Positions 1-64,000 of a stretch of 64,000 nucleotides of DNA are shown here, piece by piece (position 1 is the stretch's first letter; each line of letters starts with the position of its first letter). The notes beneath the pieces were generated by a model, which worked only from the letters and a program-made list of their open reading frames with translations, was not told where the DNA came from and made no database searches. The position numbers were made by a program, and so were the translations under genes. This stretch comes from Alicyclobacillus herbarius DSM 13609 (GTDB lineage Bacteria > Bacillota > Bacilli > Alicyclobacillales > Alicyclobacillaceae): positions 1 through 64,000 of the forward strand of contig NZ_AUMH01000020.1 in the NCBI RefSeq assembly GCF_000430585.1. Direction: 5' to 3'.

Positions 1-110
1 ACGATGGCGGAGGGGACCCACGCGTACCCATACCGAACACGACCGTTAAGCCCTCCAGCGCCGATGATACTTGGAGCGGGAGCTCCTGGGAAAGTAGGAC
101 GTTGCCAGGC
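1..110 (+). rRNA. rrf: 5S ribosomal RNA, 5' end cut by window
   Basis: The sequence has the bacterial 5S features: the CCGAACACG block near 33-41, a GCGGGAGCTCC-like arm and the terminal GTTGCCAGGC. Only a few bases at the 5' end lie outside the window. It is followed at once by a strong intrinsic terminator, as expected for the last gene of an rRNA operon; the 16S and 23S genes would lie upstream of the window. Confidence 0.93.
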
Positions 111-133
111 GAGGGAAGGACACCGAAAGAAAG

Positions 134-173
134 CACCCTGAGGTGAGCAGGACTCATCTCAGGGTGTTTTTTT
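134..173 (+). terminator. Rho-independent terminator of the rRNA operon
   Basis: The 14-bp stem CACCCTGAGGTGAG pairs with CTCATCTCAGGGTG with one G-T pair, a short loop, then seven T. The complementary strand after the stem is also T-rich, so the same hairpin may terminate bioB, which ends at 189 on the other strand. Confidence 0.93.
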
Positions 174-188
174 GGTGATGCTGCGGGG

Positions 189-1178
189 CTATTCGGCAGG
201 CTCAATCTCGAAGCCGAAATCCTCAATCATCCTCCAATCGGCCTCGGCCGCCTGTCCTGGTGTGGTGAGGTAATCCCCGACAAAGATGGAGTTGGCCGCG
301 TAGAGGGCGAGCGGCTGCACGCTGCGCAGATGATGTTCACGCCCGCCCGCGACGCGAATTTCCTTTGTAGGATTGACAAACCGCATCATCGCCAAGATTT
401 TCAGACACTCCATCGGCGTCAGGTCACAGTATCCCTCAAGTGGAGTTCCATCAATCGGATTGAGAAAGTTGCACGGAATGGAATCCACGTTAAGATCCCG
501 TAAGGCGAAGGCAATGTCGACGCGCTCCTCCGGGCTTTCCCCCATACCAAAAATGGCACCGGAGCAGGGAGAGAGACCTGCGGCCTGAACATGCTGAAGC
601 GTCTTCACTCTGTCCTCGTAGCCGTGCGTTGAGCAGATATTTTGGTAGTGGTTGGCGCTGGTGTTAAGATTGTGGTTGTACCGATGGACACCGGCCGCGG
701 CCAATTTCTGGGCTTGTTCCGGGGTGACAAGGCCGAGGCAGCAGCAGATGCGCAGCGGGGTCGTGTTGCGAATTTCACGGACAGCTGCGGCCACCTCTTC
801 CACTTCCCGATTGGACGGACGCCGGCCCGACATGACAATGCAGTATGTAGAAGCTCTACGGGCAAGTGCTTCTTGCGCGCCCTCGATGAGCTGCTGGCGT
901 GTCAACAGCGGGTACTTCTCAATCGGGGCCTGGGATATCACCGATTGCGAGCAGTACGCACAATCCTCCGGACACAGGCCCGATTTCGCGTTTACAATCA
1001 TGTTTAACTTCACGGTGTTGCCATAGTAGTGTCGGCGCAGTTGGTACGCGCCATCGAGCAGGGATAATACCTCGCTGTCCTCCAACTGCAGCATGGCAAG
1101 GGCTTCTTCCCGGGTGACCTCATCTCCTGCCAGCACTCGGTTGGCCAACTCCCGCCATGCGTTGCTCATGTCTACCAC
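189..1178 (-). CDS. bioB: Biotin synthase
   Basis: Radical SAM enzyme that inserts sulfur into dethiobiotin, the last step of biotin synthesis. The CxxxCxxC cluster motif is present in GLCPEDCAYCSQS, followed by family blocks such as YNHNLNTS and GREHHLRSVQPLAL. I place the start at GTG 1178 because AAGGAGGG lies 6 nt upstream; ATG 1169 is the alternative, and an upstream GTG at 1199 would put the ribosome binding site inside the gene. Length is about 329 aa, normal for the family. It stands alone: no bioA, bioD or bioF lies nearby. A BirA-type operator lies just upstream, so repression by biotin is likely. Confidence 0.96.
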   Translation of the reverse strand: MVDMSNAWRELANRVLAGDEVTREEALAMLQLEDSEVLSLLDGAYQLRRHYYGNTVKLNMIVNAKSGLCPEDCAYCSQSVISQAPIEKYPLLTRQQLIEGAQEALARRASTYCIVMSGRRPSNREVEEVAAAVREIRNTTPLRICCCLGLVTPEQAQKLAAAGVHRYNHNLNTSANHYQNICSTHGYEDRVKTLQHVQAAGLSPCSGAIFGMGESPEERVDIAFALRDLNVDSIPCNFLNPIDGTPLEGYCDLTPMECLKILAMMRFVNPTKEIRVAGGREHHLRSVQPLALYAANSIFVGDYLTTPGQAAEADWRMIEDFGFEIEPAE

Positions 1179-1204
1179 GATTTGCCCTCCTTGTCGCACA
1201 AATA

Positions 1205-1235
1205 TGTAAACATTTATACATCGTAGAGTTTACAA
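1205..1235 (-). promoter_or_regulatory. BirA operator upstream of bioB
   Basis: Read on the minus strand, TTGTAAAC and GTTTACA are separated by exactly 16 bp, the arrangement of the BirA (biotin repressor) operator. The site lies about 27 bp before the bioB start. A second site with the same half-sites and spacing lies at 23167-23198 in front of bioY. An AT-rich TATAAA lies inside the spacer and may be part of the promoter, but I could not define a convincing -35. Confidence 0.87.
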
Positions 1236-1331
1236 TACTTCTGCAGGTTTGGCGACACCGTCCTCGAAAACCACCTGGTTGACCCCGCCTTCCTGCTACA
1301 ATAGGGGCGAGAGCCAGAAAGGGGGCGTACG

Positions 1332-2330
1332 ATGCCGAACCCGAATCGGATGGATGTGACAATTGAGCGCGTGTTCGATCTCGCCGGCTGCGAGGCATGT
1401 CAGCGGATCGCTAGCAGCGTATGGGGAGCGCATGTCGCCTGTTCGACGCCACAAATGTTGGTGCACGCCAAGTACGGGGGCGTGGTCTTGCTGGCCAAGG
1501 TCCACCAGGACCCCGTGGGGTTTTTGTTCAGTTTTCCGACCGTCTACCGTGAGCGTCTTGTGCTATGGTCCCACGAAACCGCCGTGTTATCGGAATGGCG
1601 GCACGCGGGTATCGGTGCCCATTTGAAACGGACGCAGTACCAGCTGGCCCGGGAGCTGGGTTACCCGGCCATCGCCTGGACGTACGATCCGCTGGTCGCC
1701 CGCAACGCCCACTTTAACCTCAATAAGCTCGGCGCTCGCATCGAGGAATACCTTGTCAACGCCTACGGGGTCGATCCGTCCGACCGCATCAACCAAGGCC
1801 TGGAGACGGATCGATTCATCGCCGTCTGGGAAATCACCCCGGCGCCACCAACCCGTCCATTGCCAGCCTTGGAATCTCCCGCCGACCCAAGGGTACAAAC
1901 ACGGGAAGCCAATCCTTCCTGCCTACACGAACGTGCGGTGTCTGCGCCAACATCGTTTCGCGAGCCGATCTCCGCCCGTCTTCTTTCGACGGCGGACGAG
2001 ACGGGGCAACCGGTGCTGGACGAAACACTGCTCCAAAGGCTCGCGTCTGCAGATGAGCCCACTTTCCGTGCGGATCGAGCGCAAGTGCATCGCCCGGCTG
2101 CAATTCAAACGCAGATTCCATCCGATTTCAGCCAGTGCATCGCCTCCCACCCGGAGGCAGCGAACGCGTGGCGGCACGCCTTCCGTCAAGCCGCCCAGGC
2201 ACTGTTCCTTGCCGGTTACCGGCCGCAGGCGTTTCGGTCCGGCGCAAAACCCTACTACACTTGGGCCCTTGTCTGCGATACGCCAAAAGTCGCTGCTGTA
2301 ATCGGCGAGGAAATCGACAGCCGCCCGTAG
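1332..2330 (+). CDS. GNAT-family acetyltransferase (COG3375-like)
   Basis: Predicted N-acetyltransferase of about 332 aa. The first ~185 residues look like a GNAT fold: an acetyl-CoA-binding region around LSEWRHAGIGAHLKR and a following YPAIAWTYDPL segment. The last ~145 residues are a separate region I do not recognise. The ATG has AAGGGGG about 6 nt upstream. Proteins of this group are often encoded next to MenC-type N-acylamino acid racemases, as here. That suggests the pair acts in acylated amino acid metabolism, one acylating and the other racemising the acyl derivative. The function is inference from family and context; the substrate is unknown. Confidence 0.72.
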   Translation: MPNPNRMDVTIERVFDLAGCEACQRIASSVWGAHVACSTPQMLVHAKYGGVVLLAKVHQDPVGFLFSFPTVYRERLVLWSHETAVLSEWRHAGIGAHLKRTQYQLARELGYPAIAWTYDPLVARNAHFNLNKLGARIEEYLVNAYGVDPSDRINQGLETDRFIAVWEITPAPPTRPLPALESPADPRVQTREANPSCLHERAVSAPTSFREPISARLLSTADETGQPVLDETLLQRLASADEPTFRADRAQVHRPAAIQTQIPSDFSQCIASHPEAANAWRHAFRQAAQALFLAGYRPQAFRSGAKPYYTWALVCDTPKVAAVIGEEIDSRP

Positions 2331-2435
2331 TCTTACCGGGATGCATCCTGGGTAGATGCGTCGTAATCTAGCCCGAATTGAGAGATGACGGGCCGAGGGT
2401 GTACAAAAAGCCAGTTTGAAAGCAGAGGGGTTCCA

Positions 2436-3587
2436 ATGAAGGTAAAATCAATTCACCTGCGGCGCTTGCAGCTGCCGATGCAGGAGCCGTTCGAGACCTC
2501 GTTCGGCGTGGAAGAGGATAAAGACGTCATCCTCGTTCAACTGGAAACCGAGAGCGGATGCATGGGCTACGCGGAGTGCGTGGCGATGTCCGCGCCCTTG
2601 TATTCGGAGGAGACGACTGGCACCGCGTGGCATATCCTGACCGATTTCCTGGTTCCGTTTCTATTCCAAACCCCCGCGCTCACGGACCTTACCCGTGTCG
2701 AGGACCTGCTTCAGGTTCGCCACCACTTTGCTCGCTTCAAACGCAACCAAATGGCCAAGGCCGCCCTGGAGATGGCCTTGTGGGACGCGTTTGCGGCCGA
2801 GACCAACACGCCTCTCGCGGATCTCCTCGGCGGGGATAAGGTGGCGATCCCGGTCGGCATCAGCGTAGGCATTCAGTCCAGCACAACCGCCCTGCTGAAA
2901 AAGGTCGAAGGCTATCTGAAACAAGGCTTTCAACGGATTAAGGTGAAGATTAAACCGGGATATGACCTGGAGCCGCTCACCGCCTTGCGTCAGGCGTTCG
3001 GCGACATCCCGTTGATGGCGGATGCCAATAGCGCCTACACCCTGGCTGACGTCGACACGTTTCGCCGCCTGGACAGCCTCGGCCTGATGATGATTGAGCA
3101 GCCGCTGGCGCACGACGACCTGTTCGATCACGCCACCCTCCAACAGCAGTTAGCCACGCCCATTTGTCTGGATGAGAGCATTCACCACGCGGAGGACGCC
3201 CAGAAGGCCATCGAACACGGTGCCTGCCGCATCATCAATTTGAAACTGGGGCGCGTTGGCGGGTTTGGCGAAGCCTTGGCGATTCACGAGGTCTGCCAGG
3301 CCCACGGGGTTCCGCTTTGGTGCGGCGGCATGCTGGAAACCGGCATCGGCCGTTTGCACAACATTGCCATCACCGCGCTGCCCGGTTTCACCCTGCCCGG
3401 GGACACCGCGCCCAGCGCCCGCTACTTTGCCGAAGACCTTATCGATCCGCCCGTTGTCTTCACCCGCCCCGGCTTCTTGGCGGTTGAGCCGCTCTGTGGA
3501 GTTGGGGCGCGGGTGCGGGCGGATCGTTTGGAGAAATGGACCGTAGAGGAGGCGCACCTGACTCGCAAGGACGTTGTGGGACTCTGA
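2436..3587 (+). CDS. menC: MenC-type enolase: o-succinylbenzoate synthase / N-acylamino acid racemase
   Basis: Enolase-superfamily protein of 383 aa. The KxK acid-base motif is in RIKVKIKPG, the metal ligands are the Asp of DANSAY, the Glu of IEQPL and the Asp of CLDESI, and the second catalytic Lys lies in INLKLGRVGG. This is the OSBS/NSAR subgroup, whose members make o-succinylbenzoate for menaquinone, racemise N-acylamino acids, or do both. No other men gene is near, and the upstream neighbour is an acetyltransferase, which favours the racemase role or dual activity. ATG 2436 follows AGAGGGG; the open frame extends upstream without a ribosome binding site. Confidence 0.85.
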   Translation: MKVKSIHLRRLQLPMQEPFETSFGVEEDKDVILVQLETESGCMGYAECVAMSAPLYSEETTGTAWHILTDFLVPFLFQTPALTDLTRVEDLLQVRHHFARFKRNQMAKAALEMALWDAFAAETNTPLADLLGGDKVAIPVGISVGIQSSTTALLKKVEGYLKQGFQRIKVKIKPGYDLEPLTALRQAFGDIPLMADANSAYTLADVDTFRRLDSLGLMMIEQPLAHDDLFDHATLQQQLATPICLDESIHHAEDAQKAIEHGACRIINLKLGRVGGFGEALAIHEVCQAHGVPLWCGGMLETGIGRLHNIAITALPGFTLPGDTAPSARYFAEDLIDPPVVFTRPGFLAVEPLCGVGARVRADRLEKWTVEEAHLTRKDVVGL

Positions 3588-3686
3588 ACTCGTCCCCCGC
3601 TTTGCACATATTTCCTGTTTCCCTCGGACACACTGATCCTGTTCTATGGATAGCCGGTGTGGTGTGCCGGAAATGGGGGGATGGGC

Positions 3687-3866
3687 GTGAAGCGAGACCT
3701 TGTCGATGCGTTGTTGTGCTTCTTCATTGGTGACGAAATCGACATAAATCCATCGCCATCGCGCAGGTACTTTGAAGTCACCCCCAGACGTCCGGCACCC
3801 TGGGACTTGCCGTCAGAGAGACCAATTCGTCCACAGTCGCTCTGGCCGGATGACGGCGATTTCTGA
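3687..3866 (+). CDS. Small hypothetical protein
   Basis: A 59-codon frame beginning GTG AAG CGA GAC, 6 nt after a run of G within GGGGGGATGGGC that could serve as ribosome binding site. The product begins VKRDLVDALLCFFIG and contains RRYFEVTPRRPAP; it has a short hydrophobic start and no motif I recognise. It fills most of the otherwise empty stretch 3588-3904. The opposite strand is also open here, so coding capacity is uncertain. Confidence 0.35.
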   Translation: MKRDLVDALLCFFIGDEIDINPSPSRRYFEVTPRRPAPWDLPSERPIRPQSLWPDDGDF

Positions 3867-3904
3867 CGGGCTTGTCCCACGCCGGCAGTCGGAGGTGCAC
3901 AGGC

Positions 3905-4987
3905 ATGCGTTTTGCGATGATCGGGGAACGTCTCAGCCCACGCCAGCAGTGGTTGGCGGACGGGTTAGACAGAGAATTGCAGCGAAGGGGGCACGATGCC
4001 GCCGAGGCCGGGGAAGAGCAGCTGCACCTAGTGTTGAATTTTGCCGACTCGGACCACCCGCGTCCGTACCGGCGCAAGGCTCAGGCTACCTATGTGGTGA
4101 CAATCGCGCAAGTGGATGAACGGCCGCTGAGCATCTTGCGGGCGGGCTATCCGATTCTGGTTCGGTCTCTGTCGAATCTGCTGATTCTGTTGGTCAACGC
4201 GAAAGATGATTTCGACACCTATTTTGTTACCTTGGAGCAAGGGTTTTACCGCGTCCCGCATACGGGGGACGATGACGACTACTTCGCCCGCGTCTATCAG
4301 CGCTTGGAACCGTTAGCCACCTCAAACCTGATTATCAACAATGACTTTCATCCGGATTTGCCGGAAGAGCTTTGGGAAGGGGACGACATTACCCGGCAGG
4401 TCAGCCGCGCCGCCAAGCAAATCGAAGCGATGGATTTGTGGCCGGCACCGTTCCCGATACAGGAAATCCTGCCGCCAGAGGATTTGCGCCATGTCAAGCG
4501 CCTCTACGGCATCGGTGGCCTATCTTATGGCAACCTGAGCGCGCGCAAGGATGGCCGCCGTTTCTGGATGAGCGCGAGTGGTGTCAACAAGGCGAACCTG
4601 AAGACGATTGGGGAAGACATCCTCTTGGTCAAGCAGTTTGATGACCGGCGCAAAGCCATGCAGCTGAGCGTGCCCCCACATGTGACGCCACGCCGGGTGT
4701 CGGTGGACGCGATTGAACACTGGATGATTTACACCGAACACCCGAATGTCGGGGCGATTGTCCACATTCATGCCTGGATTGACGGCATCCCCTCGACCCA
4801 AATCAACTATCCCTGCGGCACGGTGGAGCTGGCGCGGGCGGTCGCGGACGAGGTGCGTCGCGCAAAAGACCCATCAAGAGCCATTATTGGCCTCAAGAAT
4901 CACGGGATGACCATCACCGGCCCCGATTTGGACGATATATTCGAGCGCATTGACGGGAAGGTGATTCCACAGGTACCGATGGCCTGA
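3905..4987 (+). CDS. Class II aldolase/adducin-domain protein with unknown N-terminal domain
   Basis: 360 aa. The C-terminal part (about residues 195-355) is a class II aldolase/adducin fold: GGLSYGNLSARKDGRRFWM, the metal-binding HIHAW and the later His in LKNHGMTITGPDLDD. Family members are aldolases or epimerases acting on phosphorylated sugars. The first ~190 residues form a different domain (MRFAMIGERLSPRQQWLADG onward) that I do not recognise. ATG 3905 has GGAGGTG 7 nt upstream. The gene appears monocistronic. The substrate is not predictable from sequence. Confidence 0.8.
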   Translation: MRFAMIGERLSPRQQWLADGLDRELQRRGHDAAEAGEEQLHLVLNFADSDHPRPYRRKAQATYVVTIAQVDERPLSILRAGYPILVRSLSNLLILLVNAKDDFDTYFVTLEQGFYRVPHTGDDDDYFARVYQRLEPLATSNLIINNDFHPDLPEELWEGDDITRQVSRAAKQIEAMDLWPAPFPIQEILPPEDLRHVKRLYGIGGLSYGNLSARKDGRRFWMSASGVNKANLKTIGEDILLVKQFDDRRKAMQLSVPPHVTPRRVSVDAIEHWMIYTEHPNVGAIVHIHAWIDGIPSTQINYPCGTVELARAVADEVRRAKDPSRAIIGLKNHGMTITGPDLDDIFERIDGKVIPQVPMA

Positions 4988-5109
4988 TAGAGGGGCGCCG
5001 CGCGTGGGCCGGCGGTCGTAGGCTCGTAAAATGGAGCGGCCTCCGCGTGAGATGCGGCTTTCCTCGGCAGCCGGGCACTTTGGCCCTTGAGCATGCGTCG
5101 CGGACAGAT

Positions 5110-5979
5110 TTAAGTTCCTATGGGGCCGGATTCGCGGGTCTCACCCGGCTCGTGCGATCGCGTAGTTTCTGCCAGGACCAGGCTATCCCACCCGCGAATC
5201 GTCAAGCGATAATACGACTCCATCAGCCGCGGGAAGGCGTATGCCAATCGCGCGGCCACGCCAAGGCGACGTGGGATGGTCGTTTCCTCACGCCGCCGCC
5301 TTATGGCGCGCACCACCTCCCGCGCCGCCGCCTCCGCACCGAGCACCGGCACCCCCGGCGGCAGGCGGTACATGCCCCCGTGAATGTACTTCTCAATCAG
5401 CGGCGTAAGCACCGGCCCTGGGGAAAGGATGCCGACGTGGATGCCCTCTGGCCGCAGCTCTTGCCGCAGGGACAAGGCAAACCCGCGTAGTGCGTGCTTG
5501 CTGGCCGCGTAGGCCGTAAAGAACGCGGGCGTGCACTGAACGGACACCGAGGATACGTAGTAGATGGACTTCCCCGTGCCGTTGCGAATCAGCGGCAGCA
5601 AGGCTTGCGTCATCCGCACCGCCCCCCAGTAGTTCACGTCCATCGCCTGCTTCGCTTCTTCAATGTCAAGGTGTTCCGCCGGAGCCAAGGCAAACACGGC
5701 GGCCCCGTAGACGAAGATGTCCACTTTGCCATAAGTCTCGCGCAGCCATTGGGCCAGTTCCTTCACATCGGCCGCGCGGGCGCAGTCTGCCGCATACACG
5801 GCCGGTTGGCGGCCTGACTGACGGCAAATCTCCGCCGCCGCCTCATCCAGTCCCGCCTTTCCTCGCGCTACCAGCACCACCTGGGCACCGGACTGGGCGA
5901 GCTGGCGGGCCGCGGCCCGGCCAATGCCTCCAGACCCCCCCACCATCACAACCACTGGTGCATCGTGATCACGGCGCAT
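5110..5979 (-). CDS. Short-chain dehydrogenase/reductase
   Basis: Classical SDR of 289 aa. It has the NAD(P)-binding GGSGGIGRAAA near the N-terminus, the Tyr-Lys catalytic pair in YAASKHALRGF with the preceding Ser in YYVSSVSVQ, and the SPGPVLTPL segment after the active site. The C-terminal ~50 residues are longer than minimal SDRs and contain an aromatic-rich stretch that may contact membrane. AGGAGA lies 9 nt before the ATG. It converges on the aldolase gene. The substrate is unknown; acyl or sterol-like substrates are common for this DltE/YqjQ-like shape. Confidence 0.85.
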   Translation of the reverse strand: MRRDHDAPVVVMVGGSGGIGRAAARQLAQSGAQVVLVARGKAGLDEAAAEICRQSGRQPAVYAADCARAADVKELAQWLRETYGKVDIFVYGAAVFALAPAEHLDIEEAKQAMDVNYWGAVRMTQALLPLIRNGTGKSIYYVSSVSVQCTPAFFTAYAASKHALRGFALSLRQELRPEGIHVGILSPGPVLTPLIEKYIHGGMYRLPPGVPVLGAEAAAREVVRAIRRRREETTIPRRLGVAARLAYAFPRLMESYYRLTIRGWDSLVLAETTRSHEPGETRESGPIGT

Positions 5980-6137
5980 CTACCGTCTCTCCTTTATCCT
6001 CTTTGTTCCTCAGTATAGCCGAGCCGCACGCCTGTAAATCACCAGCTCGCGGGTTTCCATGACAACCCGGAATGAGCCTCAGAGCCCTAGGACACGCTAG
6101 CGGATGGTGACCGTGAAAGGAGAAGGAGATATATCGC

Positions 6138-6836
6138 ATGAATCAGTGGCTTATCCCTCGGATTGCCGCATTGGTTCGTCTGTATTACCAGGTCTTTTAC
6201 CGCGTACGGGTGATGGGTCATCCCTTTCCCGACTTGTCGCAGGGTCCTGTTATCGTTGCGGGGAATCACGTCTCGATGAACGATCCGGTCCTCTTAAGCG
6301 CCTTTCTCAGTCCCTCTATCCGCTTTATGGCGAAAGAGGAGCTATTCCGGGTACCGGGGCTGTGCTGGTTGATACGCAAAATGGGCGCATTCCCGGTGGT
6401 CCGGCGGGGCATTGGTATCGGCGCTATCCGCAAGGGGCTCGCGATTCTTCGCGCGGGTGGTATGGTCGGCATCTTCCCAGAGGGCACCCGTAACCACGGC
6501 GGCCCGCTGTTGCCCGCCAAACCGGGCGTGGGGTTTCTCGCGGTTCGCACCGGCGCGGTGATTGTACCGGTGGCTATCACACTCCGGCCACGTCGCATCT
6601 TTCGCCGCAACGAAATTCGCGTTGGTCAACCGATTGTCGTGACGTCCCAATGGAAATCCGATTACCGGGCCTTGGCCCGACACGTTCTGGCCACGGTTGA
6701 TGAGATGCTGCAGGTGCCGTATTCCACGACGGCCGGCAGCCGCCAGGGGGAAACGTCCGCCGAGTCCCCGTCGCCCTCCGATGCAGCCGTTTCGGTCAAT
6801 TCCGGGCCTGTGTCGCCGGAAGCCGAGTTGGAGTGA
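6138..6836 (+). CDS. plsC: 1-acyl-sn-glycerol-3-phosphate acyltransferase
   Basis: Lysophosphatidic acid acyltransferase that makes phosphatidic acid at the membrane. The HX4D catalytic motif is NHVSMND (about residue 41) and the glycerol-phosphate motif is FPEGTRN. Length is 232 aa with a low-complexity Ser/Ala/Pro tail of about 35 residues that may not be structured. The ATG follows AAGGAGAAGGAG. It converges on a DagK-type kinase gene whose stop lies 5 bp away; together with the GT4 gene this is a small lipid-synthesis neighbourhood. Confidence 0.92.
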   Translation: MNQWLIPRIAALVRLYYQVFYRVRVMGHPFPDLSQGPVIVAGNHVSMNDPVLLSAFLSPSIRFMAKEELFRVPGLCWLIRKMGAFPVVRRGIGIGAIRKGLAILRAGGMVGIFPEGTRNHGGPLLPAKPGVGFLAVRTGAVIVPVAITLRPRRIFRRNEIRVGQPIVVTSQWKSDYRALARHVLATVDEMLQVPYSTTAGSRQGETSAESPSPSDAAVSVNSGPVSPEAELE

Positions 6837-6841
6837 GTCGC

Positions 6842-7747
6842 CTAGTGGGTGATGGACGCTGGAGCGGTCAGGGGCGTGATAAAGCGGATGGGGCGGTCAG
6901 CCAGGCGGATCGACAAGCTTTGCGTCGCCAGCGGTTCTCCGTCCACGTGGGCGAACGTAGCGGCCGGAAATTCCACATCAATCGCATGGCCGCGCAGCGC
7001 GGTTACTACGTCCGTGCGGCGAATGTGATTACCGCTGTAGACGAGTGGAAACAAACGCAGAAACTTCATCTTGTTCAATTTGGAGACGACACAGACGTTG
7101 AGTACACCGTCGTTGAACTTCGCGTTGGGAAAGAGCTTCATTCCGCCGGCGTAATAGGGGCAGTTACCGACGGCCAGCATCCAGACGTCTGAAAGGTGCA
7201 AGTGTTCCCCGTCAATGTGCAAATTGACCTCCATCGGGGCAAATGTGGCAAGAATGCGGAAGGCGCTGTACGCGTAGCCGACGGGGCCGAGGTGCTTGAG
7301 GCCGCTGTGGCGGTTGATATAATCGGCGACAATCGCATCAAAGCCCATGCCGGCCGCGATAAGGAAGCGCCGATTGTTCAAGATTGCCACGTCGACTTCC
7401 ACTTCGCTGGGGTGGTTCAGCATTTGTACAACGCGCCGAGTGGTTTTTGGCAAGCCGAGGGCACGGGCCAGGTCATTGCCGGTTCCGCAGGGAATGATAC
7501 CAATTCGAACGTCGTTGGTAATTCCATTGATAACCTCATTGACCGTGCCGTCCCCACCCACTACGACAATGCGTTCGTACTCCTGGCTGGCTTCGCGGGC
7601 GCAGGCCTCCGACTGGCCGGATGCTTGGGTAAAGACAACGTCAAACGGAAACTGTGCCCGTTCGCGTAATATGTGGGCCATCACGCGCCAGTGCCGAGCG
7701 CCGCGGCCGCGCCCAGCCGCAGGATTGACTAGGAACAATGTCTTCAT
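6842..7747 (-). CDS. Diacylglycerol kinase-type lipid kinase (DagK/YegS/BmrU family)
   Basis: 301 aa. The start MKTLFLVNPAAGRGRG has the N-P-x-A-G motif, VVGGDGTVNEVING is the nucleotide-binding GGDGT motif and IPCGTGNDLARALGL is the third conserved block. These proteins phosphorylate diacylglycerol or related lipids to return them to phosphatidic acid. ATG 7747 follows AGAGGATG; the reading frame stays open far upstream but that part lies within the GT4 gene in another frame. It is 58 bp downstream of the GT4 gene and probably cotranscribed with it. Confidence 0.9.
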   Translation of the reverse strand: MKTLFLVNPAAGRGRGARHWRVMAHILRERAQFPFDVVFTQASGQSEACAREASQEYERIVVVGGDGTVNEVINGITNDVRIGIIPCGTGNDLARALGLPKTTRRVVQMLNHPSEVEVDVAILNNRRFLIAAGMGFDAIVADYINRHSGLKHLGPVGYAYSAFRILATFAPMEVNLHIDGEHLHLSDVWMLAVGNCPYYAGGMKLFPNAKFNDGVLNVCVVSKLNKMKFLRLFPLVYSGNHIRRTDVVTALRGHAIDVEFPAATFAHVDGEPLATQSLSIRLADRPIRFITPLTAPASITH

Positions 7748-7805
7748 CGCACATCCTCTTTGTCTGACGTTTGCTTGTGATGCGGATGGCATTCCAATTC
7801 GCCTT

Positions 7806-8954
7806 TCAGCCGACCGGATCCTGCATATGAAACAGCCGATAGTAGTGATCGATGAGCTGCTGTGTGGGACCGCTCCAGTCCAGTCGGGAGACGAGTTCCT
7901 GTGCCCGCTGTCGCACCGCCTGTCGGCGGTGTTCGTTGGCAAACAAATCGGTGAGCGCGGACAGAATGGAGTTCGTATCGAGCGGATTGAACAGCCACCC
8001 AGCCCGCCCGTGTTCCAGGACTTCGCGGGTTGCCGGACTCTCGGCCGCCATGACCGGGAGCCCGCTAGCCATCGCCTCGTACAGGACGAGCCCCAACGTC
8101 TCGGTGGTGGATGGGAAAATGAACCCATCCGCCGAGGCGTACGCTTGGGCGAGTTCGTCCCCGAACAGGTAGCCGGTAAAGGTGGTGTTCGTCCCGGCGA
8201 ATACCTCTTCCAACGCCTTTCTGTGCGGGCCATCCCCGACCACCGCCAGGTGGATGTCAGGCATCTTGTCGAGACACGGACGCAGCCGCTCGACGCCTTT
8301 CTCCAAAGCCAAACGCCCCACGTAAAGCAGAATGCGGGCGTTGGCCAGCGTCTGTTCATCCGCATCGGGTTGACCGAGCAGGCGCCGGCGCATCTCGACA
8401 GACCGGTGGTTCGGTGAGAAACGGTGTAAGTCAACACCCCGGTTCCACAGGGCGAGGTTGCGAAACCCGCGGGCCCGCAGTTCCGCCATGGTCGCCTCGG
8501 ACGGACAGAGGTTAATCGCTGCCCGGTTATGAATGGTCCGGAAACACCACCACAGCGCTGGTTCCAGCCAGTTCAACCGGTAGTAGCGAGCATAGGCCGG
8601 GATATGCGTATGGTACGACGCAATCAACGGTACGCGCAGGCGGCGCGAATAATAGATGGCAGCGAAGCTGAGGAAGCCCGGGTTGACCGCGTGAATCAAG
8701 TCGGGTTGAAAGTCGCGCAAGACGCGGCCCACCCGGGGGAAGGGGCGGGCAAACCGTTTCTCGGGATAGAGATAGAAGCGAAACGAAGGGACGCCTACGA
8801 TGCGCGCTGAGGCGTACTGCGGCGGCGCCCCTTCCGGCGCGAACAACAGGATCTCGTGGTCTTGGTGGGCCAGCTGGTCGAGCGTCGCGCACAAGCGCGT
8901 GACGACTCCGTCCGTACCCGGTAAAAACGTTTCCGAAAAGACTGCGATCCGCAT
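7806..8954 (-). CDS. GT4-family glycosyltransferase
   Basis: 382 aa. It begins MRIAVFSETFLPGTDGV, a typical GT-B N-terminus, and has the donor-site EX7E motif within FPSTTETLGLVLYEAMASG near residue 290. The acceptor is unknown; relatives transfer hexose to diacylglycerol or phosphatidylinositol, and the adjacent lipid kinase gene makes a glycolipid role attractive, though this is inference. ATG 8954 follows GGGGGA. It is divergent from the nfeD gene. Confidence 0.88.
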   Translation of the reverse strand: MRIAVFSETFLPGTDGVVTRLCATLDQLAHQDHEILLFAPEGAPPQYASARIVGVPSFRFYLYPEKRFARPFPRVGRVLRDFQPDLIHAVNPGFLSFAAIYYSRRLRVPLIASYHTHIPAYARYYRLNWLEPALWWCFRTIHNRAAINLCPSEATMAELRARGFRNLALWNRGVDLHRFSPNHRSVEMRRRLLGQPDADEQTLANARILLYVGRLALEKGVERLRPCLDKMPDIHLAVVGDGPHRKALEEVFAGTNTTFTGYLFGDELAQAYASADGFIFPSTTETLGLVLYEAMASGLPVMAAESPATREVLEHGRAGWLFNPLDTNSILSALTDLFANEHRRQAVRQRAQELVSRLDWSGPTQQLIDHYYRLFHMQDPVG

Positions 8955-9151
8955 GCAAATTCCCCCACCCATCACCGTTCAAATGGATATTCTCCCCGAT
9001 TGGGAAAACGCCTATACCCATGCAGACTGTGCCTGGTGCAGAGCCTGCTGAAGACCTTGTCGGCGGACGGATCCTAGGTGGCTGGAAAAAATATAGTGCA
9101 TACGCGCCAGAGGTCTGGTATAGATGAGGATAAGGCGAATCAGGAAAGTGG

Positions 9152-9616
9152 GTGAGGGTGTTGGCCTGGTGGATTTGGCTCATCGTCGCGTTTGGCATTG
9201 GCATAATTGAGTTGGCGACGGTGACGTTTGTCCTGTTGTGGATGGCGATTGCGGCCTTGGTCACGGCGGTCCTGAGCCTGGCGATAACCGGGGTGTGGGC
9301 GCAGTTTTTCATTTTCGCCATCATCAGTGTTGGGTTGTATTTTGCCACGCGGCCCCTGGCCCAGCGGTGGCGGAACAAGCGGCGTTATCCGGCATCGCGC
9401 ATGGAAGGCATGGTCGGGGAGCGGGCCCTGGTGGTGAAAGGCGCCCAACCAGGGAGGCTGGCGACCGTCCGGGTGAACGGCGAACTCTGGAGCGCCCAAA
9501 GTACGGTTTCTCTCGAGCCTGGACACTGGGTGGTGATTGTCCGGGCGGAATCCAGTGTCCTGTTTGTCCAGCCCATGGACGCGCCGGATATGTCCCGGAC
9601 GTCAGGCACTCCCTGA
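9152..9616 (+). CDS. NfeD-like membrane protein
   Basis: 154 aa with two or three hydrophobic segments in the first ~75 residues, then a small OB-fold-like domain around EGMVGERALVVKG and GELWSAQSTVSLEPG, the pattern of short NfeD proteins. It lies 37 bp upstream of an SPFH gene; NfeD/SPFH pairs organise membrane microdomains. The start could be GTG 9152 or GTG 9158; neither has a very strong ribosome binding site. Confidence 0.85.
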   Translation: MRVLAWWIWLIVAFGIGIIELATVTFVLLWMAIAALVTAVLSLAITGVWAQFFIFAIISVGLYFATRPLAQRWRNKRRYPASRMEGMVGERALVVKGAQPGRLATVRVNGELWSAQSTVSLEPGHWVVIVRAESSVLFVQPMDAPDMSRTSGTP

Positions 9617-9653
9617 AGGTGGCGCTACTCGACATCGAAAGGAAGTGGAGCTC

Positions 9654-10601
9654 ATGGTAGGTACCATTGTCGTATTAGTCCTCGTGGTCCTCGTCATCCT
9701 CTTGATTTTACGCGGGATTCGCATTATCCCCCAGCAGCGCTTGGCGATTGTCGAACGGCTCGGGAAGTATCACGCCACTTTGCAACCCGGCGTGAACCTG
9801 ATTATCCCGTTCATTGATCGGGTTGTGCGAGTGATTGACCTGCGCACGCAGCAGGTGGTCGTACCGCCGCAAATGGTCATCACGAAAGACAATGTACAGA
9901 TTCAGATTGATACGGTTTTCTTTTACACCATCATCGACGCGCGTACGGCCACCTACAACATCGCCAACGTGGTGCAGGCCATCCAAAACATCACCGCAGC
10001 GAACATCCGCCAGGTAGTCGGTCACATGGAATTGGACGAGACCCTCGCCGGGCGTGACAAGATCAGCATGGCGCTTCGCTCAGCGCTGGACGAAGTCACT
10101 GAGTCGTGGGGTGTGCGCATTGATCGGGTAGAGGTGGTGGACATCAAACCGCCCGCCGAGATTCAGGACGCCATGGAGAAACAGATGAAGGCGGAGCGAG
10201 AAAAGCGAGCAAACATTCTCCAGGCGGAAGGGGAACGTCAGGCCGCCATTCTCAAGGCCGAAGGCGAAAAGCAAAGCGCCATTCTGCGTGCCGAGGGGCT
10301 CCGCGAGTCGCGAATTCGCGAGGCGGAAGGTGTGCGTGAAGCGCAGCGCTTGGAGGCGGAAGGTAGGGCCCAGGCGATTCGCCTCGTGGCGGAGGCGGAG
10401 CGCAACCGCATCGAGATGCTACGGCAAGCGCAGTTGGATGCGAACGTGCTCACCTATCAATCGTTCGAAGCCCTGCAGGGAATCGCGAACGGATCGGCCA
10501 CCACGTTGTTTATTCCCTCTGAGGCGGTGGGCGTGTTAGGGGCGCTTGGTGCCCTCAAGACGACGGCCACGAAAGGGGACGCCGCCAAGAACGCCGAGTA
10601 A
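9654..10601 (+). CDS. SPFH/band 7 (slipin/paraslipin) protein
   Basis: 315 aa. One N-terminal membrane anchor (MVGTIVVLVLVVLVILLIL) is followed by the SPFH domain (RIIPQQRLAIVERLGKY through RIDRVEVVDIKPP), then a long charged coiled coil built from repeats of the AEGxRxAxxL type (about residues 185-270). Such proteins oligomerise at the membrane and act with NfeD partners or proteases. ATG 9654 has GGAAGTGGAG upstream. It follows the nfeD gene in the same transcription unit. Confidence 0.92.
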   Translation: MVGTIVVLVLVVLVILLILRGIRIIPQQRLAIVERLGKYHATLQPGVNLIIPFIDRVVRVIDLRTQQVVVPPQMVITKDNVQIQIDTVFFYTIIDARTATYNIANVVQAIQNITAANIRQVVGHMELDETLAGRDKISMALRSALDEVTESWGVRIDRVEVVDIKPPAEIQDAMEKQMKAEREKRANILQAEGERQAAILKAEGEKQSAILRAEGLRESRIREAEGVREAQRLEAEGRAQAIRLVAEAERNRIEMLRQAQLDANVLTYQSFEALQGIANGSATTLFIPSEAVGVLGALGALKTTATKGDAAKNAE

Positions 10602-10726
10602 AAATGCGTGTCCGATAGGATGTCCTTGTGGGGGGGGTTAGCTATCAATCCGAAGATTTGTCAAGTTGGTTGAGAGATTTTTTAGCGATTGTTTTTCAGT
10701 TATGATAGGAGAGACGGAATGACCGA

Positions 10727-11413
10727 ATGGGAACCATTCAATCGACCAGGGTCAGGGGTGTGCCAGTGGAGAACTTCGGTTCCGAACGAATGATAGAACT
10801 GCTTGAGGAAGAGCGCAAGCGGATGGCCCGAGACATCCACGACGGACCGGCTCAGAGCTTGACCAACGTGACCATGCGCCTCGAGGTCACCAAGCGGATG
10901 ATTGAAAGCGGGCGCGTGTCCGATTCGGTCCAGGAGATTGAACGCTTGCAGACCATTCTCCGTACCGCCATCAACGATGTGCGGCGACTCATCTTTGACC
11001 TGCGTCCGACCTTTTTGGAGCACGGGGTATCGGATGCGATTCGGCTCTATGCGGAGCGTTTCACGCAAATGTGCGGGTTGCCGGTCACGGTGGTCAATCA
11101 ATGGGGAGAACCGGAATTTACGCGTGGCGCCGCGGTCGCCATGTTTCGGGTTGTCCAGGAGGCGTTGAACAACATCCATAAGCACGCCAAGGCCGACCAG
11201 GTGGAAATCCGTCTCCTTCACCAGGACGGCCTGTATCGCGCATTGGTCCAAGATAACGGCAGGGGTTTTGCCACCGATGTCAACTCGCCTACCTCCTATG
11301 GGCTGCAGGGCATGCGCGAGCGCATGGAATTGGTCGGCGGTCGGGTGACCGTCCAGTCTGAACCTGGCAAAGGGACGCTCGTCGTCTGTGAGGTGCCAGC
11401 CCATCATGCCTAA
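10727..11413 (+). CDS. DegS/NarL-class sensor histidine kinase, lacking a sensor domain
   Basis: 228 aa. The HisKA_3 phospho-acceptor is in RMARDIHDGPAQSLTN about 25 residues after the start; the ATPase domain has EALNNIHKHAK (N box), VQDNGRGF (G1) and GLQGMRERMELVGG (G2). No membrane segment and no N-terminal sensor domain is present, so it is shorter than B. subtilis DegS (about 385 aa). ATG 10727 has AGGAGAG 13 nt upstream. A TATGAT at 10701-10706 could be the -10 of its promoter. The gene lies 69 bp upstream of a LuxR-type regulator and is probably cotranscribed with it. Confidence 0.88.
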   Translation: MGTIQSTRVRGVPVENFGSERMIELLEEERKRMARDIHDGPAQSLTNVTMRLEVTKRMIESGRVSDSVQEIERLQTILRTAINDVRRLIFDLRPTFLEHGVSDAIRLYAERFTQMCGLPVTVVNQWGEPEFTRGAAVAMFRVVQEALNNIHKHAKADQVEIRLLHQDGLYRALVQDNGRGFATDVNSPTSYGLQGMRERMELVGGRVTVQSEPGKGTLVVCEVPAHHA

Positions 11414-11482
11414 CCTCTGGCAGACGGGACTGGCTGCCCAGTGACTATTTTGACGTCTCGCGATGGCCCTAAGGAGGCTGCT

Positions 11483-12226
11483 ATGAACCACCTGTTCTAC
11501 GACCTGACGCTATCACACGCGCGTTCAGGGCCATCTCAACCTTCTTCGCCCGCGCAGAACCTCCGGGCTCGGCTGCATACCCTCATGGTGCACCCGCTGT
11601 TCGAGGTGGCCGTGCGGGCCTTATTTCAAGACCGGTGCGATATCGAATTTGGATTGTCTCTGTCACGTTGGGAGGACCTCGCGGAGGCGTTTGCGAAGCC
11701 GGGTGACGACTTGATGGACGTCCTAATCACCGACATTGCCCTGGACGCCCGCTTGGGCCCGCGCTGTTTCGACGAACTCCGAGAGTTACGACCACAGCTG
11801 GCGGTGATTCACCTGCTCCCGGAGACCGAAGACGCTTCCGTCATTGTCCAGGCATTCCGTTTGGGGGCGAACGCCTATCTATTTCAGACTACTTCGACCG
11901 ATTTGCTGGAGCGGGCGGTCAACACGGTCTTGGAGGGCCGGTCCTACATTCAGAACCACTTGATTCCCTTAGTCTTGGCAGAAATTCGGAGGCCGAAGCA
12001 CGCGGTGTACAGCGTCGAGGTGGACGTCCATGTGACGGATCGTGAACAGATGCTGCTGCAATTGGCCACCGACGGACTGAATAACCGCGCTATCGCCGAA
12101 GTCTTTGGTGTCACCGAAAAGACGGTCCGGGGTATGTGGTCAACGCTGATCCGCAAATTGGGTGTCCATGACCGCACACAGGCGGTGCTCTGGGCGATTC
12201 GCTCGGGATTTACCCGTCTCCATTAA
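11483..12226 (+). CDS. LuxR/NarL-family regulator with degenerate receiver domain
   Basis: 247 aa. A ~35-residue extension precedes a receiver-like domain; the C-terminal LuxR HTH is LTDREQMLLQLATDG and ITEVFG-like NRAIAEVFGVTEKTVRG. The Asp of VLITDIAL fits the phospho-acceptor position. However, the acidic pair normally before H-x-L-F is absent (the sequence reads TLMVHPLF), the switch Thr region reads IHLLPETED, and the conserved Lys is Gln (AYLFQTTS). ATG 11483 has AAGGAGG 5 nt upstream. The neighbour kinase implies a two-component pair, yet normal phosphorylation chemistry looks impaired. Confidence 0.85.
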   Translation: MNHLFYDLTLSHARSGPSQPSSPAQNLRARLHTLMVHPLFEVAVRALFQDRCDIEFGLSLSRWEDLAEAFAKPGDDLMDVLITDIALDARLGPRCFDELRELRPQLAVIHLLPETEDASVIVQAFRLGANAYLFQTTSTDLLERAVNTVLEGRSYIQNHLIPLVLAEIRRPKHAVYSVEVDVHVTDREQMLLQLATDGLNNRAIAEVFGVTEKTVRGMWSTLIRKLGVHDRTQAVLWAIRSGFTRLH

Positions 12227-12392
12227 TCTCTTTTACAACAATTCCTGACAGGATTTTGCCGCACGGTGTCGAATTGATTAAGGCGCGACGGGTAAACCCA
12301 GAGCCGTTTTGGGGGAGTGCGTCGAAGTCAGTCGCAGACCGGCGGCCAAACCACGAATCGTGTCAGATGATTGGACCCTTCTCTGAGGAGCG

Positions 12393-13088
12393 ATGCCTCA
12401 AATGATTGAAATGCAAGACGTATGGAAGCAATATCCGAATGGGACGATGGCGCTCAGCGGGATCACCATAAATATCAAGAAGGGCGAGTTTGTCTATGTG
12501 GTCGGCCCCAGCGGGGCCGGCAAGTCGACGTTTGTCAAACTGATGTATCGGGAAGAGCGCCCGACGAAGGGGCAAATCTTTGTCAACGGGTTTAACATCG
12601 AGCGGCTGCGCAACCGCAAGATTCCGCTTTTGCGGCGTCATATCGGCGTGGTGTTTCAGGACTTCAAGCTATTGCCGAAACTGACCGTTTACGAGAACGT
12701 CGCCTTTGCGCTTGAAGTGATTGGGGCGCCGCAACGGCACATCCGGCGGCGGGTGCCGGAAGCCTTGGAGTGGGTCGGCTTGGGCGACAAAGCGGATATG
12801 CTGCCGGATCAACTGTCTGGCGGTGAACAGCAACGTGTTGCGGTTGCGCGGGCGCTCGTCAACAACCCCAGTGTCATCATCGCGGATGAGCCTACGGGCA
12901 ATCTCGATCCGGACACTTCCTGGGGGATTATGAAGCTGTTCCAGCGCATCAACGACCGTGGTACGACTGTGGTCATGGCGACGCACAACCGGGATATCGT
13001 CAACACCATGCGCAAACGCGTCATTGCCATTGAGGGCGGGCGCATTGCCAGAGACGAGCAAAAGGGACTGTACGAATATGGGGATTAG
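12393..13088 (+). CDS. ftsE: Cell-division ABC ATPase FtsE
   Basis: 231 aa ATPase with Walker A GPSGAGKST, Q-loop FQDFKLLPKLTVYENVAF (typical of FtsE), signature LSGGEQQRVAVARA, Walker B VIIADEPTGNLDP and H-loop MATHNRD. With FtsX it controls peptidoglycan hydrolases in elongation or division and, in B. subtilis, sporulation onset. The ATG follows GAGGAG. The stop lies 11 bp inside ftsX, so the two are translationally coupled. Confidence 0.96.
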   Translation: MPQMIEMQDVWKQYPNGTMALSGITINIKKGEFVYVVGPSGAGKSTFVKLMYREERPTKGQIFVNGFNIERLRNRKIPLLRRHIGVVFQDFKLLPKLTVYENVAFALEVIGAPQRHIRRRVPEALEWVGLGDKADMLPDQLSGGEQQRVAVARALVNNPSVIIADEPTGNLDPDTSWGIMKLFQRINDRGTTVVMATHNRDIVNTMRKRVIAIEGGRIARDEQKGLYEYGD

Positions 13089-13974
13089 TACGATTGGGCG
13101 GCATATCCGTGAGGGAAGCAAGAGTCTCATCCGCAACGGCTGGATGTCGTTTGCATCCATCAGCGCAGTCGCGGTGACATTGTTAATCCTGGGTGCGACC
13201 TTGGGTTTGGCTATGAACGCGCAGCAGATGTCGAACTACGTGACCGGGCAACTGGAGATTTCGGTGTTCTTGAAACCGCAGGTTTCAGATAGTCAAGGAG
13301 TGGTCACGGCTAATCAGGTTAAGGACATCCACGGTGTGGAATCGGTGCAGGTGGTCACCCACGAAGAGGGATTCAAACAGCTGCAGGACTCCTTGGGCCA
13401 GCAGTACAAAGATGTGCTGAACGGACTGCCGAAGAACCAGACGATTCCGGTGAAGTTGGTTGTCAAGGCTCAGGATCCCCGGCAAACCGTTGCCATCAGC
13501 AACAAGATTCAGGACTTGCCGAATGTAGATACGGTCGTGGACGGGAAGTCCTACGTGGACAAGTTTTACCGCTTCATGGATACGGTGCGCAACATTGGCT
13601 TAATCTTTGTGGTCGCGCTCATCCTGATGGCGATGTTCCTCATCTCCAACACGATTAAAATTGCGATTTTCAACCGTCGGCGCGAGATTGAGATTATGAA
13701 ACTCGTGGGCGCCACCAATTGGTTCATCCGCTGGCCGTTCCTCATCGAGGGAATGCTGATTGGCGCAGTGGGGGCTGTAATTCCGTTCGCGGTCATTTGG
13801 GTGGTCTACCGTTCCATGTTTGAACGCATGAATGGAAGCTTTATCGCCCTGACCTTCCCGCTCTTGCCGCCCGGTCAAATGCTCGGCAAGCTGGCGGTCG
13901 TGATGTTTGGCATCGGACTCCTGATTGGCCTGTGGGGTGGCATCATGTCCATCCGTAAATTCCTGCGCGTCTAG
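13078..13974 (+). CDS. ftsX: Cell-division ABC permease FtsX
   Basis: 298 aa. A first membrane segment near residues 20-45, a large extracellular loop (about 45-165), then three membrane segments including FLISNTIKIAIFNRRREIEIMKLVGATNWFIRWPF split around the characteristic RRREIEIMKLVGA motif. The gene overlaps ftsE by 11 bp. It is followed 143 bp later by a MinJ-like gene. Confidence 0.95.
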   Translation: MGISTIGRHIREGSKSLIRNGWMSFASISAVAVTLLILGATLGLAMNAQQMSNYVTGQLEISVFLKPQVSDSQGVVTANQVKDIHGVESVQVVTHEEGFKQLQDSLGQQYKDVLNGLPKNQTIPVKLVVKAQDPRQTVAISNKIQDLPNVDTVVDGKSYVDKFYRFMDTVRNIGLIFVVALILMAMFLISNTIKIAIFNRRREIEIMKLVGATNWFIRWPFLIEGMLIGAVGAVIPFAVIWVVYRSMFERMNGSFIALTFPLLPPGQMLGKLAVVMFGIGLLIGLWGGIMSIRKFLRV

Positions 13975-14117
13975 AGGTGGTTCGGATACAGATGTGGATA
14001 AGGTTCACGGGCTAACCTTTTGGGCACTTCGGCAGGAGCGATGGGCCTTCGGAGCGAATGAAGATATATAGTTCCCAAAGGGAATCAACCTCCTAGGATA
14101 AAAAGGGAGTCATTGCA

Positions 14118-15455
14118 TTGGGCGCCTACGATTGGTGGCAAATTGGCACTGCACTTTGGCATGGGGGGCGTATGCTGCTCGTCAATCCCATGCTCTATGT
14201 GGGTACGGCTTTGATGTTTGCCGAGTCTTACCGAATCAGTCGCCAGGAGCGCGGATTTTTTGGCTTTCGTTTAACGCGCGCCTGGCGTTCTGTCGTCTCG
14301 CGCTGGGGATGGGCCTTGCTTTTCGGCCTCATCGCCAGCGTAGTAAGTGTCGCGGCCGGTGTGACGTTGGATGTCTGGGGCATCGGCTGTGTGGCAATTC
14401 TCAGTCTCATCTTGACAGCCATCCGGCTTCGCTTTGCAGCGACGGTCTACGCCATCGCTATCCTGCTGGCTCTGCAACGCATTTTCGCAGCCTTTCCAGT
14501 GCCGGGAAGTGACAGCTGGCTGGGGCAGCTTTGGCTGCATCTCAAGGCGCAGTCGGTGGCAGGATGGCTGGCGGCCGCGGCCTTATGCTGTCTCTTGGAG
14601 GCCGCTTTATTGTTCGTGAACCGGTACAGCCACGCCTCGCCAGTCTATGTGCAGAGCAAACGGGGTCGGGCTATTGGCGCCTGGATGAGCCGGTTGGGAT
14701 TTGTCGTACCTGTGCTCTGGGTTGAGCCAGGTACTCTGCACCTTCCGCAGCTGACCTGGCCTTGGCCCATCTTAGGGGGCCTTGCGGCGGCTGGCATGAC
14801 GCTCACGGGTATCACGTTGGCGGGCATGCCGTTGGTTGTCGGCCACAGCGGGATTTACGCCGGTCTGTTGCCGCAGCGGGCTGCCGGCATTCGCGCGCTG
14901 TATCAGGCTGGCGCCGGGGTCCTGTTGGCCGTCCTGGCTTTTGCAGCGGGCCATCTGCACCCCGGCTGGGCGTGGGCGGGTGTCGTCGTCATCATACTGG
15001 CACAAGAGGTGTCGCTGTGGCACATGCACTGGTTGGAGCTCGCCGCCGATCCGCTTTACGCCCCCGTCCCAAACGGCGTGAAGGTGCTCGCGGTCGTTCC
15101 CGGGTCTGTGGCAGATGCCATGGGTTTGCGCCCCGGCGAGGTGATTACTCACATCAACCAGGTGCCGGTGGAGACCAGTTACGACCTGCACTTCGCGCTC
15201 GACCAAAACCCGGCCTACGCGAAACTGCAGGTCTATGACGCGCGTGGGGAAATGCGCTTGGTAGGCAAGCCGGTGTTCAGTGGGGAAAGGGCCAAGCTGG
15301 GATTGATCCTGGCTCCGGATGTTCCGGGATTGCCAACGTACCGGCAGCGGCGCAGCGGATTGTTTCAGATGCTGTACCTGAAGGTTCGGACCTCGGACAA
15401 TCCGTACGAAGAAGTGTTCTTCGACGTGGACCCAGCGCCGCCGCATACTCCGTAA
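14118..15455 (+). CDS. minJ: Multipass membrane protein with C-terminal PDZ domain, MinJ-like
   Basis: 445 aa. About eight hydrophobic stretches fill residues 15-310; a PDZ domain (about 318-400) follows, with VLAVVPGSVADAMGLRPGEVI as its start, split by the GLRPGEVI carboxylate-loop region. B. subtilis MinJ (YvjD) has the same membrane-PDZ plan, bridges DivIVA to MinD, and lies near ftsEX. I therefore call this MinJ-like from architecture and synteny, not from sequence identity. The start is TTG 14118 with AAAAGGGAG upstream. It could instead be another PDZ-anchored membrane protein. Confidence 0.72.
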   Translation: MGAYDWWQIGTALWHGGRMLLVNPMLYVGTALMFAESYRISRQERGFFGFRLTRAWRSVVSRWGWALLFGLIASVVSVAAGVTLDVWGIGCVAILSLILTAIRLRFAATVYAIAILLALQRIFAAFPVPGSDSWLGQLWLHLKAQSVAGWLAAAALCCLLEAALLFVNRYSHASPVYVQSKRGRAIGAWMSRLGFVVPVLWVEPGTLHLPQLTWPWPILGGLAAAGMTLTGITLAGMPLVVGHSGIYAGLLPQRAAGIRALYQAGAGVLLAVLAFAAGHLHPGWAWAGVVVIILAQEVSLWHMHWLELAADPLYAPVPNGVKVLAVVPGSVADAMGLRPGEVITHINQVPVETSYDLHFALDQNPAYAKLQVYDARGEMRLVGKPVFSGERAKLGLILAPDVPGLPTYRQRRSGLFQMLYLKVRTSDNPYEEVFFDVDPAPPHTP

Positions 15456-15558
15456 TGAGCACTGTATCGCAGAGAAATACAATCGAGAACGTCCACTGCG
15501 GACAAAAAGTGGATGCGGGCGCGCAAAGCCAACCGGGTATACATGGGGGGTATGGGTG

Positions 15559-16365
15559 ATGGATATTGCAACGCTGATAGGCCTTGTACTCGCCATCGGC
15601 AGCCTGATTCTGGCGTTTGTCACCGATGGAGGTGCCCTATCTGCACTGGCGCAGGCACCGGCGGCATTGATTGTGTTTGGCGGCACCATCGGCGCCACTT
15701 TAACGTCCGTGTCGCTGCGTGAATTTCTCAGCGTGGGCAAGCAACTGAAGATTGCCTTCTTCCAGCGTCGGCAAGACCCACTCCAGGTCATTGAGGACCT
15801 CGCGGAGTTGGCCACCCTGGCGCGCCGTGAGGGGATTCTGGCATTGGAAGAGCGGCTGGAAGACTATGATGACGAGTTTCTCAAGCGCGGTCTGCAGCTG
15901 GTGGTCGATGGGGTCGATCCGGAACTGGTCAAGTCGATGCTGGAGACGGAACTGGCCTACCTGGAGGAGCGGCACGCGGCGGGGGCCGGAATCTTTGAAA
16001 CCGCAGGCGGTTACGCCCCGACGATGGGCATTATCGGTACGGTAATGGGCTTGGTTCACGTCCTGAGCGGCTTGCAGGACGTGGACAAACTGGGGCCCCA
16101 AATCGCCACGGCGTTCACTGCGACCCTGTACGGCGTGGCGAGCGCCAATATCCTCTGGTTGCCGATAGCCAGTAAGTTAAAGCGGCGCAGCGCTGAGGAG
16201 GTCCTGCTCCGGGAACTGATTTTGGAAGGAATTCTGTCCATTCAGGCGGGTGAGAATCCGAATATCTTGCGCCAGAAGCTAAAGGCGTTCCTCGCGCCCA
16301 AAGACCGGACCGGACGGAAAGAAGACAAGGCGGGTGAGGTCGATGCAGAGACCGTCGAGGCGTAG
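15559..16365 (+). CDS. motA: Flagellar motor stator protein MotA
   Basis: 268 aa proton-channel stator component with four membrane segments. The first is IGLVLAIGSLILAFV, and the pair GGYAPTMGIIGTVMGLVHVL and ATAFTATLYGVASANILWLP forms TM3/TM4, each with family-typical Pro and Gly residues. The cytoplasmic loop between TM2 and TM3 is charged as expected. ATG 15559 has a G-rich GGGGGG 8 nt upstream (GTG 15556 is the alternative). It overlaps motB by 23 bp. No other flagellar gene is near. A sodium-type MotP cannot be excluded. Confidence 0.93.
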   Translation: MDIATLIGLVLAIGSLILAFVTDGGALSALAQAPAALIVFGGTIGATLTSVSLREFLSVGKQLKIAFFQRRQDPLQVIEDLAELATLARREGILALEERLEDYDDEFLKRGLQLVVDGVDPELVKSMLETELAYLEERHAAGAGIFETAGGYAPTMGIIGTVMGLVHVLSGLQDVDKLGPQIATAFTATLYGVASANILWLPIASKLKRRSAEEVLLRELILEGILSIQAGENPNILRQKLKAFLAPKDRTGRKEDKAGEVDAETVEA

Positions 16366-17119
16366 CGTACGGCACCGCAAGGAAGCCGGTCCGTCCAACG
16401 AGCGCTGGCTCATCACCTATTCGGATTTAATCACACTGCTGATGATCTTTTTTGTCATCATGTACTCCATGTCAAAAGTGGATCAGGTCAAGCTCTATAT
16501 GCTTGAACAGTCGTTGACCCAAGCCTTGCATAAGAGCCACGATGTATTGGACGGATCGGGCAAAAGTTCGCTGATTCAGGCGGCCAATCCAACCGACGTC
16601 GGCCATCACCTGGACGCCCCGGCCAAGCAGCCGACACAGAAGCAGGCCGCGTCGGCCCAGGCTCAAGAACTGGACAAGCTCTACCAGCAGATCCGGCAAT
16701 ACATTCAGTCCCACCATCTGCAGGGGACCGTGTCCGTCGTCAACACGATGCGCGGGGTGCAGGTCACATTCCCGGATGCTGCCTTGTTCCCAACGGGCAA
16801 GGCGACATTGACGCACAGCGCCCAGACAACCTTGAAGGCATTGATTCCGTTCCTCAAGCAGGTAAACAACAACATCGTCGTGGAAGGCTATACCGATAAT
16901 CGCCCTATCCACACCGCCCAGTTCCCAAGTAACTGGGAACTGTCTGCAGCGCGCGCGATTGGCGTGGTGCACTTCTTGGCGGACCACGGCATCCAGCCGC
17001 AGCGTTTGTCTGGCACTGGCTACGGCCCCTATCACCCGGTAGCCCCGAACACGTCCGACGCCAATCGACAAAAGAACCGGCGCGTGAACATCGTCATCCT
17101 CAAACATGTGTCTGGATGA
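16343..17119 (+). CDS. motB: Flagellar motor stator protein MotB
   Basis: 258 aa. One membrane segment near residue 25-45 contains the ion-binding Asp in ITYSDLITLLMIFFVIMYSM, quoted to its conserved core. The C-terminal OmpA-like peptidoglycan-binding domain has VVEGYTDNRPI, NWELSAARAI and NRRVNIVI. The middle region is Gln/Ala-rich. ATG 16343 follows GGTGAGG within the end of motA, implying coupled translation and fixed MotA:MotB ratio. Confidence 0.94.
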   Translation: MQRPSRRSVRHRKEAGPSNERWLITYSDLITLLMIFFVIMYSMSKVDQVKLYMLEQSLTQALHKSHDVLDGSGKSSLIQAANPTDVGHHLDAPAKQPTQKQAASAQAQELDKLYQQIRQYIQSHHLQGTVSVVNTMRGVQVTFPDAALFPTGKATLTHSAQTTLKALIPFLKQVNNNIVVEGYTDNRPIHTAQFPSNWELSAARAIGVVHFLADHGIQPQRLSGTGYGPYHPVAPNTSDANRQKNRRVNIVILKHVSG

Positions 17120-17203
17120 TTGGAAGGACCATTCACCGGAAGGACCATTCAATCGTAGCGTCCCCCATTGACGTATGCGCGGCGGTGGCGTAGCGTTAGA
17201 GCC

Positions 17204-17860
17204 ATGAAGACTCCATCCGGTGAATCATGGATTCAGCAAATTGAATCGCGCTTGGCCCCGCGTCGTCCAGGAATCATCACCCAGTGCGCTGATTCGCGTG
17301 TGTCGGCCGTGCTCGTTCCTCTGGTGCAAGCGGAGGAAGGAGAGTGGGGCTTGTTGTTTGAACGACGGGCGGCGTCCCTGCGTCGTCACTCGGGAGAGGT
17401 GGCATTTCCCGGCGGTCACTTCGAGTCGGCGGACGGTGACCTGCGCACCACGGCCCTACGGGAGACCTGTGAGGAACTGCAAACCCCCGTGACGAACTTG
17501 CAAATCCTTGCTGATCTCGACGTCCTTGCCACATGGTCAGGCCTGTTGGTCCACCCGTTTCTCGGGCGAATTCACGACCTAGAGCAAGTCACACCCAGCC
17601 CCTCCGAAGTTGCCGAGGTGTTTTGGGTCTCTCTCCAGCGCCTGTTCACCCTCGACCCAAAAGTCTACGATTTACAGCTCACTCCGGTTCCGTCCGATGA
17701 TTTTCCGTTCCACTGGATTTCTGGGGGTCGGCAGCACCGGTGGCGGAAGATGGTGGCTAGGCAGCTCTTTTACGAAGTGGACGGTCAGATCATCTGGGGG
17801 ATGACCGCCCGCATCTTGGAGCACACGCTCCAGCTCCTGAAGGCGTTTCCCCAGTCCTAA
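17204..17860 (+). CDS. NUDIX hydrolase, CoA-pyrophosphatase type
   Basis: 218 aa. The box GGHFESADGDLRTTALRETC followed by EEL is the NUDIX signature in the variant of NudL/CoA diphosphatases, which hydrolyse coenzyme A or acyl-CoA to phosphopantetheine derivatives. The upstream basic LLFERRAASLRRHSGEVAFP block is also typical. ATG 17204 is taken as start although its ribosome binding site is weak; a TTG at 17168 in the same frame is the alternative. Confidence 0.85.
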   Translation: MKTPSGESWIQQIESRLAPRRPGIITQCADSRVSAVLVPLVQAEEGEWGLLFERRAASLRRHSGEVAFPGGHFESADGDLRTTALRETCEELQTPVTNLQILADLDVLATWSGLLVHPFLGRIHDLEQVTPSPSEVAEVFWVSLQRLFTLDPKVYDLQLTPVPSDDFPFHWISGGRQHRWRKMVARQLFYEVDGQIIWGMTARILEHTLQLLKAFPQS

Positions 17861-18243
17861 CGGCACTGCCGCTCCGGACGAAATCCGACCCTTTCGAGGC
17901 TCACCGGGCGGCTCTTGGGAACCGTGATTGAACCCCGGTGAAACTTCGTACGCTCATGACAATGTGCGACAATCCGTTCTCTACCCTGCGCACCATTCAA
18001 GCACTATTTCTCAGGAAATGTCGAATACCCAACACCGCCTCAAGTCGTGGAATCGTGTTCTCGACATAACTTCTTACCTACAGTTCGGGATTGGAAGGCT
18101 AAAATTAAGGGAACCTGATTCGCTCCGTCTTGGTCGGCGGGGAATGATATGATAAAGGCGGTTGTAACCTCGGTCTGAGCGGCCGGGGATTCCGTACGAA
18201 TCCGTTTCGGATGCAGTCTTCATTGGCGAAAGGGTGAATCCAG
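17861..18243. other. Intergenic region upstream of the quinone oxidoreductase gene
   Basis: No convincing coding frame. A perfect inverted repeat GGATTC-CGTAC-GAATCC lies at 18187-18203, overlapping a small hairpin ATCCG-TTT-CGGAT at 18200-18212, both 30-55 bp upstream of the next gene and possibly operators. A -10-like TATGAT lies at 18148-18153 without a clear -35. Confidence 0.4.
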
Positions 18244-19227
18244 TTGAAAGCGGTGCTCATGACCCATTTTGGCGATCCGGACGTCTTATACCTTGGGGAA
18301 GCGCCGACGCCGCGTCCGGCTCGGGGGGAACTCTTGGTGCGTGTGCGGGCTACGGCGCTGAACCGAGCCGACTTGCTGCAGCGGCGGGGGAAGTACCCAC
18401 CGCCGCCCGGCGCGTCGGAGATCCTCGGTTTAGAGATGGCGGGCGAGGTGGCCGAAGTCGGAGAGGGGGTCGACGGGTGGCGCGTGGGCGACCGGGTGTG
18501 CGCCCTGTTGCCGGGCGGCGGCTACGCGGAGTACGCGGTTATCCCGGCCGGTATGGCCATGCGTATCCCGCCCAGCTTGAGCTTTGAACAGGCGGCTGCC
18601 ATCCCAGAAGTGTTCTTGACCGCCTTCCTGAACCTGTTTTGGCTCGCACGTTTTGCCCCCGGTGAGCGCGTGCTGATTCACGCCGGCGCCAGCGGCGTGG
18701 GCACAGCCGCGATTCAGTTGGTGCGCGAAGGCGGAGGAAAGTCGTGGGTGACGGCCGGATCGGCCGAAAAGATTGCTCGCTGTTTGGAATTGGGCGCCGA
18801 GGCGGGCTGGAACTATCATGAAGGGTCGTTTGCGTCGTTTGTGGCCGAGCAGACGTCAGGGCGGGGTGTGGATATCATCCTGGATTTCATCGGCGCGCCC
18901 TACTTTTCCGATAACATCCGCTCCCTGGCGGTGGATGGGCGATTGGTGGTCATCGGGACGATGGGCGGGACGCGCGTCGATGGGGTTGATCTCGGGGTTC
19001 TCCTCGGACGGCGCTTACAGGTTATCGGAACCGCGCTTCGATCGCGATCGGTCTCTGAAAAGATTCGCCTCACGCAGGCCTTCTGGGCGTTTGCGGAACC
19101 GCGGTTTGCCACCGCGCGAATGGTCCCGGTGGTCGATTCGGTGTTTCCCTGGACCGACGTGGCGGCGGCACATCAGTACATGGAGGAGAACCGGAACACA
19201 GGCAAGATTGTGCTGCGCATCGAATGA
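18244..19227 (+). CDS. NAD(P)H:quinone oxidoreductase, zinc-free MDR family (PIG3-like)
   Basis: 327 aa medium-chain reductase. It starts MKAVLMTHFGDPDVLYLGE, has TALNRADLLQRRGKYPPPPG typical of PIG3/QorA-type enzymes, the nucleotide-binding loop IHAGASGVGTAAIQL, and no structural-zinc cysteine lobe. It would reduce quinones or enones with NADPH. The start is TTG 18244 after AAAGGGTG. The EamA transporter gene follows after 19 bp and may share the transcript. Confidence 0.92.
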   Translation: MKAVLMTHFGDPDVLYLGEAPTPRPARGELLVRVRATALNRADLLQRRGKYPPPPGASEILGLEMAGEVAEVGEGVDGWRVGDRVCALLPGGGYAEYAVIPAGMAMRIPPSLSFEQAAAIPEVFLTAFLNLFWLARFAPGERVLIHAGASGVGTAAIQLVREGGGKSWVTAGSAEKIARCLELGAEAGWNYHEGSFASFVAEQTSGRGVDIILDFIGAPYFSDNIRSLAVDGRLVVIGTMGGTRVDGVDLGVLLGRRLQVIGTALRSRSVSEKIRLTQAFWAFAEPRFATARMVPVVDSVFPWTDVAAAHQYMEENRNTGKIVLRIE

Positions 19228-19246
19228 ATGAAAGGCGGGACCCAGA

Positions 19247-20239
19247 TTGACAACTCCATCCCAAGCCGCTGACCCAGTGCCAACCCGGCGCAACAAGTCG
19301 GCCATACTCGCCGTTACGGTAACCTTGATTTTCTGGTCATCCGCCTTTGCCGGCATTCGCCAGGCGTTGTTTCTTGGGTTCACGCCTGGACACGTCGTTT
19401 TGCTGCGGTTTCTCAGCGCATCCGCAGTGTTTGTGATTTACGCGTTGATTCGCGGCGTTCGCCTGCCCAAGGGACGCGATTGGGTGGCTGTTGCTGTCTT
19501 AGGTTGGACCGGGATTTCCGTCTACCACATTGCCTTGACGTTCGGGGAACAGACCGTGGATGCCGGTACCGCCAGTCTGTTGATTGCAGCGGCCCCGGCC
19601 TTCACGGCCTTGATTGCGACGTTTGTGTTGAACGAGCGGCTGCGCCCGTTGGGGTGGATGGGGGTTGTCATCGGATTCATCGGGATTATCCTCATCACGA
19701 TGGGGTCAGGTTCGTCTCATCGTGTTACGATGGGGGCCTTCTACATCTTGCTCTCGGCCGCGGCCACTTCCGTCTTTTTTGTTGGTCAAAAGCCGTTGTT
19801 TGCCCGTTATAACGCGATTGACCTGACTGCGTGGTTTACGTGGTTCGGCACCCTGCCGATGTTGTGGTTTCTCCCAGGCCTTACGCACGACATAACACAC
19901 TCGCCCGCAGCAGCGACCTGGTCCTGTGTCTACATCGGGGTGTTCCCCGCAGCGATTGCCTACGTGGCCTGGGCGATGGCCCTCAAGGCGGCTCCCGCAG
20001 GACTCGTGGCCAGTTCTCTCTACCTTAACCCCATTCTGGCGATTATCATTGCGTGGATTTGGTTGGGAGAATTGCCGGGCTGGCTGAGCATCCTCGGCGG
20101 CGCCATTGCGGTATGCGGTGTCTTGTTGGTGAATTTCGGCGGCACCGTCAAGCGTAAGGAGGCGACGCCGAGTCCCTCTGTTGCCGACGAGGCGGTCGAA
20201 AACTCTCCGACGGTCGAAAATCCTCCGGTGCAGGGGTAA
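19247..20239 (+). CDS. EamA/DMT-family membrane transporter
   Basis: 330 aa with ten predicted membrane segments in two EamA repeats, for example AILAVTVTLIFWSSAFAGI at the start and LYLNPILAIIIAWIWLGELP near the end. Members export metabolites or amino acids; the substrate is unknown. The start is TTG 19247 with AAAGGCGGG upstream. The last ~30 residues are hydrophilic. Confidence 0.88.
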   Translation: MTTPSQAADPVPTRRNKSAILAVTVTLIFWSSAFAGIRQALFLGFTPGHVVLLRFLSASAVFVIYALIRGVRLPKGRDWVAVAVLGWTGISVYHIALTFGEQTVDAGTASLLIAAAPAFTALIATFVLNERLRPLGWMGVVIGFIGIILITMGSGSSHRVTMGAFYILLSAAATSVFFVGQKPLFARYNAIDLTAWFTWFGTLPMLWFLPGLTHDITHSPAAATWSCVYIGVFPAAIAYVAWAMALKAAPAGLVASSLYLNPILAIIIAWIWLGELPGWLSILGGAIAVCGVLLVNFGGTVKRKEATPSPSVADEAVENSPTVENPPVQG

Positions 20240-20324
20240 GCCCGCCGGATGCGAGGGTACCGCCGTTTGTGGGTACGGCCTGTGAATGCAGGGTGGCTGC
20301 GGATTGGCTCGAGCTACCGCTTCA

Positions 20325-22160
20325 TTACAACCCCAGCACGCGTATCCCCATCATAAGCGTCCCTGCGGCCATGGCGGCCACGACACAGACCGTATCAGTG
20401 CGCCGCCACCTGGCCTGCACACTCTCCGTCCGTTGTTTCCCCAGCCGGTATCCACGAATCTCTAGCGCCTCGGAGAATTCGTCGCCCAGACGCAGGACGG
20501 ATAACAGCAAGGGAATTCCCACCGCCGGCAGGTCGCGCAGGCGCAGGCCAGCACGCCGTGGATTGGCGCGGGCGCGCGCCCGGGCGATGCGAGCGAAACG
20601 GTTGAACTCGGCCAGGAGAACCGGAATAAAGCGGAGGATTAACGACGCGGACAACGCAATCGCTTCACTGGGCAGGCCGATGCGGCGCAGCGGGCGAAGC
20701 ATCTCTTTGATGCCTCGCTGCATCTGCAGAGGCTCCGTGGTCGTCGGCAAAAGGACGCCGAGGGCAACGACAAGAAAGAAGCGATAGCTCTGCCAGAGGG
20801 TATTCCACGCCTGTAAAGGCATAAAGCCTACCCAACTCCAATGCCACGCCCCGTGTGGCCACGCGTCTGGACTGCGGACGGCGATTCCCGACAACATGCC
20901 CGATAGGACCATCAGCATCAGCAGCGGTTTCACCAATCGCCACCACGGTCGATACGAGATGCCGGATGTCCACAGAGCCGCGGTGACGACCAAGGTGCCG
21001 AGCGCATACCCCAACCCACTGTGCTGCAGCAACAGGCCGGCCGAGAGCACCAGGCAGGCGGCCCATTTCGCCCGCGGATCGAGGTCTCTGGCCGCCTGCC
21101 GCCATGGTGTGCCGCCACCGACAGTGTCCGATTCAGTCGGGGCCATGTCAACAGAAGCCGGGGTAGCTGCATCAGCGCCGTGGTCGCAAGCAAAGCTCTC
21201 CTTGTCGGCACCCGACCGTGTCTCGCGGGCGCGCATGCCCGCTGCCTCATGCACACCCGCGTCGAGCGGCGCGGGCTGTGGCGAGATGAGTGGCTTTACC
21301 GGCGCTTCATCGCGCATGTGCATCCACTCGATGAACGAAGCGGCCAGCTGTTCTGGTGTTAAATCGGTTCCCAGCGGAATTCCCAAACTGACGGCCGCTT
21401 GCCCGATGGCTAGGACTTGGGATTCGCACAGACCGGCGGCAGCAAGAATGTGTGGCTGATGGAGCAGGGACGCCGCACAGCCCTGGTGCAGGACTCGGCC
21501 TTCACCCAGCACCACCACGTAATCCGCCACGGGCAACAGGGCGTCCAAGTCATGCGTGGCGATGATCATGCCACCCCTTTCGGCCTCATCCCGCCAAGCC
21601 GTCAGCCAGCGCGTAAGTGCCGTGGTGGCGGACGGATCGAGACCGGCCGTAGGTTCATCGAGCAAGAGCCAGTCCGGTTTCACGGCCAGTGCAGTGGCCA
21701 GCGCGACGCGGCGCTTTTGCCCGCCGGACAAAGTGAGCGGCGAGGTCATCAGAAAGTCTGGACCGAGACCGACATCCGCCAGCGCCTTGACCGTCCGTTG
21801 TTCCACCTCCGCGCGCGGGAGCCGAAGCGGCCGCAGGGAGTACCGAAACTCCTGCGCGACGGTCGAGGCGAACAGGTAGGATTCGGGTGACTGGAACACC
21901 ACACCCAGGCGCTGTTGTACGGTGGCATTCAAACGCCCGCGTTCCCAAAGGGGCGCACCGTCCAAGACGATGGAGCCGGCGTCGGGCTTTACCAGACCGG
22001 ACAGCGCGTCGAGCAGGGTGGACTTGCCGGCGCCCGTGCTGCCGACCACCAGCGTGATGGCTTTATCCGGGAGGTCTAGGTTCACGTTCTGCAAGCGGGG
22101 GCGCGTGTTGCCCGCGTCCCGCTCTGGGTTTACGCAAAGCCCGCGTATGACAACCGGCAC
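20325..22160 (-). CDS. ECF transporter fusion: EcfA2 ATPase joined to EcfT membrane subunit
   Basis: 611 aa. Residues ~1-275 are an ATPase: Walker A GSTGAGKST, signature LSGGQKRRVALATA, Walker B WLLLDEPTAGLDP, H-loop IIATHDLDAL. A low-complexity linker of ~75 residues follows. Residues ~350-611 are EcfT with membrane helices and the coupling-helix pattern ANPRRAGLRLRDLP ... EALEIRGY. Normally these are separate proteins. I place the start at GTG 22160 because AGGAGG lies 7 nt upstream; an upstream ATG would lack one. The gene overlaps ecfA1 by 31 bp. Divergence from bioY across a BirA operator indicates a dedicated biotin module. Confidence 0.88.
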   Translation of the reverse strand: MPVVIRGLCVNPERDAGNTRPRLQNVNLDLPDKAITLVVGSTGAGKSTLLDALSGLVKPDAGSIVLDGAPLWERGRLNATVQQRLGVVFQSPESYLFASTVAQEFRYSLRPLRLPRAEVEQRTVKALADVGLGPDFLMTSPLTLSGGQKRRVALATALAVKPDWLLLDEPTAGLDPSATTALTRWLTAWRDEAERGGMIIATHDLDALLPVADYVVVLGEGRVLHQGCAASLLHQPHILAAAGLCESQVLAIGQAAVSLGIPLGTDLTPEQLAASFIEWMHMRDEAPVKPLISPQPAPLDAGVHEAAGMRARETRSGADKESFACDHGADAATPASVDMAPTESDTVGGGTPWRQAARDLDPRAKWAACLVLSAGLLLQHSGLGYALGTLVVTAALWTSGISYRPWWRLVKPLLMLMVLSGMLSGIAVRSPDAWPHGAWHWSWVGFMPLQAWNTLWQSYRFFLVVALGVLLPTTTEPLQMQRGIKEMLRPLRRIGLPSEAIALSASLILRFIPVLLAEFNRFARIARARARANPRRAGLRLRDLPAVGIPLLLSVLRLGDEFSEALEIRGYRLGKQRTESVQARWRRTDTVCVVAAMAAGTLMMGIRVLGL

Positions 22161-23140
22161 TGTACCACCTCCTGCACAAGCGCATCCGGGGTCATCGGCC
22201 GCCCCACCGGAATTCCGGCCGCCCGCATCTGTTCCGCCACCACAACCGCGGGAGGCGGGGAGAACCCCATCCCACGGCACGGGGACAGACTCTCCCCTTT
22301 TGCCGATCCGCCCGCATGTTCGTCCCTATATCCGTCTGCATAAAAGAAGTCCTCTGGCCTGCCGAGAAACTCGACGCGTCCGCCGGCCAAGGCCAACACC
22401 CTGTCGACCCAGGCCAACTCATCCATCCACTGGGTGACCCAAACCACGGTCGTCCCGGACGCCTTCACCTCTCGTGCCACCTCGAGAATCCGGCGTCGGG
22501 AACTGGGGTCGAGCATGGAGGTGGCTTCATCGAAGACGACGATTTGGGGGCGGACTGCAAGTGCGCCGGCAATCGCGGTTAGCTGCTTTTGACCACCAGA
22601 CAGGCTGGCGACGGCATAATGGGCCAGGTCCGAAATCCCCACCCGCTGCAGCGCTTCCTTCACTCGAACGGCGATTTCACGCGGTGCCACCGCCATGTTT
22701 TCCAATCCGAAGGCCACGTCTTCCCAGACGGTTGCGCCCACCAGCTGTGCATCCGGGTTTTGACCGACCAGTTGCACGCGCAGCGAAGTGGGTGGCTGTG
22801 GACCGTCGGCAGGCGCACCAAAGCGCGATGGTTTTCGCGCCGGTTCTTGCCCGCCAGGTTTCGTCCGCCGTGATTTGGCCGTATTCGCTCTGGTCAGCGG
22901 CCAGCGTCTGGACTCGAAGATGGCTTCGGCTTGCCCGCTGGAGAGGGGCAGGAGTCCTGCTAAGACGCGTGCTAGAGTACTCTTACCGCTGCCGTTGGGG
23001 CCGACGACGGCCAGCCATTCGCCGGCGCGCACGGACAAGGTCAACGGGTGTAAGACCGTCTTTGGTCCGTGTGGGGTTTGAAAAACTACCTTGACCTGGT
23101 CCAGCTGGATGCCTGCCTCCAGTTTGCCCACGCTTTGCAT
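22130..23140 (-). CDS. ECF transporter ATPase, first subunit
   Basis: 336 aa. Walker A is GPNGSGKST, the signature LSGGQKQLTAIAGA, Walker B IVVFDEATSMLDP. Between Walker A and the Q-loop (VQLVGQNPD) there is a basic, low-complexity insertion of ~45 residues. The H-loop position reads VWVTQWMDE, so the usual His is Gln. A ~60-residue extension follows the ATPase core. It overlaps the ecfA2-ecfT fusion gene by 31 bp and diverges from bioY. It would form the ATPase heterodimer with the fusion protein. Confidence 0.9.
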   Translation of the reverse strand: MQSVGKLEAGIQLDQVKVVFQTPHGPKTVLHPLTLSVRAGEWLAVVGPNGSGKSTLARVLAGLLPLSSGQAEAIFESRRWPLTRANTAKSRRTKPGGQEPARKPSRFGAPADGPQPPTSLRVQLVGQNPDAQLVGATVWEDVAFGLENMAVAPREIAVRVKEALQRVGISDLAHYAVASLSGGQKQLTAIAGALAVRPQIVVFDEATSMLDPSSRRRILEVAREVKASGTTVVWVTQWMDELAWVDRVLALAGGRVEFLGRPEDFFYADGYRDEHAGGSAKGESLSPCRGMGFSPPPAVVVAEQMRAAGIPVGRPMTPDALVQEVVQCRLSYAGFA

Positions 23141-23166
23141 CCTCCCGTTTCCGTGCTAGAATTCGA

Positions 23167-23198
23167 TTGTAAACATGATATCATTCCGTGGTTAACAA
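23167..23198 (+). promoter_or_regulatory. BirA operator between ecfA1 and bioY
   Basis: TTGTAAAC and GTTAACAA are separated by exactly 16 bp, the BirA operator arrangement, 26 bp upstream of the bioY ATG and 27 bp upstream of the ecfA1 start on the other strand. One site could control both directions. The same half-sites occur in front of bioB at 1205-1235. Confidence 0.88.
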
Positions 23199-23223
23199 AC
23201 CAAGAGAAGTCGGAGGGATACGT

Positions 23224-23853
23224 ATGCACTTTCGCCTGACGGTGCGCGGGGTGGTGTTTTCCGCTCTGTTCGCTGCGCTGCTGGTGGTGATGAGCTACGC
23301 CAGCATTCATATTCCAGGATCTCCGGTGCCCATCACCCTGGAAAACATGGCGGTCATGCTGGCGGGAGCGATTTTGGGGCCTTGGTATGGGTTCTTCAGC
23401 ATGCTGCTCGTGTTGGTGCTGACCGCGTTGGGGCTACCGCTCTTACATAATTCTGGCGGCATGGGCGTGATTTTGGGGCCAAGCGGCGGCTACATCTGGA
23501 TGTGGCCCATCTGCGCGCTGGTGGTCGGTCTCTTTACGCACGCCATCGCCACTCGGACGGGCGGTTCTCGCCCACCTCACCGTATCGTAGCCTTGCTTGG
23601 GCTGTTTGCCGTCGTGGAGGTGTGCGGATCGTGGCTGGATTATATCCTGGCCATTCCCTGGCTGATGCACACGCTCCACTTGACGTTGGCCAAAGCGATG
23701 GTTGTCGGGTGTTATCCGTACCTGCCTGGCGACACCTTGAAAGCGGCCGCGACAGCCGTCATCGCGCGGGCGGTGTACAGCGTGTATCCGCCACAGCGTC
23801 TGATTCATGGTGCTGCGGCTCAAGTGGCCGTGCTCGATACGCCCGATGCATAA
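23224..23853 (+). CDS. bioY: Biotin ECF transporter substrate-binding protein BioY
   Basis: 209 aa, about six membrane segments. Family motifs are ITLENMAVMLAGAILGP and MGVILGPSGGYIWMWP. BioY binds biotin with high affinity and works with ECF ATPases and EcfT. ATG 23224 has CGGAGGGA 6 nt upstream; an upstream GTG at 23188 falls inside the operator and is unlikely. It diverges from the ATPase/EcfT genes across the BirA operator. Confidence 0.96.
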   Translation: MHFRLTVRGVVFSALFAALLVVMSYASIHIPGSPVPITLENMAVMLAGAILGPWYGFFSMLLVLVLTALGLPLLHNSGGMGVILGPSGGYIWMWPICALVVGLFTHAIATRTGGSRPPHRIVALLGLFAVVEVCGSWLDYILAIPWLMHTLHLTLAKAMVVGCYPYLPGDTLKAAATAVIARAVYSVYPPQRLIHGAAAQVAVLDTPDA

Positions 23854-23909
23854 GCGGGACGCCGTTCGGAAACCTTGAACCTGTAGCCATTTGGCGAGGG
23901 GGGACAAGG

Positions 23910-24158
23910 ATGAAGACGGTGGCCGTGGAACAGGGCCTCGGCAACGTGAAGCAATACTTGGAGGCGCAAGGGTGTAAAGTCGTGGATTTTGAACATGCCG
24001 CAGCCAACGCGCCAGCCGGCGCGTCTGTGATGGTCGTCACGGGGGGCGACAACAACCTGATGGGGATGCAGGACATCGAGGCGGATGTGCCGATTGTCTC
24101 GGCAGAAGGACTGTCTCCGCAACAGGTGTATCAGCGGGTGAAGGACTACTTGCAATAA
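23910..24158 (+). CDS. UPF0180 (YkuS-like) small protein
   Basis: 82 aa. The start MKTVAVEQGLGNVKQYLEAQ and the VVTGGDNNLMGMQDI core match the UPF0180/YkuS family of small Firmicutes proteins with no known function. ATG 23910 follows GAGGGGGGACA. It lies 56 bp after bioY and may be cotranscribed; a terminator follows at 24180. Confidence 0.85.
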   Translation: MKTVAVEQGLGNVKQYLEAQGCKVVDFEHAAANAPAGASVMVVTGGDNNLMGMQDIEADVPIVSAEGLSPQQVYQRVKDYLQ

Positions 24159-24179
24159 CGGACTCTGAACGAACATGGG

Positions 24180-24200
24180 GCGGCCAGCAGCCGCTCTTTT
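24180..24200 (+). terminator. Intrinsic terminator after the bioY transcript
   Basis: Stem GCGGC-CAGCA-GCCGC followed by TCTTTTT. The stem is short but GC only, and the position just after the small gene fits. Confidence 0.75.
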
Positions 24201-24330
24201 TCGTATTATCATTTATATATGTCAATTTCAAAAAATTACCCAACCAATAATTCCTTGTCAAACAACCTTTTAATTTGGTTATGGTTTTGTGTATAGTAGG
24301 GGTATAGACACTTCTTCTGGCCTTATTGAT

Positions 24331-24400
24331 TGAAAGCGTTTCATAAAACAAGTAGGAGGGGAAAGGACTCTAAAAACAATAGGAGGGGTGAAAGAACTCT
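24331..24400 (+). promoter_or_regulatory. Leader of the APC permease gene with duplicated Shine-Dalgarno block
   Basis: An odd palindrome TGAAA-GCG-TTTCA lies at 24331-24343, similar to LacI-family or catabolite-repression sites but one base short of the usual cre. The block TAGGAGGGG...ACTCT occurs twice (24353-24371 and 24380-24400); only the second copy is placed to start the gene at 24401. The promoter itself could not be fixed; 24220-24300 is AT-rich. Confidence 0.45.
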
Positions 24401-26020
24401 ATGGGATATAAGCGCAACGTAGGCGCTTTCGCTCTGATGATGACAGGGCTGGGCTCCATCATTGGATCCGGATGGCTGTTTGGCGCCTGGAAGGCTGCAA
24501 ACGTTGCCGGTCCGGCATCCATGTTCGCCTGGATTATCGGAGCGATTGTCATCATGCTGATTGGCTTGACGTTCGTTGAGCTGGGCTCGATGTTCCCAGA
24601 GGCTGGCGGAATGGTACGGTACGCCCAATATTCGCACGGATCGCTCGTCGGATACATCGCCGGTTGGGCAAACTGGATTGCCATTGTCTCTACCATTCCG
24701 ATTGAAGCGGAGGCATCTGTGCAGTATATGAGTTCGTGGCCTTGGGCCTGGGCGCAAGCCCTGTACAACGGTCACACCCTGCAGCCGTTAGGTATTTTTT
24801 TCGCTGCGGTTCTCGTGTTCATTTACTTTTTGCTCAACTACTGGACGGTCAAGCTGTTTGCACGCGCAAACGCCTTTATCACCGTTTTTAAGTTCATCGT
24901 TCCGACGCTGACGTTCGTCGGTCTGATTGTCGCCGGTTTCCACGGTGGGAACTTTCATCAGCACGGCGGATTCGCGCCGTTCGGCTGGTCGGCGGTATTG
25001 ACAGCGGTCGCCACTTCTGGCGTGGTCTTCGCGTTCAACGGTTTCCAAAGCCCGATTAACCTGGCGGGCGAGGCGAAAAACCCGGCAAAATCGGTTCCCA
25101 TTGCGGTCATCGGTTCGATTTTGATTGCCGCCTTGATTTATGTCGGACTGGAGGTCGCCTACATCGGTGCGGTGCCAGGACACGACCTGGTCCAGGGCTG
25201 GAATCACGTGGTGCTAAACTCGCCGTTTGCCGACTTGGCGCTCGCGATTAACCTGAACTGGCTGGCCATCATCCTGTTTGCCGATGCCTTCATATCTCCG
25301 TCTGGTACAGGTATCACGTACACCGCGTCGACGGCGCGCATGATTTATGGCATGGAGAGGAACGGCTACTTTCCGAAGGTGTTTGGTCGCATCCACGCGC
25401 GTTTCGGTGTGCCGCGTCCGGCCATGTGGTTGAACCTCGGCGTTGCGTATCTGTTCTTGGTGCTGTTCCGTGGTTGGGGATCTCTGTCGGACGTGATTTC
25501 GGTCGCGACCATCATCTCGTATGTGACCGGTCCGATTACGGTGATGGTCCTGCGCCGCACGGCTCCGCACCTGCATCGTCCGTCGCGCATCAAAGGGCTG
25601 TCGGTGATTGCTCCGGTGGCCTTTATGCTGGCGTCGCTCATCCTGTACTGGGCGCGTTGGCCATTGACCGGCAAGGTGATTATCATCATGCTCGTCGGTC
25701 TGCCCATCTACTTCTACTATCAGTCGAAGGATGGCTTCCGCGGCTTTGCTCGCCACCTCAAGGCCGGTATCTGGCTCCTGGTCTACCTCGGCTGGATGGC
25801 GCTGTTGTCGGCGCTCGGCAGCTCGAAGTTTGGCGGACATGATATCATTCCGTACGGTTGGGATATGCTGGTCGTTGCCGTTTCTTCGCTCATCTTCTAC
25901 TTCTGGGGTGTGAAGAGCGGCTGGGCCAACGAGTACCTGCAGGACGCAGAACTGCTCAACCGGGCTGGAGCGGGCAATCCGTCCGCCACAGAATCGGTCT
26001 CGCAGAGCGCGGGGGCCTAA
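24401..26020 (+). CDS. APC-superfamily amino acid permease
   Basis: 539 aa with about 12 membrane segments. The first helix has the unwound-helix motif GSIIGSGWLFG typical of APC transporters, followed by LTFVELGSMFPEAGG and FNGFQSPINLAGEAKNP, all conserved in this superfamily. The substrate is probably an amino acid or amine; which one cannot be read from sequence. AGGAGGGG lies 12 nt before the ATG. It is monocistronic and converges on the NCS1 permease gene. Confidence 0.9.
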   Translation: MGYKRNVGAFALMMTGLGSIIGSGWLFGAWKAANVAGPASMFAWIIGAIVIMLIGLTFVELGSMFPEAGGMVRYAQYSHGSLVGYIAGWANWIAIVSTIPIEAEASVQYMSSWPWAWAQALYNGHTLQPLGIFFAAVLVFIYFLLNYWTVKLFARANAFITVFKFIVPTLTFVGLIVAGFHGGNFHQHGGFAPFGWSAVLTAVATSGVVFAFNGFQSPINLAGEAKNPAKSVPIAVIGSILIAALIYVGLEVAYIGAVPGHDLVQGWNHVVLNSPFADLALAINLNWLAIILFADAFISPSGTGITYTASTARMIYGMERNGYFPKVFGRIHARFGVPRPAMWLNLGVAYLFLVLFRGWGSLSDVISVATIISYVTGPITVMVLRRTAPHLHRPSRIKGLSVIAPVAFMLASLILYWARWPLTGKVIIIMLVGLPIYFYYQSKDGFRGFARHLKAGIWLLVYLGWMALLSALGSSKFGGHDIIPYGWDMLVVAVSSLIFYFWGVKSGWANEYLQDAELLNRAGAGNPSATESVSQSAGA

Positions 26021-26305
26021 GGCGGAACGCAACCTGGCCCTATTCGGGCCAGGCGAGCTCTCATACAAAAACAGAGTGCCATCGTATTCGCATCATACCG
26101 TCGTCTGGGCATCCAGGCGGCGGGTTTGTTTTTACTGCAACCCGTCAGGCAGGTCGAAATTCCGAAACCCGGAGGCGGCGTGCGGGGACTCGGAATCCCC
26201 ACCGCGGTACTGCGAGTATGCGAACCCGCACATACGGCGCTGTGAGAGGACGGGGGCCAGGCGCCCCCTCCCACCCAATTCCGGGCGACTGCCGAGTGGT
26301 CTCGA
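26021..26305. other. Convergent intergenic region with GC-rich hairpins
   Basis: A perfect hairpin CCTGGCCC-TATTC-GGGCCAGG lies at 26033-26053, just after the APC permease stop, without a T tract. Other small GC-rich hairpins follow, such as GGGGA...TCCCC near 26197-26213. I see no credible gene. The first hairpin may act as a terminator or stabilise the mRNA 3' end. Confidence 0.45.
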
Positions 26306-28009
26306 CTATGCGCGCAGTACGGTCGGTTGGGTGACTGTCAGCGGAGTTTTCTTACATTGATCATGACACGTTTTTTCGAGGCTGCAGCACAAGGAGCAAA
26401 TTGGAGCGGCGTGGAAGGGGCAAAGCAGGATGTCTTCCATTTCATACGAATACCCGCAGCACGAACAGGTGATTTCAGCCTGACTATGGCGATGTGCAGT
26501 CTCCCCATCTGGAGCAACCGGGACGTCATAGTCTGGACGGCTCTCGCGCGCAATATAGTATTTTCCCTTCGTCGCCAAAGCGATGATGGGGGCCAGTATG
26601 AACGCCAGTGCGAGGGACGAGAGCGCCGAGAACGCCTGCAGGGTAGATCCGAATGCACCAAAGAAGGCCGCGATGGATACGGCTGAGGCGATGATCATAG
26701 AGCCAAATCCGACCGGATTGAAGTTGTACAGGTGTCCGCGTTTGAACTCGATGAATTTCGGGCTGATGCCGAGAATCATTTTGTTGATTACGATATCTGA
26801 CACCATGGCGCCTATCCAGGCCACGGCAACATTTGAATAGAATCCGAGCACGGTGTTGAGAAAGCCAAAGATTCCCCACTCCATCAAGGCGAGTGCAATG
26901 GCCACGTTCAAGAACAGCCAAACCACTCGGCCAGGATGGAAATGGAAAATGCGGGAGAAGAAATTGGACCAGGATAGCGATCCCGAATAGGCATTCGTGA
27001 CATTGATTTTGATCTGAGACAGCAGGACGAAGAAGGTAGCCACCGCCAATGCGGCGAACATGCTCGGGATGACGGTGTGGAAGGCGTAGGTGTACATGTG
27101 AATCGGTTCATCCGCCTGCACCTTGCCGACCAGCGGATCGATGTAAGAAGCCATAAAGGAGCCGGCCATCTGTTTGAGGGCGCCAAGAATCACCCAGCCA
27201 GGGCCTGCAAGGAGCACTGCGACCCACCATTTGGAGCGGTTAGCTGGGGTCAGGTTGGGCATAAAGCGCAGATAATCCACCTGCTCTCCAATCTGGGCAA
27301 TGAGGGAGAGCGTTACGCCGCAGGCCAAGCCAAATTCAATCGGGCTGAACGCTGCCCCTGATGCAGAGGCTCCGGCAAAGTGGGTCCAGGCCGCGAATGC
27401 GCTCGGGTCTTTGATGGCTATTGCGGCCAATGGACCAAGCATCAGAATCAGCCAGACCGGCTGAGTAAGGACCTGCAGCTTGGAAAGAGCGGTCATCCCG
27501 TACATGACCAGTGGGATGACAATCAGGGAGCAGATGAGGTATGCGACCGCCAGCGGAATGTGAAAGAAAAGGTTTAATGCCTGCGCCATGACGGAACCTT
27601 CGGTGGAGAAATAGATGAACGTGAACGACGCATAGACCAGGGAGGTCAGGGTGGATCCATAATACCCGAATCCGGCTCCGCGGGTAAGTAGGTCCATGTC
27701 GATGTTGTATCTGGCGGAATAGTAGGCAATTGGAATTCCGGTGGCGAAGATGATCGCCGCGACAACGAGAATGGCCCAGAGCGAGTTTGCGAATCCGAAA
27801 CTTAACGCGATGGAACCACCAATGGCGAAATCGGCCATGTAGGCGATACCGCCTAATGCGGAGTTGGCCACCGTAAATTCGCTCCATCGGCGGAACGAAC
27901 GCGGCGCATAGCGCAGGGCATAGTCTTCCATCACCGGGTTGTTGACCCATCGATTGAAGGCCCTCCTCGGGCGGCCTTTTCGGCTCTGTTCGATATCCAG
28001 TGCTGACAT
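26306..28009 (-). CDS. NCS1-family permease with C-terminal Cys-rich module
   Basis: 567 aa. Residues ~1-505 are an NCS1 (purine/cytosine/hydantoin/allantoin) permease: the N-terminal NPVMEDYALRYAPRSFRRWSE split at its core, then about 12 membrane segments. The last ~57 residues are soluble with nine Cys, including TCSCCG, ILLCPFHAAPICSLCCS and KTCHDQCK, likely a metal-binding module. From memory, the same PICSLCCS-type module is found in NCS1 permease-histidine kinase fusions; here nothing follows it. AGGAG lies 8 nt before ATG 28009. Divergence from the urease operon and a GlnR/TnrA box suggest uptake of a nitrogen source. Confidence 0.85.
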   Translation of the reverse strand: MSALDIEQSRKGRPRRAFNRWVNNPVMEDYALRYAPRSFRRWSEFTVANSALGGIAYMADFAIGGSIALSFGFANSLWAILVVAAIIFATGIPIAYYSARYNIDMDLLTRGAGFGYYGSTLTSLVYASFTFIYFSTEGSVMAQALNLFFHIPLAVAYLICSLIVIPLVMYGMTALSKLQVLTQPVWLILMLGPLAAIAIKDPSAFAAWTHFAGASASGAAFSPIEFGLACGVTLSLIAQIGEQVDYLRFMPNLTPANRSKWWVAVLLAGPGWVILGALKQMAGSFMASYIDPLVGKVQADEPIHMYTYAFHTVIPSMFAALAVATFFVLLSQIKINVTNAYSGSLSWSNFFSRIFHFHPGRVVWLFLNVAIALALMEWGIFGFLNTVLGFYSNVAVAWIGAMVSDIVINKMILGISPKFIEFKRGHLYNFNPVGFGSMIIASAVSIAAFFGAFGSTLQAFSALSSLALAFILAPIIALATKGKYYIARESRPDYDVPVAPDGETAHRHSQAEITCSCCGYSYEMEDILLCPFHAAPICSLCCSLEKTCHDQCKKTPLTVTQPTVLRA

Positions 28010-28037
28010 CCGCTCCACTCCTCTCCTCTCTTATACG

Positions 28038-28053
28038 CCAATTTCAAAATTGG
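28038..28053. repeat. 16-bp palindrome in the NCS1 permease leader
   Basis: CCAATTT-CA-AAATTGG, just upstream of the permease ribosome binding site. A similar CAATTTCAAAAAATT occurs near 24222 before the APC permease. It resembles, imperfectly, a CodY-type AATTTTC-GAAAATT site, or may be an mRNA hairpin. Confidence 0.5.
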
Positions 28054-28087
28054 GGCGGTTTTGTGCTGATTTGGCGTAAGTAAGTAC

Positions 28088-28141
28088 ACCTTAGCACGTG
28101 AAACAAGCCCACCACAATATTTAGTGTAATGTAAAGTGACA
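28088..28141 (-). promoter_or_regulatory. GlnR/TnrA box and promoter of the NCS1 permease gene
   Basis: The box TGTAA-N7-TGACA (28125-28141) fits TGTNA-N7-TNACA, the common core of GlnR and TnrA sites. On the minus strand a -10-like TAAGGT (28093-28088) preceded by TGC puts the predicted start near 28081, so the box centre is about -52. A weak TTGTGG serves as possible -35. Confidence 0.68.
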
Positions 28142-28210
28142 TAAATAGGACGGAAGAGAGTATATTTCAGGTGTTTCTTGTCTAAGTGAAGGCCAAAAAC
28201 TCGAAATACA

Positions 28211-28262
28211 TGTCATATGATGTGACATTAAACATTGTGCTTTATTTTTTACGTGCTAGAAT
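28211..28262 (+). promoter_or_regulatory. GlnR/TnrA box and promoter of the urease operon
   Basis: TGTCA-TATGATG-TGACA at 28211-28227 matches TGTNA-N7-TNACA fully and the longer TnrA consensus with one central mismatch. Downstream, TTGTGC (28235) and an extended -10 TGC-TAGAAT (28257-28262) are 16 bp apart. The predicted start near 28269 puts the box centre at about -50, the spacing known for TnrA-activated promoters. Confidence 0.78.
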
Positions 28263-28336
28263 GGTCCCAGCAGACGTCGATAATGGAATATTCAGTGCGA
28301 AAACCGTCTGTACTTTTCTAAGGGGGGACATCTTCC

Positions 28337-28414
28337 ATGCCTGAGGCAGGGGCTAACGGGCATTCCTCAGCCCGCGACCGTGTTCGAAAAGGAAGCAGTG
28401 GAGACCTGCCATGA
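28337..28414 (+). CDS. 25-codon leader ORF coupled to ureA
   Basis: ATG 28337 is preceded by AAGGGGGG with 9 nt spacing, a stronger site than that of ureA. The peptide begins [19 protein letters not shown], is hydrophilic and basic, and has no membrane segment. Its TGA overlaps the ureA ATG as ATGA, so termination could feed ribosomes to ureA. It may be a translational coupler or attenuator-like leader; conservation would decide whether the peptide matters. Confidence 0.55.
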
Positions 28415-28713
28415 GACTGACAGATAGGGAGACGGAAAAACTGTTGCTGGTCGTGGCTGGGGATTTGGCGCGGCGACGAAGAGAGCGGGGGTTGAAGCTG
28501 AATCACCCTGAGGCCGTGGCGCTCATCACTTGCGAGATCTTGGAAGGCGCCCGGGACGGCAAGTCGGTGGAGGAACTGATGGTGTTGGGCCGACAGGTGC
28601 TCTCACGTGATGATGTCATGGAGGGGATACCCGAGATGATTCCTGAAATTCAGGTGGAGGCGACGTTTCCGGACGGTACCAAATTGATCACGGTACACAA
28701 CCCCATCTCGTAG
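28411..28713 (+). CDS. ureA: Urease gamma subunit
   Basis: 100 aa, complete. The start [20 protein letters not shown] and the [13 protein letters not shown] and [20 protein letters not shown] blocks are typical. It forms the nickel urease with UreB and UreC, hydrolysing urea to ammonia and carbamate in the cytoplasm. Its ATG overlaps the stop of a 25-codon leader ORF; its own ribosome binding site (GTGGAG) is modest. Confidence 0.97.
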
Positions 28714-28737
28714 AGCCGGACAGAAGGTACACCGGTA

Positions 28738-29106
28738 TTGGCAGAGCGAAATCCCACATTTTTAACCAAAGGTGGAGTGGCTTTGATACCTGGGGAATAT
28801 CTACTTTTGGAAGATCCGATAGCATGCAACGTGGGCCGGCCGGTGGTCACGGTGACCGTGGTCAATCGCGGCGACCGGCCCGTCCAGGTCGGCTCTCACT
28901 ATCATTTCTACGAAGTCAACGAGGCGCTGGCCTTTGACCGTGCGCAGGCATGGGGTACACGACTGAACATTCCGTCTGGGACAGCGGCGAGGTTCGAACC
29001 GGGGGATGCCCGTACGGTGGAACTGGTGCCGTTTGTCGGGGAGCGCCGCGTGCATGGGTTTAACTCGCGTGCGGAAGGCCCGCTGGAGGGGAAAACCGAG
29101 CCATGA
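28738..29106 (+). CDS. ureB: Urease beta subunit
   Basis: 122 aa. It has [27 protein letters not shown] and the [18 protein letters not shown] block. The start is TTG 28738 with GAAGG upstream. Its stop overlaps the ureC ATG by 4 bp, giving coupled translation in the order gamma-beta-alpha. Confidence 0.97.
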
Positions 29107-30818
29107 CACTCTGGATGTCGCGCAGACAGTACGCGGACATGTTTGGTCCCACGACCGGGGACGCCGTGCGATTGGCCGACACGGAACTGTTTATCGAGAT
29201 CGAAAAAGACCTCACTGTATACGGGGACGAGGTGAAATTTGGCGGGGGAAAAGTGATCCGGGACGGAATGGGCCAGCATCCTCACGCCACGCGAGATGAC
29301 GCCGTGATGGATTTGGTGATCACGAACGCGGTAATTTTGGACGCTTCCGGAATCTACAAGGCGGATGTCGGGATACGCGATGGTCGCATTGCGGCCATCG
29401 GCAAGGCGGGCAACCCGTGGGTAATGGACGGGGTCAACGTGTTGATTGGCGCGGGCACCGAGGTGATTGCGGGCGAGGGGAAAATCCTCACGGCGGGGGG
29501 CGTGGATGCGCACATTCACTTCATCTGTCCGCAGCAGGTGCCAACGGCGTTGGCATCCGGAATCACCACCATGCTCGGCGGGGGCACCGGCCCGGCGGAG
29601 GGTACGAACGCGACGACGTGCACACCCGGCGTATGGAACCTGCACCGGATGCTGCGGGCGGCCGACGGGTTGCCCGTGAACGTGGGCTTTCTCGGCAAGG
29701 GCAACGCATCGCATGCGGATCCGCTGCTGGAGCAAGTGGAGGCTGGGGCGATTGGGTTGAAGCTCCACGAGGATTGGGGCTGCACGCCCGCGGCCATTGA
29801 TACGGCCCTGCGGGTAGCGGACGAGATGGATGTGCAGGTGGCTATTCATACCGACACGTTGAACGAGAGCGGATTCGTCGAGCGGACGCTGGAGGCCATC
29901 GCGGGACGCGTGATTCATACCTATCACACGGAGGGCGCCGGGGGTGGGCATGCTCCAGACATCATGAAAGTGGCTTCCTATCCCCATATCCTGCCGTCCT
30001 CGACCAACCCGACCCGCCCGTTCACCGTGAACACAGTGGCTGAACACCTCGACATGCTGATGGTCTGCCACCACCTAGATCCGAACGTGCCGGAGGACGT
30101 CGCCTTTGCCGATTCACGGATTCGCCCGGAGACCATTGCGGCGGAGGACATCCTCCATGACATGGGAGCCATCAGCATGATGAGTTCTGACTCGCAGGCG
30201 ATGGGGCGGGTCGGCGAGGTGATTATCCGCACCTGGCAAACGGCGGACAAAATGAAGCGCCAGCGCGGGAAGCTGCCGGAAGATGCCGGGCGCGTGGGGG
30301 ACAATGTGCGGGTGAAGCGGTATATCGCAAAGTACACCATCAACCCGGCCGTCACCCATGGCATCAGCGCCTACGTAGGTTCGGTGGAAGAAGGAAAGCT
30401 GGCAGACCTCGTCCTGTGGGATCCCGCCTTCTTTGGAATCAAGCCCGACCTGGTGCTGAAAGGGGGCATGATTGTGCTCTCGGCGATGGGGGATGCCAAT
30501 GCCTCCATCCCGACTCCGCAGCCTGTCTTGTATCGTCCCATGTTTGGGACGCTGGGCGGCGCGCGGTTTGACACCAGCGTGACCTTCGTCTCCCAAGTGG
30601 CGCAGGAGAGAAAGATTGGCCAGAGGCTGGGCTTGCAAAAACCCACGTTGCCTGTGTCGGGGACGAGGCGCTTGCAGAAGTCGGACATGCTGCACAACGA
30701 CCTGACTCCTCAGATTGAGATCGATCCGCAGACGTATGAGGTGCGGGTGGATGGGGAGCCGGTTCACTGTGAACCTGCGGATAGGTTGCCGATGGCGCAG
30801 AGGTACTTTCTGTTTTGA
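29103..30818 (+). CDS. ureC: Urease alpha (catalytic) subunit
   Basis: 571 aa, full length. Nickel ligands include the two His of GGVDAHIHF; the carbamylated Lys is in [12 protein letters not shown]; the flap has MVCHHLD; the Asp ligand region is [13 protein letters not shown]. It starts [20 protein letters not shown]. It overlaps ureB by ATGA and is followed 54 bp later by ureE. Confidence 0.98.
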
Positions 30819-30872
30819 GGCTTGCCTCATCCGTCGCCGACCCATGACTACAAGAGAAACGGGGGTTTTTTC

Positions 30873-31349
30873 GTGATTTGTACCAAGGTGGTGGGCCATG
30901 TACACGAGGGCGTCGCGGCTTCCCGCCGGTTGGACCGCGTATGGCTGCACTCGGAGGCATTGCTGAAACGGATACAGCGGCTTCGCACCGAATCCGGGCG
31001 GGAGCTTGGGCTGCGGCTGCCGGCGGACAGCGCAGCTTTGCGCGATGGGGATATCTTGTGGATGGACGACGAGGCGGCTGTCGTGGTCTCCGTGTTGCCG
31101 GAGTCGGTGCTGGTCGTTTCCCCCAAATCGCTGCGCGAGATGGGTGAGGTGGCGCACCGACTGGGGAATCGCCATGTGCCGGCCCAGTTTGAGGGGGATA
31201 CCCTGATTGTCGCCGACGATCCGCTGCTGGAGCAGTTATTTGTCAGCCTCGAGGTGCCCTTTGTCCGTGAAGAGCGGGTGCTGCGGGAGCCGTTTCGTTA
31301 CATCGCAGAGCACGGTCATGGTCACAGCCCCGGGCATGGACATGCTTGA
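30873..31349 (+). CDS. ureE: Urease accessory protein UreE (nickel metallochaperone)
   Basis: 158 aa with an N-terminal domain, a central DILWMDDEAAVVVSVLPE region and a His-rich tail HGHGHSPGHGHA that would bind nickel and pass it to UreG. I choose GTG 30873, preceded by GGGGG, since the frame upstream lacks a ribosome binding site. Confidence 0.93.
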   Translation: MICTKVVGHVHEGVAASRRLDRVWLHSEALLKRIQRLRTESGRELGLRLPADSAALRDGDILWMDDEAAVVVSVLPESVLVVSPKSLREMGEVAHRLGNRHVPAQFEGDTLIVADDPLLEQLFVSLEVPFVREERVLREPFRYIAEHGHGHSPGHGHA

Positions 31350-31357
31350 GGATCGAC

Positions 31358-32137
31358 ATGATGGACGCGCTGTTAACCCTTCTTCAATTATATGATTCCA
31401 ATTTTCCATCCGGCGCTTACGCTCACTCGTTGGGGCTGGAGACGTATATCCAAGACGGCCGCGTGCGTGACGCGAAAACCTTTCGCGAGTACCTGGAGGC
31501 GCATCTACGAGGGCCGCTGGTGTACACGGATGGCTTCGCTTTCCGGATTGTTCACGAGGCGGCCCAGGAACACGATTTCGATCGGATCGCCAGCGTGGAC
31601 GAGCGTCTATATGTGAATAACGTTCCGCAGGAGACCCGCACTGCGGCGTGCCGGATGGGCACGCGCTTGGTGATGATGGCCCGCACATTGTTTCCAGACG
31701 ACGCGCTGCTCATGGAGTACGCACAAGGCGTTCGGAAAGGTCATGTTCATGGACATCCTGCTGTGGTGTATGGATTGGCGGCCTACGCCGCTGGAGTCGA
31801 GATGTCACTTGGGTTGGCTGGCTATTTGTACAGCAGCTTGGCTGTCCAAGTGCAAAACGGGGTGCGCGCCATCCCGCTGGGGCAGACCGATGGCCAGTTA
31901 TTGCTGCTTGCACTGCGTGCCCAGATTCCCGACTCCGTGAGCCGGGTGTTGCAACTGCAGGATTGCGACTTTGGCGCGGTATCCCCGGGACTGGAGATGG
32001 CCCAGCTGCGGCACAACCAGCTTCACGTGCGAATTTTTATGTCCAAGTCGTCAGGAGGGATGGCGGGTTGGACACGGTGCGTATTGGTATTGGGGGGCCG
32101 GTTGGCGCCGGCAAGACCATGTTGGTGGATAAATTGA
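31358..32137 (+). CDS. ureF: Urease accessory protein UreF, C-terminus overlapping ureG
   Basis: 259 aa as read. Conserved parts run from [21 protein letters not shown] to [21 protein letters not shown], where UreF proteins usually end. The frame then continues ~28 codons into ureG (70-bp overlap) before a stop, giving an unusual tail rich in Arg and Trp. UreF acts with UreG and UreD as the activation complex and gates GTP hydrolysis. The ATG 31358 follows GAGGA; TTG 31346, overlapping the ureE stop, is an alternative start. Confidence 0.92.
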
Positions 32138-32676
32138 CGCGCCGGCTGTATCCGCAGCTCAGCGTCGCGGTTATTACCAATGATATCTATACAAAGGAAG
32201 ACGCGAATTACCTCATCCGCGCAGGGGTGCTACCCGAGGATCGCATCATCGGGGTCGAGACGGGTGGGTGTCCGCACACCGCCATTCGCGAGGATGCTTC
32301 TATGAATTTTGCTGCAATGGACGAACTACTGCAGCGTCACGGACACCTGGATATGATTTTTGTCGAGAGCGGTGGCGACAACCTGTCGGCAACCTTCAGC
32401 CCGGAGCTCGTCGATCTCTCCATTTACGTGATTGACGTGGCCCAGGGGGAGAAGATTCCGCGCAAGAACGGGCAAGGGATGATTAAATCGGACTTACTCA
32501 TCATTAACAAGATTGACCTGGCCCCCTACGTTGGAGCCCGCCTGGAAGTCATGGAGCAAGATGCGCTGCGGGCAAGGGATGGGCGCCCACTGTTCATGAC
32601 TAATCTCCGGGATGACGTTGGTCTTGCCGAAGTGGTGGGGTGGTTACATGAGCACGCCTTCTTGGCCGGGCTGTGA
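32068..32676 (+). CDS. ureG: Urease accessory GTPase UreG
   Basis: 202 aa SIMIBI-class GTPase. P-loop GGPVGAGKT, the [13 protein letters not shown] block, the nickel-binding Cys-x-His motif in [19 protein letters not shown] and the guanine-specificity INKIDLAPY are all present. The start is TTG 32068 with AGGAGGG 8 nt upstream, inside the end of ureF. It drives nickel insertion into urease. Confidence 0.97.
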
Positions 32677-33502
32677 GTCCCGTTGTCCGACGTTGACCGG
32701 GCGGTTGCGGATGGAGTTGGCGGAACGGCGGGGCCGGACCGAGATTGAGTCCCTGGTCGAAGAAGGCGCGTTTCGTCTGTCCCGCCCGGTGTACGGAGTG
32801 GGGCCCGATCCGCAACTATACCTGATTCACGTGGGCGGCGGGTGTGTGGAAGGGGACGCGTACGAACTGACCGTCATTGGTGGGAGCGGATCGCGGGCGG
32901 TATTAACCACCCAGTCCGCGACCAAGGTCTACAAGAGTCCGGTGCGGCCTGTCACCCAGTCCGTCACCATAGACTTGGCTCCTGGTAGCTGCTTGGACTT
33001 TCGCCCGGATGTCATCATCCCTTACGAGAACGCGCGCTATCATCAGCGCACACACGTGCGCATGAACGCCTCGTCTCGACTCTTTTATTCGGAGATTCTT
33101 ACCCCGGGTTGGTCCGCCGACGGTGGGTGGTTCCGCTACAACGAGTTTCGCTCGTGGTTGACGGTTTGGGTGGATGACCGGCCGGTTTTGTACGACCATC
33201 AGTGGCTTTGCCCCGATAACACGTTCCTGGGCCTCGGCCAGATGGAAGGATACACCCATTACGGGACGTTGCTGGTGATGGGCTATGAGCTCTCCGATCC
33301 GGCGCAACACGTACTGGCCGAGTCCGTGCAAGGATTGGGTATACAAGGGTGCGTCGGGTTGTCGCCGCTGCCGGGGCCGGGGTTTATGGTGCGCGTGTTC
33401 GGATTGTCCACCGACGAAGTGGAGAAGGTCTTTCATGTTGTTCGGGCGCGCATCTGGCGCGAATGGTTCGGCGCGACTCCGCAGTTGCTGCGCAAGTATT
33501 AA
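32648..33502 (+). CDS. ureD: Urease accessory protein UreD (UreH)
   Basis: 284 aa. Typical segments are [21 protein letters not shown]-like [27 protein letters not shown] and NEFRSW. It is the scaffold that binds apo-urease and channels nickel. ATG 32648 is taken as start but its ribosome binding site is poor; a downstream GTG or TTG is possible. It overlaps ureG by 29 bp. Confidence 0.93.
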
Positions 33503-33530
33503 GGCTGTTGTCTGACAGGAGGGAGAGTAT

Positions 33531-34562
33531 TTGAGCGGACAAGGCGCACCTTCTCTCCACACGACGGAGATCGTGATGGGCATTCTGCAATGCCTCGGAT
33601 GGGGTGTATGGTGGTTCGGGGTGCATCATTTGTCGAGCCTATGGGCACTTGGACCCATGGCGTATCTGTTTGGGTTGCGCCACGCGGTCGATGCGGATCA
33701 CATTGTCGCCATCGACACCACCACCCGAAAACTGTTGCACGAGGGATCCCGCGCGCGGGCGGTGGGACTGTACTTCTCACTGGGGCATTCTACCGTGGTG
33801 TTTACGTTGGTTGCCGTGCTGGCGGTCTGCACCTACCACTGGGCGGCCACCGCCGCCCCAGCCGCGTTGACGTTCACCGGATCTTTGGTTTCGGCGACCT
33901 TCCTCTACGTGGTGGCCATGTGGAACGCGGCGGTGCTGTGGACTCTACTGCGCAACAGACGGCTGCACGCGGGCCCGGAGTACAGGCAGGCGCCAGCAGG
34001 CAAGGGGCTACTCTGCACCGTGTACGCCGCCAGTCTGCGCTGGGTGAACCGGGACTGGCACATGTACTTTGTGGGGTTGTTGTTTGGTCTGGGCTTCGAC
34101 ACGGCCACTGAGATTGCCCTATTGGCTTTTGGTACGACGACCATCGGGGGTGTACATACAAACGCCTGGACCCTTCCCGAAACCCTCAGTGTCCTGGTGC
34201 TGCCCCTGTTGTTCTCGGGGGGCATGAGTCTCTTGGATGGGTTAGACGGGCTGTGCATGGCCCGAGCGTACGGCTGGGCGAGCGAAGACCCTGTACGACG
34301 TTGGCGTTACAACGTGGCCATCACAGCCCTGTCGACAGGCGCGGCCTGGATGGTCGGCACCTTTGAGTGGACACAGATTTTGGCCGAAGGTCTCGTGGGT
34401 ACAATGTGGCAGTTCATCAACCCGGCTAATTGGTGTCACGAGGACATGTGGGGTTTGTGGATGACGGGGATTCTCTTGTGCTTGTGGGGAGTGGCTTGGC
34501 TGCGCAACCTTCGTATGCCCCACACGCGCGCCGACGCTGGGGCTCGACGCCTGCCCGGTTAA
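33531..34562 (+). CDS. NiCoT-family nickel/cobalt importer
   Basis: 343 aa membrane protein. The family signature HX4DH is in GLRHAVDADHIVAID, with further motifs LGFDTATEIALLAFG and SGGMSLLDGLDG. It would import nickel for the adjacent urease. The start is TTG 33531 with AGGAGGGAGAG upstream, 28 bp after ureD, so it is the last gene of the urease operon. No terminator is obvious after it. Confidence 0.94.
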   Translation: MSGQGAPSLHTTEIVMGILQCLGWGVWWFGVHHLSSLWALGPMAYLFGLRHAVDADHIVAIDTTTRKLLHEGSRARAVGLYFSLGHSTVVFTLVAVLAVCTYHWAATAAPAALTFTGSLVSATFLYVVAMWNAAVLWTLLRNRRLHAGPEYRQAPAGKGLLCTVYAASLRWVNRDWHMYFVGLLFGLGFDTATEIALLAFGTTTIGGVHTNAWTLPETLSVLVLPLLFSGGMSLLDGLDGLCMARAYGWASEDPVRRWRYNVAITALSTGAAWMVGTFEWTQILAEGLVGTMWQFINPANWCHEDMWGLWMTGILLCLWGVAWLRNLRMPHTRADAGARRLPG

Positions 34563-34760
34563 GGGGTGCCGCCCGATTTAGCACAGAGGATGACTATATT
34601 TGCACGGAATGTCAATTATTTTGGTTTGTTGAAGCATTACAATCGATTCAGAAATGTGTCGGCGCGCGTTTGTTGGACGATGACTGGTGATCACCGAAGA
34701 GCGCCGTGAATCCATACGGAAGCCGGCGTCCGTCCCTTCCGCGGAAACGGAGGAATTTGC

Positions 34761-35213
34761 ATGGCTAATGGTATATTGGGAACCAATGTTGTGGCGCAGA
34801 TTGGCATCATTTTACGTGATATTGAGAAGACAGCGCAGAAGTTCGCGGAATTCTTCGGTGTGGAAACCCCGTCTTGGCAATTGACGGATGGACAGGAGAG
34901 GGCCCATACTGAGTACCGGGGGGAAGCGACGGATGCCCGTGCAAAACTGGCGTTTCTTCACATGGGATCGGTCGACATTGAACTCATTGAGCCGGTCGGA
35001 GGCCCGAGCATCTGGCAGGAGTTCCTCGACACGCACGGGGAAGGCGTCCATCATATCGCGTTTGTCGTCAAGGATATGCAGGGGAAACTGAAGGCATTGG
35101 ATGCCATGGGCATCCCGTTAGTTCAACGTGGGGATTACAAAGGCGGTCGATACGCCTATGTGGATGCCAGCGAGTCCCTGAAGGTGATTGTGGAGCTTCT
35201 GGAAAACGATTGA
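34761..35213 (+). CDS. VOC-superfamily protein, methylmalonyl-CoA epimerase-like
   Basis: 150 aa with two beta-alpha-beta-beta-beta repeats: the first around AQIGIILRDIEKTAQKFAEF, with IELIEPVGG, the second from GEGVHHIAFVVKD with VELLE at the end. His and Glu at these positions fit metal ligands of methylmalonyl-CoA epimerase and related proteins. No methylmalonyl-CoA mutase is near; since it precedes a sugar cluster it may be a sugar-related VOC epimerase. GGAGGAA lies 6 nt before the ATG. A terminator at 35380 follows. Confidence 0.8.
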   Translation: MANGILGTNVVAQIGIILRDIEKTAQKFAEFFGVETPSWQLTDGQERAHTEYRGEATDARAKLAFLHMGSVDIELIEPVGGPSIWQEFLDTHGEGVHHIAFVVKDMQGKLKALDAMGIPLVQRGDYKGGRYAYVDASESLKVIVELLEND

Positions 35214-35718
35214 CTGGTGAGAGGGGTATAGCACCTATACGACATCTGCTTGTTTGTTTCTATTAGTTGTTTGTTATAGAACAGAGCCTGTATGGACGAT
35301 AGAAACACTATACATCGGAATTCCATATCAGACTGTAACTTAAGTTTGACAGTTAAGGATACCTGACTGAGCATCGAGACCGCGCTACGGCGCGGTTTTT
35401 TCATCGTTTCGAAAGATGAGCGGTCCGCAATGGGGGCGCGAGACGTCGGTTACACCTCTATCATAGGCTCATGTCAAGAACCCGGATCACGCACTGTGCG
35501 GAATCGGTGCCCTTCTTAGTCGTGGTGCATAGTTCTTCTGAATTTTGGAGGAACGGTTCGGATATTTGGATGTGAACTGGGCCCGTGAGAAACTACAATG
35601 AAATTCAACCAGGAAATTGAATCAACTCACACTTCCCGAAAACGCTTCCAATCGGTATCGCGTCATGGGTCATCGTGGGGTCAAACGAGAATCTCGAGGA
35701 ATTAAGGAGGGGCGACCT
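35214..35718 (+). promoter_or_regulatory. Intergenic region: terminator, then leader of the pectin cluster
   Basis: After a terminator (35380-35401) there is a -10-like TACAAT at 35594-35599 with no good -35, as in promoters needing an activator; the cluster encodes an AraC-type regulator. CGAAAACGCTTCCA at 35637-35650 differs from the cre (CcpA) consensus at two positions. No gene is evident; the frame open before 35719 lacks a ribosome binding site. Confidence 0.45.
35380..35401 (+). terminator. Intrinsic terminator
   Basis: Stem CCGCGC-TACG-GCGCGG followed by TTTTTT. It separates the VOC gene from the pectin cluster. Confidence 0.92.
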
Positions 35719-37014
35719 ATGAACCGGACGGTTACGTTACTCGCTTCGGCTGCGGTCACCGCTACGTTGGTCGTGGGATGCGGAAGTACGAACACAAGCA
35801 GCAACGGATCGTCTACCGGATCGAACAGTGGGAAAACCATGACCCTGCGCGTGTCCTGGTGGGGAGATCAGACCCGAGACAACATCACACAGAAGGTCAT
35901 CAACCTATACGAGAAATTACATCCCGACATCAAGATTCAACCGGAGTTTACCGGGTACAGCGGCTACACGCAAAAGCTGAGCACCGAGGCGGCCGGCAAC
36001 AACCTTCCCGATGTGATGCAGATGAATTACGGCCCCATGATTGCGCAGTTTGCGTCGAAGGGCTTGCTTGAAAACCTAAAGCCGTACATGGATGACAAGG
36101 AGATTGACACGAGTCGCGTCGACTCGCAAATTCTCCAGACCGGTGTCGTGAATGGCCAGCAGCTGGGCGTTCCTCTCGGCATCAATGCGCTGGCTGTATT
36201 GTACAACCCGAGTCTACTGAAAAAGGCGGGCCTTTCAGACCCTAACCCGAATTGGACGTGGAATGATTTCATCCAGATGTCCGAGAAGGTGCATCAAAAA
36301 CTGGGCACCTACGGTGCGCGCACCCTTGACCCGGGGCTTGCGCCAGAACTGTATATCCGTGAGCACGGCCAGCACCTGTTCAACAAAACTCAAACCGGAC
36401 TCGGCTACAGCGACTCGGTACTCGCAGATTACTGGCAGATCAATCTCACACTGATACACGATGGGGCCGCGCCCAACATGACCGCGGTGCAACAAATTCA
36501 GGGTCTGGAAGACGAACCGTTGGCGCAGCAGAAAGCCGCGTTTGACCTGCGCTGGTCGAACCAGTTGACAGCGATGTCGAACAACGGGCAATTGAACCTC
36601 AAGCTGGCGCCGCCGCCTGGTCCGAATACGGACAAGGGACTGTACCTGAAGCCGGCGATGTTCTTCTCTATCAGTAAAAATTCGAAGTACAAAAAGCAGG
36701 CGGCCGATTTCATCAACTTCTTCATCAATAATCTGAACGCTGCCAAGATTCTCGGAAGCGATAGAGGCGTACCGGTATCCTCCGTGATTCGAGACCAACT
36801 GAAACCGAGCCTCTCGAAGCTGGATCAGGAGACGTATGACTATGTCGACTACGTAGCCAAGCACAGCAGCCCTATCGACCCGGACGATCCCGCCAATTAC
36901 TCGGAAATCAGCCAGGACCTGACCGACGTTGACCAGAAGGTCCTGTACGGAAAAGAGACGCCTGCACAGGGGGCTAAGGAGTTTCGTGAGGAGGCCACAC
37001 CGCTCTTGAAGTGA
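35719..37014 (+). CDS. ABC transporter substrate-binding lipoprotein (CUT1), pectin cluster
   Basis: 431 aa. A signal peptide ends in the lipobox LVVGCGS, followed by a Ser/Asn/Gly linker and a solute-binding fold of the sugar type: LRVSWWGDQTRD, EFTGYSGYTQKLSTEAAGNN and GVPLGINALAVLYNP. It would capture oligogalacturonides released outside the cell. ATG 35719 has AAGGAGGGG upstream. Two permeases follow. A close paralogue lies at 49127-50419. Confidence 0.93.
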   Translation: MNRTVTLLASAAVTATLVVGCGSTNTSSNGSSTGSNSGKTMTLRVSWWGDQTRDNITQKVINLYEKLHPDIKIQPEFTGYSGYTQKLSTEAAGNNLPDVMQMNYGPMIAQFASKGLLENLKPYMDDKEIDTSRVDSQILQTGVVNGQQLGVPLGINALAVLYNPSLLKKAGLSDPNPNWTWNDFIQMSEKVHQKLGTYGARTLDPGLAPELYIREHGQHLFNKTQTGLGYSDSVLADYWQINLTLIHDGAAPNMTAVQQIQGLEDEPLAQQKAAFDLRWSNQLTAMSNNGQLNLKLAPPPGPNTDKGLYLKPAMFFSISKNSKYKKQAADFINFFINNLNAAKILGSDRGVPVSSVIRDQLKPSLSKLDQETYDYVDYVAKHSSPIDPDDPANYSEISQDLTDVDQKVLYGKETPAQGAKEFREEATPLLK

Positions 37015-37115
37015 GTCTAGGCGTTGTGGACGGGCCCTGCTTAGTGAGTGTTGGTGGGGCTCGTCAGTTCTCACGGAATCGGTCCCCGGTCTCCATGGAA
37101 GAGGAGGGAAAGTCA

Positions 37116-38066
37116 TTGTTGGGCGGACGGCTAGTCGTGGCAGGAAAGGGCCATGTGGCAGTCAGACGTCTCAAGTTTCGCACGGGCAACCGAAACTTGG
37201 CTGGATATCTATTCATCTCGCCGTTTCTGATTGGTTTCATCACCTTGACCGCCCTGCCGATGGTGGCTTCGCTCTATCTGTCGTTTACCGATTACAGCAT
37301 GTTGGGAGCACCGAACTGGCTCGGCATGGCCAACTATCAGAAGATGTTTTGGGGGGACGACACGTATTGGCAATCGGTGCGTGTCACGCTGGTTTACGTC
37401 CTGACCTCCGTGCCGATGCGGCTTATCTGCGCGCTTTTGATTGCTGTTCTGTTGGACCGTGTCACGGCCGGCGCGGGCCTGTTTCGCACCGTGCTCTACA
37501 TCCCTTCGTTGATTGGTGGCAGCGTAGCCGTCTCGGTAATGTGGAAGCAGCTGTTTAGCGACAACGGGGCTGTCAACGCCCTCCTCGCCTTGGTAGGGAT
37601 ACATCCCATATCCTGGCTGGGCAATCCGCATACCGCACTCTGGACTCTGGTCCTGTTGGCGGGTTGGCAATTCGGGTCTCCGATGCTGATCTTTCTGGCT
37701 GGGCTGAAAAACATTCCAAAAGAGCTTTACGAGGCGGCAAACGTCGACGGCGCAGGCGGACTGCAGAATTTCTTTCGCATCACGTTGCCCATGTTAACAC
37801 CGGTAATCTTGTTCAACGTGGTCATGCAGGTCATCCAATCCTTTTTGGCGTTCACGCCAAGTTACATCATCTCCAATGGCCAGGGCGATCCGCTCGGCGG
37901 CACGCTCCTCTACGTGCTATACGTGTTCCGTAACGCGTTCGTGTTCTTTAAGATGGGCTACGCTTCCGCCATGGCTTGGGTGTTGCTTGCGGCAATTGCC
38001 ATTTGCACGGCCATCATCTTCCGCAGTTCATCTTACTGGGTCCATTATGAATCGGAGAGTGAGTGA
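37116..38066 (+). CDS. Sugar ABC transporter permease (MalF/UgpA-like)
   Basis: 316 aa with six membrane segments; GYLFISPFLIGFITLTALP near the start is typical for CUT1 permeases, and the EAA loop is LYEAANVDGAGGLQNFFRIT. I take TTG 37116 as start since AGGAGGG lies 7 nt upstream; ATG 37095 would place that site inside the gene. It pairs with the next permease. The ATPase must come from elsewhere, as is usual in Bacillus where MsmX serves several sugar transporters. Confidence 0.92.
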   Translation: MLGGRLVVAGKGHVAVRRLKFRTGNRNLAGYLFISPFLIGFITLTALPMVASLYLSFTDYSMLGAPNWLGMANYQKMFWGDDTYWQSVRVTLVYVLTSVPMRLICALLIAVLLDRVTAGAGLFRTVLYIPSLIGGSVAVSVMWKQLFSDNGAVNALLALVGIHPISWLGNPHTALWTLVLLAGWQFGSPMLIFLAGLKNIPKELYEAANVDGAGGLQNFFRITLPMLTPVILFNVVMQVIQSFLAFTPSYIISNGQGDPLGGTLLYVLYVFRNAFVFFKMGYASAMAWVLLAAIAICTAIIFRSSSYWVHYESESE

Positions 38067-38905
38067 GTATGGCAGCCCGCAAGTACGCATTTGTCAACTA
38101 TACGCTGTTGTGTTTGATCACGCTGGTCATGATTTATCCGGTCCTGTGGATGCTCAGCAGCTCACTGAAGAACGGCCCGGAGGTGTTCTCAACCGCATCC
38201 TCCTTGATTCCGAAAAACCCGCACTTTGAAAACTACATCCAGGGGTGGAAGGGATTCGCTGGGGTTTCCTTCACAACTTTCTTCAAAAACTCGCTGGTCG
38301 TCGTCATCTGGAGCACCATCGGTAGCGTCACTTCGTCGACCTTAATTGCCTATGGTTTCGCCCGCATCCGTTTTGTTGGGCGTAAGTTTTGGTTTGTGTG
38401 CATGATGTTGACGATGATGCTGCCGCCCGAGATTGTCATGATTCCCCAGTATATCCTGTTCAACAAACTCGGCTGGCTAAACACGTTCTTGCCGTTAATC
38501 TTACCGACGTTTTTCGGCACGCCGTTCTTCGTTTTTCTCATCATGCAATTCATACGCAGCATTCCACGGGACTTGGAAGAAGCGGCGGTGATTGACGGAT
38601 GCACGCGTTGGACTGCGTTTCTGCGCATTGTGTTCCCGATGGTGGTGCCAGCTGTTGTAACATGCGCCATCTTCAGTTTCTACTGGCGTTGGGAGGAGTT
38701 TATCGGTCCGCTCGTCTACCTCAGCAACCCCAAGTTGTACACCGTATCGTTGGCGCTCAAGATGTTTTCCGATCCGGACGCAGTTACGGATTGGGGGGCT
38801 CTGTTCGCGATGTCTGTCGCCAGTCTCGTCCCGATTCTGATTGTGTTCTTTATCTTTCAACGTTACGTCATGGAGGGGATTGCGACCAGTGGCTTGAAAG
38901 GATAG
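38063..38905 (+). CDS. Sugar ABC transporter permease (MalG/UgpE-like)
   Basis: 280 aa with six membrane segments and the EAA loop LEEAAVIDGCTRWTAFLRIV. It overlaps the previous stop as GTGA; the start could also be ATG 38069. With the preceding permease it forms the channel of the importer. Confidence 0.93.
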   Translation: MSMAARKYAFVNYTLLCLITLVMIYPVLWMLSSSLKNGPEVFSTASSLIPKNPHFENYIQGWKGFAGVSFTTFFKNSLVVVIWSTIGSVTSSTLIAYGFARIRFVGRKFWFVCMMLTMMLPPEIVMIPQYILFNKLGWLNTFLPLILPTFFGTPFFVFLIMQFIRSIPRDLEEAAVIDGCTRWTAFLRIVFPMVVPAVVTCAIFSFYWRWEEFIGPLVYLSNPKLYTVSLALKMFSDPDAVTDWGALFAMSVASLVPILIVFFIFQRYVMEGIATSGLKG

Positions 38906-38941
38906 GGTGTACGCCATCTTTAAACGGTGAGGACAGATTCG

Positions 38942-40699
38942 ATGGGTATGCTCAGGTTCAAGATGGATGCCAAGTTAGGAACCATAAAGATCCGTCACAA
39001 GCTGTTCCTGGTATTTGCCACCCTGTTCGTACTTTACAACCTGGTGATTCTCGGACTGCTGGAAGTCGTGATCCGCCATTATGACGCGAACCTTTATGCC
39101 GAAGCCAAGGGGCAGTTGAATGTTGGATCGTCCATCATCAATCGGGAATTGGAACGGATTGGCGACCTGTCGTTTGAAATTATGACGGACGACAGTGTCC
39201 AGGAAACCTTACAGCAGATGTTGGACAATCCGTCGAGCTACGCCACGTATGTCAGCAAGGGCAACTTGTACAAACGCATCACGTCCTATTTTCAGGACAG
39301 TCACTTTCTCGACTATATCGATTTGGTCAGTCGGGACGGGGTGCATTTCACGGCCGGGAACAACGGGCAGATTCAATCCTTGAGTACGGTCGAACAAGCC
39401 CAGGCCAGAAAGGCGCGTGGGGCTCACGTGTGGGAGACGACGGGAGGCTCCCAGCCGACCCTGCTGTCGGTGCGGGACGTTCGCAGCGAGGCCAGTCTGG
39501 GCCAAGAGGAGCTCGGCATGCTGCAGATGAAGGTCAACCTTGATGGACTGGTCCGCACATACCTAGACTTGTCGGCTGGTCAGGGACTGCTCATGTACAA
39601 GGACGGGAAGTTGGTGTACGCCTCTGACCCGGACCTGCAGGCGATTGCGGTGAATCTGCCAAGCCGCATCCGCACTTACGGCATCCTGCGCGTGGCTGGC
39701 CATCGCGACTTCGTCGCCCGGATGCGGGATGGGGAGTTCGACTATTTCAGTTTCATTCCGTACAACGCCTTGTTCGACGACATCTGGAAGCTGCGGCTGG
39801 GGTGTTTCGCCGCCGACGTAGCCCTGGCTCTTGGTACCTTGCTTATCATTTGCCGTCTGTCTGGGCGCGTCAGTCGGCCATTGGAGCAATTGACAGAGCG
39901 GATGAAGGAAGTTCAGGCGGGCAACATGTCGCCCCAACACGTGACGCCCGACGGGGTGGCTAGCGACGAAATCGGCGAGCTGTACACCAACTTTGACCTG
40001 ATGATGCAGCGCATCAACGACCTGATTGAGGAGAACTACGTAAAAGAGTTACTGGTCAAGGAGGCGGAGTTCCAGGCCCTGCAGGCGCAGATCAATCCTC
40101 ACTTCTTGTACAACACGTTAAACTCCATCAATTGGTTGGCGCGGATGAACCACCAGGACACCATTTCGCGGATGGTGGAGGCATTGGCAAGCCTGCTGCG
40201 GCAAATGACGGACCGTCACGATACGTTGGTCTCACTGGCGGACGAGTTGACAATTGTCGGCAATTACCTGACCATCCAGAAGGTGCGCTTTGGAGATCGC
40301 CTACATTGTGAAATCGCGATCGACGACGCCCTAAAGGCCTGTCAGATTCCCAAACTGACGATTCAGCCTTTGGTTGAAAACGCCATCAAACACGGCCTGG
40401 AGAAGGTTGAAGGGCAGTTGTCGATACGGATTCGAGCCGTCGAATGCGATTCAGACCTGCTTGTGATGGTCGTCGACGATGGGCCGGGGGCGGACGAAAC
40501 CGTGTTCGCCCAGTCCCTGTCCGGTGTTGGCGAAGCAACGTCGAACAAAATCGGCCTTCGGAACATTGACCGTCGAATTCAGGCAGTGTTTGGTGAAGAC
40601 TATGGCCTGTCTGTGGAGAGTGTCCGAGGCCAAGGGACAACCGTGATTCTACGCATGGCCAAGGTGGGGGGAGAGTATGTACAAGGTTTTGCTTTGTGA
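38942..40699 (+). CDS. YesM-type sensor histidine kinase
   Basis: 585 aa. A membrane helix near 20-42 and a second near 285-310 bracket an extracellular sensor domain; HAMP follows, then the His_kinase domain with the phospho-acceptor in NPHFLYNTLNSINWLA and the ATPase with LTIQPLVENAIKHGLEK and VVDDGPGAD. YesM/YesN systems control pectin-related genes in Bacillus, so it likely senses oligosaccharides or the binding protein. ATG 38942 has GAGGAC upstream. It overlaps the response-regulator gene by 23 bp. Confidence 0.92.
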   Translation: MGMLRFKMDAKLGTIKIRHKLFLVFATLFVLYNLVILGLLEVVIRHYDANLYAEAKGQLNVGSSIINRELERIGDLSFEIMTDDSVQETLQQMLDNPSSYATYVSKGNLYKRITSYFQDSHFLDYIDLVSRDGVHFTAGNNGQIQSLSTVEQAQARKARGAHVWETTGGSQPTLLSVRDVRSEASLGQEELGMLQMKVNLDGLVRTYLDLSAGQGLLMYKDGKLVYASDPDLQAIAVNLPSRIRTYGILRVAGHRDFVARMRDGEFDYFSFIPYNALFDDIWKLRLGCFAADVALALGTLLIICRLSGRVSRPLEQLTERMKEVQAGNMSPQHVTPDGVASDEIGELYTNFDLMMQRINDLIEENYVKELLVKEAEFQALQAQINPHFLYNTLNSINWLARMNHQDTISRMVEALASLLRQMTDRHDTLVSLADELTIVGNYLTIQKVRFGDRLHCEIAIDDALKACQIPKLTIQPLVENAIKHGLEKVEGQLSIRIRAVECDSDLLVMVVDDGPGADETVFAQSLSGVGEATSNKIGLRNIDRRIQAVFGEDYGLSVESVRGQGTTVILRMAKVGGEYVQGFAL

Positions 40700-42347
40700 T
40701 GATGAACCGATTGTACGGACAGCCATCTCGCAGTTGGTACCTTGGCAGGATCACGGAACCTCTCTCGTAGGGTTGGCGGACAACGGTACGGCTGCACTGC
40801 AGCAGATCCGTGTGCATCATCCAGACATCGTCATCTGCGACATCAAGATGCCAGGGATGGACGGACTGGAGTTGATTGAGCGGGTACGGGAAGAAGACCC
40901 TGACGTGGTCTTCGTGGTCCTGTCCGGCTACGCAGAGTTTCAGTTTGCCCGGCGCGCGATGGCGATGGGGGTGCAGTACTATCTGCTCAAGCCGTGCAAT
41001 GAGCATGAGATTACGAAAGTCCTCGATGACGTTGTAGAGCAGTTGGATCAACGCCGCGAAAACCGTCAACATGTCTTGCGTATGGAGCGGGAGTTGGAGG
41101 GGCTGCAACTTCAGATGGAGGAGCAGGTGCTGCGCGAACTGATTACGCTCGCTGGGGTCGTCACTGATTCGCTCGGGCAGCAGATGACGCGCTTGGGGTG
41201 GCTGGGACGGCGCATCCGACTCCTGGTGTTCACCGCGGATGGCCGTGATGCGCGAGAGGCGTTACCCCAGTTCGTGAAGGAGATGACCGCCCATGTCATG
41301 TGGCGGCAAGGGCTTGGTTTACGCCGCGTGGCCGACGCATGGCTTGGAGATCACTGGTTGTTTGTGGTGGAGGAGGCGGACACGGGGCGTCTCCGGTCCG
41401 AACTACAGAAGCTGCTCAAGGAGATATCCCCCTGGGAGCGCGTGAGCATCGCCGTGAGCGAGGAAGCGGATATGGTGCAGCTCTCAAGTCTCTATCGAGA
41501 GGCCTGTGCGTGTCTGGAACAGCGCTTTTATTTGGGGTCTGGGAGGATTCTCACGCCGGAGGACGGTTGGGAACCCGCGTCATCTTTGCCACCGCTCAAG
41601 CACAGCTTGGATGCCATCGTCCATGCGGTCATTGCCGGCAATACCGCGGGCGTGCAACAATCGCTTTCTAAGTTCTTCGACGGATTGCGATCCGCCCGCG
41701 CTCCCGTCGCTGAGGCAAGGGCCGCCTGCTTGGAACTGGTCGTCGCCCTGGGCCGGCACGTACGGAAGGAGACGATGCTGGCTTCTTTGCGGCGGATTGG
41801 CACGCGCATCGCCGACGTCTGGCTAGACGAGATTGAACAGGACATTCAGGCAGCGGCGCTGCAGGTTACAAGTGAGTACGCGGTGTTCTCCAAACCACAT
41901 GAAAACCAGTTGGTGAAGCGGGTTGTCGAGCATGTACGAGAACAGTACAGCGATGCGGAGCTAAACCTTTCCCGACTCGCGCGCGAGCACTTCTATCTTA
42001 ACCCCGACTACCTGGGGCGGGTTTTTCGCGAGGTGACGGGCGTTCGTTTTACTGACTTTCTCACAACGGTCCGTGTCCAACGTGCACAGGACCTCTTGCG
42101 AGGACAACCGAGATTGACGATAGCGGATGTGGCGGAACAGGTCGGTTTCGGGCCCAATGCACCCTATTTCAGTCAGGTATTCAAGCGTTGCACAGGGTAT
42201 ACCCCTTCTGAGTACCGCAAGGTGTCGGCCGGTCGGAGCAACCCCATTGGCGAGGAGGGAAACTGCGATGACACCGGAATCACGCATGTTCTGGTCGGAG
42301 CGTCTGGTCGAGGCGTGGATAGAGCATCAGTTTACGTGGAGCGATGA
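40677..42347 (+). CDS. YesN-type response regulator (receiver plus AraC HTH)
   Basis: 556 aa. The receiver has the acidic pair in VLLCDDEPIVR, the phospho-acceptor Asp in IVICDIKMPGMDGL and the Lys in YYLLKPCNE. A long middle region precedes an AraC domain with LSRLAREHFYLNPDYLGRVF and the final VGFGPNAPYFSQVFKRCTGY core. Family proteins normally end shortly after TPSEYR; here ~40 more residues run 80 bp into the GH105 gene in another frame. The ATG follows GGGGAGAG. It is the likely activator of the cluster. Confidence 0.9.
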   Translation: MYKVLLCDDEPIVRTAISQLVPWQDHGTSLVGLADNGTAALQQIRVHHPDIVICDIKMPGMDGLELIERVREEDPDVVFVVLSGYAEFQFARRAMAMGVQYYLLKPCNEHEITKVLDDVVEQLDQRRENRQHVLRMERELEGLQLQMEEQVLRELITLAGVVTDSLGQQMTRLGWLGRRIRLLVFTADGRDAREALPQFVKEMTAHVMWRQGLGLRRVADAWLGDHWLFVVEEADTGRLRSELQKLLKEISPWERVSIAVSEEADMVQLSSLYREACACLEQRFYLGSGRILTPEDGWEPASSLPPLKHSLDAIVHAVIAGNTAGVQQSLSKFFDGLRSARAPVAEARAACLELVVALGRHVRKETMLASLRRIGTRIADVWLDEIEQDIQAAALQVTSEYAVFSKPHENQLVKRVVEHVREQYSDAELNLSRLAREHFYLNPDYLGRVFREVTGVRFTDFLTTVRVQRAQDLLRGQPRLTIADVAEQVGFGPNAPYFSQVFKRCTGYTPSEYRKVSAGRSNPIGEEGNCDDTGITHVLVGASGRGVDRASVYVER

Positions 42348-43443
42348 CCTACACCAGACGTGGAACTACGAGAGCGGGTGCGTGTTGCGCGCCGTTGAGG
42401 CGGTATGGCGACGGACCGGGAAGGCCCTGTACTTCGAACGCATCCGAGCCATTCTGGACAGCCTCGTTGACATGAACGGATTGATCCGTACGTACGTCTT
42501 GGAAGACTACAATCTCGACCAAATCCAGGAGGGCAAGTTGTTGTTCACCCTATATGAGCAAACCCGTGAGGAACGGTACCGGCGCGCCATCGAGCGGTTG
42601 CTCTGTCAACTGCGCGGACAACCGCGCACAGAGACGGGCGGATTCTGGCACAAGAAGATCTACCCGTATCAGATGTGGTTGGACGGCGTGTATATGACGG
42701 CGCCTTTCCTGGCCCAGTATGCGCAAACCTTTCAGCAGCCCGCATGGTTTGACGTGGCGGTGGAGCACGCATTGACCATGGAGCGGCAAACCCGCGACCG
42801 AGTGACGGGTCTACTGTATCACGGATGGGATGAGAGCCGGGAGCAGCGGTGGGCTGATCCCAAGACCGGTTGTTCGTCGGTGTTTTGGGGTCGTGCCATG
42901 GGGTGGTACGCCATGGCCATCGTCGACATTTTGGATTTCCTGCCGGTCGATCATTCTCGGCGTGGGCAACTGGTCGGCATCTTCCACCGTCTGATGCGTG
43001 CGGTCGTCGCAGTCCAAGATGGCGTGAGCGGCCTTTGGTATCAGGTGTTGGACCAATCTGAGCGGCAAGGGAATTACTTGGAGTCCTCCTGCTCTGCGAT
43101 GTTTGTGTATGCCCTTGCCAAAGGCGTTCGTCTCCACTATCTACAGGACTCGTTCCTCCCGGCTGCGGAACGGGCGTACCACGGACTACTTACGCACGCT
43201 CTACACGTGGACGAAGCCGGACGTCCGCAGCTTGAATTCTGTAATGCGGTCGCGGGACTCGGCGGAGACCCATACCGGGACGGCAGCTTTGATTACTACG
43301 TGCACGAACGGATCGTCGTGAACGATCCGAAAGCGATTGCGGCGTTCATCCTGGCCAGCGTGGAGATGGAGCGATGGGACATGGATGGCGCGGAGGACAG
43401 GAGGGACGGCTATGCAAACGTATGCCATATGCGGGGTCAGTGA
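42268..43443 (+). CDS. GH105 unsaturated glucuronyl/rhamnogalacturonyl hydrolase
   Basis: 391 aa cytoplasmic (alpha/alpha)6 barrel. MWLDGVYMTAPFLAQYA contains the Asp equivalent to the catalytic Asp of B. subtilis YteR, and CSSVFWGRAMGWYAMA is the second family block. It removes the unsaturated uronic acid at the non-reducing end of oligosaccharides made by pectate or rhamnogalacturonan lyases. ATG 42268 follows GAGGAGGGA. It overlaps the regulator gene upstream and the oxidoreductase gene downstream. Confidence 0.93.
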   Translation: MTPESRMFWSERLVEAWIEHQFTWSDDLHQTWNYESGCVLRAVEAVWRRTGKALYFERIRAILDSLVDMNGLIRTYVLEDYNLDQIQEGKLLFTLYEQTREERYRRAIERLLCQLRGQPRTETGGFWHKKIYPYQMWLDGVYMTAPFLAQYAQTFQQPAWFDVAVEHALTMERQTRDRVTGLLYHGWDESREQRWADPKTGCSSVFWGRAMGWYAMAIVDILDFLPVDHSRRGQLVGIFHRLMRAVVAVQDGVSGLWYQVLDQSERQGNYLESSCSAMFVYALAKGVRLHYLQDSFLPAAERAYHGLLTHALHVDEAGRPQLEFCNAVAGLGGDPYRDGSFDYYVHERIVVNDPKAIAAFILASVEMERWDMDGAEDRRDGYANVCHMRGQ

Positions 43444-44701
43444 CCGCGCCATGAACATGTTCATTGGTCCCATCGTAGAGACGTTTTCGGACTCTGCGGC
43501 TGTCGTTGCGCTGCTCGACGTGGACTCCCGCAGGCACCAGGTGTGCAAGCTGCGCTATCCGAGCTTGGGCTCGGTTCCTGAGTATTTGCCCTATCAGTTT
43601 GATGCGATGATTACCGAGACCAAGCCCGATGCGGTCATCGTCGCCAGTCGGGACGACACGCACGCCGAGTACATCGTAAGGGCGCTAGAGAAGGGTCTCG
43701 ATGTCATCAGCGAAAAACCGATGGCGACCAACACCGAGGACTGCCGCCGCATCCTCGCCGCCGAAGCGCAGAGCCGTGGGAAAGTGACGGTCACGTTCAA
43801 CTATCGCTATAACCCCGTGCACAGGAAGATTAAGGAACTGATCTTGGAAGGGCGTCTGGGACGAGTTACGTCCGTAGACTTGAACTGGTACATCGACACC
43901 TATCACGGGTCGAGCTACTTTCAGCGTTGGAATCGCAGGCGTGAACACTCCGGAGGATTGTCTATTCATAAGAGTTCTCATCACTTCGACCTCGTTCAGT
44001 GGTGGATCAATCAGCGCCCGGTCGAGGTCTTTGCGTACGGAGCCCGCAACTACTACGGACCGGATTCAGAGTACAATCCAGACCGCAGCGATGGCCGCTA
44101 CTGCGGCACCTGCGATGTGCGAGACGAGTGCGCCTACTATCGGCGTTGGAGCACGCGGAGCGGACGTGGCGCTGTCTTGGACGACCATCTGGGAACGGTT
44201 CGGGTGGTCCCGTCCGATGAGGCGTATACCGACTATCGCAGGGATGCGTGCATGTTCGACTCGGAGATTGATATCGAGGATACGTACGTGGTCACTGCTC
44301 GTTACAACCAGGGAGCGATGCTGTCCTATTCAGTCAATTTTTCCTTGCCGTATGAAGGCTATCGCTTAGCCATTAACGGCACGCGGGGGCGCATCGAGAC
44401 CAAGGAATACCACGAGCCCTCGCGCGTCCCGTTTCCGACGCCCGTGCAGACCGTCGATTTCTTTCCGCTGTTTGGGAGCAAGGAGACCATTCACGTTGTG
44501 CACCGGGCAGGGGGCCACGGTGGGGGAGACCCGGTCCTTCAGGAGGACCTCTTCCTTGGGCTCGACTCGACCCGCACCTATCCAATCCTGTCGGGCAGTT
44601 TGGACGGCGCGTACGCCGTCGCAGCTGGGGAGGCAGTTTGGCGTTCAGTCCAGGAGGGTCGGCCTATCGCGATTCCAGACTGGCAAGTCGAAAGCTTGTA
44701 A
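43412..44701 (+). CDS. Gfo/Idh/MocA-family oxidoreductase with Cys-rich insert
   Basis: 429 aa. An N-terminal NAD(P) Rossmann fold (YAICGVSDRAMNMF, SEKPMA with the conserved Lys-Pro, VTFNYRYNPVH) is followed by the sugar-binding domain with SIHKSSHHFDLVQWW. An insert near residues 225-245 has RYCGTCDVRDECAYYRRW, a C-x2-C-x5-C arrangement that may bind metal. It probably oxidises or epimerises a sugar acid in the pectin pathway; the substrate is not certain. ATG 43412 has AGGAGGGA upstream. Confidence 0.87.
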   Translation: MQTYAICGVSDRAMNMFIGPIVETFSDSAAVVALLDVDSRRHQVCKLRYPSLGSVPEYLPYQFDAMITETKPDAVIVASRDDTHAEYIVRALEKGLDVISEKPMATNTEDCRRILAAEAQSRGKVTVTFNYRYNPVHRKIKELILEGRLGRVTSVDLNWYIDTYHGSSYFQRWNRRREHSGGLSIHKSSHHFDLVQWWINQRPVEVFAYGARNYYGPDSEYNPDRSDGRYCGTCDVRDECAYYRRWSTRSGRGAVLDDHLGTVRVVPSDEAYTDYRRDACMFDSEIDIEDTYVVTARYNQGAMLSYSVNFSLPYEGYRLAINGTRGRIETKEYHEPSRVPFPTPVQTVDFFPLFGSKETIHVVHRAGGHGGGDPVLQEDLFLGLDSTRTYPILSGSLDGAYAVAAGEAVWRSVQEGRPIAIPDWQVESL

Positions 44702-44772
44702 AGTTGTCCGGATGCGTACTTGTAGGGTTGTCGGGGCATGCATTGGAGATTAAATCCTGGAAGGAGTTGTGC

Positions 44773-45609
44773 ATGAAAATGGAAATTCGTCATCCGAGTC
44801 ATCCTGCAGACGCGTTGCAGTACTCGACGGAACGACTGCGCCAAGAGTTCCTGGTCGAGGGACTGTTCGAGGCGGGGGAAATCCACCTGGTCTACACGCA
44901 CCACGACCGCATGCTCCTCGGCGGCGCGGCGCCGTTGGCGAAGTCCATCGTGATTGAAAACATCCCTGAGCTGAGGACGAACTACTTCCTCGAGCGCAGG
45001 GAAGTGGGCATCATCAACATCGGCCGCGAAGGCGCGGTCCACGTCGATGACGAGACGCACAACCTGGGTCCTCGGGAATGCCTCTACGTGGGTCTGGGAC
45101 GGCGTAGACTCGCGTTTTCGAGTACGGACCCTGAGCATCCGGCGCGGTTCTATCTGGTTTCTGCACCTGCCCACCGCGCCCTGCCCACACGCAAGGCTAC
45201 GCTCGCCGAAGCGGAGCCGGAGCACGTGGGTGCCGATGCTCAGTCCAATCGACGGATCATCTATCGCTTCATCCACGAAGGCGGTATCAAGAGCTGTCAA
45301 CTGATGATGGGCATGACGGTTTTGGCACCGAACAACTTGTGGAACACGATGCCGGCCCACCTGCACGACCGCCGCTCCGAGGTCTATCTCTACTTCGACT
45401 TGGACGAAGGTGCCCGGGTCTTCCACTTGATGGGCAGTCCGAATGCGACGCGCCACCTGGTTGTCGCCAATGAGCAAGTGGTCATCTCTCCCAGCTGGTC
45501 GATTCATGCGGGCGTGGGCACGAGCCATTACACGTTTATCTGGGCGATGGCCGGCGAGAACTACACATTCCAAGACATGGATCCGGTCTCGCTGAATGAG
45601 CTGCGTTGA
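44773..45609 (+). CDS. kduI: 5-dehydro-4-deoxy-D-glucuronate isomerase
   Basis: 278 aa cupin-fold isomerase converting 5-keto-4-deoxyuronate to 3-deoxy-D-glycero-2,5-hexodiulosonate. The zinc site is in MPAHLHDRRSEVYLYFDL, and other KduI blocks are RRSEVYLYF and VISPSWSIHAGVGTSHYTF. ATG 44773 has AAGGAG upstream. Its stop is 17 bp before kduD, so the two act as consecutive steps. Confidence 0.96.
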   Translation: MKMEIRHPSHPADALQYSTERLRQEFLVEGLFEAGEIHLVYTHHDRMLLGGAAPLAKSIVIENIPELRTNYFLERREVGIINIGREGAVHVDDETHNLGPRECLYVGLGRRRLAFSSTDPEHPARFYLVSAPAHRALPTRKATLAEAEPEHVGADAQSNRRIIYRFIHEGGIKSCQLMMGMTVLAPNNLWNTMPAHLHDRRSEVYLYFDLDEGARVFHLMGSPNATRHLVVANEQVVISPSWSIHAGVGTSHYTFIWAMAGENYTFQDMDPVSLNELR

Positions 45610-45626
45610 GAAAGGTTGGGGAGAAG

Positions 45627-46391
45627 ATGTCTTATCTCGATTCCCTATTCTCTTTGCGCGGGCAGATCGCGTTGGTGACCGGTGCGCGGACGGGGATAGG
45701 TCAAGCCATCGCGGTGGGGCTTGCGTCGTCCGGAGCGGACGTCATCCTGCTCGGCCACCAAAGTGACATGGTGGAGACGGAGTCACGCGTAGCCGCCGTC
45801 GGGCGGAGTTTTCGCACCGTCACGCTTGACTTGGCAAACCCGGATGAGGTGCGGGACAGCCTCGGGGGGTTGCTGTCGGAATGTACCATCGACATCCTCG
45901 TCAACAATGCCGGCATCATCCGCCGCGCTCCCGCGGCCGAGTACTCGGTGGAGGCGTGGAACGAGGTCCTCAACGTCAATCTGAACTCGTTGTTCTGGGT
46001 GACGCAGGCGGTGGCGGCTCCGATGTTGAAACGCGGAAGGGGCAAGGTCATCCACATCGCTTCCTTGTTGTCTTTCCAAGGGGGGATTCTAGTTCCGGCT
46101 TACACCGCCAGTAAGCATGCGGTAGCGGGCCTGACGAAGGCTCTGGCGAACGAGTGGGCCGCGTCTGGCGTGCAGGTGAATGCCATCGCGCCGGGCTACA
46201 TCGAGACGAAAAACACGGAGGCGCTGCGCAAGGACGCGAACAGAGAGGCCTCCATTCGCGCACGGATTCCGGCTGGGCGCTGGGGTCAGCCGGATGACCT
46301 CGTGGGAGCCGCAATCTTTTTGGCTTCGCGGGCATCCGATTACGTGAATGGCCACGTTTTGGTCGTGGACGGCGGCTGGTTGGCGCGATGA
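45627..46391 (+). CDS. kduD: 2-dehydro-3-deoxy-D-gluconate 5-dehydrogenase
   Basis: 254 aa SDR. TGARTGIGQAIAV binds NAD, NNAGIIRRAP follows, and the catalytic YTASKHAVAGLTKA has Tyr and Lys. It reduces the KduI product to 2-keto-3-deoxygluconate. KdgK and KdgA, the next steps, are not in this window. ATG 45627 has GGGGAGA upstream. Confidence 0.94.
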   Translation: MSYLDSLFSLRGQIALVTGARTGIGQAIAVGLASSGADVILLGHQSDMVETESRVAAVGRSFRTVTLDLANPDEVRDSLGGLLSECTIDILVNNAGIIRRAPAAEYSVEAWNEVLNVNLNSLFWVTQAVAAPMLKRGRGKVIHIASLLSFQGGILVPAYTASKHAVAGLTKALANEWAASGVQVNAIAPGYIETKNTEALRKDANREASIRARIPAGRWGQPDDLVGAAIFLASRASDYVNGHVLVVDGGWLAR

Positions 46392-46463
46392 GGATATGGA
46401 TCCGTGGCACGGATATGGCTTGCCCGGGGATATCTCAGACAAACCGCAAGGAGGAGATGAACC

Positions 46464-47864
46464 GTGATCAAATCGTGTATGGCTGCGTTGGCCGTTGGCA
46501 GTTCCTTGTTCTGGACAGGAGCGGGCTTGCCGAGTGTGGGGGCAGTGTCAAAACTTACGGCGTCCGCGCCGAACCGTTCCGTGCACCCGTACAAGGCAGT
46601 GGACCTCGGTCACAAGGTGCTGCCGCCAAATGACGGTTGGGCCGCAGCAACCACGGGCACCACAGGCGGAGCCGCTGCGACACGCGATCACGTGTACGTG
46701 GTACATAATCGCTCGCAGCTGGTTCAGGCGTTAGAAGGGGGGAGTGGCACACCAAAGATCATCTACGTGGTCGGCACCATCCACATGAATGTGGATAATG
46801 CCAATCGCCCGCTGCCGGATCCGGAAGCTTATTACGCGCAAGGGACTGGGTACACGCTGGAGGGGTATCTCCAGGCCTACAACCCGGACACCTGGGGACG
46901 CCAAAAGAGACCGTCCGGACCCCTTGAGAATGCACGAACAAAAGCCGAGAACAACGAGCGGGATCGGATTATGGTCAACGTTGGTTCCAACACCACCATT
47001 GTCGGGGTGGGCCGCGATGCGCGCATCGTCGGCGGCAACCTGTACCTTGGACCCGGCGTGGACAATGTCATCATCCGCAACATTGAGTTTGAGGACGCAT
47101 ACGACTACTTCCCGCAGTGGGATCCCACCGATGGGGCCACTGGCAATTGGAACTCCGAATTTGACAGCATCACCATCAAAGGAGCCAGCCACGTTTGGAT
47201 TGACCACGATACGTTCAGTGATGGTGCACACCCGGACGACCAGGATCCGACCTACTTCGGGCGACCGTATCAGCACCATGATGGAGAAGTAGACATCACC
47301 AATGGCGCGGATTATGTCACCGTCTCATACAGCGTATTTCGCGATCACGATAAGACCAATCTCATTGGCAGCACGGACAGTGACACGTATCACGATAGTC
47401 AGCACCTGCACATCACCTTCCACCACAACCTGTATGAGGATACCACCGAACGAATGCCGCGGGTCCGCTACGGCGAAGTGCATGTATACAACAACTACTA
47501 CGTGGTCACAAAAGATGCCGATTACCCGTTCCTATACGCGTGGGGCGTCGGCAAAGAGTCCAAGATCTACGCACAAAACAACTTCTTCTCTGCACCTGCT
47601 GGGTTTGACCCGGCCAGCATCATCGGGGCTTACGGAGGCACCACGATTTACGCCAGTGGGACCTGGGTGAAAAGTGGTGAGCAGGCGCGCCCGGTCGATG
47701 TCGTGGCCGCGTACAACCAGGAGCACCCAGATGCGGCTCTGAGCACGGATGTCGGATGGCAGCCAAAGTATTTCACGCACATCGATCCGACGCCTTCCGT
47801 CCCCGCACAGGTCCTGGCAAAGGCGGGTGCCGGAAAACTGAACAGCCGCCTGCCAAGGAAGTGA
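46464..47864 (+). CDS. Secreted pectate lyase, PL1 family
   Basis: 466 aa with a signal peptide in the first ~30 residues. The parallel beta-helix family is indicated by NTTIVGVGRDARIVGGNLYL, VWIDHDTFSDG, FHHNLYEDTTERMPRVRYG (catalytic Arg region) and EVHVYNNYY. It cleaves polygalacturonate by calcium-dependent beta-elimination outside the cell. The start is GTG 46464 with AAGGAGGAG 7-9 nt upstream; an ATG at 46457 is in another frame. Confidence 0.94.
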   Translation: MIKSCMAALAVGSSLFWTGAGLPSVGAVSKLTASAPNRSVHPYKAVDLGHKVLPPNDGWAAATTGTTGGAAATRDHVYVVHNRSQLVQALEGGSGTPKIIYVVGTIHMNVDNANRPLPDPEAYYAQGTGYTLEGYLQAYNPDTWGRQKRPSGPLENARTKAENNERDRIMVNVGSNTTIVGVGRDARIVGGNLYLGPGVDNVIIRNIEFEDAYDYFPQWDPTDGATGNWNSEFDSITIKGASHVWIDHDTFSDGAHPDDQDPTYFGRPYQHHDGEVDITNGADYVTVSYSVFRDHDKTNLIGSTDSDTYHDSQHLHITFHHNLYEDTTERMPRVRYGEVHVYNNYYVVTKDADYPFLYAWGVGKESKIYAQNNFFSAPAGFDPASIIGAYGGTTIYASGTWVKSGEQARPVDVVAAYNQEHPDAALSTDVGWQPKYFTHIDPTPSVPAQVLAKAGAGKLNSRLPRK

Positions 47865-47971
47865 CGATGGTCGTTCATTGTCGCCGGTAGTGCCCAGAGT
47901 GCAGAATGGAGCACTTCGAGCCCGCATCCGACACAGTTCCGCCTTCCTAGGGGATGCGAAGGAGGATGGAC

Positions 47972-49084
47972 ATGGACGTTCGGAATTGGTCTTGTTGGAG
48001 CGTGGTCGCAGGCCTGACTGTGCTTATGGCGACTAGCGCGATGCCCGTATACGCCAAAGCGGATAGTGAACAGGCGACAAATCCAGCTTTCTGCCGCGGG
48101 GGTGTTCCCCAGACTCATCCCAAGCACGGTCCAGTACTGGTCGTCGCAGCGGACGGCAGCGGTGAGTTTACAACGATACAAGACGCGGTGAACGCGGTTC
48201 CGGACAACAGCGATGTTCGATATACCATCTTGGTGAAAAAAGGGACCTACTGGGGGACGGTTCATATCCCTTCTTCGAAACTTAAGGTCTCCTTGATTGG
48301 AGCTACTGGCAACCCAAAGGATGTCGTCCTTGTCGACGATCACGCCAATGGAATGCTGGGCCCGGATGGGAAATCATACGGCACATCCGGCAGCGCCACG
48401 GTGACAGTGGACGCGTCGAATTTTACCGCTCGCAATGTAACCTTTGAAAACGCGTTCGATCCGAACGCCCATCCGGAGATCAAGAACCAGCAAGCGGTCG
48501 CCGTCAAAACCACGGGGGACAAGGTAGTCTACGTGAATGACCGGTTTATTGGCCGTCAGGACACCCTGTACGCGGCGGCCTCGTCCGGCAAATTGGCCCG
48601 TCAGGTATACGAGCGCGACTACATCGAAGGCACTGTCGACTTCATCTTCGGATCGGCCACCGCGGTCTTTGACCACGATGTTATCCACGCGTTAGCACAT
48701 TTAGGGGGAACGGTTACCGCTGCCAGCACACCCGCGGATCAGAACTATGGCTTCCTTATCGTCAACAGTCGTATCACCAGCGATAGGGCACTTGCCCCGG
48801 AAAGTTATTACCTAGGCCGCCCATGGCCGCAATATGGGACGACGGGTTCTAGAGCGCAGGTCACCGTTCGGAATACATGGATCTCGAAGGCCATCAACAC
48901 AGAGCACTGGTGCGATTGGACCAGTCCGCCGTTTGCGTGGCGGGATGCGAGGTTCTATGAATACCACAATCGCGGACCAGGTGCGCGCCAAGTGGCGGAC
49001 GACGTCCCGCAGTTGACGTCAGGCCAGGCGCAGCAGTTTACAATAGCGCACTATCTTGCCGGATGGGACCCTAAGGTCCAATGA
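47972..49084 (+). CDS. Secreted pectin methylesterase, CE8 family
   Basis: 370 aa with a signal peptide (about to residue 28). CE8 motifs in order: GEFTTIQDAVNAVP, RQDTLYA, YIEGTVDFIFGSATAVFD (catalytic Asp) and YYLGRPWPQYG. It removes methyl esters so that the pectate lyase can act. ATG 47972 has AAGGAGG 6 nt upstream; earlier in-frame ATGs at 47954 and 47966 are too close to or before that site. Confidence 0.94.
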   Translation: MDVRNWSCWSVVAGLTVLMATSAMPVYAKADSEQATNPAFCRGGVPQTHPKHGPVLVVAADGSGEFTTIQDAVNAVPDNSDVRYTILVKKGTYWGTVHIPSSKLKVSLIGATGNPKDVVLVDDHANGMLGPDGKSYGTSGSATVTVDASNFTARNVTFENAFDPNAHPEIKNQQAVAVKTTGDKVVYVNDRFIGRQDTLYAAASSGKLARQVYERDYIEGTVDFIFGSATAVFDHDVIHALAHLGGTVTAASTPADQNYGFLIVNSRITSDRALAPESYYLGRPWPQYGTTGSRAQVTVRNTWISKAINTEHWCDWTSPPFAWRDARFYEYHNRGPGARQVADDVPQLTSGQAQQFTIAHYLAGWDPKVQ

Positions 49085-49126
49085 AAAGCGGCCAGACTGC
49101 GGATCGACGCGCAAGGGGGCGGTAGT

Positions 49127-50419
49127 ATGCAACGAGGGGCTAGAGTGGCATCGCTTGTTTCCCTATCGGCAGTTCTTCTCGCTGGGTGCGGGGGAACTGC
49201 CGCGGGAAGCAGCGGATCGCGGGCCAATAGTAGCAGTAAGACGATTGTTTTGAGGATGTCCTGGTGGGGCGATCAAACCATCGACAACGACATGCAGAAG
49301 GTCATTCAACTGTATGAAAAAACGCATCCCAACGTGAAGGTACAGACGGAATTCACCGGATACAGCGGGTACACGCAAAGACTCAGTACCGAGGCCGCGG
49401 GGAATAATCTACCGGATGTGATGTTGCAAAACTATGGGCCCATGATGACTCAGTTTTCGTCCAAGGGCGCGCTGGCCAATCTCCAACCCTACATGCAGGA
49501 CAGTCAGATTGACGTCCATGGTATCAACCCACAGCTCCTCAAGCAGGGCGTTATGAACGGTCAACAGGTCGGTATCCCGATTGCGACGAACGCGCTTGCG
49601 ATTCTTTACAACCCGAGTCTGCTAAAAAAGGCGGGATTGTCGGATCCAAAGCCCAACTGGACGTGGAACGACTTTATCCAAATGTCCGAGATAGTGCATC
49701 AAAAGCTCGGGATTTATGGGGCACGGACGTTGGATCGATCGTTTGCACCGGAACTGTACATTCGCGAGCACGGGCAGCATCTGTTCAACAAAAACCAGAC
49801 CGGTTTAGGCTTTAGTGACTCTTTGTTGTCGGACTATTGGGATATCAATCTCGAATTAATCAAATCGGGCGCGGCCCCGAATATGGATGCCATTCAACAA
49901 ATCCAAGGAACGGAAATGGAACCCCTGGCGCAACAGAAGGCCGCCTTCGACCTGCGTTGGTCCAACCAGCTGGTTCAATTCTCCGTGTTCAACCATCTCA
50001 ATCTCAGGTTGGCTCCGCCACCAGGGCCCAACGCAGAGAAAGGACTTTATCTGAAGTCCTCGGCGTTCTTGTCCATCAGCAAGAATTCGAAACATCCGAA
50101 GCAAGCCGCCGACCTGATCAATTTCTTCATCAACAACCTGGGAGCGGCCAAAGTCTTAAAAACGGAGTGGGGCGTTCCAGTATCTGCGAAAATTCGTGAT
50201 CAGCTAAGGCCGCATCTGTCGAAGATCAACACGGAGACGTACGACTACATCGATTATGTCTCCAAGCACAGTAGCCCCATCGATCCCGACAATCCAACGA
50301 ATTATGCAGAAATCTTCCAGGACCTGACGGATATCGACCAGGTGGTGCTTTACGAAAAGGAGACACCAGAGCAAGGGGCAAAGGAGTTTCGACAGAAGGC
50401 CGAACCGCTGTTGAAGTGA
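49127..50419 (+). CDS. Second sugar ABC substrate-binding lipoprotein, paralogue of the first
   Basis: 430 aa. The lipobox is VLLAGCGG. It matches the first binding protein (35719-37014) along its length, for example MSWWGDQTIDN, EFTGYSGYTQ, GLSDPKPNWTWNDFIQMSE and SKHSSPIDPD. No permease follows it, so it probably feeds the permease pair at 37-39 kb with a different or overlapping oligosaccharide range. ATG 49127 has AAGGGGG upstream. Confidence 0.92.
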   Translation: MQRGARVASLVSLSAVLLAGCGGTAAGSSGSRANSSSKTIVLRMSWWGDQTIDNDMQKVIQLYEKTHPNVKVQTEFTGYSGYTQRLSTEAAGNNLPDVMLQNYGPMMTQFSSKGALANLQPYMQDSQIDVHGINPQLLKQGVMNGQQVGIPIATNALAILYNPSLLKKAGLSDPKPNWTWNDFIQMSEIVHQKLGIYGARTLDRSFAPELYIREHGQHLFNKNQTGLGFSDSLLSDYWDINLELIKSGAAPNMDAIQQIQGTEMEPLAQQKAAFDLRWSNQLVQFSVFNHLNLRLAPPPGPNAEKGLYLKSSAFLSISKNSKHPKQAADLINFFINNLGAAKVLKTEWGVPVSAKIRDQLRPHLSKINTETYDYIDYVSKHSSPIDPDNPTNYAEIFQDLTDIDQVVLYEKETPEQGAKEFRQKAEPLLK

Positions 50420-50483
50420 GGTTTCTGTTCGAAGGAAACAAGTTTGCATCCGGCTGTGGTCATTGTTGTTTCATCTAGTGTCA

Positions 50484-50512
50484 ATATCCCTTATATAGTG
50501 AGAAGGGGATAT
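50484..50512. repeat. Inverted repeat after the pectin cluster
   Basis: ATATCCC and GGGATAT are separated by 15 bp rich in A and T. No T tract follows. It could be an operator or a weak transcription end. Confidence 0.4.
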
Positions 50513-50572
50513 CTATCAACTGACATTCGTCAAGTCAATTCGAATACGGTATCCCCATTTGTCCTGCGCCCT

Positions 50573-50601
50573 TTGGCATGTCGTCCAAAATCCGGCATAA
50601 T
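50573..50601 (+). promoter_or_regulatory. SigA-type promoter of the esterase gene
   Basis: TTGGCA (50573-50578) and CATAAT (50596-50601) are 17 bp apart, close to the vegetative consensus. The esterase ATG follows about 68 bp downstream. Confidence 0.72.
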
Positions 50602-50669
50602 GATGAGAAAAGATGCGTAACACTCGGCCTTTCTGTATCCGACGACCTTGCCAAGAAGGGGACGATTCC

Positions 50670-51428
50670 ATGCAGCGAGCTGTCGAACTCGTAAGTCACG
50701 GTGCCACATTGCGGGGAATGGAACACATTCCGGACACCCCGGACGAGCGATACCCTGCCGTCATCCTATTTCATGGGTTTACCGGCAACCGCCTGGAACC
50801 CCACCGCATGTTTCTTAAAATCTCCCGAATGTTGGAAGGCATCGGTTACGCCAGCTTTCGCTTCGATTTTATGGGCAGCGGGGAGAGCGACGGCAACTTC
50901 GAGGACATGACGTTGTCGACCGAGATCGCCGACGCGCATGTGATTCTCGACCGGGTCAAACAACACCCGCGCGTCGACGCGAATCGTATCGTGCTCTTGG
51001 GACTGAGCATGGGTGGGTTGGTAGCAAGCCTGGTGGCGGGGGACAGACCCGAGGACGTCTGGCGGTTGATTTTGCTCGCACCGGCTGGGAACATGCCGGG
51101 GATTGTCCGTTACATGGAGGCCAATGAGCCGATTGATCCGGACGCAAAGGTGTATGATCACGCCGGAAATCTGGTCGGGCGTGCGTTTGCGGACGACTTG
51201 CGGGGTCTCAACGCCTACCCAAGAGCAGCGCGCTATCAGGGGCCGGTCCTCTTGATTCATGGCCAAAACGACGAAACGGTGCCCTATCAGGTCTCGGAAC
51301 AGTACCGGGATGAGGCGTACGGAGTACGGGCCACCATCCATATCGTCGAAGGGGCCAATCACACGTTTGACGGACACGCGTGGGAAACGGAGGTCCTTGA
51401 CACCATCCGGGGTTTTCTCACTCGATAA
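50670..51428 (+). CDS. Alpha/beta hydrolase, cinnamoyl/feruloyl-esterase-like
   Basis: 252 aa. ILFHGFTGNRLEPHRMF holds the oxyanion region, LLGLSMGGLVAS the nucleophile Ser, HGQNDETVPYQ the Asp and EGANHTFDG the His. The sequence plan is that of Est1E/LJ0536-type cinnamoyl esterases, which release ferulate from plant cell walls; this would fit the pectin cluster, but general carboxylesterase activity is possible. ATG 50670 follows AGAAGGGGA. A NUDIX gene follows after 11 bp. Confidence 0.85.
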   Translation: MQRAVELVSHGATLRGMEHIPDTPDERYPAVILFHGFTGNRLEPHRMFLKISRMLEGIGYASFRFDFMGSGESDGNFEDMTLSTEIADAHVILDRVKQHPRVDANRIVLLGLSMGGLVASLVAGDRPEDVWRLILLAPAGNMPGIVRYMEANEPIDPDAKVYDHAGNLVGRAFADDLRGLNAYPRAARYQGPVLLIHGQNDETVPYQVSEQYRDEAYGVRATIHIVEGANHTFDGHAWETEVLDTIRGFLTR

Positions 51429-51439
51429 GGGGGCGTGTC

Positions 51440-51919
51440 ATGGGCCGTTCGTCGTTTTGGCAGCGGGCTGTGGTGCAGACTTATGCCCACATGCCGCGTT
51501 GGCTAACAAGTCCAGTGGTGCGCATGGTCAAGCGTCAATACCCGATAGGCGTGGCGGTGGTCGTCTTTGATGACGCAAATCGGCTCTTGGTGCTCCGCCA
51601 CACTTACGGAGACCCGCCCTGGCGGCTCCCGGGCGGCCTGATGGAACGGGGCGAGTCGGTCTATGAAACGGCTGCCCGCGAGGTGCGCGAGGAGGCCTGC
51701 TGCGAGGTTCGACCGGAATGGATTGTCGAAGCCGAACCGGCGGTCTACACGTTTGATGTGGTGCTGCTCGCCACGTCGATTGCGCAGTTGCCCTTCACGG
51801 CCAGCGCGGAAATTGCCGAACGGCGCTGGATGCAGGTCGAGGAATTCTATCAATTGAATGACGATCAGCGGCCGTACGTGGAACGGGCTCACTGGCTCCG
51901 TCAGCGTCTCGGCTGCTGA
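51440..51919 (+). CDS. NUDIX hydrolase
   Basis: 159 aa. The NUDIX box is GGLMERGESVYETAAREVRE followed by EA. A hydrophobic, basic N-terminal ~35 residues precede the fold. The substrate is unknown. The ATG follows GGGGGCG and the gene likely shares the esterase transcript. It converges on moaB. Confidence 0.87.
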   Translation: MGRSSFWQRAVVQTYAHMPRWLTSPVVRMVKRQYPIGVAVVVFDDANRLLVLRHTYGDPPWRLPGGLMERGESVYETAAREVREEACCEVRPEWIVEAEPAVYTFDVVLLATSIAQLPFTASAEIAERRWMQVEEFYQLNDDQRPYVERAHWLRQRLGC

Positions 51920-51922
51920 AGG

Positions 51923-52417
51923 TCAGCCTCGATGCTCCGTATCGCCGCAGACTAAATCGACCAGATGGCGAAGAACCGGCCGAATCACGGCGAAACACTC
52001 GCGAACCGCCTTTTCGCTGCCTGGGAGATTGATGATGATGGTGTCACCGGCAATCCCCGCCACTTGTCGGGACGTCATCGCAAACGGGGTGTGGCGCAGG
52101 CTTTCCATCCGCATGGCCTCCGCAACCCCCGGCAGCTCTTTCGTGATAATCGATTTTGTTGCCTCAGGGGTCACGTCGCGCGGCCCGGCTCCCGTTCCAC
52201 CCGTGGTCAACACCAGGTGAATGTGGGAATCGTTCACCCATTGCCTGAGCGTATCGGTCAAGGTGACCAGGTCATCGGGAGTCGCTGCTCTGGCGCTGAC
52301 CGTAAACCCGCTCTCTTCAAGCAGCCGTTGCAGCGCATCCCCGCTTTTATCCTGCCGTACTCCTGCCGTCACGCCGTCACTGGCGGTCAATACTGCCGCT
52401 TGATATCGGTTCTCCAA
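51923..52417 (-). CDS. moaB: MoaB/MogA-family molybdopterin protein
   Basis: 164 aa. YQAAVLTASDGVTAG, VLTTGGTGAGPRDVTPEAT and NLPGSEKAVRECF are the MogA/MoaB blocks for binding molybdopterin. Such proteins adenylylate molybdopterin in molybdenum cofactor synthesis. I take TTG 52417, which has AAGGAG 9 nt upstream; that site would be inside the gene if ATG 52438 were used. No other moa or moe genes are near. Confidence 0.87.
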   Translation of the reverse strand: MENRYQAAVLTASDGVTAGVRQDKSGDALQRLLEESGFTVSARAATPDDLVTLTDTLRQWVNDSHIHLVLTTGGTGAGPRDVTPEATKSIITKELPGVAEAMRMESLRHTPFAMTSRQVAGIAGDTIIINLPGSEKAVRECFAVIRPVLRHLVDLVCGDTEHRG

Positions 52418-52832
52418 GTTTACCGTCTCCTTTTTCATTGGTGGTCTCCAGCCTCTCTGTGGGCCAGCGTGCGGTATCCGCAAATACCGTCTGCCATAAC
52501 GGTAGCCCCGCCGCGCCATCGGCGACGGCGTCGGCTGCGACAAAGTCAATCGGAGTGCTGCGGTTTCCAGCCAATGCACGCCGAGCCAACACGCGTTCTA
52601 GTCTCGGCCCCAGCTCGTCGGCCAGTTTGGCCATCTGTCCGCCAATTAGAACAACCCCGGGGTTGAGTGCGTTCACAATGTTCGCGATCCCGATGCCGAG
52701 GTACATGGCCAACGTTTCCAGGGCTTGATGAACTCGGCATAGATCAGAGGGTGGCGGAGACCACGCTTCGGGCGTGCCGAATGCGCACCGGCAGAGGCCT
52801 CCTACAGTTCTTGCAATACTACTTCTGCACAT
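52377..52832 (-). pseudogene. ROK-family repressor/kinase remnant
   Basis: The frame carries the C-terminal ROK region ALETLAMYLGIGIANIVNA, NPGVVLIGGQMAKLADELGP and a GLPLWQTVF end. Before it, GGLCRCAFGTPEAW resembles the Cys-rich ROK zinc motif but has lost residues, and the sequence that should separate the two blocks is missing. The whole N-terminal HTH and ATPase part is absent. It probably was a XylR/NagC-type regulator of the decayed sugar transporter that starts divergently at 52892. Confidence 0.75.
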
Positions 52833-52891
52833 TATAGAAACGAAGTCAAGCGAAACGCCGACCGTGTGTCAGAACAAAAGGGGGCGACGTC

Positions 52892-53104
52892 ATGCGGATG
52901 CGCCGAATGCTCGCTGCTTCGTCCGTGGCACTGGTGGCGCTTTTTCTCACCGCTTGCGGCAGCGCGTCAAACAACAACTCAAGTTCGACAGGCAATTCCG
53001 GCAATACCAGTGAAAAGACCAGCGGAAGCGGCACCAAACAGGTGTAGATCTTCAGCTGGTGGACCGGTGCCGGCGAGTCGGATGGGCTAAAGGCGCTCAT
53101 CAAT
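52892..53104 (+). pseudogene. Truncated sugar-binding lipoprotein remnant
   Basis: The signal peptide and lipobox (FLTACGS) and a Ser/Asn linker are intact for 51 codons, then TAG at 53045. The same frame resumes directly with IFSWWTGAGESDGLKALIN, the normal start of a CUT1 binding protein, so the stop is probably a GAG-to-TAG change. The frame then breaks at ~53100, where permease sequence begins. AGGGGGCG precedes the ATG. Confidence 0.78.
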
Positions 53105-53450
53105 ATGTGGGCATTCCGAATGACCTGGTAGAGGCTGCGCGCATCGACGGGAACAGGTACTGGGGGATTTTCCGGAACATCATCCTGCCGCTGTCCATCC
53201 CTGGGTTTGTCGTCATTGGAATCTGGGAGTTCACGCAGGTTTGGAACGAATTTTTGTTTGCGGCGACCTTGACCACGCCGCCGCACCAGCCGGTATGGTG
53301 GCTCTGCAAAACCTGTCCGGCAGCCAGATTGTCCAGTGGAACGTGCAGATGGCCGGCGCCATCATGGCGGCGCTGCCGACGCTCATCGTGTACATTTTCC
53401 TCGGCAAGTACTTTGTCCGCGGATTACTGGCCGGATCGGTCAAAGGATGA
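53100..53450 (+). pseudogene. MalG-type permease C-terminal remnant, frameshifted
   Basis: [20 protein letters not shown] contains the EAA loop, followed by [20 protein letters not shown]. Near 53293 the frame shifts; the rest continues in another frame as [20 protein letters not shown] to GLLAGSVKG, a normal permease end. Everything between the binding-protein start and this point, including a whole MalF-type permease, is deleted. Confidence 0.8.
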
Positions 53451-54782
53451 GTCAGGGGGTTCGGGTGCGCTAGGCACGTGGTGAATTCCAGGGTACTCGT
53501 AGGCTACGCGGCGGATGTAGGCCCGGTAGTGAGACAGCGCCAGTTTACGATGGCGGTTGACCTCGCAGGCGATATCCTGAACTGTTGGTCCTGCGCTCGT
53601 TTCGAGCAGGTCAGCCACCATTTCAGCGGCGATCCCGATGAGTACGTGGTCTTGGGTGGGCAAGGCGGCATCTAAGGCCGTCTTGGCGTCTGCGAGTCGC
53701 TGCTCACCGTCGGTTCCGCGTTCAGCGCGCAGGAGCAAGAGTTCTGCGGCGGTTTTGGGCAGGTTGTGCGCCTCTGCCGTGGCCAGCGCGCGGTTGAGGG
53801 TGGCTTCGCTTTGTTCTATATCGCCGGTGTACTCGTGGGCCAACGCCAGATTGCGCAACGCGATGCAGACGCAGAGGGGGTCCTTGGCGGATTGACCCAT
53901 TGCCAAGGCGCGCTCCGACCAGGTCTTGGCCTCCGTAATCTGACCTCGTTCCAGGCAGGCGGCGGCCAGACTGCAGGCGATGCGTCCCTTATCGGCAGAG
54001 AGACCTTTCCAGCGCTGCAGAATATCATAGGCCAGAAGCAACGATTTCTGACCGTCGTCCGGCCGCTTGGCCCGCACCTGAATGACCCCGAGCAGTGCGA
54101 GCGCTTTCGCATAACTGGGAAGGTCTTGCAGCGCTTGAAACGCTTCTGCCGCGCGGAGCGCGTACCACAACGCCATCACTGGGTTGTTCCGTTCCGTATA
54201 CGTGTACCCCAGATTATACAAAAGCCGGGCGTATATCGGGTTGTCGTGTTCTGTCAAATGCTCCTCCGCCAGCACCAGCCAGTGTTCCGCTTGTTCCTCG
54301 TCATGCTGGTAGAGACAGCTGCTGCCGTAGTAGAAGCATGCCTTGGCATAGGCCGGGGTATCGTGGGTGTGATCGAAAATCATCCGGCAGATTTGCTGTA
54401 CTGTCGCGAAATCCTTCGTCGTATAGTAGTGTTGACAGAGTTCCATCGCAATGCGCTCGTGTACGTCTTGCCAGTGCCCGCGCAGAGACGCAAGGGCTTC
54501 TAAGAGCAGTTGATGGTTGGTCGTAATGGTACTGGTAAACGAGAGATCGTTGGCCTCGAGCGCCGCGGCGTAGGCCGCCAGGGTGTCGTCCTGAAGCCGT
54601 TGTGCAATCATCTGCAGCATATCGGGCAAGGGCAGCTGACGCCCGCTTTCGCACAGGCTGATGAGGGATTGGCTGGCGATGCCGTGAGCCAGGTCCGCTT
54701 GCGACAGGCGCCGCCGTTGCCGCAGACTGCGAATACGGTGGCCAATGACGAACGCAAGTAGTTCGCGATCGGTATCTGTCAT
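53424..54782 (-). CDS. HTH-TPR regulator of RRNPP type (PlcR/NprR-like)
   Basis: 452 aa. Residues ~12-66 are a Cro/C1-type HTH ([20 protein letters not shown] then [13 protein letters not shown]). Residues ~95-430 are helical repeats of TPR type, for example [40 protein letters not shown] and [19 protein letters not shown]. This is the plan of peptide-binding quorum-sensing regulators. The ATG has GGGGG 8 nt upstream. A small exported-peptide gene diverges 56 bp away. The last ~9 codons overlap the end of a permease pseudogene, so the C-terminus may have been altered by that rearrangement. Confidence 0.87.
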
Positions 54783-54838
54783 CTTGCATTCCCCCTTGTC
54801 TATTGCGTATGTTCATCAAGTTGGAAGGGGTGACACAC

Positions 54839-54955
54839 ATGCGCAAGCTGGCTTGCCTCGTGGCTGCATTGGCGACGTTTGCCGCCGTGGTAGCCGTTTT
54901 ACCCAACGATGGATTGATTCCACCGACGCCGTTTTCACACACATCGACACTGTGA
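54839..54955 (+). CDS. Small exported peptide, candidate signalling pro-peptide of the RRNPP regulator
   Basis: A 38-codon gene. MRKLACLVAALATFAAVVAV is a basic-hydrophobic export signal; the remaining 18 residues end in PPTPFSHTSTL. GGAAGGGG lies 8 nt before the ATG. A terminator follows 33 bp after the stop, so this is a complete one-gene unit. Size and layout match Phr, NprX and PapR pro-peptides, which are exported, trimmed to a C-terminal 5-10-mer, reimported by Opp and bound by the TPR protein. A weak promoter TTGCAT-N18-TATGTT (54784-54813) is possible. Function is inference; a short secreted protein of another kind remains possible. Confidence 0.68.
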   Translation: MRKLACLVAALATFAAVVAVLPNDGLIPPTPFSHTSTL

Positions 54956-54981
54956 CGGTCAAAGCCTATGACGGTCAAAGC
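54953..54981. repeat. 13-bp direct repeat at the end of the peptide gene
   Basis: TGACGGTCAAAGC occurs twice with 3 bp between (54953-54965 and 54969-54981). The first copy includes the stop codon of the peptide gene. Confidence 0.75.
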
Positions 54982-54988
54982 GCGGGGG

Positions 54989-55018
54989 CCGCAAGCGGAT
55001 GGCTTGTGGTTCTTTTTT
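54989..55018 (+). terminator. Intrinsic terminator of the small peptide gene
   Basis: Stem CCGCAAGC with GCTTGTGG (one G-T pair), 5-nt loop, then TTCTTTTTT. It ends a transcript that contains only the small peptide gene. Confidence 0.82.
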
Positions 55019-55186
55019 GTGGACTGCTTCCATTTAAACATAGAAATCCGTTGAAAACATCGGACTTTTGTCCCTTACGCATTGGCATGCGCCTTGCCAT
55101 GCGCCCGGCAATCCGGCATGATCGAGTTGTACTTGTACGGGTATCCTAAACGTGCAGGCATCATTGAACGAGGTGAGAAATGCGAC

Positions 55187-56926
55187 GTGGACGTAAAAAC
55201 CAGGTATGAACAGTGGCTCAACTATCCAGGACATCCGCCGGAGCTGCGGATGGAATTGGAAGCCCTTGCTGGGCAGCCTGATGTGCTTGAGGATGCGTTC
55301 TATCGAGACCTCGAGTTTGGCACTGGGGGCCTGCGCGGGGTGCTGGGCCCGGGCACCAACCGAATGAACGTGTACACCGTCCGCAGGGCCACGCTCGGGC
55401 TGGCTCGCTGGGTGGTCAAGCAGGGGGAGAAGGCGAAAGAGCGCGGGGTCGCGATTGGGTACGACTGTCGCCGCATGTCCCGCGAGTTTGCGCTGGAGGC
55501 CGCCTGTGTCCTGGCCGCAGCTGGGGTGCGGGCCTATGTCTTCGAACACCTCTGTCCTACGCCAGAACTCTCCTTCGCCGTGCGGAGGCTGGGCGCTGTC
55601 GCCGGTATCATGATTACCGCCAGTCACAATCCGCCCGAATACAACGGCTATAAAGTCTACAACGAGGACGGAGGGCAAATCCTGCCCGATGACGCCGAGA
55701 AGGTCATGGCGGAAATCGCGGCGATTGAGGACCTGTTCGCGATTCCACGGATGGATGAAGAAGCGGCGAAGGCGGCGAAACTCCTGACCTGGATTGGCGA
55801 AGACGTGGACAAGGCCTATGTGTCCGCCGTCGTCGAAGCGGTCCGGGAACCGGCGGTGGCCGCTCAGGCTCGTGAGCACCTGCAGATTGTCTACACACCC
55901 TTACATGGCACCGGCAACCACCCTGTGCGGGATGCGTTGGCTGAGGCTGGGTACAAGAACGTGCATGTGGTCGCCAGCCAGGAGGCCCCGGATGGCGAAT
56001 TTTCCACCGTCCGTTCCCCCAACCCGGAAGAGCCTGAGGCGCTGGCCATCGCCATCGAAGAGGCCAAGCAGCGGGGGGCGGACCTAGTCATGGGGACCGA
56101 TCCGGACGCGGATCGCGTGGGCATCGCGGTGCGCGGGAGTGATGGCGAGTATCACCTCCTGACCGGCAACCAGGTGGGCGGTCTGTTGGTCGACTTTGTC
56201 CTCTCCCAGCGGCGCACCCGCGGCCAGCTGCCGGAAAACGGGGTGGTCTTCAAGACCATCGTCACCTCAGGCCTCGGAGCGGCGGCGGCGCGCACGTACG
56301 GCATCGGGACCGAGGACACCTTGACCGGTTTCAAGTACATCGGCGACCGCATTCGGCACTACGAAGCGAGCGGTGAAAAGACGTTTTTGTTCGGGTACGA
56401 GGAGAGCTACGGCTACCTCGCGGCTCCCATTGTCCGCGACAAAGACGCGGTCCAGACCTGCCTGTTGATTGCCGAGATGGCGGCGTATCACCAAATGCAG
56501 GGCCACACCTTGCTCGACGCTCTAACGGAACTATACGGCCGGGTCGGCTGGTTCAAGGAGCGGCTGGTCAGCGTTACCCTGCCAGGCGTGGATGGACTCG
56601 CGCGCATCCAGGCGGTGATGCAGCGCCTGCGTGCGAAGGGGCTACCCAAAACGGAAGGGTTGGTCTTGGAGGTCATCGAGGACTATCAGGTGCGTGAACG
56701 CCGCCGGGCCGACGGGGCGGGGGTCGCCGAGCCGTTGACCCTGCCGCAGGCCGACGTCCTGCGCTATCAGTTTGCCGGCGGCTCCTGGTTGGCGGTTCGG
56801 CCGTCCGGTACCGAGCCGAAACTGAAACTCTACCTGGGCGCGCAGGCCCCGAATGCAGCCGGCTGCGAGACGCAGCTCGATTCGCTCCAGCGATTGGCGG
56901 ACGCCATCGTCGCCTTGGCGGATTGA
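55187..56926 (+). CDS. pgcA: Phosphoglucomutase/phosphomannomutase (PgcA-like)
   Basis: 579 aa alpha-D-phosphohexomutase. The phosphoserine loop is GIMITASHNPPEYNGYK, the metal loop GTDPDADRVGIAV, the sugar-specificity loop FGYEESYGYL and the phosphate-binding loop RPSGTEPKLKLY. Interconverts glucose-1- and glucose-6-phosphate for cell-wall glycolipid and polymer synthesis. I choose GTG 55187, 9 nt after AGGTGAG; an open frame reaches further upstream without a ribosome binding site. Confidence 0.95.
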   Translation: MDVKTRYEQWLNYPGHPPELRMELEALAGQPDVLEDAFYRDLEFGTGGLRGVLGPGTNRMNVYTVRRATLGLARWVVKQGEKAKERGVAIGYDCRRMSREFALEAACVLAAAGVRAYVFEHLCPTPELSFAVRRLGAVAGIMITASHNPPEYNGYKVYNEDGGQILPDDAEKVMAEIAAIEDLFAIPRMDEEAAKAAKLLTWIGEDVDKAYVSAVVEAVREPAVAAQAREHLQIVYTPLHGTGNHPVRDALAEAGYKNVHVVASQEAPDGEFSTVRSPNPEEPEALAIAIEEAKQRGADLVMGTDPDADRVGIAVRGSDGEYHLLTGNQVGGLLVDFVLSQRRTRGQLPENGVVFKTIVTSGLGAAAARTYGIGTEDTLTGFKYIGDRIRHYEASGEKTFLFGYEESYGYLAAPIVRDKDAVQTCLLIAEMAAYHQMQGHTLLDALTELYGRVGWFKERLVSVTLPGVDGLARIQAVMQRLRAKGLPKTEGLVLEVIEDYQVRERRRADGAGVAEPLTLPQADVLRYQFAGGSWLAVRPSGTEPKLKLYLGAQAPNAAGCETQLDSLQRLADAIVALAD

Positions 56927-56971
56927 CACCGCATCCAGCTGGCAAGACCCACGGAATTCCACGAGAAACAG

Positions 56972-56993
56972 GGCGCCTGGAAAAACAGGCGCC
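56972..56993 (+). terminator. Probable terminator hairpin after pgcA
   Basis: Perfect stem GGCGCCTG-GAAAAA-CAGGCGCC. The following sequence is only moderately T-rich, so termination efficiency is uncertain. Confidence 0.55.
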
Positions 56994-57103
56994 TACCTTG
57001 CCTTAATTCGATATTTTTCGACTTTATACATAGATATAATAAACTTGCAACGCTCGGCAAAAGGGAATGTGATACAGAATACCGAATATGGGGGTGCTTT
57101 GCC

Positions 57104-58999
57104 GTGAAGAAGGGATGGGCTCTGTTGGTCGCACCAGCGGCGCTGACATTGGCCACGACGGTTTTCCCGGTGGGAGGAAGCGTAACCGCATGGGCGGCAG
57201 ACAACACCGGTACGAGTGCATCATCTTACAACCAGCCGGCGCCAGCGGATGCGAAGGACCTCGGTCCGACCAGCGGGCAGCAGGTTATCACAGCCACAAT
57301 CGTCCTCAAAGTAAGGAATGCAGACGCTCTGACTCGCTACGCCGAGGCAGTTTCTACAGCCGGAAATCCGCAGTATCGGCATTTCCTCTCCGTGCGCGAG
57401 TTCCAGCGTCGGTTTGCCCCCTCGAACCAGGAGATCCATGTCGTTATCCGCTACCTGGAAGCCAACGGGCTACATGTCCAGCAAGTCTATGCAAACAACC
57501 TGTTGTTGAAGGTTGAGGGCACAGCTCGGCAGTTCAACACAGTCTTCGATACTTCGCTGCACGATTACACGCAGGACGGCAAGCGATTCCATAGGCCGCA
57601 GCGGCGCCCGCAGATTCCACGTGCACTGACCGACAGTGTCCTGGCGATTTTGGGTCTGGATACGCAGGCCCTGGCTCGTCCGATGAATACCCAGGCCAAG
57701 CAGGTGGACGGGCAGACCACTCCGGTTGTGCTGCCGAAGGACGGAAGCACCGCGACCGGCATTCCCGGGGATTATACGGTGGGGGACACCGCGCAGATGT
57801 ACGATGTCAATCCGCTGTATCAAACAGGCATCACCGGCAAAGGCCAAACCATTGGCATCGTCACCTTGGCCGACTTTGAACCGAGTGACGCCTATACGTA
57901 TTGGGATGCGATTGGCCTAAAGTATAAGCCCAACCGGATTACCCAGGTGCATGTCGACGGCGGCGGGGAACTCAGCTCCGATGCCGGATCTGGCGAAACC
58001 ACGTTGGATGTCGAACAATCCGGTGGCCTGGCCCCCGACGCGCACATCCTCGTCTACGACGCGCCGAACACCGACGCCGGTTTTATCGATGCGTTCTACA
58101 AAGCCGTTTCCGACAACCAGGCGGACAGCCTTTCGGTGAGCTGGGGCTTGCCGGAGATCTTCTACAACGCGGCGCTCAACGGCGGCGTCGACTATACCAG
58201 CGAGCTTAAGGCGTTTCATCAGGTGTTTATGGAGGCGGCGGTGCAGGGGCAGTCGATGTTCGCGGCCAGCGGCGACGCGGGCGCCTATGATGTCAACCGC
58301 GACTTGCCTTATCCCGATTTCTCGAAGGTGCTCTCAGTCGATGCGCCTGCGGCCGATCCGTTCATCACGGCGGCCGGGGGAACGACGGTTCCCTTTACCC
58401 ATACGTTCCAGAAGGGGACGGTTACGATTTCGGAGGAGCGTCCATGGGCGTGGGACTACCTGGCCAACCTCGGTTATGACGGGGTGTTTCCGGTCGGCGG
58501 CGGCGGTGGCGTGAGCACGTATTGGGCGCTGCCTTGGTACCAGCGCGGCCTGGCGGGGATTCAGGTGTCGGCCAGCGGCCAAAGCCTCGTCGATAACACC
58601 ACGGATGAGGACCTGTATGACCTGCCGAGCGGTTTTGCGGGCCGCAATCTCCCCGACCTCTCGATGGATGCCGATCCAGAAACCGGCTATCTCGTCTACT
58701 CGACTACGGATGGGGGCTGGGGAGCCGGCTGGGGAGGAACCAGCTTCGTCGCGCCGCAGATGAGTGGCATCACCGCCCTGCTTGACCAGAGCGTGCACGG
58801 CCGCCTCGGGTTGCTCAATCCACTGCTGTACGCCATTGCTCGGTCCGGCTCCGGGTACGGGACGGATCGTCCGTTCAACGATATCACGGCGGGAACCAAC
58901 TGGTACTGGCAGGCACAGAAAGGGGACGATCCGGCCGTGGGTATCGGGACACCAAATGTCGCGAATCTGGACAAGGTGGTCAGGGTGCTGGCCCGGTAA
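57104..58999 (+). CDS. Secreted S53 serine-carboxyl peptidase, kumamolisin-like
   Basis: 631 aa: signal peptide (~1-29), pro-domain with NPQYRHFLSVREFQRRFAPS, and catalytic domain. Catalytic Glu and Asp are in GSGETTLDVEQSGG, the nucleophile Ser in GWGGTSFVAPQMSG, and the C-terminal calcium loop around FNDITAGTN. Kumamolisin and related enzymes are acid- and heat-stable proteases of Alicyclobacillus and relatives, activated by autoprocessing at low pH. The start is GTG 57104 after GGGGGTG. A TATAAT lies at 57035-57040. Confidence 0.95.
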   Translation: MKKGWALLVAPAALTLATTVFPVGGSVTAWAADNTGTSASSYNQPAPADAKDLGPTSGQQVITATIVLKVRNADALTRYAEAVSTAGNPQYRHFLSVREFQRRFAPSNQEIHVVIRYLEANGLHVQQVYANNLLLKVEGTARQFNTVFDTSLHDYTQDGKRFHRPQRRPQIPRALTDSVLAILGLDTQALARPMNTQAKQVDGQTTPVVLPKDGSTATGIPGDYTVGDTAQMYDVNPLYQTGITGKGQTIGIVTLADFEPSDAYTYWDAIGLKYKPNRITQVHVDGGGELSSDAGSGETTLDVEQSGGLAPDAHILVYDAPNTDAGFIDAFYKAVSDNQADSLSVSWGLPEIFYNAALNGGVDYTSELKAFHQVFMEAAVQGQSMFAASGDAGAYDVNRDLPYPDFSKVLSVDAPAADPFITAAGGTTVPFTHTFQKGTVTISEERPWAWDYLANLGYDGVFPVGGGGGVSTYWALPWYQRGLAGIQVSASGQSLVDNTTDEDLYDLPSGFAGRNLPDLSMDADPETGYLVYSTTDGGWGAGWGGTSFVAPQMSGITALLDQSVHGRLGLLNPLLYAIARSGSGYGTDRPFNDITAGTNWYWQAQKGDDPAVGIGTPNVANLDKVVRVLAR

Positions 59000-59063
59000 G
59001 ATAGAGGCCAGCGGTTCTCCAATCCCCAATCCGGTCATCGCCGTTTCGGTGCGGGTGTCCCAA

Positions 59064-59089
59064 CGGGGCCTGGGCAGCGGGGCCTGGGC
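59064..59089. repeat. Short tandem repeat
   Basis: CGGGGCCTGGGC occurs twice with AG between, in the stretch between the protease gene and the cold-shock gene. Confidence 0.6.
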
Positions 59090-59161
59090 GCCTGCGCCGT
59101 CGTATGTAGGGGCATGCGGGCGGTGCCTGCGAGATTCGACACGAATCGTCAATATCGACGC

Positions 59162-59187
59162 AAAAAACGCCCCGCATACGCGGGGCG
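59162..59187 (-). terminator. Intrinsic terminator of the cold-shock gene
   Basis: Read on the minus strand, CGCCCCGC-GTAT-GCGGGGCG is followed by TTTTTTG. Confidence 0.93.
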
Positions 59188-59219
59188 ATTCGATTCAGAT
59201 GTGAGCAACTCAGAGAAGT

Positions 59220-59417
59220 TTACAGTTTCTGGACGTTGGCAGCCTGCGGACCGCGCTGACCTTCGACGACGTCGAACTCGACAGCCTGGCCTTCCTCAAG
59301 AGTACGGAAACCTTCACCCAGGATAGCGGTGTAGTGAACAAACACGTCGTTGCCGCCCTCCATCTGGATGAAACCATAGCCCTTCTCCGCGTTGAACCAC
59401 TTTACAGTTCCTTGCAC
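59220..59417 (-). CDS. Cold-shock protein, CspA/CspB family
   Basis: 65 aa, full length. RNP1 KGYGFI and RNP2 VFVHY are present in the OB fold beginning [15 protein letters not shown]. Binds single-stranded RNA/DNA and keeps mRNA unfolded. The start codon is GTG 59417 with GGGAGGC about 8 nt upstream. The transcript has a ~93-nt leader with a repeated element and a perfect consensus promoter. Confidence 0.97.
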
Positions 59418-59436
59418 AAGTAATGCCTCCCACTCA

Positions 59437-59494
59437 GTACCATCGTACTAGAGCCAAGTACTTCTCCGTACTCCTGCGCCGTACCATCGTACTA
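59437..59494 (-). repeat. Direct repeats in the cold-shock mRNA leader
   Basis: TAGTACGATGGTAC (minus strand) occurs at 59494-59481 and again at 59450-59437, 44 bp apart, between the promoter and the start codon. Each copy is self-complementary in part (GTAC ends), so the leader could switch between structures. Confidence 0.75.
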
Positions 59495-59507
59495 AAAGAT
59501 ATTTGGT

Positions 59508-59545
59508 GCCGATGTGATTATAACATCGGCAAGGAGGAGTGTCAA
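59508..59545 (-). promoter_or_regulatory. Perfect SigA promoter of the cold-shock gene, with palindrome over the -10
   Basis: TTGACA (59545-59540) and TATAAT (59522-59517) are 17 bp apart, a perfect vegetative consensus. The inverted repeat GCCGATGT-N7-ACATCGGC (59508-59530) covers the -10 and the predicted start near 59510, so it could be an operator or a hairpin at the 5' end. Confidence 0.9.
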
Positions 59546-59755
59546 CTATGCCCTCCTGCTTATAGTATATCGCGATAAGCCCGAAAAGTTGCACGCCACG
59601 ACTCGGATTTTTTGACGAGCAAACGCGATGTTGCGTGTACGAGCAGGTCTGAACCCTCGGTTTCCCGGCCAAACTGAAGCTAGGTTTCCTTCTGCGCGAG
59701 AACGGCACACATGCAGGGGTCGCTGCGGGTGGCCATTTTTGAGTGGGGTGAGGTC

Positions 59756-61258
59756 ATGCCAAAGTCGTCGGGCAGGGCGTTTCATGCAGGGGTTTCGGTG
59801 CTTGCTTTGCTGTTGGCGGCGGCGTCCGGGACGGCGATATGGTACCAGTACGACCCGGGGGCGGTCGCGCGGCTGTTGGCCCCACTGCTGCCGGGGTTTG
59901 GACCCAAGACAAGCGGCGGCGCGGCTCAGCCAACCCCGGCGCCATCTGGAACGACGACGGCCGGCAACACAACGGCCCCGGGTCAGACGGCCCCCGCCGG
60001 CGCAAATTCGGTTACCCAAGCCCAACCCGGAACCAACGGACGCACCCAAGCGACCGACCTCTCCCAGGTTCGCGTCCGCGCCTTTGACAAAGGCGTCAGT
60101 GCCACCGAGTTGGCAACCGTGAAGCGGCTGTTAAACCAGGGTGGCATTGTCGACGAGGTGACGTCACAGCTGCAACTGCACCTGAAAAGCCCCGTCAACA
60201 TCCTTCTGGCCAGCAGCAAACCCGCGTACACAAAGGCGTTGGCGCAAGCCGGCATGTCCGTCTCCGACGCCCGGGAGCTCAGTCAGGATACGGGGGGGTT
60301 TACGCAGGATTCTCTGATTCTCATTCCGATGTATCAAAACACGTCCACACCGGATCTTGGCAACACGCTCGGACACGAATTGGTCCACGTCGTGCTCAAC
60401 CAGGACGTCGGGCAGGTACCGAGCTGGATGAACGAAGGTTTGGCTGTTTACACCGGGATGGCCGTTGAGCGGCGCATGGAATCGTCCGTCGCCTACAACG
60501 GATACGCCCGGCAGTTGGCGGAGACGGTCGTCCAGGCGGCCACCGACGGCAAGTGGGTGCCCTTGGCCAACAGCGAGTCCGCACTGCTGGGCGGATCGGC
60601 CCCATATGACTTGGAACTGCAGGATTGGTTGGCTGTGGCGGAGTTGTTCCAAACACGCGGTCAATCTAGACTCCCGCGCTACTTTCAACGGTTGCGATCC
60701 GGCGTGTCGGCGGATGCGGCTTTCCAGAACGCGTTCGGGTTGACGCGGCAGGCGCTGGACGCGCGTCTGCGCGGGTTGGCCCAGCAAGCGGCGCGGATGC
60801 CCAACCCGGGATTGGACCTCACCTTATCCGTTCCCAACGGGTTTACGGGCTACATCCGCATCCTGCCACGCAACAGCCAGGTCTGGCAGAGCTTTCGGGC
60901 TACCCCAGGCGATATGCGTTTGACGATTACGCCGGATGGACGGGTTACCGGTGTCCCAGGGGCGGTGACGCAAACCCGCGATTCGGCGCCTGCGGACCCA
61001 GAGACCTTGTACATCAACCTCAGCCCCACCCACTCGTACACGTGGCACGGTAAGGCCGTATCCAACTGCGGGTTTGCGTTTGATTACCACGACGGCTTGT
61101 ATTCGTTTGTCGACGCCTGGGTGACGACTACGGATGGACACACCGCATACTTGGATCAACCGGAGCTGTTTTCACTACGCATTGACCGGGCCGTCGAGCA
61201 CACCCAGATCAACCCGCTGTTGCCGCTGCTCGCGGCCGGATCGAGCGCGGTTCAGTAA
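59756..61258 (+). CDS. Membrane-anchored metallopeptidase (peptidase MA-like, HExxH)
   Basis: 500 aa. An N-terminal membrane helix (about 8-30) is followed by a Pro/Thr/Ala/Gly-rich linker and an extracytoplasmic domain. The zinc site is HELVH (His207-His211) with the downstream Glu227 in WMNEGLAVY, a gluzincin pattern of peptidase MA families. The C-terminal ~180 residues form another domain. Cell-surface protein processing is likely; substrates are unknown. ATG 59756 has GTGAGG upstream. Confidence 0.82.
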   Translation: MPKSSGRAFHAGVSVLALLLAAASGTAIWYQYDPGAVARLLAPLLPGFGPKTSGGAAQPTPAPSGTTTAGNTTAPGQTAPAGANSVTQAQPGTNGRTQATDLSQVRVRAFDKGVSATELATVKRLLNQGGIVDEVTSQLQLHLKSPVNILLASSKPAYTKALAQAGMSVSDARELSQDTGGFTQDSLILIPMYQNTSTPDLGNTLGHELVHVVLNQDVGQVPSWMNEGLAVYTGMAVERRMESSVAYNGYARQLAETVVQAATDGKWVPLANSESALLGGSAPYDLELQDWLAVAELFQTRGQSRLPRYFQRLRSGVSADAAFQNAFGLTRQALDARLRGLAQQAARMPNPGLDLTLSVPNGFTGYIRILPRNSQVWQSFRATPGDMRLTITPDGRVTGVPGAVTQTRDSAPADPETLYINLSPTHSYTWHGKAVSNCGFAFDYHDGLYSFVDAWVTTTDGHTAYLDQPELFSLRIDRAVEHTQINPLLPLLAAGSSAVQ

Positions 61259-61337
61259 GCCCGTAACCTCTCCCGGATTTGGTGTATACTGAGGGGTGGA
61301 ATGGCTGCGGACAAGCTGAAATCCGGGAGAGGATGCC

Positions 61338-62099
61338 GTGTTGCTGGGCACGATGACAGGGACGGCCGAACATATCCACGTTTTGGGGGTCCGGTTTGAC
61401 CTGATGCCGCGCACCCACGTGGTGGAGCAGATCCTCGGCTGGATGGCCGAGGGCACGCGCCGCATGGTGGTCACGGCGGGCCCGGAGCTGGTGATGCAGT
61501 CGTTGTCGGATACAAAGCTGCAGCGGATTTTGCATGTGGCGGATCTCGTTACCCCGGACGGCATTGGCATTGTTTGGGCAGCGCGACGGATGGGCCTGCG
61601 CGGCGTGGAGCGGGTGACGGGCGTGGAATTGGTGGAAGATTTGCTGGCCACCGCGTTGGATCGGAAGCAGCCGCTGCGCGTGTTTATCCTGGGCGCCACT
61701 CCGTCGGCGCTCTCCGCCTGTTTGAAGACTTTTCGCCGTCGTTACCCGGAATGCGAGTTTGCCGGCCACCACGGTTACTTCGAGACTGCGGAGTGGCCGC
61801 AGATCTTGGCGGAAATCGAGCGTTTCCGACCCAATCTATGGCTGGTGGGGCTGGGGCAGCCGCGCCAGGAAAAGCTGATTTTTGAGTACCTGAAAGACCT
61901 GCCGCCCTGCGTTGGCATCGGCGTGGGCGGCAGCATCGACATCTGGGGTGGGACACTCAAACGCGCGCCGGCATGGATTCGTCGCTTAAACCTGGAATGG
62001 TTATACCGGCTGCTCCGGCAGCCCCAGCGTTGGCGACGCCAACTGGCGCTGCCGCGATTTGCCTGGCGCGTTGTCCGGAGTAAACAAAAAGCGTCTTAG
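61338..62099 (+). CDS. WecG/TagA/CpsF-family glycosyltransferase (GT26)
   Basis: 253 aa. The core has VTPDGIGIVWAARRMGL, the RVTGVELVEDLL segment, and the GLGQPRQEKLIFEYL and GVGGSIDIWGG blocks of GT26 enzymes. TagA adds N-acetylmannosamine to the undecaprenyl-linked disaccharide of wall teichoic acid; others make capsule or exopolysaccharide. The start is GTG 61338 after GGGAGAGG. No other cell-wall gene is adjacent. Confidence 0.92.
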   Translation: MLLGTMTGTAEHIHVLGVRFDLMPRTHVVEQILGWMAEGTRRMVVTAGPELVMQSLSDTKLQRILHVADLVTPDGIGIVWAARRMGLRGVERVTGVELVEDLLATALDRKQPLRVFILGATPSALSACLKTFRRRYPECEFAGHHGYFETAEWPQILAEIERFRPNLWLVGLGQPRQEKLIFEYLKDLPPCVGIGVGGSIDIWGGTLKRAPAWIRRLNLEWLYRLLRQPQRWRRQLALPRFAWRVVRSKQKAS

Positions 62100-62353
62100 G
62101 TACACGAACGGGAGAACGTGGGTCAAGGGGTAGTGCGGCTGCCGTCTTGTCGGTCAGCGAGCCGGTCGGGGCTCGATAGTGCTGGATGGTGGCCGTGCTT
62201 CGTAAACCCGCCGCGCTTATGACCGCGAAGCGCCGAGAGCGTGACCAGGTCATGGCCGCGGCGGAAAGTTTCACATCGTGTGTGGATGGGGCGCCGTGCA
62301 TACCCTAGGAGTACGTCGGCGAAACCGCTGACCTTCTGGGGAGGTGCTGGTGG

Positions 62354-62575
62354 ATGAGCAAGACGCACGTCGTTGCCGGCTGCCACAAAGCGCTCGACGA
62401 TATGAAGTATGAGATTGCCCACGAACTCGGCATACCCGTCTACCAGGGCAGCGAGGATTACTGGGGTGAAATTGCCAGCCGTGATACGGGGGCGGTCGGC
62501 GGTCACATTACGGCGCGTCTGGTCGCCTATGCAGAACAGATGCTGGCCAACGGCGGATCGTCAGGCAGTGCATGA
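62354..62575 (+). CDS. Alpha/beta-type small acid-soluble spore protein
   Basis: 73 aa. LDDMKYEIAHELGIPVYQGS carries the KYEIA-HE site cut by the germination protease GPR, followed by the RDTGAVGGHITARLV block that binds DNA. It coats spore DNA and shows that the organism sporulates. The ATG has GGGGAGG upstream. The preceding 62100-62353 has no gene; it holds a tRNA-like stretch that does not fold as a tRNA. Confidence 0.93.
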   Translation: MSKTHVVAGCHKALDDMKYEIAHELGIPVYQGSEDYWGEIASRDTGAVGGHITARLVAYAEQMLANGGSSGSA

Positions 62576-62621
62576 TGAGCGTTATGGCCGGCGGAAAGCA
62601 AGACGAAAAATGAAATCCGTG

Positions 62622-62659
62622 TTGACAAAGGCGAGGCCTCATGATAGGGTCTCGCCTTT
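62622..62659 (+). promoter_or_regulatory. Hairpin after the SASP gene, overlapping a -35-like element
   Basis: AAAGGCGAG (62627-62635) pairs with CTCGCCTTT (62651-62659), probably ending the SASP transcript though the T tract is short. TTGACA at 62622-62627 lies 17 bp before TAGGGT, a weak promoter reading of the same DNA. Confidence 0.5.
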
Positions 62660-62695
62660 CGATTGTGTACATACCTTCACTCCGTCGAAATCTCA

Positions 62696-62724
62696 TTGAC
62701 GGAAGCAGTCGAATATAATACCAT
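62696..62724 (+). promoter_or_regulatory. Possible metK promoter
   Basis: TTGACG (62696-62701) and TACCAT (62719-62724) are 17 bp apart; a TATAAT also occurs at 62714-62719 but lacks a -35 at the right distance. The ~110-bp leader shows no recognisable S-box (SAM riboswitch) core. Confidence 0.4.
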
Positions 62725-62833
62725 TACGGTGTTTTGGACACGGATTGCCGTCAAGTTCGGAGATGTTCCGAGGGCCGGACCCAGGTTCCGGCACCATTTG
62801 GCGTGATCCACCATCCGGGAAGGGGGAACTACG

Positions 62834-64000
62834 ATGGCGGCACGTCGCTTGTTTACGTCTGAATCGGTGACCGAAGGTCATCCCGACAAGATTTGCGACC
62901 AAGTGTCGGACGCCGTGTTGGATGCCATCCTCACGGACGATCCGAACGCGCGCGTGGCCTGCGAGACATCGGTGACCACTGGCTTGGTCTTGGTTTCTGG
63001 TGAGATTAGCACCAGTTGTTACGTCGACATTCCGAAAATTGTTCGCCGCACGATTGCGGAGATTGGTTATACACGAGCGAAGTTTGGTTTTGATGCGGAG
63101 ACCTGTGCGGTTATTACGTCCATCGACGAACAGTCACCGGATATCGCGGCAGGTGTCAACGAGGCTCTGGAAGCGCGCGAGAAGAATATGACCGATGCGG
63201 AACTGGACGCTATTGGTGCCGGCGACCAAGGGTTGATGTTCGGGTTTGCCTGTGACGAGACCCCAGAGTTGATGCCGCTGCCGATTTCTCTGAGCCATAA
63301 ATTGGCGCGTCGGCTGAGTGAATTGCGCAAGAACGGAACGCTCCCGTATCTGCGGCCGGACGGCAAGACCCAGGTCACGGTGGAATACGAAGGGGACAAG
63401 CCGGTCCGTATTGACACGATTGTCGTCTCCACGCAGCACGACGAGGAGACCACGCTGGCAACCATTAAGCGCGACATCAAAGAGCATGTTATCGGCCACG
63501 TCGTGCCTGAGCAGTGGTTGGACGCGAATACCAAGTATTTCATCAACCCGACGGGGCGTTTCGTGATTGGCGGCCCGCAAGGGGACGCCGGCTTGACCGG
63601 CCGCAAGATCATCGTGGACACCTACGGTGGTTACGCCCGTCACGGCGGTGGGGCGTTCTCGGGCAAAGACCCGACCAAGGTAGATCGGAGCGGGGCTTAC
63701 GCGGCTCGCTACGTCGCCAAGAATGTGGTTGCTGCGGGTCTGGCGCGCAAATGTGAGGTGCAAGTGGCCTACGCCATTGGCGTGGCCCGTCCGGTGTCCA
63801 TTTCTGTCGATACGTACGGTACTGGCGTCATCCCGGAAGAAAAGATTGTCCAGCTGATTCGTGAGCACTTTGACCTGCGCCCGGCGGCCATCATCCGCGA
63901 CCTCGACTTGCGCCGTCCGATTTACCGCCAGACGGCGGCGTACGGGCACTTCGGCCGTCCGGACCTGGATTTGCCCTGGGAACGGACGGATAAGGCCGAG
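62834..64000 (+). CDS. metK: S-adenosylmethionine synthetase, 3' end cut by window
   Basis: 389 codons are present and the frame is still open at the window end; the family length (~395-400) means only a few residues are missing. It begins [20 protein letters not shown] and has [21 protein letters not shown] (cut at the conserved core), the [16 protein letters not shown] phosphate-binding loop and [18 protein letters not shown]. It makes SAM from methionine and ATP. GGGGGAA precedes the ATG. Confidence 0.97.

Follow-up and report, generated by a model that had tools for sequence, protein, structure and literature searches.

A putative biotin ECF importer in Alicyclobacillus herbarius, probably driven mainly by one ATP site that is tethered to the membrane subunit

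Our results indicate that the window, a stretch of 64,000 nucleotides from Alicyclobacillus herbarius DSM 13609, probably encodes a dedicated, BirA-controlled biotin ECF importer in which EcfT would be tethered to the ATPase EcfA2 and which would have one consensus hydrolysing site. The components that characterise an ECF-type ABC transporter in general, an EcfT/CbiQ subunit, two EcfA-type ATPases and the S component BioY, are all recognised by sequence. From the genomes compared, one can read the component parts, the fusion and the operator, as well as how conserved the module is and that its ATP sites are asymmetric.

As the preliminary description had claimed, ATPase, linker and EcfT lie in one frame from GTG 22160. 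This start is preceded by AGGAGGTGG, within ecfA1, which the fusion gene overlaps by 31 bp. In this one chain, for which 611 aa and 66.07 kDa were computed from the minus-strand frame, Pfam assigns residues 23-172 to ABC_tran (E 1e-28) and residues 356-578 to CbiQ/EcfT PF02361 (E 4e-19). The linker, given earlier as ~75 residues, was found to be about 65-75 residues long (68 by profile borders), and in the AlphaFold2 model of the fusion (mean pLDDT 87.3, pTM 0.83) pLDDT is below 50 at residues 298-301 and 303-340. Across 71 loci, the linker ranges from 22 to 111 residues, with a median of 45, and is rich in Ala, Pro and Ser. The closest structure to the fused ATPase domain is 4mki_B (Z 29.8), in a structure search whose matches concern the ATPase half, none of them bearing on EcfT or on A2 docking; an EcfT profile built from 21 relatives matches the EcfT 4hzu_T (E 2e-40). 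The top NCBIfam matches are ECF_ATPase_2 for the fused ATPase (205 bits) and ECF_ATPase_1 for EcfA1 (218 bits), both under their curated cut-offs, and thus indicate kinship, with no certified name.

Table 1. Positions of the biotin importer module and of related features in the window.
Feature	Position	Strand	Basis
ecfA2-ecfT fusion gene	20325..22160	-	open frame from GTG 22160; Pfam ABC_tran and CbiQ; kept in relatives
EcfA2-type ATPase domain with C-terminal helical part, residues ~1-285	21306..22160	-	Pfam, NCBIfam, AlphaFold2, structural match
Linker between EcfA2 and EcfT, residues ~286-350, largely disordered	21111..21305	-	AlphaFold2 pLDDT
EcfT domain, residues ~351-611	20328..21110	-	CbiQ match; profile match to 4hzu_T
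H-loop His203 in the fused ATPase	21552..21554	-	His in 72/72 loci
ecfA1, separate ATPase, 336 aa	22130..23140	-	Pfam and NCBIfam
Gln237 of EcfA1, replacing the H-loop histidine	22430..22432	-	sequence; Gln in 51/72 loci
BirA-type operator, TTGTAAAC-N16-GTTAACAA, between ecfA1 and bioY	23167..23198	.	0 mismatches
bioY, S component, 209 aa	23224..23853	+	BioY PF02632, E 9e-35
Second BirA-type operator, upstream of bioB	1204..1235	.	2 mismatches; 0 on one strand with a looser pattern
bioB, biotin synthase, same inferred regulon	189..1199	-	TIGR00433, 422 bits against a cut-off of 225

A search for the same fusion in related genomes had been proposed, and the fused frame is present in all three members of the genus, the other two at 54% and 55% identity. 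As a fusion or triple fusion, it was found in 40/41 genomes of the family and in 12/18 genomes of the sister family, and named carriers of this importer type include Alicyclobacillus, Tumebacillus and Paenibacillus. The locus comparison drew on 90 stretches, most of them chosen because a search match displayed a bioY or a long EcfT frame; 71 of these, together with the window, are the 72 loci, which span 28 genera and seven families. The gene order is ecfA1 followed by ecfA2-ecfT in 71 of them, and all three form a single chain in the remaining one; given the selection for long frames or bioY, 71/72 is not an unbiased rate, and the two genome counts are fairer. Left out were L092-L099 (including A-A-T and AA plus T arrangements, as well as L099 with no T match), L203 (the fusion is visible, but the contig ends without neighbours), L214 and L215 (bioY by itself) and L216-L223, which served as controls. 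Two candidate fusions were rejected, L221, in which the T frame merely overlaps the A2 frame, and L038, labelled as a lone T whose frame is long.

In the EcfT tree, from which seven rows were dropped as duplicates or near-duplicates and in which three were relabelled, a branch with SH-aLRT 88 has the EcfT domains of the fusions together on one side, next to group II EcfT; this suggests that a group II-type core became a dedicated module for biotin. The earlier statement that these subunits are separate chains in known ECF transporters had to be corrected. The same genome also encodes an A-A-T single chain, which adjoins a YkoE-like gene and belongs to a different EcfT lineage in the tree, and L220, from a distant genome, is a true A-T fusion; it sits among the group II rows and is therefore taken as independent.

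A dedicated biotin module had been argued from the divergent bioY and a shared BirA operator, and both parts of that argument gained support. The start of bioY is likelier to be ATG 23224, behind GGAGGG, than the upstream GTG 23188. The BirA-type operator between ecfA1 and bioY is perfect, the sole zero-mismatch match in this genome to a palindromic pattern that we take to be the consensus. Once up to three mismatches are allowed, the pattern shows no excess over its reversed control (25 and 31 matches in this genome, 33 and 26 for the control), so that only the best matches are meaningful. The dedicated reading is further supported by the second operator at bioB, by a BirA-like protein (ligase part TIGR00121, 183 bits, over the cut-off of 83; DNA-binding part TIGR00122, 42 bits, under the cut-off of 70) and by the divergent bioY that adjoins the module in 70/72 loci, an S component encoded with its module being a group I trait. 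In the other two loci, L065 and L071, bioY lies elsewhere in the genome. An operator with at most two mismatches occurs in 54 of the 70 bioY-module intervals and in 5/700 shuffles, which preserve base content and not dinucleotides; the 16 intervals without one include 5/5 of f3/g26 and 9/13 of f2. A single BioY is encoded in 39/41 genomes of the family, this one included, and no S component besides BioY exceeded the PF12822 cut-off in this genome, where the search used PF12822 (with two congeners) and PF02632; the YkoE-like one came from the reading of neighbours. Biotin is the predicted substrate, and BirA would act as repressor at the predicted operators.

Both EcfA-type ATPases possess Walker A, Walker B and signature motifs, and the H-loop His of EcfA1 is changed to Gln. 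The column of His203 in the fused ATPase is invariant across 56 aligned rows. The composite site made of the EcfA1 nucleotide side and the EcfA2 signature is altered in 66/72 loci against 1/45 controls, whereas changes to the opposite site, whose nucleotide side belongs to the fusion protein, are seen in 1/72 loci and 0/45 controls; these counts are not independent events because the rows are related. The asymmetry is seen in 25 of the 28 genera and arose by at least two routes, through the EcfA1 H-loop in most genera and, in genus g2, through the signature of EcfA2. ABC pairs with a degenerate site have catalytic motifs that are changed in just one of the two composite sites, as is the case in the window through Gln237 of EcfA1. 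The control set comprised 48 loci, namely short-EcfT-frame rows from phylum and class searches plus L216-L223, assigned to group II by sequence, with sharing among S components unproven for them. It yielded 47 EcfA1 and 46 EcfA2, with both in 45 loci; L220, itself a fusion, is counted there, and without it the altered-site count is 1/44. L273, whose EcfA1 H-loop carries Asn, has no paired EcfA2 and so falls outside the 45.

The make-up of the complex and hydrolysis at one site are predictions from these sequences. Biotin would be captured by BioY, which would dock on EcfT, and the flexible linker would keep EcfT permanently tethered to EcfA2. EcfA1, the product of the overlapping upstream gene, would be the partner of EcfA2 in the ATPase pair. 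The consensus hydrolysing site would consist of the EcfA2 nucleotide-binding face and the EcfA1 signature, so that the fusion would hold the working nucleotide face on the membrane-subunit chain, and the worn-down opposite site, made of the EcfA1 face and the EcfA2 signature, probably binds ATP with little hydrolysis. That the fusion forces a heterodimer of EcfA1 and EcfA2, as proposed earlier, is plausible and agrees with the inequality of the ATP sites, although an (A2-T)2 assembly may form instead. With a chance that we put a little short of even, this ECF branch went from a two-site to a one-site motor, with the sole consensus nucleotide face joined to EcfT and EcfA1 mainly giving its signature. 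On that reading, selection on the opposite site may have been relaxed by the fusion, given its decay along at least two routes.

Several other readings were weighed. The genome is a draft in 57 contigs, and two genes could have been joined by a frameshift or an assembly error, yet the conservation of the fusion throughout the genus and in 40/41 family genomes refutes such an artefact for practical purposes. There is a slim chance that the fusion exists only at the gene level, with EcfA2 and EcfT separated by cutting of the chain or by an internal start. The long, disordered and variable linker could undergo proteolysis, but re-initiation was rejected on the grounds that no clear ribosome-binding site precedes any of the three start codons inside the linker, and a stop between the domains occurs in 0/71 two-gene loci, which were mostly chosen for long frames. 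We consider it improbable, to a slightly lesser degree, that the module is a shared group II-like core that energises further S components and stands beside bioY incidentally. Such a core would agree with the sequences of EcfA1, EcfA2 and EcfT, which are nearest to group II parts, and with the two genomes in which bioY lies away from the module; the single BioY, beside which this genome has no S component that exceeds the PF12822 cut-off, the divergent bioY at nearly all loci and the operators in most intervals argue against it.

The strongest competitor, still unlikely, is that both ATP sites hydrolyse, the His-to-Gln and signature changes being tolerated drift, and that the fusion only fixes the stoichiometry of the biotin module. 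The Walker A Lys and the Walker B Asp-Glu of EcfA1 are conserved in 72/72 loci, so that the loss of the site is argued solely from H-loop or signature changes. Moreover, both sites are apparently intact in 6/72 loci from three genera, and the fusion thus does not require asymmetry. However, drift should not pick sides, and it is the same composite site that is altered, by two routes, in 66 loci, against one locus for its counterpart; the controls, with the caveat on related rows given above, are hardly altered at either site. One-site hydrolysis remains our preferred reading.

Among dedicated systems, the group I biotin transporter BioMNY relies on a single ATPase species, BioM, which was crosslinked as homodimers, and has BioN as a chain of its own (PMC3246461). 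It resembles the present module in that BioY has its own A and T parts, but the two unlike ATPases found here, one of them fused to T, rule out membership. YkoE-YkoD-YkoC is likewise a dedicated group I system with fused domains; YkoD carries two ATPase domains in one chain and YkoC (T) is separate (PMC5037267), whereas here T is fused to A2. The group II core (EcfA1-EcfA2-EcfT; folate and pantothenate transporters, 4huq, 4hzu, 5d3m) shares the two unlike ATPases, EcfT and the gene order A1, A2, T, and holds the nearest solved relatives of both fusion domains. Its A1, A2 and T are separate chains, while here A2-T is one chain, accompanied by the divergent bioY, the BirA operator and the altered composite site. 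Some heterodimeric ABC transporters pair a consensus with a degenerate ATP site, and these are known mainly as exporters. Like them, the present pair combines unlike ATPases and has a consensus composite site besides an altered one, but it would serve import in an ECF system and have its consensus nucleotide face on the chain that is joined to the membrane subunit. The titles, abstract openings and passages searched contained no A-T fusion or degenerate site in ECF transporters; this coverage was without Rodionov 2009 and Eitinger 2011, which are reportedly the key surveys.

Taken together, a distinct and widely distributed type of biotin importer would become available for structural work. 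To our knowledge, there is no settled view on how the drive on the S component of ECF importers is shared between their two ATP sites. As this A2-T fusion occurs naturally, has one site that looks dead and belongs to a module that should not lose its T-bound ATPase, it may allow a direct test of whether one site suffices.

The gene that joins EcfA2 to EcfT is read from the GTG at 22160 to 20325 on the reverse strand as a single uninterrupted frame of 611 codons, and Pfam finds in its 66.07-kDa product, as the preliminary description had proposed, both an ABC ATPase (residues 23-172) and CbiQ/EcfT (residues 356-578). AGGAGGTGG precedes the start codon, and the gene overlaps ecfA1 by 31 bp. The top profile is ECF_ATPase_2 for the ATPase half and ECF_ATPase_1 for the separate ATPase EcfA1 (22130-23140), both with scores below cut-off. 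In the structure model (mean pLDDT 87.3, pTM 0.83), residues 298-340 of the linker mostly have a pLDDT below 50 and are predicted to be disordered. bioY, which matches PF02632, runs in the opposite direction from the ATG at 23224. EcfA1 in this genus has about 40 additional residues between Walker A and Q-loop (approximately 22784-22918, reverse strand), the distance being 75, 78 and 76 residues in three members versus a median of 37 across 72 biotin loci.

An artefact is rejected as the source of the fusion, given that the fused frame is present in 3/3 genomes of the genus, and that the A2-T fusion, or an A1-A2-T triple fusion in G036, occurs in 40 of 41 family genomes, where EcfT and BioY were searched for and the retrieved loci were interpreted with profiles. 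G033 is the sole family genome without it, and in G031 the contig ends beyond the fusion, which alone is visible. Exactly one BioY was found in 39/41 of these genomes; the two lacking it have a completeness of 72% and 85%. Within the order, the sister family shows the fusion in 12/18 genomes. In the 72 loci from the family, sister family and further members of the class (71 genomes, 28 genera, 7 families), ecfA1 is followed by the fusion in 71 and the triple fusion occurs in one, a tally that is a description and not a rate because selection was mostly by long frames or bioY. In a sample of 398 genomes from across the class, the matches listed include 54 EcfT rows scoring 160 bits or more, counted by eye and all in frames of at least 557 amino acids, some given with one stop read through; in a phylum-wide sample, also of 398 genomes, rows with such scores came from four genomes of a single other family in addition to the own genome. 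Carriers named by a collection scan include Alicyclobacillus shizuokensis, A. kakegawensis, A. tolerans, Tumebacillus flagellatus, T. permanentifrigoris, T. avium, Paenibacillus puerhi and two unclassified assemblies, several apparently identical records to loci among the 72. Divergent bioY, ecfA1 and the fusion stand together in 9/10 of the scanned loci; the other, L248, is truncated where its contig ends.

Features located in the window and in fetched stretches (L-numbers)
Feature	Position	Strand	Context
bioB	189-1199		downstream of its own predicted BirA-type operator
Second BirA-type operator, predicted	1204-1235		upstream of bioB; 2 mismatches; 0 on one strand, second pattern
Triple fusion A1-A2-T, 918-aa frame	L204:3999-6752	+	genome G036, divergent from bioY
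A-A-T chain, 886 aa, second ECF module	L092:6729-9389	-	own genome, contig C9
EcfA1 of a control locus	L219:7353-8381	-	H-loop Gln
Independent EcfA-EcfT fusion	L220:4342-6264	+	distant genome of the phylum

The view that this is a dedicated biotin module with a BirA operator gains support from TTGTAAAC-N16-GTTAACAA at 23167-23198, the only zero-mismatch match to the operator pattern in the genome, from the second site at bioB, and from operators with at most two mismatches in 54/70 bioY-ecfA1 intervals versus 5/700 shuffled intervals. The 16/70 intervals without a convincing operator count against universality, and looser matches in the genome are no commoner than with the reversed pattern. 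bioB and its predicted operator (189-1235) share a contig with bioY, at a distance of about 22 kb, and each of the two congeners has another operator-like site on the contig carrying bioY. The genome encodes a BirA-like protein with a ligase part above cut-off and a DNA-binding part detected below it. BioY is its only S component over the PF12822 cut-off, and a YkoE-like S component adjoins the A-A-T chain, in which two ATPase domains and EcfT form one chain. Also against universality, at L065 and L071 bioY is not adjacent to the module and sits alone elsewhere (L215, L214); these are two genomes of one genus, and the fused module is kept.

Each composite site of an ABC pair draws its Walker motifs, Q-loop and H-loop from one ATPase and its signature from the other. 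The H-loop His is replaced by Gln in EcfA1 at 51/72 loci and is retained in EcfA2 at all 72. In genus g2 (15 loci), EcfA1 has His and the partner EcfA2 has a decayed signature (WSTGM, LSTGM and similar), and nine loci with EcfA1 Gln also have a changed EcfA2 signature. Counting kindred sequences and not independent events, the site formed by the EcfA1 nucleotide face and EcfA2 signature is altered in 66/72 biotin loci versus 1/45 controls, and the opposite site in 1/72 and 0/45. By genus the EcfA1-face site is altered in 25/28, the intact genera g7, g27 and g24 holding all six intact loci. The His/Gln character requires at least four changes on the EcfA1 tree, and EcfA1 retains the Walker A Lys and Walker B Asp-Glu throughout (72/72). 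The EcfA1 of a single control, L219, likewise has an H-loop Gln.

An EcfT tree built from 133 domains places the 73 biotin fusions to one side of a branch with an SH-aLRT of 88; lone EcfT and the A-A-T lineage stand apart from them. A single origin of the biotin fusions is compatible with these sequence data and is moderately supported. The closest solved relatives are the group II EcfT 4hzu (E 2e-40) and, for the ATPase half, EcfA2 (4mki_B). ATPase pairs fused in one chain have been described (PMC6828968; PMC5037267), and BioMNY is described with separate BioM and BioN (PMC3246461). The present module joins EcfA2 with EcfT. Links between ATPase and EcfT are not unique to this gene and are commoner than first assumed, as the A-A-T chain in the same genome shows. 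That chain adjoins the YkoE-like S component (PF09819), and a transketolase gene is close by; 17 A-A-T rows were found among the loci examined. Close to the independent fusion at L220 is a gene whose product has Hpre_diP_synt_I and NusG_II domains. The parts of the literature examined, key older surveys aside, describe neither an A-T fusion nor a degenerate ATP site for any ECF importer.

We infer that BioY with bound biotin would dock onto EcfT, that EcfA2 would remain tethered to EcfT, and that the EcfA1 signature would complete the working ATP site, at which hydrolysis would mainly take place. In published work on group II ECF transporters, dissociation of the S component was shown to be ATP-dependent (PMC12075633). 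The fusion would not hinder this dissociation, yet would stop the loss or exchange of EcfA2.
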